A stretch of 64,000 nt of DNA from Chlorops oryzae (lineage: Eukaryota; Arthropoda; Insecta; Diptera; Chloropidae): positions 142,169,934 to 142,233,933 of the forward strand of contig CM035806.1 of the NCBI GenBank assembly GCA_020466095.1, read 5' to 3'. The notes under the pieces were generated by a model, which saw only the letters and a program-made list of their open reading frames with translations, made no database searches and had not been told where the DNA came from. Position numbers and translations under genes: made by a program. Shown piece after piece: positions 1 to 64,000 of the stretch; the stretch's first letter is position 1; every line of letters starts with the position of its first letter.

Positions 1-1983
1 ATTGTATTCCAAAGTTCTGTCTTCAATTCGAAATTGCATAGAATAAAATTATGAATGAAAATATCGCTAGGAAGACTAAACAATTAGTCAAGGAATATTG
101 ACAACTTGATTTATTGCTCGATATTTCTCGGGAACAAAATTAAAATGAATGGAATTTCCGTAGAAAACTCACAAACAGTTTATAAACATAAAAGTTTTAT
201 ATAGATATTTTTTTTTTTTTTTTCTAAATTAATTACTTCCTCTATTGAACGCTCGAAGGCATCGACGAAGGCGAACACTTCCACTTTCATTGCAAGTTAC
301 TTGAATCCCCGAAGCACACCCGGTTTTACCCGCTCGGTTTATTCAATTAGGGCACAATTCAAGTTTTATCGAATTATATAGAAAGCACTCATTAATTGCT
401 GCGACGCTGTCGCAAAGTTCACGCTCAATTATATCGTAATTCATTTCAGAATCTTCCCATCATCACCAGCTAGCATAAGCATAAGCATAAGCATCATAGC
501 CGAAATGATGTTATCTCATCATTTCCAGCAGAAAATATACATCCAACATAGAGCCAAGAGTTTTGAGATAAAAGACGATAACATATAGATAGATGAATAG
601 ATGGGTGGGTAAATGGATGGGTGACTGGATGGGTGAATGGATGGGTGGATGGATATAATGAAGGAAAGATATGCAAGCGACCATTCTATGCCATTCTACT
701 GACTATATTCGAAAGCGGAAAAGCTGAAAAGCTGTTTGAGCATACGACTTGCCACAGGGTAACTTATTACAGCAATAATCTACTAATTTGCCTTTTATTG
801 CTTTTGTGTGAACGCAGCAAATCTGTTTCTAATGAGCAATGGTGAACTCCTTCATAGCTCCTACTTCACTCGTTTAACGTATACGCATTCGTGATCCGCA
901 TACGTGTGCGACGTATGCAGCAGCACCACAAGCCGAAACCGAAACCGAAGCCGAAACTGAAGCTGAAGCTGAAGCCGAAGCATCAACAGCAGCCGCAGCC
1001 GCAGCACTTAAGCTGACAACTCGCATACAAAGGAAGAGCACGTTATAAAAGACAGGAACTCATTAAACGCCGCACACTCATCTATACATGCACACGCACG
1101 GAACGTTTACTGTTTTAGTGTGTGTGTGTGTGTGTGTGTGTCTGTCGCTGTGTCGCAGTCGAATTAATAAGTTTTACTGTGCACGTTTCGCTTTCTGAAT
1201 ATTGACATTTTCGAATATTGTTGCTCAGGAAGCCATCGAAATTGTGAAATCGCTACAAATTTTCTCAAAATTAATGAACGCACATGCATGTACTTTAAAT
1301 TGATGGTGAAAAACACTTGCATGCATGGATGCACACACAAACACTCAAATACTATTTAAGATCCTCGAGACGAAATCGTCATTTAAAAACCAAAGTGCCT
1401 CTCATTAGAGCGCAATTCTACGGCTCTTTAAACAATGATTTCGGGAAGAATTTCGAGAGGAAGTTACTGGCAATGACCAGCCACTATTCATAGCTTTAAG
1501 GGGTTTATTCATTGCATGTATGTTAATAATCGTTGTTTATGTTAACATAACCCCTATTAGGTTATCGGGGGAGGTCATCTCGATGTACGTGTATATCGAA
1601 CCATAACCGCCAAATTGACGAAAGTGACATATTTTTATTATCGAAATTCACTTTTTTGTGCAAACAGATCTACAACCTGAAACTTATAAAGTAGTAAAAT
1701 ATACCGACGATAAGCTAAATAAGTACGGAGATAATGCAGGATAAATTTTATAAATTTTATGACAGAAAAAAAGCTCTCCTATAAAATTTGCTTTTTGTCA
1801 TTTACGTCAATTCGTCGGTTATGGATCGATATGTAAGTATGTATGCACAAGACTGGAACCTCAATCGTCAGAAAAAACAATTTTTTTTTAATTTTTCACA
1901 TTTTTGTTTTTTTTTTTTTGTCCCGTTTATCCAGTCATGCCGTTTAGAAACATTGATTACAATGCATACATCAAAGCTATTAG
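1..1983. other. AT-rich non-coding stretch with simple repeats
   Basis: I see no coding region here. It holds a TGGATGGG-type repeat at about 594-656, a GAAGCC/GAAACC hexamer run at about 931-981, and a TG dinucleotide run at about 1118-1140. The short open frames follow these repeats or are too short and composition-driven to support. Confidence 0.6.
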
Positions 1984-2330
1984 GTTAGATAAGGTTAGGT
2001 TACTTGGGCTGTCATAAGACCGACACACTTAGACCTGAGGTCCGTTGTGATACCCTATACCTAGAGGTGAACACCAATCTCTAGAACCATTTTGAGCTAG
2101 CAATAAAACCAGCAATTTGAGTAAGATTTACCGAGTCTAAGTCCCTTGGGGATCGCATTACATAGTTTTCTAAATAAGAGAATCTTTTCCTTGAAAACGC
2201 AGGGCACTGCAGTAAAAGGAATTGCGGAGATTCTACAATAAATGGATGTCCTACTTTTTAGTCTCGCCGCATGAGCGCCCATTGGACAGTGGCCAGTATA
2301 AATTCCGACTACCGCGAATAAAATGGATCG
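1984..2330 (-). mobile_element. 3' fragment of a non-LTR retrotransposon (RNase H-type LINE)
   Basis: Read on the minus strand, about 2330 to 2097 encodes a segment with the motif TGHCPMGAHAARL followed by a degraded Cys-containing tail. This resembles the stretch after the RNase H domain of LOA/I-like LINEs, which commonly carry TGH..LG.HA.RLG. After the stop, the minus strand runs through a short 3' region and ends in an AACCTAACCTTATCTAACC-like tail at about 1984-2000, as many insect LINEs do. No endonuclease or reverse transcriptase is present, so it is a 5'-truncated dead copy. The clade assignment is by motif memory only. Confidence 0.5.
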
Positions 2331-2346
2331 GGGGAGTTGTACAAGC

Positions 2347-2478
2347 TCTTCCGATCTCATCCAAGCTATTGAGCGGTGTAAAATCGTAAATGAATCTTTC
2401 CAATCGACTGCCGTAGGTTACGGAATTCCAAGAACTAATTTGCGACCCTATCTCAAAAATTTAAATAATCGCATTTCG
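2347..2478 (+). pseudogene. possible psq/pogo-type helix-turn-helix fragment
   Basis: A short open frame contains a pattern of AIERC, a spacer, then TAVGYGIPRTNLRPYL. This resembles the HTH_psq DNA-binding segment at the start of pogo-type transposases or of BTB-psq proteins (A..C....S...TA..YGIP.T.L). The frame is only 71 codons and continues into unrelated residues. No DDE catalytic region follows, so at most it is a transposase relic. It could be chance. Confidence 0.25.
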
Positions 2479-2917
2479 GCGACATTTCCCAATTTTCATA
2501 TTACTGAACTTTATTTTCCTAAAGCTGAATTGCTATAGTTTGGCTCATTACTTATGCTGCTGCTCAAAGCCTTGAGTGTTGATAAAATATTCTTTCCTTA
2601 AAGTTGTGTGAGGTTGCCTATGAGATTTTTCTATAATATTTTAAAGATACTCTCCAGAGGTAGCCACAATCGGTAAGAAAATCTTCGATGATCGAATGTG
2701 AAAACTTCACAAAAATTGAAATACATAACTATCATGTTTTTGGGAAAATGAAATATTTCTCATTGCCAGAAGTTTCGCCAACGCATTTAGATTTGCATTG
2801 ATATGATTGATGTCTCCACGTGTGTTCTTTGGGGAAAAAGTTATCATCACAACCGGTGACTCTCCCGTACATATAATGAAAATATAATTAAGATTTGAGT
2901 GCTGAAGGAGTCCTTAA

Positions 2918-2925
2918 TATCAGAT
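2918..2925. repeat. left target-site duplication TATCAGAT of the hAT element
   Basis: The 8 bases TATCAGAT directly precede CAGGGATCG and are repeated exactly after the right end at 4955-4962. An 8-bp duplication is diagnostic of the hAT superfamily. Confidence 0.8.
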
Positions 2926-3639
2926 CAGGGATCGAAAATAACAATTATTTTTGAAATTTAAAGTTAAAAAGTCAAAGGGAAAGAGTTTGCGTATTCGATA
3001 TTTACATTGAGAAATGTAATGCTTTTTAGGCAAGGAGTGGTAATCTTCAAGAATTTTTATTTTTTTGACTTTTTCCAAAAAAGTAAAAAAATAACGGTTA
3101 TTTTTGACTTTTATTTTTTCGGTCAAAAATAACAATTAAAATTTGACTTTTATTTTTTAAGTCAAGAATAAAAATCAAAATTTGACTTTTATTTTTTTAG
3201 TCAAAAATAAAAATTAAAATTTGATTTTTATTTTTTTGATCAGATTTAAAAGTTAAACTTTAACTTAAATTTTTTCGGGCAAAAATAAAAGTTGAAGTTG
3301 TAATCGCATGTAAGGAAGTTTACATCGGCTATGCCGATTGCATACATACCTTTTCCTCAGCTTCAAATATCGCACCCTTGCTACTAAACCGCCACAATTC
3401 AAAAATTTTTTCATCTAATTTTTCATGTTTGACCGCATTTTACTGTACGAACACAACACTTAGAAAATTTACCTTGAAATTAATACCTTCAGCAGTTAAT
3501 TAAGAATATTAACAACGTGTAAAAAATATCTTCTTTACGAGGTCTCGAAAGAGACTGGATATTTTACGAGAAGTGCGGAATTTTGAATTGTGCCGCTTTA
3601 GGAGCAAGAGTGCGATATGTTAAAAAAGAAAGTCTCAAT

Positions 3640-3940
3640 TTTGGTAGTATTTTGCGAATTTCGCGAATTGTGGTCGTTATCAAATTTTAACGGTAAGAGG
3701 GCATTATATCTGTCTGCGAAATACTCAATTCAAAAGAGTCAAAACAAAAGTTTACAAAATTTCGCGAATGGTGGCCATGGTCAAAGCTAAACCCCAATAG
3801 AGCACTTTATTTAGTTGCTAAACGCACGATTTCAAATAGTGAAATTCAAATTTTGCAAAATTTTGCGAATAATGGCCATGGTCAAATTTTAACACCAAGA
3901 GGACATTATATCTGGCTGCTAAATACACAATGAGAAGGAG
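3640..3940. repeat. about 101-bp tandem repeat, three copies, inside the hAT element
   Basis: The phrase TGGYCRTKRTCAAA followed by CATTATATCTG recurs at about 3671, 3772 and 3873, a constant spacing of about 101 bp. Copies have diverged by roughly 15-25 percent by eye. The repeat lies inside the transposon interior. Confidence 0.6.
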
Positions 3941-4489
3941 TAAAAATTAAAATTATTTTTATAACTATATCCAAATAACTGACAATAATTTTTTAAAGAT
4001 GATAACCATATTTATAGCAATGTTGCAAATTTTCTTTATCCAAAGTTTAAGTCTATAAAGTAGCTATACCCACACCACATTTCAACAGTCTGAGATGTAT
4101 AGTGAAAAACTTATCCGCGAAAAATCGTAAATATCGTGATTTTTGAAACTTCTGAACCATTTACCACAACTCAGATAGGACTACGAAAGAAACTGGTACG
4201 CAGTTTTTCAAACATATACCAAAGGCAAGTGCATGCCAAATTTCAGTATGATACCTTTCATGGTTTAGGATTAAATTACGAAAAATTTATTTGTGACCGA
4301 CAGACAGACAGACAGACATGGCAAACTTAATATACCCACGATATGAGGCAGGTGAGGAAGAGAGGGAAATGGAAAAAAAACATGAATAGTCGCGCTTAGC
4401 GCTCGAGACGTTTTTGCAATTCTAGGTATATAGTCGAATCAGAATGCCCCATTCATCGACCAACTGTGGTGACTCGTGTATCATTGAAA

Positions 4490-4645
4490 AATGTGCACAT
4501 AGCTGCTATTAAAATTTTGGGATTCAGCAGAACTAGTTTATCAGTCACGTCCTTGTTCATAAATTTTTTACCCTCGAAGAATGCAGACCCCTCAGCGGGC
4601 CCAACAACTAACGTTTCCACCTATGGGTGCGATCTTGCGAGCGAC
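4490..4645 (-). pseudogene. hAT transposase C-terminal (dimerisation) remnant
   Basis: On the minus strand, one frame reads ARKIAPIGGNVS (plus-strand bases about 4606-4641). The next frame then reads GPAEGSAFFEGKKFMNK followed by DVTDKLVLLNPK (about 4516-4602). The order and spacing resemble the hAT C-terminal dimerisation domain, whose pattern is roughly LPI-ATS-SER-FS-AG-..-L-LLN. A frameshift and lost consensus residues show it is dead. It supports assigning the enclosing element to hAT independently of the 8-bp duplication. Confidence 0.5.
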
Positions 4646-4962
4646 CAACTATATCATTGCACTTGTTTATTTTTTATTTTTGCCCGAAAAAATTTAAGTT
4701 AAAGTTTAACTTTTAAATCTGATCGAAAAAATAAAAATCAAATTTTTATTTTTATTTTTGACTGAAAAAATAAAAATCGATTTTAACTTTTTTTTCTGAC
4801 TTAAAAAATAAAAATCAGAATTTGATTTTTATTCTTGACTTAAAAAATAAAAGTCAAATTTTAACTGTTAATTTTTGACGGAAACTTTATACGTTAAGAA
4901 ATAACGATTATTTTTTTACTTTTAAAATAAAAGTCATAACAGTTACGGTCCCTGTATCAGAT

Positions 4963-6223
4963 CATATGAGATGACCTTCGCCAAGAGAAACACATTCACT
5001 TCGGACTCTTTAGTGAGTTCATTACGAGGACTCATACTCTAAATTAGAACATACTGTGTGTCCACGCAATTTTCGGCATTATTTTAATACGCGATAGCTT
5101 ATGTCAAGAGTTTTTTTTTTTGTTTTTGGATCACTAGTCTAAAAGGTACCGTTATTGAGTTATAGCACTTTAAAACACATTTTGTATAGAAAACAGAAAA
5201 TTTTTTGGAAAATTTTTAAGTATTTTTTATAAGTATACATATAAGTATGTATTTAAAAAGAAAAAAAAAAAATCATCATTTTTTAAAGTGCTATAAGTCA
5301 AGTTAAAATTTCCCTTCGAAACCCAATTTCTGGACGTTCTCTAGGCAAATCTATAAACATTACTCAAATTTTACTAAAAACCAGTTCCGAATCAATTCAA
5401 TTCGATTCAATTTTATACAATTTATGAAATGAAGTCAATTTAGTTTCTAAGACAAAAACCAACAAATCCTTCCACAAATACTGAAAGACAAGTAGGCACA
5501 CTCAAAGGCAGAAACTCCTCACCCCCGATCCGCCAATGCAGAGAAACACTCCTCATGCTCATGCATGTGCAAGATATAAAACAATTTAGTCGCTCTTTCA
5601 AATAACATTAGCAACAACACCAAGGACAACGAAAGCTACACCGCCAGTGACAGCAAACACCATCACCAACAAGACCAAGACCAAGAGCAACAGTCTCGCC
5701 ACTTCCACCGCTACTGTCACGGAAATCGCAATGGCAATCGAAATTGAAAGCAATACTAACGAAATTTGCATGCGCTGTCATTGTCATTATCTTCACCATC
5801 AGCGGCTTTACACAAGACGAAAGGCACTCAAGTACGAAACACGAAATGCGAAATTCGAAATGCGAAATAGCCCAAAAAAAAAAAAAAAAAAACAAAGATA
5901 CAGGCAGACGTTAGCGGAAACAAGCAAATCTCCATCATCATCATGTCGTCTATGAAAACTCAATTTACTTAAGTAAATAAACTGATATGAATGTTTAATT
6001 TATCTTGCAGTTATTCAACGAACGAAACCGACAAACTCATTCGTATGGACGTGTGAAGTACGAGGGCTGCTGAAAAGAAAAGTAAACATTGCATATATGT
6101 ATGTACATCTTTTTATAAATACATACATAGATACATATGTATGCATGTATAGATGAGCGAGTGTAAATATGTACATATGAAAATAAGAAACTCCAAGTTC
6201 ACCATAACGGCTCAGATAGTGGT
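4963..6223. other. non-coding stretch right of the hAT element
   Basis: No gene is supported. A 16-bp inverted pair (TTATAGCACTTTAAAA and its complement) lies at about 5159-5294 with an A/T-rich loop. It may be a small decayed inverted-repeat element. The open frames at 5.6-5.95 kb are low in complexity (CAC/ACC-rich) and have no recognisable domain. Confidence 0.5.
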
Positions 6224-6406
6224 ACATAACATAACATAACATAACATAACATAACATAACATAACATAACATAACATAACATAACATAACATAACATAAC
6301 ATAACATAACATAACATAACATAACATAACATAACATAACATAACATAACATAACATAACATAACATAACATAACATAACATAACATAACATAACATAAC
6401 ATAACA
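6224..6406. repeat. (ATAAC)n pentanucleotide array, 3' side of the retrotransposon
   Basis: About 36 essentially perfect copies of ATAAC (TTATG on the minus strand) run from about 6224 to 6406 and stop exactly at the poly(A) tail of the adjacent retrotransposon (seen as poly(T) on this strand). The same array resumes on the other side of that element at 11719. Confidence 0.95.
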
Positions 6407-6431
6407 TTTTTTTTTTTTTTTTTTTTTTTTT
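6407..6431 (-). other. poly(A) tail of the retrotransposon
   Basis: A run of 25 T on the plus strand joins the 3' UTR directly to the pentamer array. This is the expected junction of a target-primed, poly(A)-tailed non-LTR element. Confidence 0.9.
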
Positions 6432-6686
6432 GCGGGTGGGGCGTGTGGAATCCATCATGGACCATCAGTAAGGACGTCGCCAAACCGGTGTGCCGGACTC
6501 CTACCGGCTAAACCACCATACCCCTTCTAGGACATCAACATTCCTCCCCGGAACTGCTCTTGCATTACTTCAGGGAGGGTCCTACTTGGCTATCTATGCC
6601 TTCATCTTGTTTATTAAGCCCGCGGCCGGGCCTCCGCACTGCTTCTCTTTATGACTCATCTGCGTCTAGATCTTGCTTTTTTGTCC
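6432..6686 (-). other. 3' UTR of the retrotransposon
   Basis: About 255 nt lie between the ORF2 stop (TAA, 6687-6689) and the poly(A) tail. It is GC-richer than the host DNA and contains short complementary blocks (ACCGGTG...CTACCGGCT on the plus strand) that could fold into a stem. In R1-clade elements the 3' UTR can be recognised by the reverse transcriptase; that role here is inferred. Confidence 0.6.
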
Positions 6687-9629
6687 TTAGGACTTTTTCG
6701 ATATACTTGAGATGCAGAACCAGTATTCTTCGTTGCTTAACATCACTCTTGTCGCGGTTTCCACGTTGAAATCCCCAATTCGTCTCTCGAGCTGTGAACG
6801 CAAGTCATTCCATTTTATACACTTAAAGAAAGTGTGTTCTGCGTCATCTTCAGGATCGTTGCAGTAAATGCATCTTGGGTGTGGGGTTTTCCCCATTTTG
6901 TATAGGTACGTCTTGAAATAGCCGTGCCCGGAAAGGAACTGTGTCAAGTAGTAGTTTACCTCACCATGTTTGCGGGTTAGCCACGGCTCAATTCTTGGAA
7001 TTAGTTTCGCCGTCCATCTGCCTGTTGTATCGGTGTCCCATTTTCGCTGCCAGGAAGCTAGAGTCGATTTGCGCTGCTCTGCGGTTTGTTGCGCGGTAAC
7101 ATTTCTACTCTTTTTTAAGCGCCACGTTTTTGCCCTTTCTTCTGCTAATAGGTCTATCGGGATTACGCCGGCTATCACTAACACTGCTGATCTAGATACT
7201 GTACGATAGGATGATGCGACTCTCTGAGCTGCGTTAGTTTGTGTGGCCAATAGCTGCTTTCTTCTGGTATAAGCATTTAGGGACGCTGCCCAGATTTCGC
7301 TGCCATAAAGCATTACTGAGTTGATGACTTCTAATAGAAGCTTTCTTTTGCTTTGACTCGGTCCTCTGACATTTACCATTAATCTACTTAAGGAAGCAGT
7401 GATCTGTGCTGCTTTGGTCGTTGCGTATTGCAATTGTGCCCAAAATGTTAGCTTTGAGTCAAGCCGTACTCCTAGGTATTTTAAAGTCTTCTGTGTGAGG
7501 AGTGACTCTTCGCAAATTCGCATCTCAATTTCTGTGATCATGTGCTTTCTGGTCAGCAATAGTAACTCCGTCTTTTGGGTTGCTAACTGCAAACCATGCG
7601 TTGTTAACCATTCCCTGGCACGTATCATTACTTGTGTCAGCTTTCTTTGGGCATCTGTAGTGTCTCTTGCTGTGATAACGGCAGCGACATCATCGGCGTA
7701 TGCGACTAAAGCTGTGTTTTCAGGCATCTCTATGTGTAACAAATTATCGTACGTGATATTCCACAAATCTGGGCCAAGGATGGATCCCTGCGCGGCACCC
7801 GCTGTGATCTTTAGAGTCTGTGATCCCTCATTTGTGGAGTAAATGAGTTCTCTGTCTTTCAGATAGCTTCTTATTATATGCAGTAGATATGCCGGAACCT
7901 TGAAGCGCTGTTGTAGTGCGTCGAGTATATCAACCCATCGCAGACTATTGAACGCATTTTTGATATCCAGAGTGACCAGGAGCACGACTGGTCTGGAAAA
8001 ATGATTTCCTCTATGAGTCCTCTGCGCTGCGTGAACGACTTCGGCTATGGCGTCAATTGTCGACCTCTGTGGCCTGAAACCGTACTGTTTTGGGCTGAGT
8101 CCTCCCGCCAATTCTACCGCTGCAGCTAGTCTTGGCTTTATGAGCTTCTCGAGAAGTTTTCCTGCTGCGTCGAGCATACACAGTGGTCGGTATGCTGCTG
8201 GCGTTCCGGGCTCGCCCTTACCTTTGCTGATCAATACAAGCCGTTGCTTTTTCCAGACCTCTGGGAAGACCCTCTCGGTCAGACAGGCATTGTACATCCG
8301 AAGAAGTTCAATTGGGCGCTTTTTGGTGATCTCCTTGAGGACTTCTGCCGGTATGTTATCTGGTCCAGGTGCTTTTCCGTTCTTCAGTGTAGCGGCTGCG
8401 TGATTTAGTTCATCTTGAGTAAACAGCGGAATGTTTTCAATATGTTCAGCTTCTGGCTCGTCTGTGCGCATCTTGTGGGAAGGAAACAGAGTTTCTACTA
8501 TGTTCTTCATAGTTTCTTTTTCCAGGTTCTGAATTTGCGGCGATGGTTTTAATTTTTTCATGGCGATCTTATAGCCTAGTCCCCAGGGATTATTATTTAC
8601 ATCTTGGCGGAGCTCCTCCCACTTCTGTTTTTTACTGTCGAGGATAGCTGATTTTAGGGCTTTCTTCATTCGCTTATACTCCTCTGAACTGGCTTCGCTA
8701 GGATTATCTCGTCTTGCTCTTGTATATAGCCGTCTCTGTCTCAAGCATTCTTGCCTCACGCGTGCGATATTTTCGTTCCACCAGTACACTGGTTTTTTTC
8801 TCGTTCTGTGGGAGATTTTGGGCATTGACATTTGACACGCTTTTTTGATTGCGGCCATTGTTTTTGCGACGGTGTCCCTAGCGCTGGTTTCTACTTCAGT
8901 AGTTGGCAATCTTCTGTCGAACTCGTGAATTAACGCTGAAGGATTCAGTTTTTTGACGTTCCACTTGCGAGAGTTTTTCTTAGTCATAATGCCTAAAGGT
9001 TCTATAGCTGCTGATTGGACAGTGAACTCTATATATTGGTGGTCGCTCCCCGTATAATCTTCGATGACTCTCCATCCCGTTAAATGCTTACCAAGAGCAG
9101 CTGATGCCAGTGTGATGTCTGGATTGGTTCCCTCGCATCCTGGTCTGCGGAATGTTTTTTCTTCTCCTGTGTTGGCAACAAAAAGGTTCAGTCTTGCAGC
9201 CATGTCAAGAATCCTTTGTCCTCTCGAGCTTGTGCTTGCCATGCCCCATTCAACTGCCCGCGCGTTGAAGTCCCCGGCTAAGATGATTTTACTATCTAGG
9301 ATCTGCGCTCTGTCCTCGATGGCGTTCAATTTCTCCTCGAAAGAATGAATTTGGTCGCTTGGTGTGAGATAGCAGCTGAATACAGAAAAGTCTCTTATTT
9401 TCGCGCTGACAAAACCGTTTCCACTAAATGTGCATGAAGGATGCACTTCTCTGCCACCGGGGACCCACAAGGCGGCTGTTTTTGTTGTGTCTTCCAGCCA
9501 GAATCCGCTTTTTCTTTTGGTATACTGTTCGCTTATTATAACGACGTCGATGTTCTTCTCTTGTACAATTTGTGACAGGAGGGCATCAGCTGTTCTGCTT
9601 CGGTGTAGATTTGCTTGAAGTATCCTCAT
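6687..9629 (-). CDS. ORF2: endonuclease / reverse transcriptase of the R1-like retrotransposon
   Basis: The frame is open for 1,030 codons from an upstream ATG at 9779, but the likely start is Met51 (9629), which gives 980 residues and forms an ATGA overlap with the ORF1 stop. Numbering from 9779: an APE-type endonuclease spans about 51-255 with N57 (QANLHRSRTAD), E84, GDFN at 169-172, NPD at 219-221 and SDH at 245-247. A reverse transcriptase spans about 460-760 with GKAPGPDNIPAE, QGSILGPDLWN and the catalytic YADD at 694-697. A C-terminal C-X2-C-X8-H-X4-C knuckle lies at 970-987. No RNase H is seen. All catalytic motifs I can recognise are present and no stop interrupts the frame. It should nick target DNA and copy the RNA by target-primed reverse transcription. 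Confidence 0.92.
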   Translation of the reverse strand: MRILQANLHRSRTADALLSQIVQEKNIDVVIISEQYTKRKSGFWLEDTTKTAALWVPGGREVHPSCTFSGNGFVSAKIRDFSVFSCYLTPSDQIHSFEEKLNAIEDRAQILDSKIILAGDFNARAVEWGMASTSSRGQRILDMAARLNLFVANTGEEKTFRRPGCEGTNPDITLASAALGKHLTGWRVIEDYTGSDHQYIEFTVQSAAIEPLGIMTKKNSRKWNVKKLNPSALIHEFDRRLPTTEVETSARDTVAKTMAAIKKACQMSMPKISHRTRKKPVYWWNENIARVRQECLRQRRLYTRARRDNPSEASSEEYKRMKKALKSAILDSKKQKWEELRQDVNNNPWGLGYKIAMKKLKPSPQIQNLEKETMKNIVETLFPSHKMRTDEPEAEHIENIPLFTQDELNHAAATLKNGKAPGPDNIPAEVLKEITKKRPIELLRMYNACLTERVFPEVWKKQRLVLISKGKGEPGTPAAYRPLCMLDAAGKLLEKLIKPRLAAAVELAGGLSPKQYGFRPQRSTIDAIAEVVHAAQRTHRGNHFSRPVVLLVTLDIKNAFNSLRWVDILDALQQRFKVPAYLLHIIRSYLKDRELIYSTNEGSQTLKITAGAAQGSILGPDLWNITYDNLLHIEMPENTALVAYADDVAAVITARDTTDAQRKLTQVMIRAREWLTTHGLQLATQKTELLLLTRKHMITEIEMRICEESLLTQKTLKYLGVRLDSKLTFWAQLQYATTKAAQITASLSRLMVNVRGPSQSKRKLLLEVINSVMLYGSEIWAASLNAYTRRKQLLATQTNAAQRVASSYRTVSRSAVLVIAGVIPIDLLAEERAKTWRLKKSRNVTAQQTAEQRKSTLASWQRKWDTDTTGRWTAKLIPRIEPWLTRKHGEVNYYLTQFLSGHGYFKTYLYKMGKTPHPRCIYCNDPEDDAEHTFFKCIKWNDLRSQLERRIGDFNVETATRVMLSNEEYWFCISSISKKS
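9626..9629 (-). promoter_or_regulatory. ATGA stop-start overlap between ORF1 and ORF2
   Basis: On the minus strand CATGAGG places the ORF2 ATG (9629-9627) over the ORF1 stop TGA (9628-9626). Stop-start coupling by termination-reinitiation is known for the R1-clade element SART1 (UAAUG type). The geometry here suggests the same mode of ORF2 translation and decides the ORF2 start. Confidence 0.7.
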
Positions 9630-10828
9630 GCTGGAGAGGTTCTGCCGGGCTGAGGCTTGCAAGCCTTCGAGCCGGGGACATGATTTACGTCTTGCAATCC
9701 GTGCTGTGAACATACGCAGCATTTTGGTTTGTTTTTGCAATCTCTCATTTTGTGCCCGCTTTCGCCGCAGCGGATGCACATGCCAGCACTTTTTCTATCT
9801 GGGCCCTTGCAGTCTCTTTGGATGTGGCCAAGAGCGAAGCACTTGAAGCAGATCTTCCTTTCCTGAGCATAAGTAATTTTGCATCGGATCCAACCAATTT
9901 TTATATGTTCTGCCTGAACTAAGTTTTTTGCTGCTTCAAAGGATAAGTCCACAAAGGCTCTGCGTTGTTCTCTGTAGTTAGTTCCTGTGACACGAACTAT
10001 GATTTCCTCCTCTGGGCTTATTAGTGTCTTTTTGACTGCCTCCAATACTTCTTCCGTGTCTGTGTAGGAATCTAAGCCTCGAATTTCTACTGTAGCTTTG
10101 GGCTTTAGTTCTGAGATTGTCGCTATCTCGCCAAGAGTAGTTTGAACTGCCTTGCAGAATTCGGACTTCCGTCCTCCTTTACCCATCTCTAATAAAATCG
10201 CACCCGTTTTCGTTTTCCGGATTGATCGGATCGCAATTTCCGCTTCGTCTGGACTTACTTTCTGTCGCAAGTCTTTTAGCACCTGGGCGTAGCTTTGGCC
10301 GTCTTTGGGCTTTACCAGCAGCGCTTCCGGGCGTGCTCTGGGCTTTTTCGAACGATCAATTTTGTCAGGCTTTGCCTTTATTTTCTCTCGCGTTTCATCA
10401 GGTCTCGTCTGATATCTACTTTGCTGATCTGTTGGTATTTTGGTTCGTTGACGCTTTGAGTGGACAGTGGTCCGTTTTTCTAGGTTATACTCGCTGCCGT
10501 TATCTGCTGCTTTCTCTTTTATTCGCTTACCCGAATCGGGGGCAGCAGGGCTCTGGGCTGCTCTCTTTTTTCTTGTCGTTAGGGGCGTCTCCGATGCTTT
10601 CCCTCTTTTGTCTTCAGGCGCCAGTCTTGCTTCTTTATCTCGGATTGAATCTGTCTCCGACCTAGTCCAGCTTCTCCGACATGATTTTGCGACATCAAGC
10701 AGTTCCTCAAGCTCAGATACCCCGGTTTTAACATCCTTACTGATATTAGGCTGTCTTATCGCTGCTGCTTTAATTTTCTTCAGAACCTCTTGGAACTTTA
10801 GTAAAGCCTCTTCTTCTTCCTTACGCAT
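9626..10828 (-). CDS. ORF1 main part: zinc-knuckle nucleic-acid-binding protein
   Basis: This is a 400-codon frame. It has a charged, Lys/Arg/Glu-rich N-terminal half, a middle region (roughly residues 190-310), and three C-terminal zinc knuckles: CFKCFALGHIQRDC and CIRCGESGHKMRDC (both C-X2-C-X4-H-X4-C), then C-X2-C-X9-H-X6-C. This order is typical of R1-clade ORF1 proteins, which coat the element RNA and help target it. The stop TGA (9628-9626) overlaps the ORF2 ATG. A TAG lies about ten codons upstream of the first ATG in this frame, and the true N-terminus probably lies in the overlapping upstream frame (11139-10798). Confidence 0.85.
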   Translation of the reverse strand: MRKEEEEALLKFQEVLKKIKAAAIRQPNISKDVKTGVSELEELLDVAKSCRRSWTRSETDSIRDKEARLAPEDKRGKASETPLTTRKKRAAQSPAAPDSGKRIKEKAADNGSEYNLEKRTTVHSKRQRTKIPTDQQSRYQTRPDETREKIKAKPDKIDRSKKPRARPEALLVKPKDGQSYAQVLKDLRQKVSPDEAEIAIRSIRKTKTGAILLEMGKGGRKSEFCKAVQTTLGEIATISELKPKATVEIRGLDSYTDTEEVLEAVKKTLISPEEEIIVRVTGTNYREQRRAFVDLSFEAAKNLVQAEHIKIGWIRCKITYAQERKICFKCFALGHIQRDCKGPDRKSAGMCIRCGESGHKMRDCKNKPKCCVCSQHGLQDVNHVPGSKACKPQPGRTSPA

Positions 10829-11139
10829 CTTATAAATGAAGTCCTGTCGTGGGAGCTAGGAGCGGCCGAGGGCTTCGTTGTAAGTGTAAGTTCGGCTATG
10901 GCTGTGAAAGTGGGTGCGTTTCGTTGGTCTTCCTTTGTGGGTTTGCGGGCGGTCATCACTTCGCTCATGCTAAATGACCTCTCTCTCTGTAGTGGTTGTA
11001 GGTCTCCCTTGCGGTCATTTGTTTCTCGGTGCTGATTTGGAGATTTGGCTAGCTTTGACCTTTTAACAAAAGGATCTCTGTTCTCTCTTTCCGCTTCTTC
11101 TATTAATTTTTCTGGTATTTTTTCTTTAGTTGTATTCAT
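10798..11139 (-). CDS. ORF1 N-terminal part, in a different frame
   Basis: A 113-codon frame starts with ATG at 11139 and overlaps the 400-codon ORF1 frame by 31 nt. It is polar and Ser/Thr/Lys-rich with no domain I recognise. Its position directly upstream suggests it is the original N-terminus of ORF1, now separated by a one- or two-base indel near 10800-10850 in a GGAAGAAGAAGAGG-type tract, or joined by ribosomal frameshifting. A sequencing error in this purine run is also possible. Together the two pieces would give about 500 residues, normal for an R1-clade ORF1. Confidence 0.55.
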   Translation of the reverse strand: MNTTKEKIPEKLIEEAERENRDPFVKRSKLAKSPNQHRETNDRKGDLQPLQRERSFSMSEVMTARKPTKEDQRNAPTFTAIAELTLTTKPSAAPSSHDRTSFIRCVRKKKRLY

Positions 11140-11718
11140 GTCTTATGGGTCCCATCTTCTTGCCGCTATCTCCGCTCGAAAGTGCAGTTGCCCGTTGATC
11201 CCCGTGGTTGTCTGTGCGATGCAGGGAGGTCACGCGAGGGTTGACGTAGGTCCTTATGGGAGCCTACGTTCAGAGCCAGGATCGGGCATTAGTCGGGAAA
11301 TTTCATCCAGCCTGTACCACCAACTTAATGGCGACGAGCTTCGAACGTACAAGAAGGCTTGCCAGGTTTTAACGGGACGGGGGCAACAGTAGTATTAGCC
11401 TGAGAGCCGTTTTCGCCGGATGTCACTCCTGCGTACTAGGGTAACAGATTACTACCGCTGCCAGCTCGAGGCGTCAGATCTTAGGAGTGTTTCAAAATCA
11501 TTGTCCGTGTCATAAAGCGTGTTCGTCAAAACCTAGCGTTAAGGCTAGGCCGTCGTTTTCGTTGGTTCACCGTCTGCCAGGCTTGGCGTTCGGCTATCCA
11601 GGGCCACCACATGGAGGTGAAAATCGACTTGGAGTGGGTGCGACAAGGATTGCCCTGGCCCACACCAAGTTGTAGGCAATCAGAAGCGTTACCTTGTGCG
11701 CCCACTCCCTTGACCCCT
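11140..11718 (-). other. 5' UTR of the retrotransposon
   Basis: About 580 nt lie between the pentamer array and the first ORF1 ATG. It begins AGGGGTCAAGGGAGTGGGCG on the minus strand, immediately after the last TTATGT of the array. An internal promoter is expected for this type of element, but I cannot identify one by eye. Confidence 0.6.
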
Positions 11719-11951
11719 ACATAACATAACATAACATAACATAACATAACATAACATAACATAACATAACATAACATAACATAACATAACATAACATAAC
11801 ATAACATAACATAACATAACATAACATAACATAACATAACATAACATAACATAACATAACATAACATAACATAACATAACATAACATAACATAACATAAC
11901 ATAACATAACATAACATAACATAACATAACATAGCATACATAACATAACAT
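11719..11951. repeat. (ATAAC)n pentanucleotide array, 5' side of the retrotransposon
   Basis: About 46 copies of ATAAC, perfect except for one disturbed unit near 11931-11942 (ATAGCATAC). It matches the array at 6224-6406, so the element interrupts a block of roughly 80 pentamers. Confidence 0.95.
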
Positions 11952-11996
11952 TTTTAATGGTATATTTTCCCATTATTGTACAAATTATTTCATTAA

Positions 11997-12311
11997 GGCC
12001 CGATATTACAGTGTATACTTAAGTTAAGGAAGCTTGAAGACTTGAGAACACCTTAAGTGTCAAGGGCTTTAACAGTCAATTTTTATCCAAAACTCACGAA
12101 AATTGTTTTCGGCAAGCAACATTTGAAAAAACCTACATATATTGTTTATTTATATTTTTTGTAAATTCCTAAAATAGTGAAATTCGTTCTTTAAATTATT
12201 TTAAAAGCTTATTTAAGGAGCACTTAAAATTTGTACTGTTAAAATGCTTTACAGACATAAGCTTTAGTTAAGTGCTAAGGAGACCTTAAGTATGCACTGT
12301 AATATCGGGCC
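11997..12311. mobile_element. PIF/Harbinger-like MITE, 315 bp
   Basis: Terminal inverted repeats of 27 bp starting GGCCCGATATTACAGTG differ at one position and are flanked by TAA on both sides (11994-11996 and 12312-12314). A 3-bp TAA/TTA duplication and GGSCC ends are typical of PIF/Harbinger. It has no coding capacity. It lies about 45 bp beyond the pentamer array. Confidence 0.75.
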
Positions 12312-12314
12312 TAA

Positions 12315-13890
12315 GTCTTTTGTTTTTTCAAAATTTTTTTGCTGTTTCAGTAAAAAGGATATTTCTTTAGAAATAACTTCCTGTTCTGCCCTCCTAAAAA
12401 CATACATTGTATGTACATATATAACGCAAGGGAATCAAAAAATTTACAGTGAGAAATGCAATAAAATAACGCATTTCTTTATGCCGGCCGTTTTATCACA
12501 TGCTTTCAATCAGTCATTCAAGTATTCCTAAAAAAAAACCTGTATTTTTTTTTAACTGTATTCGTTCTTTCAAGCATTTCAAGAACAGTGGTAAAATTCT
12601 TTAATATAATTTCAAAAGAAAATGTTTCGCATTTCGAATTTTCTCCTTATTATTCGTATCTCAAACTTTGTTAATATCATGAATTCATTTATTATTAGGA
12701 TGACATCCTAGCAAAAGAGATCGATCATTGAAATCATCAATGCTATTCAAATAATAATTCAGAATGGGTTTAATATGTTCACCATCTTTGCAATTTTGTG
12801 TTGGGATTACAGGGTAGACTGCCTTGGGGTATGCAAAAGAATATTATTTGAATTTCCTTTAGATGTTGAGTTCGAGCTCCTTCTACATCTAACCATCTCC
12901 CCATGTATGTATGTCTATTTCCAAAAGACTTCACTCAACGCATATCGCATGCAACTTCATTGGGAGTTCATTCAGATAAATTCTGAATGTTAGCAGCGAT
13001 GATGATGATATTTGCGACAACATAAATTAATTTTGCCTGCATTCTTAATATCATAGAACCCCAAATGATTATTTTCCACGCAGACAAATACACTCAGCCA
13101 AACAGACGCAATTCAAACATACACACGCACGCACATTCATACATACATATCCAAACATATATCATGACTTTTAAACTCCATTTGCTTAAAATTTCTCGGT
13201 GAACCGTACCAAAGGAAATTTTCAACTCGAAACTTTCAACTTTGTGATCATGATTTGTTTGTTATTTAAACGAAGACGGCTGTATTATTTTCGCTTGTGA
13301 GAGTCGCCTTCGGGGTCTTTCATCTCAAAGTTGAACGTCTCGATCTAAAGCCCCCCTCACATTTCAAGACTCTTGCGTGAAATATGAAAAACGGTTTCGT
13401 TTCGTCATTTGTCTATAGGATGCATAGAATGTTGCGGAAACATTTAGTAGTAATGGGAGTAGTTTTTTTTTCTCTCTCTCTCTTTCGCTTCCATTAAACA
13501 TGAAATAGTGTCGCACGATGTTTTCTTGCGTCCGGCCATGGACTTGCCACAAGAAATGACCTGACCAATGATGCAGTGTAGACGGGAATAAATCTGGTGT
13601 CGAAAAACGGTCAGAGAGCAGCTAGAATAGGCCGAAGGTATCGTAGGAAAAAATAAAATTGACATACAATAGCTCTAGGATTGAGTATTGGCAATATTGG
13701 AAATCAGACGAAACTTAAAAGATAGTATAGCTGATGGTAAAAAAAAAGCTGAAAACAGGCGACACTTGAAAATAATTCACTATAAGAATGTTTTAATCGA
13801 AGAAAAATAGCTATGAGCCATCGCATTTCAGTTCGGAATATTGCCTTTCGTAAGTTTTGAGCGTTTAAAGAACTTGATTTAATGGGCTAC
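12315..13890. other. AT-rich non-coding stretch
   Basis: I see no gene and no clear repeat. There is a short CT run near 13469-13486 and scattered TACATA motifs. Confidence 0.5.
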
Positions 13891-13899
13891 TTATAGCAA

Positions 13900-14440
13900 T
13901 CTCTTTCTTTCTCTCTTTTTCTCCCTTTTTCTCTCTTTCTCTCTCTTTACCTCTCTTTCTCTCTCTTTCTCTCTGTTTCTCTCTGTTTCTCTCTCTTTCT
14001 CTCCTTTCTCTCTCTTTTTCTCTCTCTCTCTCTGTTTCTCTCTCTTTATCTCTCTTTCTCTCTCTCTTTCTCTCTCTTTCTCTTTCTATCTCTTTCTCTT
14101 TCTCTCTCTTTCTCTCTCTTCCTCTCACTTTCTCTCTCTTTCTCTCTTTTTCTCTCTCTTTATCTCTCTTTCTCTCTCTTTCTCTCTCTTTTCTCTCTCT
14201 TTCTCTTCTTTCTCTCTCTTTCTCTCTCTTTCTCTCTCTTTCTCTCTCTTTCTCTCTCTTTCTCTCTCTTTCTCTCTCTTTCTCTCTTTTCTCTCTCTTT
14301 CTCTCTCTTTCTCTCTCTCTCTTTCTCCCTCTTTCTCTCTCTTTCTCTATGTTTTTCTAACTTTCTCTCTCATTCTCTCTCTTTATCTTTCTTTCTATTT
14401 CTGTCCCTTTCTTTTGCTCTCTCCCTTTCTCCCCCTCTAT
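13900..14440. repeat. polypyrimidine tract (TTTCTCTCTC)n
   Basis: About 540 bp, almost pure T/C on the plus strand, with a CTCTCTTT-type unit of about 8 bp. The open frames on either strand are repeat translations (Arg/Glu or Ser/Leu) and not genes. Confidence 0.9.
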
Positions 14441-16871
14441 TTTTTTCATAGCTCCACCTTCTTTGTTGTTTGATCTAGATTTTTTCCTCTCAGAAACCGA
14501 TTTTGTGGCTTAAATTTTCAATCAAACGGCGGTGGTGAGTGCAAAAAAAAAACAAATGAGTGCGAATGAAGGAAGAAATACATTTTTTCGCAGAACTGGT
14601 GTGTGCAACTGACGTTGATGGAGAAGTGCAAGCGTTTAAATTTAACTGCGGTTTCGGTTTCTTTACGTCAAAATTGCCATGCTGCGGGGGACTTGTGTAA
14701 GTTTTTCGCGTTTCACTTTCAAAGAGTTTCTTAGTATTGTTCCGATTCATCTCTGTTCGCTAAGGTACATACATATGTATGGTCAACGTTATTGTGTTTG
14801 CTTGTATGGGTCCCATATTAAATTCAAAGCGAGAGCGAAAAGAAAATAAAAGTCATCGAAAAGCTCAAAGTGAAATCGAATGGAAGGAAACAAACAAAAA
14901 AATATAAAGACGTAATGATGAAAGCCAAAATGAAAAAGAATTTCAATCAAGCATTTTTCAGTGCAATTTATTGTATTTTTTTTTTTTTTCGTAATTTAAA
15001 CGCACATGCGATGTTCGTATTTGCTTGAATTCTCTTGCCCCGAAAAAAATATCGCCTTTTTCCGATGATTTGAACCACAAAATATTTACTACATGAACTC
15101 TCAATTTTAAATGGTCTTCCGAGTGTGCAATGATAAACTTCACATTGCATTTCAAAAAGTGAGCGCACAGAACGAATGGGGAAATTGCAAAGAATTGCGA
15201 ATTTTCACTTGTAAGCATATAAAATTGAAAATTCCTTGCAACGCGCCGCTAAACCGCAATTCAGTCCAGCCAACAAACGGATTCAAGCTCATGTGCCTAA
15301 AGGGACACAAGTAAAATTGATGATATTACAAAAGGATGCGCCACACATTGCTCCACATTTCCAATACTCGATTTAATAATGTATTGTTCCGCAGACGGAC
15401 GAGCGCGAAAGAACGAACGCGCAAAAACGAAAATAAAAAATAAAAATTTAAAAAAAAATAAAAACACAACAAAAAAAACTATAAACGAACAAAACAGCAA
15501 AAACAGCAATAAAAAAGAAGAAGAAAAAAAACAGAAACAAACGAACGCAAACTGCAGCTTTCAATTTAGTTGTGCACTCCGGAGTTTCCGGAATTCGTAC
15601 ATACACTGCGAGTCCATGTCGAATGTAAAATGAATGCAGCCTCAATTGTTCGCTAGCGATGTAACGGATGCAACGACAACAGGTATGGACTCAGCTTTGC
15701 ATATCCAATATCAATTCGTTCTCTTGAAAGAGCAAACTGCATCCTACTATTCAACAGCTCATAATATCGGCGAATGTTTTGTTTTTTAACGAAATTACAT
15801 TTTTCATTGCATACCCTCGAGGGGCTTTCGATGAGATTTATGTATGAATGCGCAGGCAGGCAGGTACATGCCTTTTGAATGAAATCGCGTTCGTATTTGA
15901 ATCCGCTTATTGACAAATCTACTGCCCTAAGATGTGCGCTTTTTCTTTCAATTGTTTTTTTTTTTTTTTTTTGCTGTCTTTCTTCTTTTGCCTGCAGTAA
16001 ATTCTGTGGCCGAACCCGTCGCGACGCGTCGGGCCAGGAAGGCGGGCCAAAGAAGTGCGCTATGCACCGTGTTCTATGCATCATGTTCCATACACATCTT
16101 CATTTTTACGTTGCAGTCACGTTTCCGCAGTTTGTTGCATACAAAACGCTGTCATTGTTGGTGTTGTTGCTTTTGCTATTTGAAGAGAGAAACGAGAAAG
16201 AGAATATTGCAATCGCTTTTAGTCAAATAAAAGAAAATGGATCACACAGCAGAGCCAGAAGCGTCAAGTAATGCTAGAAGAAGAAAAAAACGTAAAGTAA
16301 AGTAAAAAAAAAAAACCTTTAAAAAAAGGGGACTGGGGAAATGCCACACAGAGGGAGAGAGAAAGAAATATGAAAGAAAAGTCGTTCGGTTACAATACGA
16401 CAGAAGAAAATGGAAACAGTTTACTTTGACTTTGTAGAAATGATAATCTTTCAGAACGTGCACCTAATGCTGCAGGACGAATGCATCATGTTGAGAACAA
16501 GATTGAGCTTTTACTTAGCCCTCCTCACACACACACACACGCACACACGCACACAAACCTCAAATTTTCAATACATTTGGGAATTCCTCGAGTTGTGGTG
16601 TCCCCTTTTGAGGCATGGAAATGACTTTTCAAGAACAACAAGCTTAAGTCATCTTAAGCCATTTTCATTTTTACCATCGCCTTATTGAATGACATTTGGA
16701 ATTTATCCGGTTAGTCCTGCAAAATTATCTTTCAACACACATACAAAATAATAGCCCCCTTCAGAAAGGACCTCCTCTCGCAGAAACACGATGGAAAATC
16801 TTCTAAGATCTGTTCTAATTTATAGGGAATTTTATGTGGTCTTTGTGATCTGTGTAGTTCTGAATTAAATT
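14441..16871. other. AT-rich non-coding stretch
   Basis: No gene is supported. Features are A-rich runs at about 15430-15540 (AAAAATAAAAAC type), a T run at 15954-15972 and a CA run at about 16527-16556. Short frames here lack recognisable domains. Confidence 0.5.
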
Positions 16872-17155
16872 GAAAGAAACAACTTTGAAATCATTCAAAA
16901 AAAAAACTTAAATAATATCAATTTAGAATTAATTGATGTTTAACTACTTCATTTAAAAAGATATGCAGATTCAGACAATTGACTTTGCCGTTGGACATCC
17001 GATATGTTAAAAAAGTTAGGCTTCTCCATGGGAAAATGTCAGAGTCTAAATTAAATAGTTGTCAATTTATCAATCAGTTGTTCCATTAAATTAAAATTAG
17101 TTGAAATTCCTAAAGGGAATGGGCCGGTAAACGGCCTAAGTGGCATACACTCCAA
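16872..17155 (+). repeat. dispersed repeat A, copy 1, with SINE-like tail
   Basis: The segment from GAAAGAAACAACTTTGAAAT to AATTCCTAAAGGG (16872-17116) recurs at 29608-29845 with small indels and substitutions. It is followed here by GGGCCGGTAAACGGCCTAAG (about 17120-17155), which matches the 3' module of the tRNA-derived SINE ending near 30147. Confidence 0.7.
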
Positions 17156-17555
17156 CATACATACATACATATGTAAATACCTTATAGCTTTTGATGAAGA
17201 AAAATTTAAAGCGAACGTATTTAGAGCAACATTTTAAGTACTTTTATAACAAATAAATTCGCTTTTAGATGAAGGCTAACAGTTTTCTCACTGTTGAAGC
17301 AATTATTTTTACAAAATTCATTCAATAGCTTGAACTGTTACTCTAAGAACTTAATTATTGAATCAACAGTGATTTCCCTAAAAGCGGAAAATTGTTGGAA
17401 TTACAGTTTTTCTTTTCTCAGTGCAGATTTACAACGGAATAGGATCAAAAAAATTATGTACAATTAAAAAAAAAAAATTTTTTTTTATTTTGAGTTGGTC
17501 AAAAACTTTCAGGAATTTTTTTCGTTTTTTCATTTATTTTAACATATAAAGAGTG
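17156..17555. other. AT-rich non-coding stretch
   Basis: I see nothing here beyond A/T runs (for example at 17466-17488). Confidence 0.5.
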
Positions 17556-17945
17556 AAATCCACTATAGAGTTTTTAACGTAGAGAAAATAGTGTAGAGTG
17601 TAGATAATCTACCTTTGCTGTGTACACTGAAGACCGTCTCTTCGATTCTACAGCTCTATGTAGAGCTGCCGTCAACATATTTCGATTAGAGCACTTCTAT
17701 GTGCTCCATGGCTGTTTAAACTGCAGACGAATGTTTTCTCTACGACTCTACAGTAGAAAAAATTACTTTTGCAGTGTATAAGTTGGTAGAGCCCAGTAAA
17801 GCTAGTAAATCTCCATATACTTATGTCGACGACAGCTCTACGTAGAGCTGTAGAATTGTAGAAAAGGTCTTCAGTGTACACAGCAAAGGTAGATTATCTA
17901 CACTCTACACTAGTTTATCTACGTTAAAAACGATATAGTGGATTT
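17556..17945. mobile_element. MITE with inverted repeats of about 110 bp
   Basis: The left arm (about 17556-17672, beginning AAATCCACTATA) and right arm (about 17825-17945) are inverted copies, sharing for instance GTGTAGAGTGTAGATAATCT and CTTTGCTGTGTACACTGAAG. The arms themselves contain the near-palindrome AGCTCTAYGTAGAGCT. I find no clear target duplication, so the superfamily is unknown. It has no coding capacity. Confidence 0.75.
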
Positions 17946-18237
17946 TAGGCTTCAGTATATTTTCAAAATGATTCAAAGTTTCACTTAATCGAAAAAAAAT
18001 TCCACACCTTTTAAGATAAAAAGATTTATTCGAAAAGTTTTTAATGTCTTTCATGGTTGAGAAGTAATAGGAAACAGATGTTTAAAGCTGAGTCCGCTTT
18101 GTAAGCGTCTACAGTGAATGTCATAAATCTTTTAATTTCATTTTTTTTTTAAGAAAACCCCTGTATCGATTCAAATCTTAAGCTAAGCAAAAAATATAGA
18201 AATAACACTTAAAGTTAGGCCATTGACAATATTTGCG

Positions 18238-18515
18238 CGTCTCTCTCCCTCTCTCTCTCCCTCTCTCTCTCCCTCTCTCTCTCTCTCTATCTCTCTCTCC
18301 CTCTCTCTCTATCTCTCTCTATCTCTCTGTCTCCCTCTTTCTCTATCTCTCTCTATCTCTCTCTCTCTCCCTCTCTCTCTATCTCTCTCCTCTCTCATCT
18401 CTCTCTCCCTCTCTCTCTCTCTATCTCTCTCTCTCCTCTCCTCTCTCTCTTCTCTCTTCTCTCTCTCCTCTCTCTCCCTCTCCCTCTCTCTCACTCTCTC
18501 TCTCTCCTCTCTCTA

Positions 18516-18556
<41 letters not shown>

Positions 18557-18603
18557 CCTCTCTCTCTCTCTCTCTCTCCTCTCCTCTCCCTCTCTTCTCT
18601 CTT

Positions 18604-18646
<43 letters not shown>

Positions 18647-18722
18647 CTCTCTCCCTCTTCTCTCTCTCTCTCTCTCCTCTCTCTCTCCCTCTCTCTCTCT
18701 CTTCTCTCTCTCCTCTTTCTCT

Positions 18723-18755
<33 letters not shown>

Positions 18756-18871
18756 TTCCTCTCTCCTCTCTTCCTCTCCTCTCTCTCTCCTCTCTCTTCT
18801 CTCTCTTCTCTCTTCTCCCTTTCTCTCCCTCTCCCTCTCTCTCTCCTCTCTCGCTCTCTCTCTCCCTCTCC

Positions 18872-18911
<40 letters not shown>

Positions 18912-18918
18912 TCTCTCG
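18238..18918. repeat. long (CT)n-rich polypyrimidine tract
   Basis: About 680 bp of nearly uninterrupted C/T on the plus strand, mostly CTCTCTCC and CTCTAT variants. The open frames of up to 296 codons here are translations of the repeat (Ser/Leu/Pro or Arg/Glu). Confidence 0.95.
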
Positions 18919-21900
18919 TGAAGATTCATTAATCTTTCGACATTCTCAATGCTTCCAGTCTCATTCTTATTCACCTCTTTTTATATTCTCTCTCCTTCTC
19001 TCTCTATCTTTTTCTCTCTCTCTCTTTCTCCTTTCTCCTTTTGCGCGCCAGGTTATCTCGCAATCAATCCAATACACATGCTGCTCTGAGCAAATCATTT
19101 CCCATTTCATCGTTCTTTTCTGAATTCCCTCTCTCCTCGATCGCCCAACTCTCCCTCTCCACATCGCAACTTCTCTCCCACCTTCGTCTCATCTCATCGT
19201 GCCACACTCGCTGCGGAGCTGCAGCAGCATTAAACCATCGATGAGAAAAGATATTTAAACTAGTATGAGAGAACATGTCGTATAAACAGAGCACTTGCCC
19301 AGTCGGATATATGCATAGACACCACAATCTATGATTGTCTCCCGCCCCTTCCAAACTTTTTTCGCCTCTCTTTCATTTATCTCGCTATGATTAACATATC
19401 GCAACAGCAGCAGCAACAGCAGATACCAGACACCAGATCCAGATCCAGATACGGAACAAATGCAAAAGCATACGGAAGGATAATGCGAATGCACATAACT
19501 CCAGCGAATGTAAGTGCATGCAAACACTATCCATGCGAGCGGTGTGCCCATTCAAGTAAAAACGCTCAACGAATCGCTCAAAGCAATTTCCCTCACAGCA
19601 ACAGCAACAGCAATAGCAATAGCAATGGCAATGGCGACGGCAACGGCAGCAGTCGAATCAAAAACACTAAAAAAGAAAGAATATTAAAAGGAAAAAATGC
19701 AGGAAAAAAACATTTAAAAAAAAAAAAAATAATGTATGAGTGAAATTGAAATGAAGTTATGTGAAAAAAATTAAAATTAAACATCAGCGTAATGCAAACA
19801 GCAAATGCACGGCAGCCCGCCAGCAGTCAACTCCGTCCAAAGAATCTGGTGGATGTGCCTCCTGCCTCCTCCATCCATGCAAGGACATGCACCAGCAGCT
19901 GTAGCAGCATGCATCTGCATGTGCATAAATTCCTGCAATTCGTTCGTATCTTTTTCAATTCAAATTCTCTATATCACTATACATCGGGCGGCTCATTGGC
20001 GCTCAGCCCGCGAGCCTTGCGTTCACCTAAAAATACCGAAAGCTAAAACAGATAAATGAAGAAAATCTTCGAAATAAAAAACAAACAGAAAAAATTTTAA
20101 AATTGAAATTAATATTTAAGAAAAGGCAAAAATAATGAGGGATACATCCGATCCACACACACACACACACACACCTGTCTTTCAAAAATTTCAAAGAGAG
20201 TCTTTTTTGTTTTGTTTTTCATTACTTTTTCATGCCTGAAGCATTGAAGCATTGCAATCAAAGGAGCACATGGTTTTTAAAATGATTTTTTTTTGCTCTC
20301 CTTTGTCTTGTAAACACGTGTCTTTAACCGTTTAACTTTACACTCGAAATTATTAGATAACACGAGCGCGCACTGGCAGCAGTCATCATGCAATGCCATC
20401 GAATCAGGGGTATTATTTTTTTTATTTTTTTTTTTTTTTATCCTCCATTCGAGTGCAATACATTTTGCCAGAATAGCCAACTTTGAGCAATGGCGGGGTA
20501 TTTTCCTGTCACATTATTCATATATGCATTTAATATCGAATTTATGGCGGATACGCGCGTTTTCCTTGGCATCGCAGGATGAACGGAACATAAAATGAAG
20601 TCCATGTTGAACGGAATGAGTAGTAATGAGATGCGGGGGGAATTGGGACGTAGGTGTGGAATTTCATACGAGCGCAGTAAAAATGTCAACCGTTGTGAAA
20701 AATGAAATTTTAAATAATTTAACATTTTCTCAAAAGTGCTCTCTCTCTCTCTCTCTCTTTCTCGTACTCTCTTGCTCAGCCGTCGAATGCAGCAACAGCG
20801 GACAAGCAATCAAAATCATATGCCTCACAATTGAGTGCTGAAGTGCCAAAAAGAGTGCCAAGTGTAAGGATTACAGTAAAATCTCACCATATGGGACAGG
20901 AGGATTTTGTTTTTTTTTTTTTTGTTTTATATCTCTTTGCCTGATGATTTGCTTCTGTAGAAATTTTGAGGCTTTCATTAATGAAAGTGCTTTGGCAGAA
21001 GAATCAAAAACAAAAGAATAAATTCCATTGCATTCTTTTAGGGATATCCGTTTTCCATACTTTAAACGCGTAAAAAGGCCATGCTAGGAAATAACTTCAT
21101 GTGAATAAGCTTATGCACAATTGCTAACAACGTCCTAACAATATATATAAATATATACATATATGTATATAGGTACATACATATATAGCAACTGGGTTCA
21201 AGTCCAAGGCGTCATAATTCAACATACCGCAAAAAATTGTTCCGTCCATTTTGGCGTTATTTTTTTTTTTTTTTTTTGCTCTTTTTGGAGCTCAATACAA
21301 AGGCCATTACTTGCTTCCGTTTGCACCCATATGTTGCAAAATGTTTCGTTTTCATCATTTTCTCTTCCCCAATGCAGTCAATCTTGCAAAAGGATCCATA
21401 AATAGCCACACACAGCCACACAAACATACATACATATACGCTTAAAGGTATATACACAAATGTTCCTGCAGTAATAAAAAGAGCATCGCGTCGTGCTCAC
21501 AGCCGTCGCTTACCGACGTCATACATCTTCTTTTTCGAAGCTAATCCAAACGCAATTCGTGCCGCGACACATAATCACGTAGCAAAATGTGGAAACGCAA
21601 TTTCGATAATTCGCTAAAAGCAAAAAAAAAAAAAAAAGGAAAGAAAATTTATACAAAATATGTTCTAAATTGTATGAAAAAAAAAAACCAATCACAAATA
21701 AATAAAAAAAAGGACCGTAAAAAGTTCAAACATCGCACTATTCCATGAACAATGTGAGCCCTTCGAATGCGGAACTTTTTTTGAACGGAAATTTCGTAGA
21801 AAATTTTTGACTTCAAAAGCACACAAAAAATACTCCAAAAAGCATTTACCAATCTCTAACGGCATATGGGCACTTTACAGGGTGCAAGCTCTTTGTGAAG

Positions 21901-22192
21901 TTAAAATTAATATATTATTTCATTTCATTTCGTGTCTTTCAGATGAACCGAGAAATATCTCATTTATTCTTTAATTGGAATAACACTCTCTTTGTTTGAA
22001 GCTCAAAGTGCATTATTGTATCTACATAAATAATCTTATTCAAGAATAAAAAAGACAATATTTTCTAAGACTACAAGGAATCTTCACAACGGGGTTAAAA
22101 TCTCAATTACGCTGTTCAATAGGAATCCTCTGTCCTTATTGTTCTTAATAATAGAACGATGAAGCATTCAAATAAGTTCTTCATTTCTTTTT
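18919..22192. other. non-coding stretch with short microsatellites
   Basis: No gene is supported. It holds CAG/CAA and AGCAAC triplet runs (19402-19424, 19598-19652), a CA run (20153-20173), a CT run (20740-20762), poly(T) runs (20910, 21259) and TATA/TACATA runs (21136-21190). The open frame at 19387-19743 is carried by the triplet runs. At 20872, TACAGTAAAATCTCACCATATGGGAC resembles one end of a pogo/Tigger-like element, without a partner that I can find. Confidence 0.5.
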
Positions 22193-22388
22193 CTCTATCG
22201 TTTTCTTCATATTTTTTTCTATATTTTCTCTCTTTCTCTCTCTCTCTTTCTCTCTCTCTCTTTCTCTCTCACTTACCCTTTCTCACTTCTTCTCTTTCTT
22301 TATGTCTTTGTTTTTCTCTTTCTTTTTCTGTTTCTTCTTCTATTTTACCTTCTCGCTCTACATTTCTGCTTCTGTCCTTGTCTCTCCT
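22193..22388. repeat. polypyrimidine tract
   Basis: TTTCTCTCTCTC-type DNA into which the hAT-like element at 22397 inserted; the CT-rich sequence continues on its other side at 22882. Confidence 0.8.
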
Positions 22389-22396
22389 GCTCTTTC

Positions 22397-22881
22397 TAGT
22401 GTTGAAACAAAATGAGTAAATACTACTTGATATCGAATACTTTTAGTCGATACTGAGTATATTTCTTACTCAATACTTACCACCAAGTATTTTCGCGGTA
22501 TCGATACTTTAATGTCAGTATTTACTCATAATATTTTCCTTGTATTAGTGCTGCAAATTTGAGGGGTTTTCGCCTTTTTGAGGGACTTTTTCGATTTCAT
22601 TTTGAAATGGATTTTTCGTAAGCTTTTTCCTAGGAGGAGAAAGGGATTTTTATAAATTATCTAAAGGTTAAACCTGCAGCACTGACAAGAAACAGTAATT
22701 CACTGAAGCATTGTGTTGTTACCTGTGTAAATACGAAGAATCAAAACAATTTGCTTAATCTTGAGCAAGTACTACCTAGTAGCGATACTTTTGGTTCGGT
22801 ATTTTAGTGGTATCGATACTTTATCTCGGTACATTAAATGAGTACTGGTATCGATACTTTCATGGTATCGTTTCAACACTA
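22397..22881. mobile_element. hAT-like non-autonomous element, 485 bp
   Basis: The ends TAGTGTTGAAAC...GTTTCAACACTA are flanked by the perfect 8-bp duplication GCTCTTTC (22389-22396 and 22882-22889). Subterminal regions carry repeated GTATCGATACTTT motifs, which include TATCGATA. The centre (about 22547-22684) has a second inverted pair, AGTGCTGCA...TGCAGCACT, possibly a nested decayed element. There is no transposase. Confidence 0.8.
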
Positions 22882-22889
22882 GCTCTTTC

Positions 22890-23320
22890 TCAGTCTCCCT
22901 GCTTCTCTTTCTTTCTCTCTTTTTCTCTCTTTTCCTTTCTTATTCTCTCTTATCTGCTCTTCTTCTCTCTTATTTGCTCTTCTTCTCTTTTATTTTCTCT
23001 TCTTCTCTCTTCTTCTCTTTTCTTCTCTCTTCTTCTCTCTTTTTCTCCCTTCTTCTCTTTCTTCTCCCTTCTTCTCTCTTCTTCTCCCTTCTTCTGTCTT
23101 CTTCTCTCTTCTTCCCTCTTCTTCTCTCTTCTTCTCTCTTCTTTTCTCTTCTTTTCTCTTCTTTTCTCTTCTTTTCTCTTCTTTTCTCTTCTTCTCTCTT
23201 CTCTCTCTTCTCTCTCCTCTTTTTCTCTCTTCTCTTCTTCTCTCTTCTCTCTCCTTCTCTTTCCTTCTTTCTTCATCTCTCTTCTTTTCTCATCTTCTCT
23301 CTTCTTTTCTGTTCTTCTTG
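22890..23320. repeat. polypyrimidine tract (TTCTTCTCTC)n
   Basis: About 430 bp of C/T-only DNA on the plus strand, with CTCTTCTT units. Long Ser/Phe/Leu frames are repeat translations. Confidence 0.9.
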
Positions 23321-23354
23321 CTCATACGCTGGCCATATATAATATTTACATATC

Positions 23355-23390
23355 TCCCTTAATCTCTCTCAACCTCTCTGCCTTTTCCTC

Positions 23391-23427
<37 letters not shown>

Positions 23428-23770
23428 TTCCATGCCTTTCTCCTTCCCTCTTTTCTTCTCTCCCCTCTCCCTGCCTCTATTTCACGCTCTTCATCTCTCT
23501 ATCTTTCTTTCGCTTTCATCTTGTGATTTTATATCTTCTCTCGTCTTCGCATTCTCCCTTTTTCTCGATTTCTTTCTCCTTAACATTCCTTCTATTTCTC
23601 CGTCTCGTTCTTCTCCACTTTCTTGCCCCACTCTTTCACGTTCTTCACCACTCTTTCGTTCTTTTGCTTTCTTTCTCTCCTTCCGCCCGCCTCATTATTT
23701 CTCCAACACTCTGTTTTTTCTTTTTGTCTCTTTCTTCTTTCTCCAACTCTTTCTCTTTGCTTTGAGTGTA
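23355..23770. repeat. polypyrimidine-rich tract
   Basis: CT-rich DNA with a purer (CT)n core near 23388-23428, fading into mixed T/C sequence. No gene is supported. Confidence 0.75.
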
Positions 23771-25372
23771 AAAATTCTTGAGATTCGGTTATCAAAATCA
23801 CCCTGTATTGAAACGCATTCTCTGCGTATTACCAAGTATTCGCGAGTTCTACGGCAGACTTATTTGAAAATTTGAAACTTTTTCAACGTTCCGTTTATGT
23901 GTTAAAAATTGTTTGTGTGTCTTTTTTTTCTTCTATTTTTTTTATATTTTTCTAAATTTTCCTTTCTGGTGATTTTTGTTTTTATTGCCATTTTCCGCAT
24001 TTTATCCCCCTTTCTCCCGGATCATGAATGTTTTGGTTGCCATCATAAATTTGTTTGTGTACGCGCTTTTGCTATAACGCCATTAGACGAAAGCTGATGT
24101 TGCTATAACCTGGTCATATACCTGATAAGAGTGGAGAGTCATAGCTCACATACCGACCTGACTCGGCCCGGCCCGACCCGCCCGCACGGTTCACGGTTTA
24201 CGATTATGTACATATGTATGTATGTACATGTGTGACCAAGTGTGCTTGAGTGTGTGTGTTCACGTGCAGGCACGCACAAAGGCAAACTAAACTCTCATGT
24301 CTGAAGATCTTTAAATCGTACACAAGAACCAACACTTTCGCGCCCCCGAACCCCGAACCCAATCACCAATCCCCAATCTCAAATTTTTGCCGATGTCAGA
24401 AAGTGCCAAAAGACTTTTTGGTGGAATGTAGAAAGAAAGAAGGAAGAAGAAAACCATTTTTGCACCTTTGGGAATAGGTATCAGCAATGCGCTGCTTACG
24501 TCTTAAAAAATTGTTTCGAAATATACTACAGCGTTTCCCGGGTGCACATGTGCTTGCGAGCGTGCCTGCGTATGTGCTTCAGTGTGCCAGTGTGAGTGGC
24601 TGTGTGTGTGTGTGTGTGTGAAATTTGAAGGTGCGTTTACAACGGCGTGGCATGTTTAAATTCTCATTTTTCTTTCTAATACACGTACGTAAACACATTT
24701 GATTTATGACAGTTTTGTTTTTCAAATTTTCGCATTTATATTTTCGCTTTCTTTTCCAAAACATCTTTTCGTACACTTTCTTTTTATTTTATTTTATTTT
24801 TATTTTTTAACTCATGTTTTACGCTTCTGAGCATACATACATACGTCGGAGGATGTCAAATCATAGAAATAGATCCATAAAAAATATGCGTATTCTTAAA
24901 GAAAGCTTTAAGAATAAAACACCGAAAATTTAAAAGGCAATTCAAAAGTTTTACAGTAAAACCTGTTGTACTGGGACCTGAATAAGTAAGAAACCTCGTA
25001 ATAGTTCGCGAAAGCGCTTGATAAACGTAGAAAGTTTCCATTTGGAAGATTACAAGCAAGCAATCCTACCTTTTTTTTTTTAATGAATGATGTTCCTATA
25101 GCAAAAATATTGTACAAACGTATCCTTCCTCAATTTACTATGTATATAACACGTGGAAATATACAACACATTGAATTTAAAAGCCTGTCTTACTTAATTT
25201 TCAGGAATCTATCCGTACTTTTTAACCAAAGCATGTGCAGTATAGCATGGCGGCTATAATTCTCATTTGGTTTTTAAAATGAGACAGATAAGACTCGCAG
25301 AATCTCAGTAAACATTTTGTGACGTGAGGTGGCAAGAAGATGTGAAAATTTTCTTATTTATGGGTTTTGTCT
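23771..25372. other. non-coding stretch
   Basis: No gene is supported. There is a TG run at 24600-24620 and a TTTTA run at 24781-24808. At about 24954, TACAGTAAAACCTGTTGTACTGGGAC resembles the motif at 20872 and may be one end of a pogo/Tigger-like repeat. Confidence 0.45.
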
Positions 25373-25890
25373 CGTTGGAGCTGGAGATCCGTCGATAGTT
25401 TCGGTAAGTTCGATATAAATTCGATAATCGATAATTTCAATAATACTTAGATATTAATATAATCGATAGTTTAAATAATCTATACCAATCGAGGATTTAT
25501 GTATATAATCGATAATTTCAGCAATTGATAATTCATATAATCGTTGATTACAATGATTGATCAGTTCAGTAATCGATAATTTCAGTAATCGATAATATCT
25601 ATAATATATCAGTTAAAAAATCGATAGTTTCAGCAATCGATCATTCCAATAATATATCATTAATCGTAATCGATAATTTCAATAATCGAAAGCGGACATT
25701 TTTAGGCATCTGTCCATTTAACAAAAAAAAAAAACTCTGTCATCGCCAGTACCTACCACCTTTTCAAAGCTGAAGTAAATACCAATGAATCCAAACTATC
25801 GATAGTCGTAGAATCCATATTGATGTTTTCGATAGTTAGAACTAATCGATAGTATCATCAGTGCTATCGACTGCTTCTCCAGCTCTACTG
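25373..25890. repeat. AATCGATAATTTCAATA minisatellite between imperfect inverted ends
   Basis: A degenerate short repeat, AATCGATAATTTCARTA-like, recurs more than ten times from about 25415 to 25690; more CTATCGATAG motifs follow to 25870. The block is bracketed by GAGCTGGAGATCCGTCGATAG (about 25377) and its imperfect complement near 25866-25890 (CTATCGACTGCTTCTCCAGC), so it may be a MITE with an internal minisatellite. I see no target duplication. Confidence 0.55.
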
Positions 25891-26325
25891 GACCGGTGAT
25901 GCCAGATCGTGTGTTTTTTGCACTCAAACAACGTGACATGGGGAAAATGGGTATTTTTATCGCCGTAATCTAAATACGGACATTTTAGGAATCTTTGCAT
26001 ATAAAACCCTCACGTGTTTTATTTATATTTCTTGATTTTCGCTGTTTTCTTTCTCTTGTTTTTTCGATTTATTTCTTTTTTCTTGTAACCGTTTTTTTCC
26101 TTTTTTTTTTGCATTGTCCTTTTTTTAATAAATTTTTTTTCTTCTGTTTTCTTGTTCATTCTTTTGTTTTATTTTTTTAATTTTTCAATTGTTTTATTAT
26201 TATTAAGTTTTATTTTTTCATCTCGGGCTTTAGCTGAGTCATCCTCTATTTATTGTGAAAATTATCCATTTTTTGGGATTTCTTTTTCGAAAAGACTTTG
26301 ATAAAATGACCAATAAATATTTAAG

Positions 26326-26708
26326 CACAGTTGCCACATGTACCAAAACTGGAACATTGGTACACAATTTGCCAATTTGGTAAACTTTTCGGCTGGTTGC
26401 AAATCGCTGATACCTACTATTTAAACTCTGAGTGTTATCGCGCCAATCCTGTTTTCAAAGGTATAGCTATAACCGTGACTGAATCCAGAGTATAAGGCGG
26501 CTTGAATACTTCGTGCAAAGCATTGTACCTTTTTTTCTTGACTGAACATATATTGATATTATACTGTGTTTTTGTTACTTTTTTGCACAATTTACATATA
26601 TTTGAATATTATACTGTTTTCTTTTTTTTTTTTGTACATTTTTTTCGGTTTTGGTACATTTTTTGGATTGGTTTGGTACAAAAATATTAAAGGCTAGTGG
26701 CAACCCTG
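26326..26708. mobile_element. hAT-like MITE, 383 bp
   Basis: The left end CACAGTTGCCAC and right end GTGGCAACCCTG are inverted repeats (10 of 12) and are flanked by a perfect 8-bp duplication TATTTAAG (26318-26325 and 26709-26716). Inside, several GGTACA/TGTACC motifs recur near both ends. The T-rich open frame inside is not a gene. Confidence 0.8.
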
Positions 26709-26716
26709 TATTTAAG

Positions 26717-28922
26717 TCCAACTTAAAACTCAAACAATAGAGGGAGAGAAAGAGAGAGAGACAGAGCGAGAGACATCACTTCATTCGGTGCGATCCAATC
26801 ACGTTCGGTCCGCACTAAACGTGCCAATGTGATTTGCAGCAGATAATTGAACAATAAGATTGCCAACATGATTGCTTTCGAGACTTGATTGAAGAACAAC
26901 AAAAACTGCTTATGCTCAATAGGAAAGCCCGCAATAAAAGCAAATCAAGGCTCACCGCAGTCACAGAACACTAGAACACCGTGTACGCATTTCCATGCCC
27001 AATACAAAAAAAAAAAGGCCCACGCACACACAAAAACGAAAGAAAATGGAATACAGCGAGAGTGGAGAGAGAGAGAGAGAGAGAGAGAAATCTCGGCCAT
27101 TGCATCATTATTCCATGATTCTATCATTCTATCACGAAATGGCCAACATTCCATAGCAAATCGTTTCGTCCGTTGTGGAAACGGGGGCTGTGCACCCACA
27201 TTGGCATGTCATCGAAATCAAAACGATTTCATTATATCGTTGTCACCGAACTGGCAATTAAATGTCAAAGATCTCTTCTTCTGCATTTGCTTCTCTTCCT
27301 CTCAATCGTCTTCTTCGTCTTCGAAGGCCTAGCCAACCCAACTAATCCACGCATGTTTGTATGCCTCTGTGAGCTTACATTCGTATGGAGTCACGGTGGT
27401 GCTACACTTCAGGATTCAATGATTTGATCTCTGCCTATGCCGTTGCCTTTGCTGACTCAAGTACTTTGTAGTTACTTAACATTGATGGAAGTACGAGTAC
27501 CAACTGCAAACACTTTAAGGCAGCTTTCGCCTTCTGACTCTTCGACCGTCTCTCAGCATTCTGTTTGCTCCTTCGGCATCTTATTGAGTGCTTAAGTGCG
27601 CTTAACGCTTTAATCTCAATATCCTGCGAACTTGAAGGTCGCAGTCGCAGTCGCGGGATGTGATGTCATGCCTCACGTTCTAATTTGACAGCCAAACACT
27701 TTACACTTCAACGGTTCAACGGTTCAATGGCTCGACGACTCGACGTTACGGCGTTGCGACGTTTCGACGCCTCGACGGATCGGCGATTCAGCAGAACTGC
27801 TGCGTTAATGCTTTGGGCAATAATGGCGTTGCGCCAGCATTCATTTTGTTTGATTTCATTGTTGACGTTCCCGCGACCTGTTGACTGTGACCGAATCAAT
27901 TCGTTTGTTTTCAGCTCGTTGGTTCGCTCGGTTTGTTTGTTCGTTAAGAGACTTCTTATTTTCGCTTTCATTCTCAATATTTTTGATATCTTTCTCCTCT
28001 TTCAATAGGGATCTTTTATTGTTCCGCCCTTTCTTCTTTTTTTTTTTTTGCAAGCACAAACATTGACATTTAGATGGTCACGCTGACAAGTACATACATA
28101 GTTCCAATCACAATTACAGCCCTGGAAAAAATTGGTCTAAAAAAACTCGCCGATTACAAGTGACTCCTTCGATGACATTCTAAGACACATGAAATCTGTT
28201 CCTTTCATCGGTGAAATACAAAGAGCTTTTTTTTTCTTCGCTTTTGTACTTGTCAATCTAATTCGACCCATCGGCTTATGTATAATCCATCGCGTAAGCC
28301 TTTTCGCCTTTTTTCATTCTTTTTCTTGTTTTATAATCAATTTTTATTTTTTGGTTTTGATTGGCATAATTAATGAAGCGTCTGACATCTTCAACTGTCA
28401 TGCGTGTAATCACTTGAATCTCCTTTCGTCTCACTCTTTTGGTTTATTCGATAATGCCAATTGTAACTGACATAGATATACATATATGTATATGTATACC
28501 TACATTGCTTTCCATTTGTTTTCGCACAAAATTAAGTTTTCTTTCGTTTTCCCATTCAAAAAATTTCTCTCCACCTTTCGTTTCCTCCTGTTTTCTCTCA
28601 ATTCGTTTGTTCATTTGTTTGAATGTAAATTTTTTTTTTCCAAAAATACAAGGAGTTGTGCTAGAGAAATGAAATTTGGCACGAAGGTTTATGTTTATTA
28701 AATTTAGAAATTTTGAAAAAATTTTCAAAATCAGACCAAATGATGGCAAATAATGAATATTTTAATTTAATATATGATACATGGGTACCTTTTTTGTGCT
28801 TAAATACTTCCCGTATTCGCATCGGAATACCCGCGCATCAAAATATGGTATAAAACAACTTTTTTCCTTTCTTTGCATGAAGCTACTTTAAAGGCGTATT
28901 GAAGCTTAAAAATAAAAGTTAT
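26717..28922. other. non-coding stretch
   Basis: No gene is supported. There is a GA run at 27061-27088 and a local cluster of CGACG/TTCGACG units at 27705-27785. Frames of up to 147 codons here have no domain and overlap simple sequence. Confidence 0.45.
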
Positions 28923-29080
28923 GGGCAGCGGTGCTCAAAAATGCCACCAGTGGCAACAATTTTTTTTTGCCCTTCACACACATAGAGTGTGTGAGCGATA
29001 TAGAAAAAAATTTCAGCTGCCGAACGAGGAGACCAATACATGCATAAAATTATGAATGTGTGTTTTGAGCACCGCTGCCC
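28923..29080. mobile_element. small MITE, 158 bp
   Basis: Perfect 18-bp inverted ends GGGCAGCGGTGCTCAAAA, with TAT flanking the right end; TAT also lies one base from the left end as printed. It has no coding capacity. The ends resemble hAT or Harbinger termini, but the flank is too short to decide. Confidence 0.65.
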
Positions 29081-29200
29081 TATCGGAATTTAGGAAATCA
29101 GATTGAAAAAAAATATATTTGACAATTAGTTGAAAAGCAATTAGTTGACATACCATACATAAACTTTAATATAATGTATTAAATCTGAATATATTCGATC

Positions 29201-29275
29201 TCTTCGTGGCGTAGCGCATAGCGATTGCGCTTAGCAATCCGAAGGCTGGAGTTCAAATCCTGTTGCAGACAGAAA
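29201..29275 (+). repeat. tRNA-like SINE head, copy 1
   Basis: A box-like TGGCGTAGCGC at 29207-29217 and B box-like AGTTCAAATCC at 29250-29260 are 43 bp apart, as in an RNA polymerase III promoter. The tRNA fold is poor (no acceptor stem and no U at position 33 of the anticodon loop), so this is a tRNA-derived SINE or pseudogene and not a working tRNA. The SINE body may continue to about 29420. Confidence 0.5.
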
Positions 29276-29534
29276 TAAGATGTGGGAAAAATTGGGAATT
29301 GAAAGAGTCAGGTAAATTTTAAATACAAACTAAAGGAGAAAAGAAGCTGCCAACCATACCGTGAAGTTTGCCATCCTTTCTTCAAATACGTCATACACAA
29401 GCTCTTTGAAAAACTCCTTTAAGTTCCACTGAAACCTTTCTTTTTTATAATTTTGAATAAAAAGTTTGGTTGAAAGGATATTCCTCTAAGTTTTTTCATT
29501 ATTATTTAAATGTTAGGTATATTATTACATACTT

Positions 29535-29606
29535 TACCACAAAAAAAAAAAAAACCCTTGTCTGAACGGGGATTTGAACTCACAGACCTCGGATTGTTAG
29601 ACAGAC
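29535..29606 (-). repeat. truncated tRNA-like SINE head (minus strand)
   Basis: The minus strand has a B box-like AGTTCAAATCCC (plus 29569-29580) followed by a long T run on that strand, which could act as a polymerase III terminator. The expected A box position falls in the next repeat (29608 onward), so the 5' half is missing. Confidence 0.4.
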
Positions 29607-29607
29607 T

Positions 29608-29845
29608 GGAAAGAAACAACTTTGAAATCATTCAAAGAAAAATTAAAATAATATCAATTTAAAATAAACTGATTTTTAACTAATTTAAAAGATATCCAGA
29701 TTCAGACAATTGACTTTGCCGTAGGACATCGCCATGCTAAAAAAGTTAGTTTTCTCCATGGGAAAAAGTCAGAGTTTAAATTAATTGTCACTTTAAATCA
29801 ATCAGTTGTTCTATTAATATAAAATTAGTTGAAATTCCTAAAGGG
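29608..29845 (+). repeat. dispersed repeat A, copy 2
   Basis: It matches 16872-17116 across its length, including GACTTTGCCGTAGGACATC-type and TTCTCCATGGGAAAA-type blocks. I cannot name the family. Confidence 0.7.
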
Positions 29846-29910
29846 TGGTTATAGGCAAGAGAATTTGGGATATTCTTAATGAATAGAAATACATACTTAA
29901 TGTGTTCTCA

Positions 29911-30147
29911 GTGGCCCTGGGATAGCGTAGGGGATGCGTGCTATGCTCTTGATCCCAGGGTCTGAGGTTCAATTCCCGGCACAGGCGAAACGGAGTGTAA
30001 TGTTCCAAGCCTGGCACTGATTTTTCAAAAAATCGTATGTTAGGGACACACTATATAATAAGACATGTACACTCACACAAACACAAGAAAACCTCCTTCG
30101 TATCACAATGGGCCGATTAACGGCCTAAGTGGCAGCCACTTCAACCT
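29911..30147 (+). mobile_element. tRNA-derived SINE
   Basis: A box-like TAGCGTAGGGG at 29923-29933 and a near-consensus B box GGTTCAATTCC at 29966-29976, 43 bp apart, open a roughly 237-bp unit. It ends in the hairpin-forming GGCCGATTAACGGCC and AAGTGGCAGCCACTTCAACC. The same 3' module is found at 17118-17155. The head resembles a tRNA gene but lacks a full cloverleaf. Confidence 0.6.
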
Positions 30148-31621
30148 ATCTACACCTAATGTATTCTCTAAGCAAGTGGGAAAAATTTTGTTTGAAAATC
30201 CCCACATTTACTTGTTTTTTTACCATTTTTGGCCGCACTCACGACACTGTGGGTCGTATTGCTTACTACCTGATAAACTACCAGCAAGCATTCCGAAATT
30301 CCTCCTTAATAATCTGATTCCGGCTATAGCTGGCCCCAATTACATATAAGAGTTATAGACTCGAATTCCGCATCGGAATTCATTTCTTGGTCTTTGTCCA
30401 TTTTAAGGATTACTTTGCGATTTTTATGACAGAAATGAAATTAATAGTCACAATAAAACCCTAAATGCTCGGAAAAGATGTATGTACATAGGTATAGGTA
30501 CGTATAATATTCCAAATAAATTTCTTCACACACATTACGCTGCCATTCATAGTATGGCCACATATTTTTCAATTAAAACGAGATTCAACTGGTTAAAGAA
30601 AGACCAAGCAAGAGCGAGAATGGTCCAAAGAAGAACCTCATTAAACAAGAAAGGGAGTAAAGGACTCTCAACAATTTACAAGTATTAAAAAGCCAATGGC
30701 AAAAAAATAAAATAATAAAAAATAAAAATAAAAAACATGAAACACAAGTTTCTTGAGAACGGTTTGGAGGGGGATAGGAGCACTTCATTGTTACAAGTTT
30801 GAAATTTTTTGGAATTTTCTCTTTTTTTTTTTTGTTTTTAGATTTTTTTTTTTTTTTTTTTTTATTTGGTTTTTTTGCCTCCTCCTTTCGTTGTACAACT
30901 CAAACCGCAGTAGTTTGTGAACTATTATGATCAACATGGATTACAGAACGTAAAACAATTGCGACTAGCTCGATACATATCTGGTTCCGACTTCGGATTC
31001 TGTTCGTGCTTCTGCTGCCGCCTTTGTTTTTACATTCATCTCCTACTCTACAGCCTCTGTGTCCCTGTCTTCCTCTTGTGTTGAACTGTGTTTGGTTTTA
31101 TTGAGGTTTTCATAACTTTTTCCCTTTCATTGTGCTTCTAATTTTTTCGCCCTCTTTTTTTGTGTTTTTCCCCATGTTTTTTTTTTTTTTTTTTTTGCGA
31201 TATTTTATGGGCGCGGGCGAGGGTGTTTGTTCCCTTTCAATGGATAAATAGAAATAAGGTACTTTCTTCGGTTAACCAAAGTGAGGTCGGTCGGTCGGTC
31301 GGTCGTTCGACTGTTTTTGAGCTGCGGAAGCAGCAGTTTCCATCCTTATTGCTCATGCGAATATAAATTGTTCGCAGGAAACTTTCTGCAGGGATTCCTT
31401 TGTATACGGTATGTTTCCTTATTTTAACCTTACCGGTCCATTTCTGGCTAAGCTTTGACAAGTTAGCGTTATTGAAATTGAAAAGATGAAAAAACAAAAC
31501 GCAAAAAAAATCATTATTTTATGTTTTTTCGTTTTGTGGTTTTCACATCCCTCCCCCTGGAGATCATCATTCTTTTTGAATAATTAATTTTTCTATTTCA
31601 GTTTTTGTCAATTTCAATATC
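30148..31621. other. AT-rich non-coding stretch
   Basis: No gene is supported. There are long A/T homopolymer runs (30822-30864, 31177-31197) and a GGTC run at 31288-31303. Confidence 0.5.
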
Positions 31622-31882
31622 TACATAAGTACTCATTTACTTCAAGGATGTCATATCTCCAAAAAAATACCATTTTCTAGTTAATAATGAGAAAATATTC
31701 GGTGTATCCATGCCTCACATTGTGTAAAAATTTCGTATCAATACTTAGTGTATTCCCTGTATGGAAAGAGTATAAGGTCTTCTTTTTTTTAATTTTTTTA
31801 TCAAAGTTCAAGTGAATTGAAAAATTTAAACGCACTTGTCGCCAAATCGATATGATATCCTTGAAGTAAATGAGCGTTATGT
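31622..31882. mobile_element. MITE with 25-bp inverted ends
   Basis: CTCATTTACTTCAAGGATGT from 31632 is mirrored at 31851-31874 with one mismatch. The similarity may extend a few bases outward (ACATAA). Target duplication not seen; class unknown. Confidence 0.6.
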
Positions 31883-32010
31883 TTGTATGAGTTCAGATCA
31901 TGTCTCAGTTTGTGCTGAAAAGCCGAACAAGGAAGATCCGCGGTGAATATGAGATGAGCTATAGCTACCCTGCACCTGCACCAGTGCTAGTTCTTTTCTT
32001 TACCCCTGTC

Positions 32011-32825
32011 CAGGGAATGAAACCGTTACCCTTACCCTTACCGTTACGCCTTAAATACCGAATCGTTTGGATTACCCTTACCGTTACCGATATAAATACT
32101 TAGCTACCTTTACCGTTACCGATACCCTTATAGCTGTGTTACCGGTAAAATTAAAAAAAAAAACACAAAGCTAGCTTCCCTCCAAGAACCCTGCCATCAT
32201 GTGCTCCAAAGTCTATACTGTAAGCAATACAGACAAAACAACTAGTCCAAATGTCAACAGTATTTCCAGACGGTGTTGGTAGGAAAATTGTACTGACCCG
32301 AGGTGTAATAAATCTCTATTGACCATGTAACGAGGAGTCTACACATTTCACCTTTGTACTAGCGTAACATTAAATCTACATACATGCTTATAGTACCCAC
32401 GACAGTACCTACTTGTTCAATAGTTTTTGCTGGACTAGTTTATTTTCAATGACAAGCCTATGTTGTCTATGAATCCTGCTATTAAACCTGTGAATAACGT
32501 AGATGCACAGAACGCGAGCGTTTTTTGGAAGCAATCATCAGTCATTAATATATGCTCTTATAAGGAATTACTGAGAAATCTCTTGCAGTTTACACACTTT
32601 TCTACATAATTGAAGTGTTAATATAAAATGCAATTTTAACAGCCTAAAATAATTATTTCAATTCCTAAGGGACAATTTTGAAATCTATTCCGTTACAATT
32701 ACCGGTATATACCGGTAAAACCCTTACCGTTATACATGAAAAACCTTTACCTTTACCCATACCGATATTTGTAAATTATTTGTTACCGTTACCCTTACCG
32801 TTATTCGTTTCGGTTTCATTCCCTG
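32011..32825. mobile_element. hAT-like non-autonomous element, 815 bp, CAGGGAATGAAACCG ends
   Basis: The inverted ends CAGGGAATGAAACCG are flanked by the perfect 8-bp duplication CCCCTGTC (32003-32010 and 32826-32833). Both subterminal regions are packed with TTACCCTTACCGTTACC-type units, about 100-150 bp per side, which may be transposase binding sites. The interior has no open transposase frame. Confidence 0.85.
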
Positions 32826-33036
32826 CCCCTGTCCATATGAAATTCTGTAGAAAATTAGCATAAAATATGTATAGAACAGCACTAGTACAGTTTGCACCAG
32901 TATAGTGCTCTCTATCTCCCATAGTCCTCGAATATCCTTGAAAAAAAAAAAAAACTTTTAAAACAATTTTTTTTAAATTATATCCCGGACACTAATTAAC
33001 AAAAAATGATAATTCATTTTACCTAACAATTGTAAA

Positions 33037-33213
33037 ATTATATTTCATGTGATGCTGCCAAAATCAATATCCCGTCGAAGGATATTTTTTCATGTCTATT
33101 GTTTTTTTGTTCTATAAGTGAAACCATCTTAAAAAAATATGTCAAAAATGGATTTTTATGTTGATGTTAACTATGTCAAGTTTAATTGGGCTCAGCTAGC
33201 TGCGCCATTCTTA
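33037..33213 (+). repeat. inverted dispersed repeat B, left arm (part 1)
   Basis: Matches the reverse complement of about 35405-35600, including GTCGAAGGATATTTTTTCAT and TTTTATGTTGATGTTAACTA. The arm is interrupted by the MITE at 33214-33643 and resumes to about 33740. Confidence 0.75.
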
Positions 33214-33643
33214 GGGCCAATATTACCAAGCATATTTTAAAAATTTTCAAAAGTAAAATTAAAATTTTTTTTTTTAATAAATTCCATTTTCAATATCGAA
33301 ATTTTTTAAGCTTCGAAATTTACGGCAGCACCGTCTACTTTCAGGGCTGTGAGTACATTTCACAGCTGATTAGATCGTTATTTTTAAAAACGGATTCTAT
33401 TCTCACGATTGTTTCGCATTCCAAAATTGCTGCCCTGTGACTCCAAAGCTTTTAGTCCTGCCCATCGTATTGTGTTATTTGCAAAACTGCATTTGTTTGG
33501 AAACTTATTTCTTTGAATTTTTCCAAACAGCTGGTTTTTGAAAATCGAACTCAAATTTGATATCATACTTAAATTTTTTTTTTGTAAATTGGAGCGGATT
33601 TTTATTTTCAAAAATGTTTAAATATGCTTGGTAATATTGGCCC
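33214..33643. mobile_element. PIF/Harbinger-like MITE, 430 bp, with an empty site in this window
   Basis: The inverted ends GGGCCAATATTACCAAGCAT are flanked by TTA (left) and CTA (right). The inverted partner of the surrounding repeat (35340-35600) reads CATTCTTAGAAACGTC with no insertion, which is the empty site. The ends resemble those of the MITE at 11997 (GGCCCGATATTAC). Confidence 0.8.
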
Positions 33644-33740
33644 CTAGAATCTTCAAACTTAAACAAAATGTTGCATACTTATCGGGTATATTGAGGATTA
33701 ATATGCATCAAGTTGATTTTTCCATGTGATCATATCAAGT
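33644..33740 (+). repeat. inverted dispersed repeat B, left arm (part 2)
   Basis: This is the continuation of the arm after the MITE, with ATGTTGCATACTTATCGGGT shared with the reverse complement of the right arm. Confidence 0.75.
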
Positions 33741-35335
33741 GCATCTATCAAGCAATACACCTCTAATGATGAATATTTGGTCAGGATAAAGCGCACTTTT
33801 GTCCGCCCAAGGAAATCGGATATCGGATCAATGGCGGCGCAAGTAACGTCAGCAATTCTCTTACTCTGTCTAGCCGATTTGATAGCTGCAAAATCCTGTT
33901 TGTTTATATTGCTCTCAACTGTTTTTGGGATTTGGTCAAAGTGTCCTGATTTTTCTTTTGTACTTCAATTTCATTGGCTTTTCTTAGTGATTTTTTGAAT
34001 ATTTTTTGTTTTGTTTATTTTTTTTTCTGTCGAGCAGAAATCAGGGAATGTTGCGTTAGATTTTTTTAAAAGCCTTTAGATGCAAAGTGGAAGCGAAAGT
34101 GCGAGGCCATGAAGTTTGATCATTAGTATTCAAAGCAGTTTTAAGTGAATTTCCATATAAATGAGCTTACATTTTAACACAGTCTAGCACGCACGCCCAG
34201 GCTTCGTGCTTTTGGAGGGATGCATCCCCAAATTCACCTTCATCCCCCTGACTTTCACAATTCGCGTTGTTCTACCGTTGTACAGTTAACATAACACGTG
34301 GCCAGTGGTGCAACAAATAATGCTGTTGTTTTTGCTGTCCGTCTTTCTGTCTGTGCGTCCGTCCGTCCGTCTGTCTGTCTGTCGGTTTTGTATCACTAGA
34401 GAGATAGAAAATGGAGAGTTTCACTGTTCGTATGGCTCCTTAAATTGAATGCGAGAAAAATATCCCGTCATTCTTAATTGTATATTTAATCGTTCCCATA
34501 CACAAGCGCGCACACACACACACATATGTATGCACACGCACACGCACTCATAGTTCTTACGTAGTTAGCCCGCTGAGTGCGCAAAGTGCTACAAAAGTCC
34601 ATGAACGGCAAATTAATTTCCACTTGTGCTCTTCATTTGGTTTTTTTTTTTTGTTTTGTTTTTATTTTTGATTTCCCTTAACTTTTTTTGGTTTACATGC
34701 CGTTTGCTTTTTCATTTACTACTTTTATTTTTTTTTTCATTTTTATTTGCTTTTACCCTTTTTGATTTTTTCCCCCTTTTTTTATTTCTTTTTTTGACAA
34801 GAGTTGTGTCTTAATTTGAGGGAGCAGCCGGCAAGCGTGAATCGTTGATTATAATGATGATGGTGAAGATGATGATGATGGTGAAAATGATGATTATATA
34901 TATAGCGAATTGCAATTTAATTAATTCATAAGGGCTCCCAGGTGTTCGAATGTCAAGAATCTACGTGGATTCTGGCAACTAACAGCTGTGCATTTACGAG
35001 GAGAGTTGGGAAAATTTAACTTTTCCATTTTCTTAGACATACGAGTAAGCAATGGAATATTGATGAAAAGGCTGGACATGTAGATTGTCACTGTCGATTG
35101 ATGACCTTGTCAAGCGATCACAAATGAACGGTTTAAATAATCATACCCAGGGATGCTAATTGATGGAAACCATAAAAATTTTACTCAAATCTCCCTATCT
35201 CGCTCTTCCTCCCTCTCTTTCCCACTGTCTCCCTCTCTCTCACCCTCGCTCTGCCCCTCTCTCCCTCTATCGGCCTCTCTAAGCCTTAGAATCAGTCCCT
35301 ACAGTTAATTTAGAAAGACGTGAATTGTTTCATAG
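33741..35335. other. non-coding stretch between inverted arms
   Basis: No gene is supported. There is a CCGT/CTGT run at 34339-34386, a GATGAT run at 34853-34892, and CT-rich DNA at 35193-35280. The frame at 33726-33998 has no recognisable domain. Confidence 0.5.
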
Positions 35336-35600
35336 AAAAATCAATTTGATGCATATTAATCTTGAATATACCCGATAAGTATGCAACATTTTTTTTAAGT
35401 TTGACGTTTCTAAGAATGGCACAGGTAGCTAAGCCCAATTAAACTTGAAATAGTTAACATCAACATAAAATTCTATTTTTGACAAATTTTTTAAGATGGT
35501 ATCACTTCTAGAAAAAAAAAAAAAAAACAATAGACATGAAAAAATATCCTTCGACGGGAGCACGTATTGATTTTGGCAATATCACCTGAAATATAATTTT
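35336..35600 (-). repeat. inverted dispersed repeat B, right arm (uninterrupted)
   Basis: Reverse complement of 33037-33213 plus 33644-33740, without the MITE. By eye the arms are about 85-90 percent alike. They could be two independent copies or the ends of one larger element of about 2.6 kb. Confidence 0.75.
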
Positions 35601-35607
35601 AATTTTT

Positions 35608-36225
35608 ATACCCGATACACTCTGTGTCGAGGGTATATTGCGCTTGTGTGGTTGTGTGTTACACCCAGAACGAGTCGAGATAGACCATATAAAAAATTTA
35701 TATAGAATCGATCAGCGTCACCAGGAGATTCGATTTAGCCATGCCCGTCTGCCCGTCTTGGTGTCTGTATACAGTTTTCTTATCGAAGAAGTGTCGCTAT
35801 CTTGACGAAATTTGGTATGGAAACATGAAGAACAAGTTCGAGAATGGACCCGATCGGACCATTTGTAGGGGACCTCCAGTATTCGGGTCTGTTATTAAAA
35901 TCCAAAAAATATCCCGAAATTTGACTTTTTCGAAATATTTCAATTAATTGTAGAATTTGAGAATATATTTAAGCCTGCGATTAGAGTTCACAAAAATTGA
36001 AAAAGTGGGCGTGCAAAAGGGGCGGTTTTCATAAAGAAATTGCACAAAAATAGGTATATGGGGCCCCTTATGGCCTTAAAAATCTCGAGAATATTCTTTC
36101 GTTGGTCCATTGGTTCTGTTTCTTAATCGTGTTTTAAAAATGTTTTAAATATGCGTGTCTGTGTCGGGTATTTTATTGTCAGGCTCGCCTGACTATAACT
36201 CCCTTACCTGTTATTTATTTTTTTT
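35608..36225 (+). repeat. dispersed repeat C (TATACCCGATACAC...CGGGTATTTTATTGTCAGG), copy 1
   Basis: Begins TATACCCGATACACTC and ends with CGGGTATTTTATTGTCAGGC. It carries GCCATGCCCGTCTGCCCGTC and GTGGGCGTGCAAAAGGGGCG. An inverted relative lies at about 63630-64000. This resembles abundant dipteran interspersed repeats with CCGTCTG runs. The 68-codon frame at 35741 is probably not a gene. Confidence 0.6.
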
Positions 36226-37270
36226 TTTTTAATGCTCTGCATTTTAGATTTGAAACCACCATTCTTTGTTTATTAATGTCCGAGATATGATTCTTCTTTA
36301 AGTTTCTCTAAAACCATCTCTTCGAGGATATTCAAAACTGAAAAACCAAAATATGAAATGCCAAATTCAAAATCTTCAATTAACGAAAAAATACCTATTG
36401 CTCTTCACATACAATCTCCCTCCATGAAAATCTTAAGCAATTTGCATAAAATTTTCCAAAATTTCAACTTTCATTGAATTCATGCAAAATTTATTCGCAT
36501 GCAGGAGATAATTTTAATTATACAAAAGCTTTCTAGCACATGCACATAATCCTTGTAATGTTCTAAGCTATCTTTTTGAATTTGAAATTTTTGCGGGATA
36601 AAAGTTTCATAAAATTTTCATAAGATCTTATACGGCTTAAATGACTTTTAATAGTAAACGACCACATATCATAAATGACAGAAACGGCAGCTTAACTATT
36701 TTCACGTTATGCTTTAATGGAAAACGACATCATTATTTAACTTTTTTTTTTTTTTTTTGAGCACTCTGTATGTAACACATGGAGAACGTAATATGGAAAA
36801 CGAAGGGACCAAAATGGCTGAGAGACCAAAAAATGAACCTTAGCTAAAATGCAGCTCCATTCACATTAACTCGACACGAGGCAACGCCAGCCCAATTCGA
36901 CCCATCTCAACTCAACTTAACTGAACTGAACTGAACTGAACTAAACTGAACTCAAAACGCTCGAGCAAATATTTTTCAAAAACATTTTCATTATAATTCC
37001 AAAGCATAGTTTTAGGTGCACTTAAGAAAACTAACCCAATCCCTTCGTCTAGCCGAGCTCTGTTGTGTTTTATTCTGTTCTGCTCTGTTCTGTTCTGTTC
37101 TATTCAGTTCAGTTTAGTTTAGTTCGGTTTAGTACAGGCCGTCAGTCAGGCAGCTTGTACTTAAGGCCTATGGGCTAACCTTTTCTTTTTTAAGCACATG
37201 TGCGTCTGAGTGTATATGTGTGTATACTTTTTGGTGGCTGATTGCATGTCCGCATCCGTCACGCTTTGTA

Positions 37271-37330
<60 letters not shown>

Positions 37331-38892
37331 AATGTGGGTGCTTGGGATGTAGCAATACCATATGCTACAGCTGCTGGAGAACAACAAAATTAACCGCAAA
37401 ATGTCAGTTTTACGTAAACCCTTCATTATTAAAAACCACAAACGTATACAAAATTATCATCATTTCGTGAACACCGAAAACTCGAATCTAAAACGGCCCA
37501 CAACAACAACACAACACAACGACAAAAAAAGAAACCTGCTTTTCAAGCACGTCTTCCAAGTCGTTTGTAAAAGAGTTTCCTTTGGCTTGCCCATGCCTCT
37601 GGTCTGTCTGGTCACCGCAGCCGTGCCGCCGCAGCCGCACTTTAGCCGCATCCCTTCTTTTATGCATCAGCTCATACAAGCACACATTCTCGAATACAAA
37701 TGGTGTACAGTACATGCAAGAAATGTCACAATGATCACCATCAAAATCGTAAAATAAGAGCAACAGAAAAAATTCATATCCAACACCTAAAGGTATGCAT
37801 TTAGACCCCTACCAATCGATCGACCCTAAGAAAATTCGCTCAACTCTCCACACAGCTTGCTAAAGATATATTTCAAACTATATATGTATGCACTTACCTA
37901 CAAGACTGAACCGATCTCCTCTCATTATTGAAAATATGTATGCTGAATAATTACTTGCATACTTTCAGGTGCTAAATTTCTCAAAAGTTTCTATTGTCCT
38001 AGCCATCGCACTTACCTAATATGTATAAAATACATAATGGCACATTTAACCACATCCGAAAATTCCTTTTCACTTTGCTTCCACACTTCTCAATATTTAC
38101 GATGATCTGGCTTTGGTCCATCATCACATACAGGGGTCGACGATTTTCATTCGATTCTTTAAAGAATAGAAAACAAGGGAAACCCTTCCTCCCTCATCAA
38201 TGAAAGAATTTCCCGCTGGGATTTTATGCATTTATAAATATATTCGAATGTAATACGCATAACATTCGAAAGGACTTGAAACGAGGTCATGGCGTTTAGA
38301 TAGTTATATTATGGCTTCAATGAGAGGATACTGTCGTTATGTGAACGGTAAACACGGGTGCAGCACAACAACTAAAAGCGTCAGCTGCTTCAACACAAAT
38401 GCTGCTCTCACCGAACGACCTCGCAAAGGACCAAACGAGAAAAGCCAAAACAAACACAAACACAAAAATAAAAATAAAAAATATGACTAAAAAAAAAAAA
38501 ATTAAGCCGAAAAATATTAACCTTGATATTTCTTTTACCCGGCTTTACTCGGAAAATAAAAAAGTAAAAGTACCTTGAAAAATAATAAATTGTTTTTTGT
38601 TGTTTTTTTTTTTCATAGAAGAGAGCCATTTTATTTTCTCTTCAAAGATTGGTAAATTGAAAAAAATGTTTTTTTTTATATACTCACCTATTTTTTACTT
38701 TTGACTGACAGTAAAATTAAGAGACTAACGTGATTTTCCGCCCCGAAAGAGAGTAAAATATGAAAGAGATGACATCATAATTGAGATTAGAAAATAACAT
38801 ATTTCCGTCCACATGATAAAGCGTTTTAATTGAAATGGTTTAAAAAATCGGATAATCTGATTTCGAAGACCCACAGTTGGTAATTTAATAAC
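36226..38892. other. non-coding stretch with (GT)n
   Basis: No gene is supported. ACTGA runs (36918-36953) and partly complementary TTCTG/TTCAG runs (37072-37132) could pair. A (GT)n microsatellite is at 37273-37326. The 131-codon frame at 37362-37757 has no domain, signal or neighbouring exon to support it. Confidence 0.45.
37273..37326. repeat. (GT)n microsatellite
   Basis: About 27 perfect GT units. Confidence 0.95.
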
Positions 38893-38900
38893 CCGTTATT

Positions 38901-38993
38901 CGGGGAATGAATCCCACAGATTTATTGGTAGCGGTAGCGATAGCGGCGAATGAAAGGGTTAAACCAGGCAAAGGGTAACGGTTTCATTCCCTG
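38901..38993. mobile_element. 93-bp miniature copy of the CAGGGAATGAAACCG hAT-like family
   Basis: The right end CGGTTTCATTCCCTG matches the 32011-32825 element exactly; the left end CGGGGAATGAATCCC is a diverged match. The flanks CCGTTATT and CTTTTATT agree at 6 of 8 positions, consistent with an old 8-bp duplication. The subterminal GGGTAACGG motif is also shared. Confidence 0.6.
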
Positions 38994-39001
38994 CTTTTAT
39001 T

Positions 39002-39748
39002 GCGGGATACCGATTCTACTTAAAAGACGACGCTGACCAATCTTATGGTTGAAGCTTCGATCACAGAAAGGTCTTAAGACATAATACTAAATCGGTGTCC
39101 CCGAAATATGCCCCCGTCGCATCGGGGATGTGATGTTAGTGTCTATAACTACCACACTCCAAGGCTTTTAACCTTGCTATGAACTTTGTTATAAAATAAT
39201 GCATCGTTTTTTCGGACGCACAAACATTTTGAACTATCGTCCCAGTGTTCTCCTATTGTATAAAGTGAAACTATAATAAAAAATAAAAATTAAAATTAAA
39301 AAAATAAAAAACAAAACAAAAGAAATAAACATTATCAACTAAAGATATAATAAAGCTCCTTTGAAAAGGATTTGTTGCCTTTACCCTTTTATCCGTTTCT
39401 GCATCTTCAACTGCCAAACAGACGACTTATAATTCCCTGTGATATTGTATACAGGAGATGTGCCATTCGAGAATAATGCTGTCAAGTATAAGCCCTAAAA
39501 GATTTGCGTTTTACGTTTGAGTGAAAGGACGACTGCAGCTGCTGTGGACATTATTATATACTAAGTACATATAATACATATGTATGGATATTTAATTTAA
39601 AGTGATTAAAATTTTTGCGTTTCAGTTCAGCCATCAAGCATTGCAATAACTTAGTTGAAATTTTAATCGTACAATCAGGAGGTTGTGTCAATTTCCAATT
39701 TTTCCAGATCGATATCAGGAATTCCATTTGAACGATTTGAAAGCTTTG
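39002..39748. other. non-coding stretch
   Basis: I see nothing I can name. There is an A-rich run at 39276-39330. Confidence 0.45.
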
Positions 39749-39773
39749 AAGAGAGAAAGAGAGAAACAGAGAA

Positions 39774-39810
<37 letters not shown>

Positions 39811-39893
39811 GAGAGCGAGAGAGAGAGAGAGACGAGAGAGAGAGAGAGAGAGATAGAGAGAGAGGGAGACAGAGAGAGGGAGACAGAGAGAGG

Positions 39894-39949
<56 letters not shown>

Positions 39950-39980
39950 GAGAGAGAGAGAGGAGACAGTGAGACAGAGA

Positions 39981-40038
<58 letters not shown>

Positions 40039-40118
40039 CAGAGAGAGGGAGACAGAGAGAGGGAGACAGAGAGAGGGAGACAGAGAGAGGGAGACAGAGA
40101 GAGGAGAGACAGAGAGAG

Positions 40119-40160
<42 letters not shown>

Positions 40161-40225
40161 AGAGAGAGAGAGAGAAAGAGAGAGATAAAGAGAGAGAGAT
40201 AAAGAGAGAGAGATAAAGAGAGAGA
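39749..40225. repeat. polypurine tract (GAGA/GACAGA)n
   Basis: About 475 bp of nearly pure G/A on the plus strand, with nested higher-order units such as GACAGAGAGAGG repeated in blocks. The frames are repeat translations. Confidence 0.95.
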
Positions 40226-41224
40226 CGGAGAGATAAAAGGACAAATAAAGATGAAGATGGTTAAAGAGGCATAGAGAAATGAGATAAAAAGATCAATTTC
40301 TACATCACAGGTTTTCTAGTAATTTTAAGGACCATTTTCTCATCTGTTACTCCTGACATTAAATCTAACGGAACATTCATTTTCGAAATGATCAAACAAA
40401 TGAGGAATTTCTCTTTTTTTTTTTTTGTAACAGAAAAAAAGTATTTTTTTATATGCTGATTTAGCTATTTTTTATATGTTCTGTTAAAAATATATTGTTT
40501 AACAAAATGCTTATGAGTGGGCCCTTCATCGTACACAAATCCATGAAAATAATATATTTCAGCTTTTCGAACGAAAGTTTTATTCTCCAAGCATTTTAAA
40601 TTTGGTATACATACATGCATAAATTTCAAGACATTGTAACATGTGATAATATATTTATATTTTAAAAACATTTTACAAAGATTGAGGGCTACATTTTTGA
40701 TAACTTCTTTAGTAGTAAGTTAAAAAAATAAGATTTTCATTTCAAATTATTTTACTGAAAGCAGTAATTACTTAAGTTAATTTAATTTAATTTTTTTTCT
40801 TTTTGAAGGAAAGAAGTAGGCTCCAAATTGTGTCACTTTAAGAAAGGAGTGTATCTTTCAGAAAGTTCCTTAAAATAAATTTTTAAACCGTTGCCGGTCT
40901 TTTTTTTTTTTTTTTTTTGTTGGTATTTTTAAAAATTTTGTTCTAAAATGTCTGATGTTATATGTTTGTTAAAGAAATGTTTATGTATAAACATATAGGT
41001 ATATAATTTAGCAAAGGCAATGAAACGAAAACGAAAAAATGAAAAAAAAATAATGAAAAATTGTAATCAATTTAACTCTGTTTTGGACGTTCTTTCAAGC
41101 AAATGCAATAACCATTATTACCAGTGTCTCCGCTAAATTAGAGATGACAATTCTTATCTTTAGGGAGACTTCGGCGGGAAATGCTTTTTGGGGAATTTTG
41201 GTTTTAGAATAATTCAAAATCTTT
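40226..41224. other. AT-rich non-coding stretch
   Basis: I see no gene or clear repeat; T runs lie at 40412-40425 and 40900-40919. Confidence 0.5.
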
Positions 41225-41228
41225 TTAA

Positions 41229-42001
41229 AGGAGTTATTCTGGTGTGAACGAATAAGTTTAACCTCATTTTCAGGAATTTTTTTTTTTTTTGTTATAAGAC
41301 AATATGGTTCATCAGTTCAAATTTTTTATGTTTTCACATTGCTTAAATATTTTGCTTAAGGAAAAAATTAAGATCACAGTTGAAGATGATAGCGGCTCTT
41401 CGTGCTGTCTGGAATAAGAAAAAAATCGAATGCATTTTTATTCAGTAGGTCAAAAATTTTGAAAACGTTGCCAGAAATCGTTAGGAATGCAGCAATGTTG
41501 TGAGGAAGGCCAAGGCTGAACTTTAGATGCAGTGCCAATTAAGAAGAAGAAAAGGAAGGTCCGTCGTTGTCGGCCATACAAAAATTAATAAATTTCATTG
41601 AAAAAAAAAAAAAAATGGTGGACGATAAAAAAAAGGCTCGAATTTTTGGAATTTGTTGTTGTTGTTATTAAAAATTGTTCGAAAAAATTATAAAACAATT
41701 ACGAATATAAGCAATTCTGTTACCTGCGAGAACTATAAGTGAACATACATATAATATAAAAAATTTCAAAGCAATCGATTGACTAGTTGTGTTTGTAGGA
41801 CGTCCCCCATGTTAGACAATGATGTTTAGAGAAAAACGTGCTTAAAATTTCAAAATCAAAACAAGTTTCTTAGGGCGCTAACGCGACTATGAGCAGTAAT
41901 TTTCTTAAAACAAGGAATTGGCATGATCTCGATAGGATTTACTATCGGAATATGAAAGAAAAAAAATCGATTTTGAAAACTGTTCACACTAGAATAACCC
42001 C
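41229..42001. mobile_element. possible piggyBac-like non-autonomous element, 773 bp
   Basis: Flanked by TTAA at 41225-41228 and 42002-42005. The ends AGGAGTTATTCTGGTGTGAAC (left) and the complement of GTTCACACTAGAATAACCCC (right) are inverted repeats with two or three differences. TTAA is the piggyBac target. No transposase is seen. Confidence 0.55.
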
Positions 42002-42005
42002 TTAA

Positions 42006-45039
<3,034 letters not shown>

Positions 45040-45280
45040 AAAAAAATTACGGTTATCAAATATCATCCCGATCCTAAATATTCCCGGTGTATTTTTCCTT
45101 GCGGATTTGAAGAAAAATTCTTTGGAAGGCAATATAAAGCGAGCAAGAACTTAGAATATTTTTAAGTAAAGTTCATTACTTTCTTTCTTTTATTGACGCT
45201 TCAAAAAATATTTCCATCTTCAGTCGAGGAAAATTTCTAGGGAAAAAACTCCTGTGGAAAATTCATTCAGAATAGGACTG
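45040..45280 (+). repeat. dispersed repeat D, partial copy
   Basis: CCCGATCCTAAATATTCCCG, then TTGCGGATTTGAAGAAAAATTC and a TTCTTTCTTTTATTG block follow in the same order as in the copies at 46990-47400 and 50330-50790. Confidence 0.55.
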
Positions 45281-45894
45281 TATATTTTTCTTCAATATTT
45301 TAAACAAATAGCTTCCACAATTCAACTCTGCCTAGCCGAATCAAATCGTCTACAAAATGGAAGCAAAAATTTTATTTTCGTACCATTTTACACGAAATCG
45401 ATGTGCAAACAGAACTGAGTGTATTATTTATTAACCCGATTTGCAGTTTTTATTTAAATATTAATTTTTTTTGTTTTACGAAATCAATAGTCGAAATATT
45501 GACTTTTCCAATGGTATGAAGAGCTGCTTTATGAGAATTTTTCTTTTTTTTTTAGTTATGAGCTTAAAATCATTGGACGGAATTTACACAGCAAGACATT
45601 TCGATTGAAAAAACTTTTTTATCTTGACAAAGGGACGCACAGGGAAGGAAGAAAAATCTCCCAAACAAAATCCCCGCGCGTTTCTAGCCAACAGAAAGAA
45701 TTTGTTCTATCGAAATGTCTCTACAGTATTTATTATTCCGCCTTGAAGACGGCGTCTTGTCTTCAGTTCCACGTTGCAGTGGATGTTTTATAATTTCTTT
45801 TTGATGTTCAATAAAAACGACATACAGGGTAAATTCACAAGAAATATGGAATTTTATCGTGGACTGGGTTAGAAGACGAGACGTGGTTTTCAGA

Positions 45895-46380
45895 GATTAA
45901 TTCAAAATTAAATTTTCACAATTTTTAAATTATAAATTTTCACAATTTTTAGAATTCTATTTTTAAAATTTCAAGAATCAGTTCAAAATTTAAATTTTCG
46001 CAATTTTTAAAATTTATATTTTAAATTTTCAAGGATCAATTCAAAATTTAAATTTTCATAATTTTTAAAATTAAGTTTTTTAATTTACAAGGATCAATTA
46101 AATATCTAAATTTTCATGATTATTAAAATAAAAATTTATGTTTTCAAATTTCAAGGATTAATTCAAAATATTAATTTTCATAATTTTTAAAATTTAAGTT
46201 TTCAAATTTCAAGGATCAATTAAAAATTTAAATTTTCAATTTCCAATTATCAATTAAAATTTTAAATTTTCACAAATTTTAAAATTTAAATTTTCAAGGA
46301 TCAATTCAAAATTCAAATTTTTACAATTTTTAAACATTAAATTTTTACAAAACTCAAAAAATTTGTAAACTCAAGTTCGA
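45895..46380. repeat. AT-rich minisatellite, unit about 45-60 bp
   Basis: The phrase TTCAAGGATCAATTCAAAAT, then TTAAATTTTCAYAATTTTTAAAA, recurs about eight times with variable length and 10-25 percent divergence by eye. Confidence 0.75.
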
Positions 46381-46401
46381 ATTATCGCGAGTCCACTGTA
46401 T
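46381..46401. repeat. pogo/Tigger-like terminus
   Basis: GAATTATCGCGAGTCCACTG followed by TA nearly matches the right end of the element at 52684-53384. I cannot find a matching left end, so the AT-rich minisatellite may be the body of a truncated element. Confidence 0.4.
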
Positions 46402-46989
46402 TGTTATCGAAAATTTCCCGCTGTCGACACGAAAATCGAGCTTCTTTGCGAACACCCATTTTGGTTTAGAAAAGTTCGTTGAAAATTTCTTTTCATTTTT
46501 TGCCTCCCAAAACATTGCAATGTTTCACGAAACAAGAATATTTTGAGAAACAACTTGGTGGTTTCTTATGTCGAAGAGTCGTTCGAAATTTTGTAAACTT
46601 GTCTTATAAACGACGGATGGGTGTGTTTTAAATTTAAATTGTTTTTTTTTTTTTTTTTGTTTTTTAGTCTTAAAAATATTGTCTTTTTCTTTCAACATTC
46701 TTAAAGAGAGGTTGGTTTAATGTTTTTCTTTTAAGAATTTTTAGTGGTTTCAATACATCAATGGCTTAAATCTTAATTTCCTATTGAAATTCGAACATTT
46801 AAATAACCGTTTTTCGGCATTCTCCTTAGTGTTTATTTTTGGGGGGAGGGGGAAAACTTTCATCTTAAATGCTTTAAATGCGCTGCTGAACAAGCTGCTT
46901 CCATTTCACTGAAATAATTGTAATTATGCGTTTCTTCATTCTTCTGCCAGTTTATTAATTTCTCGTGTGAGTTCTTTTCACACCATAAC
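46402..46989. other. AT-rich non-coding stretch
   Basis: I see nothing here beyond a T run at 46641-46665. Confidence 0.5.
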
Positions 46990-47400
46990 ACCTAATAGCT
47001 GATAGATTAATTGTGGATGTTTGCTCTCAAAATAGACCTGAAAGAGGTTCGATTGGAACAACGTGGGATTTTTTTTGTGTCATCTGGTTGCCTATTTTTC
47101 AATCTGTCTGTCTGTCGGTCTGTTTGTAACTCTGTCAGTCTGTATGTATGCGTGTCTGTCGGTCTGTCTACACATTTTTCTATCAGCCAGATCCTAAATA
47201 TTTCCGGGAATTTTTCCGAGCGGATTTGAAAAAAAATTCTTCCATTCTAGCACCCTTGCAAAATGAATATCAAGTAACCAAGTATTTTGAAATTTTCAAG
47301 CAAAGGTAATCACATTCTTTCTTTTAATTGCAGACGTTCCCGTAGAAAAACACGGTCGTGTCTGCATTCCTATAAAAAATTCAATACTACAGCGCACTTC
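46990..47400 (+). repeat. dispersed repeat D, full copy
   Basis: Shares, in order, ATAGACCTGAAAG, AACGTGGGATTTTTTTTG, a CTGTCTGTCGGT run, CACATTTTTCTATCAGCC and GATCCTAAATATTTCCGGG with the inverse of 50330-50790. The 72-codon frame at 47011 is not a gene. Confidence 0.7.
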
Positions 47401-47715
47401 ATGACGTAAATTGCTTCAATCGTTGATTGGGAATTATTTTAAATATACGCACATTTATATGACACAAAAAGAACATCTATAAATATTTATATATGTATAT
47501 ATATATATTTATATATATACATATATATATAACATATAACACCAATGACATTTAATGATATCCATATATATTGTATTTTTAATATTTTGATAAGGGTTCT
47601 GCAAAAATTTGAGAATCAATTCATAATTTTCAATCTGCAAGACACTCAAGCACAAACGATGAGTGTCGCAGGACAATTATTAATGTATACGGTAATATTT
47701 GCAAATCATTTTTAC

Positions 47716-47838
47716 TTTTGTTTTGTTTTTTGTTTTGTTTTGTTTTTGTTTTGTTTTGTTTTGTTTTGTTTTGTTTTGTTTTGTTTTGTTTTGTTTTGTT
47801 TTGTTTTGTTTTGTTTTGTTTTGTTTTGTTTTGTTTTG

Positions 47839-47869
<31 letters not shown>

Positions 47870-47926
47870 GTTTTGTTTTTGTTTTGTTTTGTTTTTGTTT
47901 TGTTTTGTTTTTTGTTTTGTTTTGTG
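47716..47926. repeat. (TTTTG)n pentanucleotide array
   Basis: About 40 units of TTTTG with a few length variants at the right end. Phe/Cys/Leu and Lys/Gln/Asn frames here are repeat translations. Confidence 0.95.
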
Positions 47927-47973
47927 TATATCAATATTATTCAATTTTGTTTAAATTAAACAATGATCGCAAA

Positions 47974-47979
47974 TTTATT
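47974..47979 (-). terminator. possible polyadenylation signal AATAAA
   Basis: TTTATT on the plus strand reads AATAAA on the minus strand. It lies about 320 nt beyond the end of the downstream open frame and about 1.14 kb beyond the Nedd4 stop. Such hexamers are common in AT-rich DNA, so this is only a candidate for the Nedd4 3' end. Confidence 0.2.
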
Positions 47980-48297
47980 TGCTTCTCACTCAATTGAAGT
48001 CACAACAATCTCATAATCGTCTATTTCAAAATCCATCTGCTATTTTAATTATATAATCCAAACTGTGTGGAATCCCATTTTTGCATATCCCTTTGGAATG
48101 AGTTTAGAATATTATTTGAAAAGCTTTGCTCGTTTTCCTTTTCACTATCTTTCCTTCAATTAATCGTTTATCTGTTGTTTTACTTTACTTTGCTTTGCTT
48201 TGCCATGCTTTGCTTGGCGTTGTTTTGATTTGTTTTGGTTTTTGTTGTTTTGTTTTTTTTCAATCTTCTTCTTTGTTATTATTCATGTTTTGTATGC

Positions 48298-49059
48298 TTA
48301 CATTTTCGTCAATAAGTAAATTGTTAAAATAGTTATAATACAAAAACAGATTAACATATAAGTACACGAATTTAGACAAAATTTCGCGGCTAGAATGTGA
48401 ATCCGTCCAATTGACCGTCGATGAAATCCTCTAAAACGCTGTCGGAAGCTTCGCAACTGCTGGTTATCATTAAGATGACGATAGCGTTGAAGATTGCAAT
48501 TATGATGATGCTGATGAAGATGATAATAATGAGGATGACCATATTCATGATCGTAATCATAATCGTAAGCAAGATTGTAGTTATAATCAAAATGATAATC
48601 ATAGGTTCTTTCGTGTAGCTCAATTTCTATTTGTTCTACTTCCCCATCTCCTTCTCGTTCACGTTCTCGTTCTCGTTCTTGTTCTTCAACCTCTTGTACT
48701 TCTCCTTCTTCTTCTACTTCTTCTTCTACTTCTACTTCTACTTCTACTACTACTTCGTGCGCTTCGTCCGCTTCGTCCGCTTCGTCCGATTCCTCTTCGT
48801 CTTCGTCGTCTTCGTCTTCGTCGTCGTCTTCGTCGTCATCGTCATCGTCGTCGTCATCTTCTAAATTGTTTCGATTTTCTTCAAAAGCATCAAAAATTTC
48901 TGCGAATAGCCTTTCGCGTTCCTCGTAATTGATCTGATGTCCTCTTAATTGCCGCAATTGCGGTCGAAATTGTGTGGGATGTATTATTAATATAAGTGAG
49001 CGATCTCGTGGCGGAATAAAACTGGCGCATAACCAATTGGATAATGTATCTTGGAACAT
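48298..49059 (-). CDS. open frame downstream of Nedd4: acidic, Tyr/His-rich, C-terminal hydrophobic tail
   Basis: I do not recognise this 253-residue product. It starts 60 nt after the Nedd4 stop codon, in the same frame, with TAA TGA and then 19 open codons between. The N-terminal 60 or so residues are of ordinary complexity (FIPPRDRSLILIIHP, NYEERERLFAEIFDAFEENR). A long Asp/Glu run and Glu/Val run follow, then a Tyr/Asp/His segment, and finally a hydrophobic stretch of about 20 residues (MLICFCIITILTIYLLTKM) that would suit a tail anchor. It may be a second cistron in the Nedd4 3' UTR, a gene of its own, or a chance opening kept by GAA/GAT-type repeats. The hydrophobic C-terminus and non-repetitive N-terminus favour coding. 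Confidence 0.35.
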   Translation of the reverse strand: MFQDTLSNWLCASFIPPRDRSLILIIHPTQFRPQLRQLRGHQINYEERERLFAEIFDAFEENRNNLEDDDDDDDDDEDDDEDEDDEDEEESDEADEADEAHEVVVEVEVEVEEEVEEEGEVQEVEEQEREREREREGDGEVEQIEIELHERTYDYHFDYNYNLAYDYDYDHEYGHPHYYHLHQHHHNCNLQRYRHLNDNQQLRSFRQRFRGFHRRSIGRIHILAAKFCLNSCTYMLICFCIITILTIYLLTKM

Positions 49060-49119
49060 GATGTCGAGTGGGTTCGGATTATGTTCATCGTACAGCCAGC
49101 GCTCACTTAGCTGCAGTCA

Positions 49120-63470
<14,351 letters not shown>

Positions 63471-63629
63471 CTGCAATTATTGGAAAATAATTTATAAGAA
63501 TTTTAATCAAAAATCATTAAACAGAACAAAATGAACAATAAGAATAACGAGAAGAAGAATTGAGAAAAAGACGTAAGCTTTGGCGCTGCTATTTTCGTTC
63601 GAAATAAAACCAACTAAGGGTGTTATAGT

Positions 63630-64000
63630 CAGGCCGCGTCCCAAAAACACAGGACCATTAAGAAAGAATATTGTAGAGATTTTTAAGGCCATTAGGGGCC
63701 CTATGTATATCGACTTTTATTATATTTCTTTATGAAAACCGCCCCTTTGCCACGCCCAATTTTCCAAATTTTTTGAATTCTAATCGGAGCCTTCAATATA
63801 CGCTCAAATTCTAAATGTCATTGAAATATTTCGAAAAAGTCTGATTTTGCGACAGTTTTTGGATTTTTGTTACAGACCCTAGTACTGGAAGTACCCTTAC
63901 CACGCCACGCCTACTTTAAAAATTTTTTTAAAATCACATTACTTGCCTTTAAATATGTTCAAATCTGAAATTTCAGGAAAGTATCTTGAAAAACTACGAT
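63630..64000 (-). repeat. dispersed repeat C, inverted copy 2 (cut by window edge)
   Basis: Its complement shares GGGCGTGGCAAAGGGGCGGT, TTTTCATAAAGAAAT and GGCCTTAAAAATCTC blocks with 35930-36120. It lies in the Nedd4 intron upstream of the first exon seen here. Confidence 0.65.

Follow-up and report, generated by a model that had tools for sequence, protein, structure and literature searches.

The window, the whole 64,000-nucleotide stretch of Chlorops oryzae DNA that we analysed, contains on its minus strand a non-LTR element that spans positions 6407 to 11717, about 5.3 kb counting its poly(A) tail, with TTATG/ACATA arrays on both sides. The array on the 5' side of the element (11719 to 11951, minus strand) comprises 46.8 units by TRF, with ACATA as the unit and 98% matches, and its irregular units are confined to its outer end; the array on the 3' side (6224 to 6407, minus strand) comprises 36.8 ACATA units with 100% matches. 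These values agree with the original prediction of long TTATG arrays at both ends of the element. A 25-T run at 6407 to 6431 is the poly(A) tail in the sense direction, and its final A could instead be a target base (TT|ATG). At the other end, the element itself starts at 11717 with GGGGTCAAGGG; we treated the A at 11718 as extra because query base 2 is where 8 of the 10 best genomic 5' matches start, including every one of the 7 other full-length family copies. When the window was searched by tblastn for other R1-clade copies, with 120 relatives as queries, this element was the only match. The window adjoins an apparent Nedd4 gene, or at least a sequence that reads like one.

Read in the sense direction (all features on the minus strand), the element begins with a predicted HDV-like self-cleaving ribozyme at 11550 to 11717, whose G1 is the first base of the element (11717) and several of whose helices show covariation, followed by the remaining 5' UTR (11140 to 11549). 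The first part of ORF1 (MNTTKEK..., 10801 to 11139) leaves its frame near 10850, and the second part continues in another frame at 9629 to 10855 and contains CCHC zinc knuckles, with the best Pfam stretch at 9806 to 9853. ORF2 is open for 980 codons (6690 to 9629), starting from an ATG (MRILQ) that matches the starts of relatives; the stop-to-stop frame is 6687 to 9794, with two earlier ATGs in the same open frame. Within ORF2, we found an APE-type endonuclease (EN) domain at 8970 to 9629 (AlphaFold2 pLDDT 93.6), a reverse transcriptase (RVT_1) with a YADD motif at 7461 to 8201, and a weak C-terminal zinc-binding-like stretch at 6816 to 6920 that falls under the Pfam cut-off, while a profile search of ORF2 at E 0.1 detected no RNase H domain. 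The ORF2 stop and 3' UTR occupy 6432 to 6689, the last ~200 bp of which are ~81 to 90% identical in related elements, and the poly(A) tail closes the element at 6407 to 6431. The element is nearly intact, as had been proposed, in that ORF2 is open and ORF1 is split over two frames.

The features of this element resemble those of the R1 clade, namely, an APE-type EN with an R1/TRAS-like fold and two ORFs, the first with CCHC knuckles. When ORF2 was compared with solved chains, the TRAS1 EN was nearest (E 5.5e-13) and the R1Bm EN was further down, and a Foldseek search with the AlphaFold2 model of the EN again placed the TRAS1 EN nearest (E 6e-19, TM 0.81, 26% identity), followed by the R1Bm EN and then the LINE-1 EN. 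We also built a quick tree from 40 chosen relatives, the window element, and an L1 outgroup, with TRAS1 (P0121) and R1Bm (P0183) as R1-clade references, in which the window element groups with 14 near relatives on a separate supported branch beside TRAS1 and R1Bm. The EN comparisons are consistent with the predicted R1-clade affinity, and with TRAS1 and R1Bm as the references for the placement and L1 as the sole outgroup, "R1-clade-like" is the safe wording. Among the best 120 of 718 ORF2 relatives, identity reached 58% over 99% of the query, and the organisms named include Bactrocera tryoni, Drosophila subpalustris, and Molorchus minor. Searches for relatives in viral and genome contig sets returned nothing useful, the one match being a distant reverse transcriptase on a bacterial MAG contig; (TTATG)6 occurs in 5 records of the viral set.

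We searched the window's own assembly (442 Mb; contigs C1 to C4 of 173, 118, 97, and 30 Mb) using the 519 bp at the 3' end of the element as query. The best 40 of 164 candidates gave 42 matches, 30 of which were cut out as loci. The window family defined in this way has 18 copies: 16 readable at 97% identity or more, L038 (93%), and L039, whose sequence passes into Ns. A fragment lacking a 3' end (L043, 92.8% over 1.6 kb) was excluded from the family counts. The 3' junctions of all 17 readable copies lie in TTATG arrays, and neither TTAGG nor AACTT is used at any of these 17 junctions. Array orientation is the same at 16 of 17, the exception being L030, which is reversed (CATAA). The 3' register is TT|ATG at 12 of 17 junctions, within an uncertainty of one or two As that the poly(A) leaves in the exact position: poly(A)|TGTTATG is read at 10 of these, the L038 junction reads TGTTTATG in a short degenerate array, and L031 has the usual register preceded by a short A-rich filler. 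Of the other forward copies, three (L028, L033, and L052) have the register TTTTATG, and L036 has ~20 bp of filler between the poly(A) and the array. The expectation that both ends of the copies would fall in TTATG arrays in one orientation and one phase held for the repeat, for the orientation in 16 of the 17 copies, and for the 3' phase in 12 of the 17.

At the other end, the 5' junctions of the full-length copies (defined by the coordinates of both ends, and including the window element) are in TTATG in 8 of 8 cases, so that TTATG stands as the target at both ends, as originally predicted. One of these junctions (L059) is the 5' end of the reversed copy, and another (L055) sits where an AATGT array passes into TTATG. 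In six of the seven forward full-length copies, the 5' flank ends in TTATGT or TTATGTT plus zero to two extra bases, and in the remaining one it ends in TTAT. The truncated copies with a visible truncation point are also in or near a TTATG array (5 of 5): the truncation is directly in the array in L028, L037, and L040, and ~16 and 23 bp of other sequence intervene in L026 and L038, respectively. This count covers copies whose fetched stretch reaches the 5' end without Ns, and so leaves aside L025, L029, and L032 (stretch too short) and L039 and L052 (Ns). An all-against-all BLAST of the masked 3' outer flanks, 16 of 17 of them properly tested (the L036 flank was miscut), found no mutual similarity, so the copies represent separate insertions. 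The 97 to 100% identity among family copies suggests that the family is young. No readable close-family copy was found in unrelated sequence, L039 (Ns) and L043 (fragment) being outside this judgement. The specificity for TTATG is a strong preference, not an absolute one, and since the searches covered the best 40 of 164 and the best 40 of 224 candidates for the 3' and 5' ends, and 30 of the 42 matches to the 3' end were cut out, family copies outside arrays may have gone unseen.

The abundance of candidate target repeats in the assembly provides a background for these counts. We found 15,081 exact matches to (TTATG)4 genome-wide (7540 + 7541) and 75 to the reversed motif (5 + 70); at 20 bp per match, the exact TTATG arrays amount to at most ~302 kb, or at most ~0.07% of the 442-Mb genome, so that finding TTATG at 17 of 17 readable 3' junctions and 8 of 8 full-length 5' junctions greatly exceeds what chance would give. 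For (TTAGG)4 there are 7329 matches (4120 + 3209) and 27 reversed (10 + 17), and for (AACTT)4 there are 5297 (2541 + 2756) and 948 reversed (457 + 491). AACTT is therefore the rarest of the three pentamers, and TTATG is ~3 times commoner than AACTT. One TTATG array of ~1.15 kb, at 3.134 Mb of C1, is interstitial and has no element copy in the 10 kb around it. No TTATG array was found at the end of C1 or at the starts of C2, C3, and C4, the four readable contig ends that the check covered, although contig ends may not be true chromosome ends; the start of C1 is mostly Ns.

A sister lineage, defined by at least 92% identity to the copy L049, shows a different preference. Its 3' end is readable in 13 copies, a count that sets aside two matches at 92% or more that lack a 3' end as well as relatives at 85 to 90%, and when the flanks were classed by eye, 10 of the 13 were in AACTT repeats (L044, L045, L047, L048, L049, L050, L126, L127, L128, and L131, with L050 reversed), 1 was in TTATG (L046), 1 was in a degenerate repeat (L129), and 1 was in none (L051). 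The AACTT repeats at L048, L049, L126, L127, L128, and L131 are short or impure. With degenerate and nonrepeat copies dropped, the TTATG:AACTT counts are 17:0 for the window family and 1:10 for the sister lineage (Fisher p = 8e-7). Among the 85 to 90% relatives of the AACTT lineage, L130 and L133 are in reversed AACTT-like repeats and L132, L134, and L135 are in none.

Relatives that share the 3' end (~81 to 90% identity over the last ~200 bp) or the 5' end are inserted in other repeats. A search with the 5' end of the element gave 43 matches from the best 40 of 224 candidates; we fetched 36 of them, setting aside the window's own copy and six matches that begin no earlier than query base 25. 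With an array called at an autocorrelation of at least 0.75 over 60 bp, the 5' junction lies in an array in 28 of these 36 (7 family copies and 29 relatives were examined), compared with 5 of 1194 windows taken from eight contig pieces. The array units are TTATG or AATGT, TTA (also TAA), AACTT, TTTATTA (2), and, once each, TTATTG, ATATTTTA, and CAT. Short or degenerate repeats flank L063, L075, and L079, and nonrepeat sequence flanks 5 of 36 (L073, L087, and the trio L085, L086, and L089, which share one flank). L080 passes the autocorrelation test, with nonrepeat sequence in its last 20 bp.

The EN regions of these relatives are much more diverged than their ends. We compared 12 of 16 fetched stretches, leaving out L092, L094, and L099, in which no usable ORF2 lay where it was expected, and L097, which yielded a short piece; L103, among the 12 compared, is part of the nonrepeat insertion L073. 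These EN regions are 48 to 54% identical to that of the window element and ~47 to 62% identical to one another, except for one pair at 98%, both members of which are in TTA. In a tree of the EN regions, in which most branches are weak, neither the TTA users nor the TTTATTA users form a clade. The window family is one of at least 10 related lineages in this assembly, most of them seen adjoining simple repeats, and together they constitute a group of microsatellite-inserting R1-clade-like elements. A preference of a lineage for its own repeat is established for the TTATG and AACTT lineages only, each with many copies, and is a possibility for the users of TTA, TTTATTA, TTATTG, ATATTTTA, and CAT, whose lineages are represented by few copies or a single one.

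The 5' matches of other lineages are 70 to 94% identical to the window element, mostly 85 to 90% over the first ~170 nt, compared with ~50% for the EN. HDV-like ribozymes are recognized by a G1.U wobble at the cleavage site, a GG:CC P1.1, and a C in J4/2 four bases before P2. From 21 aligned 5' ends (window and 20 relatives), we read by eye a predicted HDV-type double pseudoknot in which P1 pairs nt 1 to 7 with 112 to 118 (G1.U), P2 pairs 90 to 99 with 158 to 166, P4 pairs 124 to 133 with 140 to 149, P3 and L3 are formed by CCUCCANGYGG, P1.1 is GG with CC of L3, J1/2 holds a long hairpin, and J4/2 is present. G1 is found in 20 of 21 rows (one row lacks base 1), U118 in 21 of 21, and the GG and the J4/2 C at its hallmark position in 20 of 21 each. 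With the alignment reduced to its 20 distinct rows, pairing holds in 95.3% of 1179 cells, and both partners have changed in 17 of the 59 pairs, distributed as 1 pair in P1, 2 in P2, 6 in P4, and 8 in the J1/2 hairpin; P3 and P1.1 are nearly invariant and do not covary, and the middle of P4 is weak (80.5% of that helix is paired). In no case among 500 shuffles was any of five measures reached, and in slid-partner controls, 36 to 45% of cells were paired and 3 to 6 pairs had changes on both sides. Because the structure was read from the very rows that were then scored and the shuffles ignore kinship, the both-side changes relative to the slid versions are the stronger evidence.

Neither a profile nor a simple folding approach recovered this structure: an Rfam search of the 5' UTR gave no ribozyme match, and folding of the single strand alone gave the hairpin and not the pseudoknot. 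An Rfam match of mir-1017 to the J1/2 hairpin was below the cut-off (E 0.052), and we took it as chance. The shared 5' end fits an HDV-like ribozyme, with covariation in its support and activity as a prediction. The predicted cut falls exactly at the boundary between array and element and, should the element RNA be made within a longer transcript, would explain why the 5' ends are uniform.

Taken together, these observations make it highly probable that the element belongs to a young, multicopy, R1-clade-like non-LTR family that inserts in (TTATG)n microsatellites. What the copies and their relatives show directly is the target, its register and orientation, truncation points within or close to arrays, a second lineage that prefers a different repeat, and a conserved ribozyme fold. 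In the mechanism that we propose, the family EN would nick CAT|AAC on the bottom strand, which corresponds to the register TT|ATG on the top strand, target-primed reverse transcription would use the poly(A) tail of the RNA, and the second cut would fall mostly after TTATGT. The element RNA is probably transcribed within a longer transcript through the array, from which the 5' HDV-like ribozyme would release it precisely at base 1. Across lineages, the ribozyme and 3' UTR have been kept in common while the EN diverged to ~47 to 62% amino acid identity.

A looser alternative is that these are AT-rich or T|A-preferring LINEs that land in any simple repeat containing TTA, TTATG being merely common. 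A bottom-strand cut between T and A does suit all array junctions (CAT|AAC in TTATG, AAT|AAT in TTA, and GTT|AAG in AACTT), one copy of the AACTT lineage (L046) is in TTATG, and several relatives are in TTA-type repeats. However, the family used TTATG at 17 of 17 junctions despite abundant (TTAGG)4 and (AACTT)4 (7329 and 5297 matches); given a TTATG share of 54% of the three by abundance, the chance of 17 of 17 is ~3e-5, and the sister lineage favours the rarest of the three, which together make loose targeting unlikely. It is far less likely again that the element makes or spreads the pentamer, by template slippage or target site duplication expansion, so that the arrays are its product. Such an origin would suit the unusual abundance of TTATG (15,081 versus 75 reversed) and TTAGG (7329 versus 27), and less clearly that of AACTT (5297 versus 948). 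We rejected the element as the array maker on the basis that arrays lie at 5' ends and truncation points besides 3' ends, a configuration that also removes the concern that the pentamer might accompany only the 3' end, that the ~1.15-kb array is free of copies in its surrounding 10 kb, and that L055 sits where an AATGT array turns into TTATG.

The original prediction also raised an R1-clade lineage with a shifted pentamer target; in a telomeric form of this reading, the family is a telomere-associated SART/TRAS-type lineage that has drifted in target from TTAGG to TTATG. The sense orientation and 3' register are those described for SART1, with poly(A) joined to AGG there and to ATG here (PMC7265360), and SART is among the elements for which HDV-like ribozymes are reported (PMC11620745). 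Against this descent, the arrays and copies that we saw are interstitial, inside chromosome-size contigs, with the window itself beside the apparent Nedd4 gene; TTAGG is plentiful yet is used by none of the 17 family junctions; TRAS1 has RNase H and inserts the other way; and relatives use several nontelomeric repeats. We consider a drifted telomeric lineage very unlikely, and we rejected a telomeric location, as the four readable contig ends have no TTATG and the arrays seen are interstitial. What survives of the proposed shifted pentamer target is TTATG as the target; because relatives use several other simple repeats, descent from a TTAGG target is one of many possibilities.

Beyond the family that prefers TTATG, we tentatively put forward, at a little under an even chance, a radiation of R1-clade-like LINEs that divide the microsatellites of one fly genome among them, each lineage preferring its own repeat. 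These lineages would have in common the T|A nick register together with a modular 3' UTR and HDV-like ribozyme that stayed alike while ORF2 diverged to ~50%, with ends maybe exchanged between lineages and the EN setting the target. We hold this broader reading at a lower probability because lineage preference was demonstrated for two lineages. How APE-type LINE endonucleases acquire and alter sequence specificity is an open question, and related lineages with different pentamer targets, together with rival arrays (TTATG, TTAGG, and AACTT) in one genome, supply built-in controls. Since the lineages and rival arrays share a genome, EN specificity could be mapped by domain swap or assay, and the case is well suited as a natural test of target choice and target change in such elements.

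Microsatellite-specific R1-clade LINEs and ribozyme-bearing R1-clade LINEs are already known. Titles and abstracts in one open library yielded no LINE that we recognized as targeted to TTATG, and, as far as that open-library literature shows, the TTATG target, the SART-like register, and the presence in a single genome of related lineages that occupy different repeats and have a ribozyme fold in common are new. Waldo is an R1-clade LINE found in ACAY microsatellites. The bottom-strand ACATA array has ACAT, an ACAY word, in every unit, and 0 of 17 family junctions are in an ACAY tetramer array. Mino is described as an R1-clade LINE in AC microsatellites (PMC3124438). Waldo and Mino thus share with the window family the insertion of R1-clade LINEs in microsatellites and differ from it in the repeat, and the window family could belong to their group. 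R1Bm has a related EN and reverse transcriptase, and the protein taken for it (P0183, 100% identical to the solved R1Bm EN) likewise has no listed RNase H domain, but it targets 28S rDNA, lies on a separate supported branch, and has an EN with 22 to 24% identity.

Among large HDV-like ribozymes, those of R2 and Agam-2 share with the predicted ribozyme the double-pseudoknot fold, the CCUCC..GG core of P3/L3, and a structured J1/2 hairpin, as far as these are described in PMC4908430 and PMC5035012. The best conserved stretch of the R2 ribozyme is given as CCUCCUCGUGG (PMC5035012), and a structured J1/2 domain is described as speeding large HDV-like ribozymes (PMC4908430). Unlike those of R2 and Agam-2, the predicted ribozyme of the window family is on R1-clade-like, microsatellite-flanked elements and is missed by Rfam. 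The elements for which HDV-like ribozymes are reported include R2, R4, R6, RTE, SART, Baggins, and L1Tc (PMC11620745).

Of the telomere-repeat elements, TRAS1 of Bombyx mori is nearest in its EN and differs in other respects: the ORF2 taken as that of TRAS1 (P0121, "ORF2 [Bombyx mori]," 99% identical to the solved TRAS1 EN) has an RNase H domain that we did not find in the window ORF2, and TRAS1 has the opposite array orientation, another repeat, and a separate tree branch. TRAS is described as inserting in the orientation opposite to that of SART1, i.e., the CCTAA orientation of TTAGG, and retrotransposition of SART1 as joining poly(A) to AGG (TT|AGG) (PMC7265360). SART1, also a B. mori element of the R1 clade, targets the TTAGG telomere repeat, whereas the window family is in interstitial TTATG, and we liken the two by target and register alone. 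In these respects the correspondence is close, as both have a tandem pentamer target in the same orientation, a poly(A) junction, and matching 3' registers, TT|AGG in SART1 as described in PMC7265360 and TT|ATG here. The identity of register with SART1 and the conserved ribozyme fold at the element boundary link microsatellite, telomere, and rDNA targeting, which may be one mechanism.

Target specificity is leaky between the two pentamers: one member of the AACTT lineage, the sister group of the TTATG family that lies mostly in AACTT repeats, is inserted in a TTATG array (L046, at 13.52 Mb of the 30-Mb contig C4). This copy shares 96 to 99% identity with most other AACTT-lineage copies. We also found four TTATG family copies within about 100 kb of the 118-Mb contig C2 (33.74 to 33.85 Mb), which suggests that TTATG arrays are clustered locally.

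At two loci on the 173-Mb contig C1, L061/L090 (101.78 Mb) and L062/L091 (109.57 Mb), the 5' 468 bp is 94% identical to the window element, while the protein sequence of the endonuclease domain of ORF2 is only ~51% identical. Judged from sequence, this 5' likeness despite endonuclease divergence could reflect either UTR exchange or very strong constraint. In three other copies (L092, L094, and L099) that have the predicted ribozyme 5' end, no usable ORF2 was matched where one would be expected, and these are possibly non-autonomous or rearranged derivatives. Since L085, L086, and L089 have the same non-repeat flank, these three copies probably represent a single duplicated insertion. On the 97-Mb contig C3, a TTATG-family-like fragment without a 3' end (L043, 30.08 Mb; 92.8% identity over 1.6 kb) lies near a full-length copy at 30.07 Mb.

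In the window, minus-strand ORF pieces resembling a Nedd4-type protein (HECT, WW, and C2) were recognised by eye at 48300-63200, so the site looks gene-near rather than telomeric. The window also contains an inverted repeat with two 208-nt arms (3083-3290 and 4672-4879) that are 78% complementary, spaced 1.4 kb apart, and both built of ~39-bp tandem units; this may be a foldback element.

Exact matches to (TTAGG)4 number 4120 + 3209 in the assembly, and TTAGG arrays were observed at interstitial positions, for example at C1:837681-837970 and C1:2947302-2947451. These arrays are present although, as far as is known, flies of this kind have lost TTAGG telomeres.
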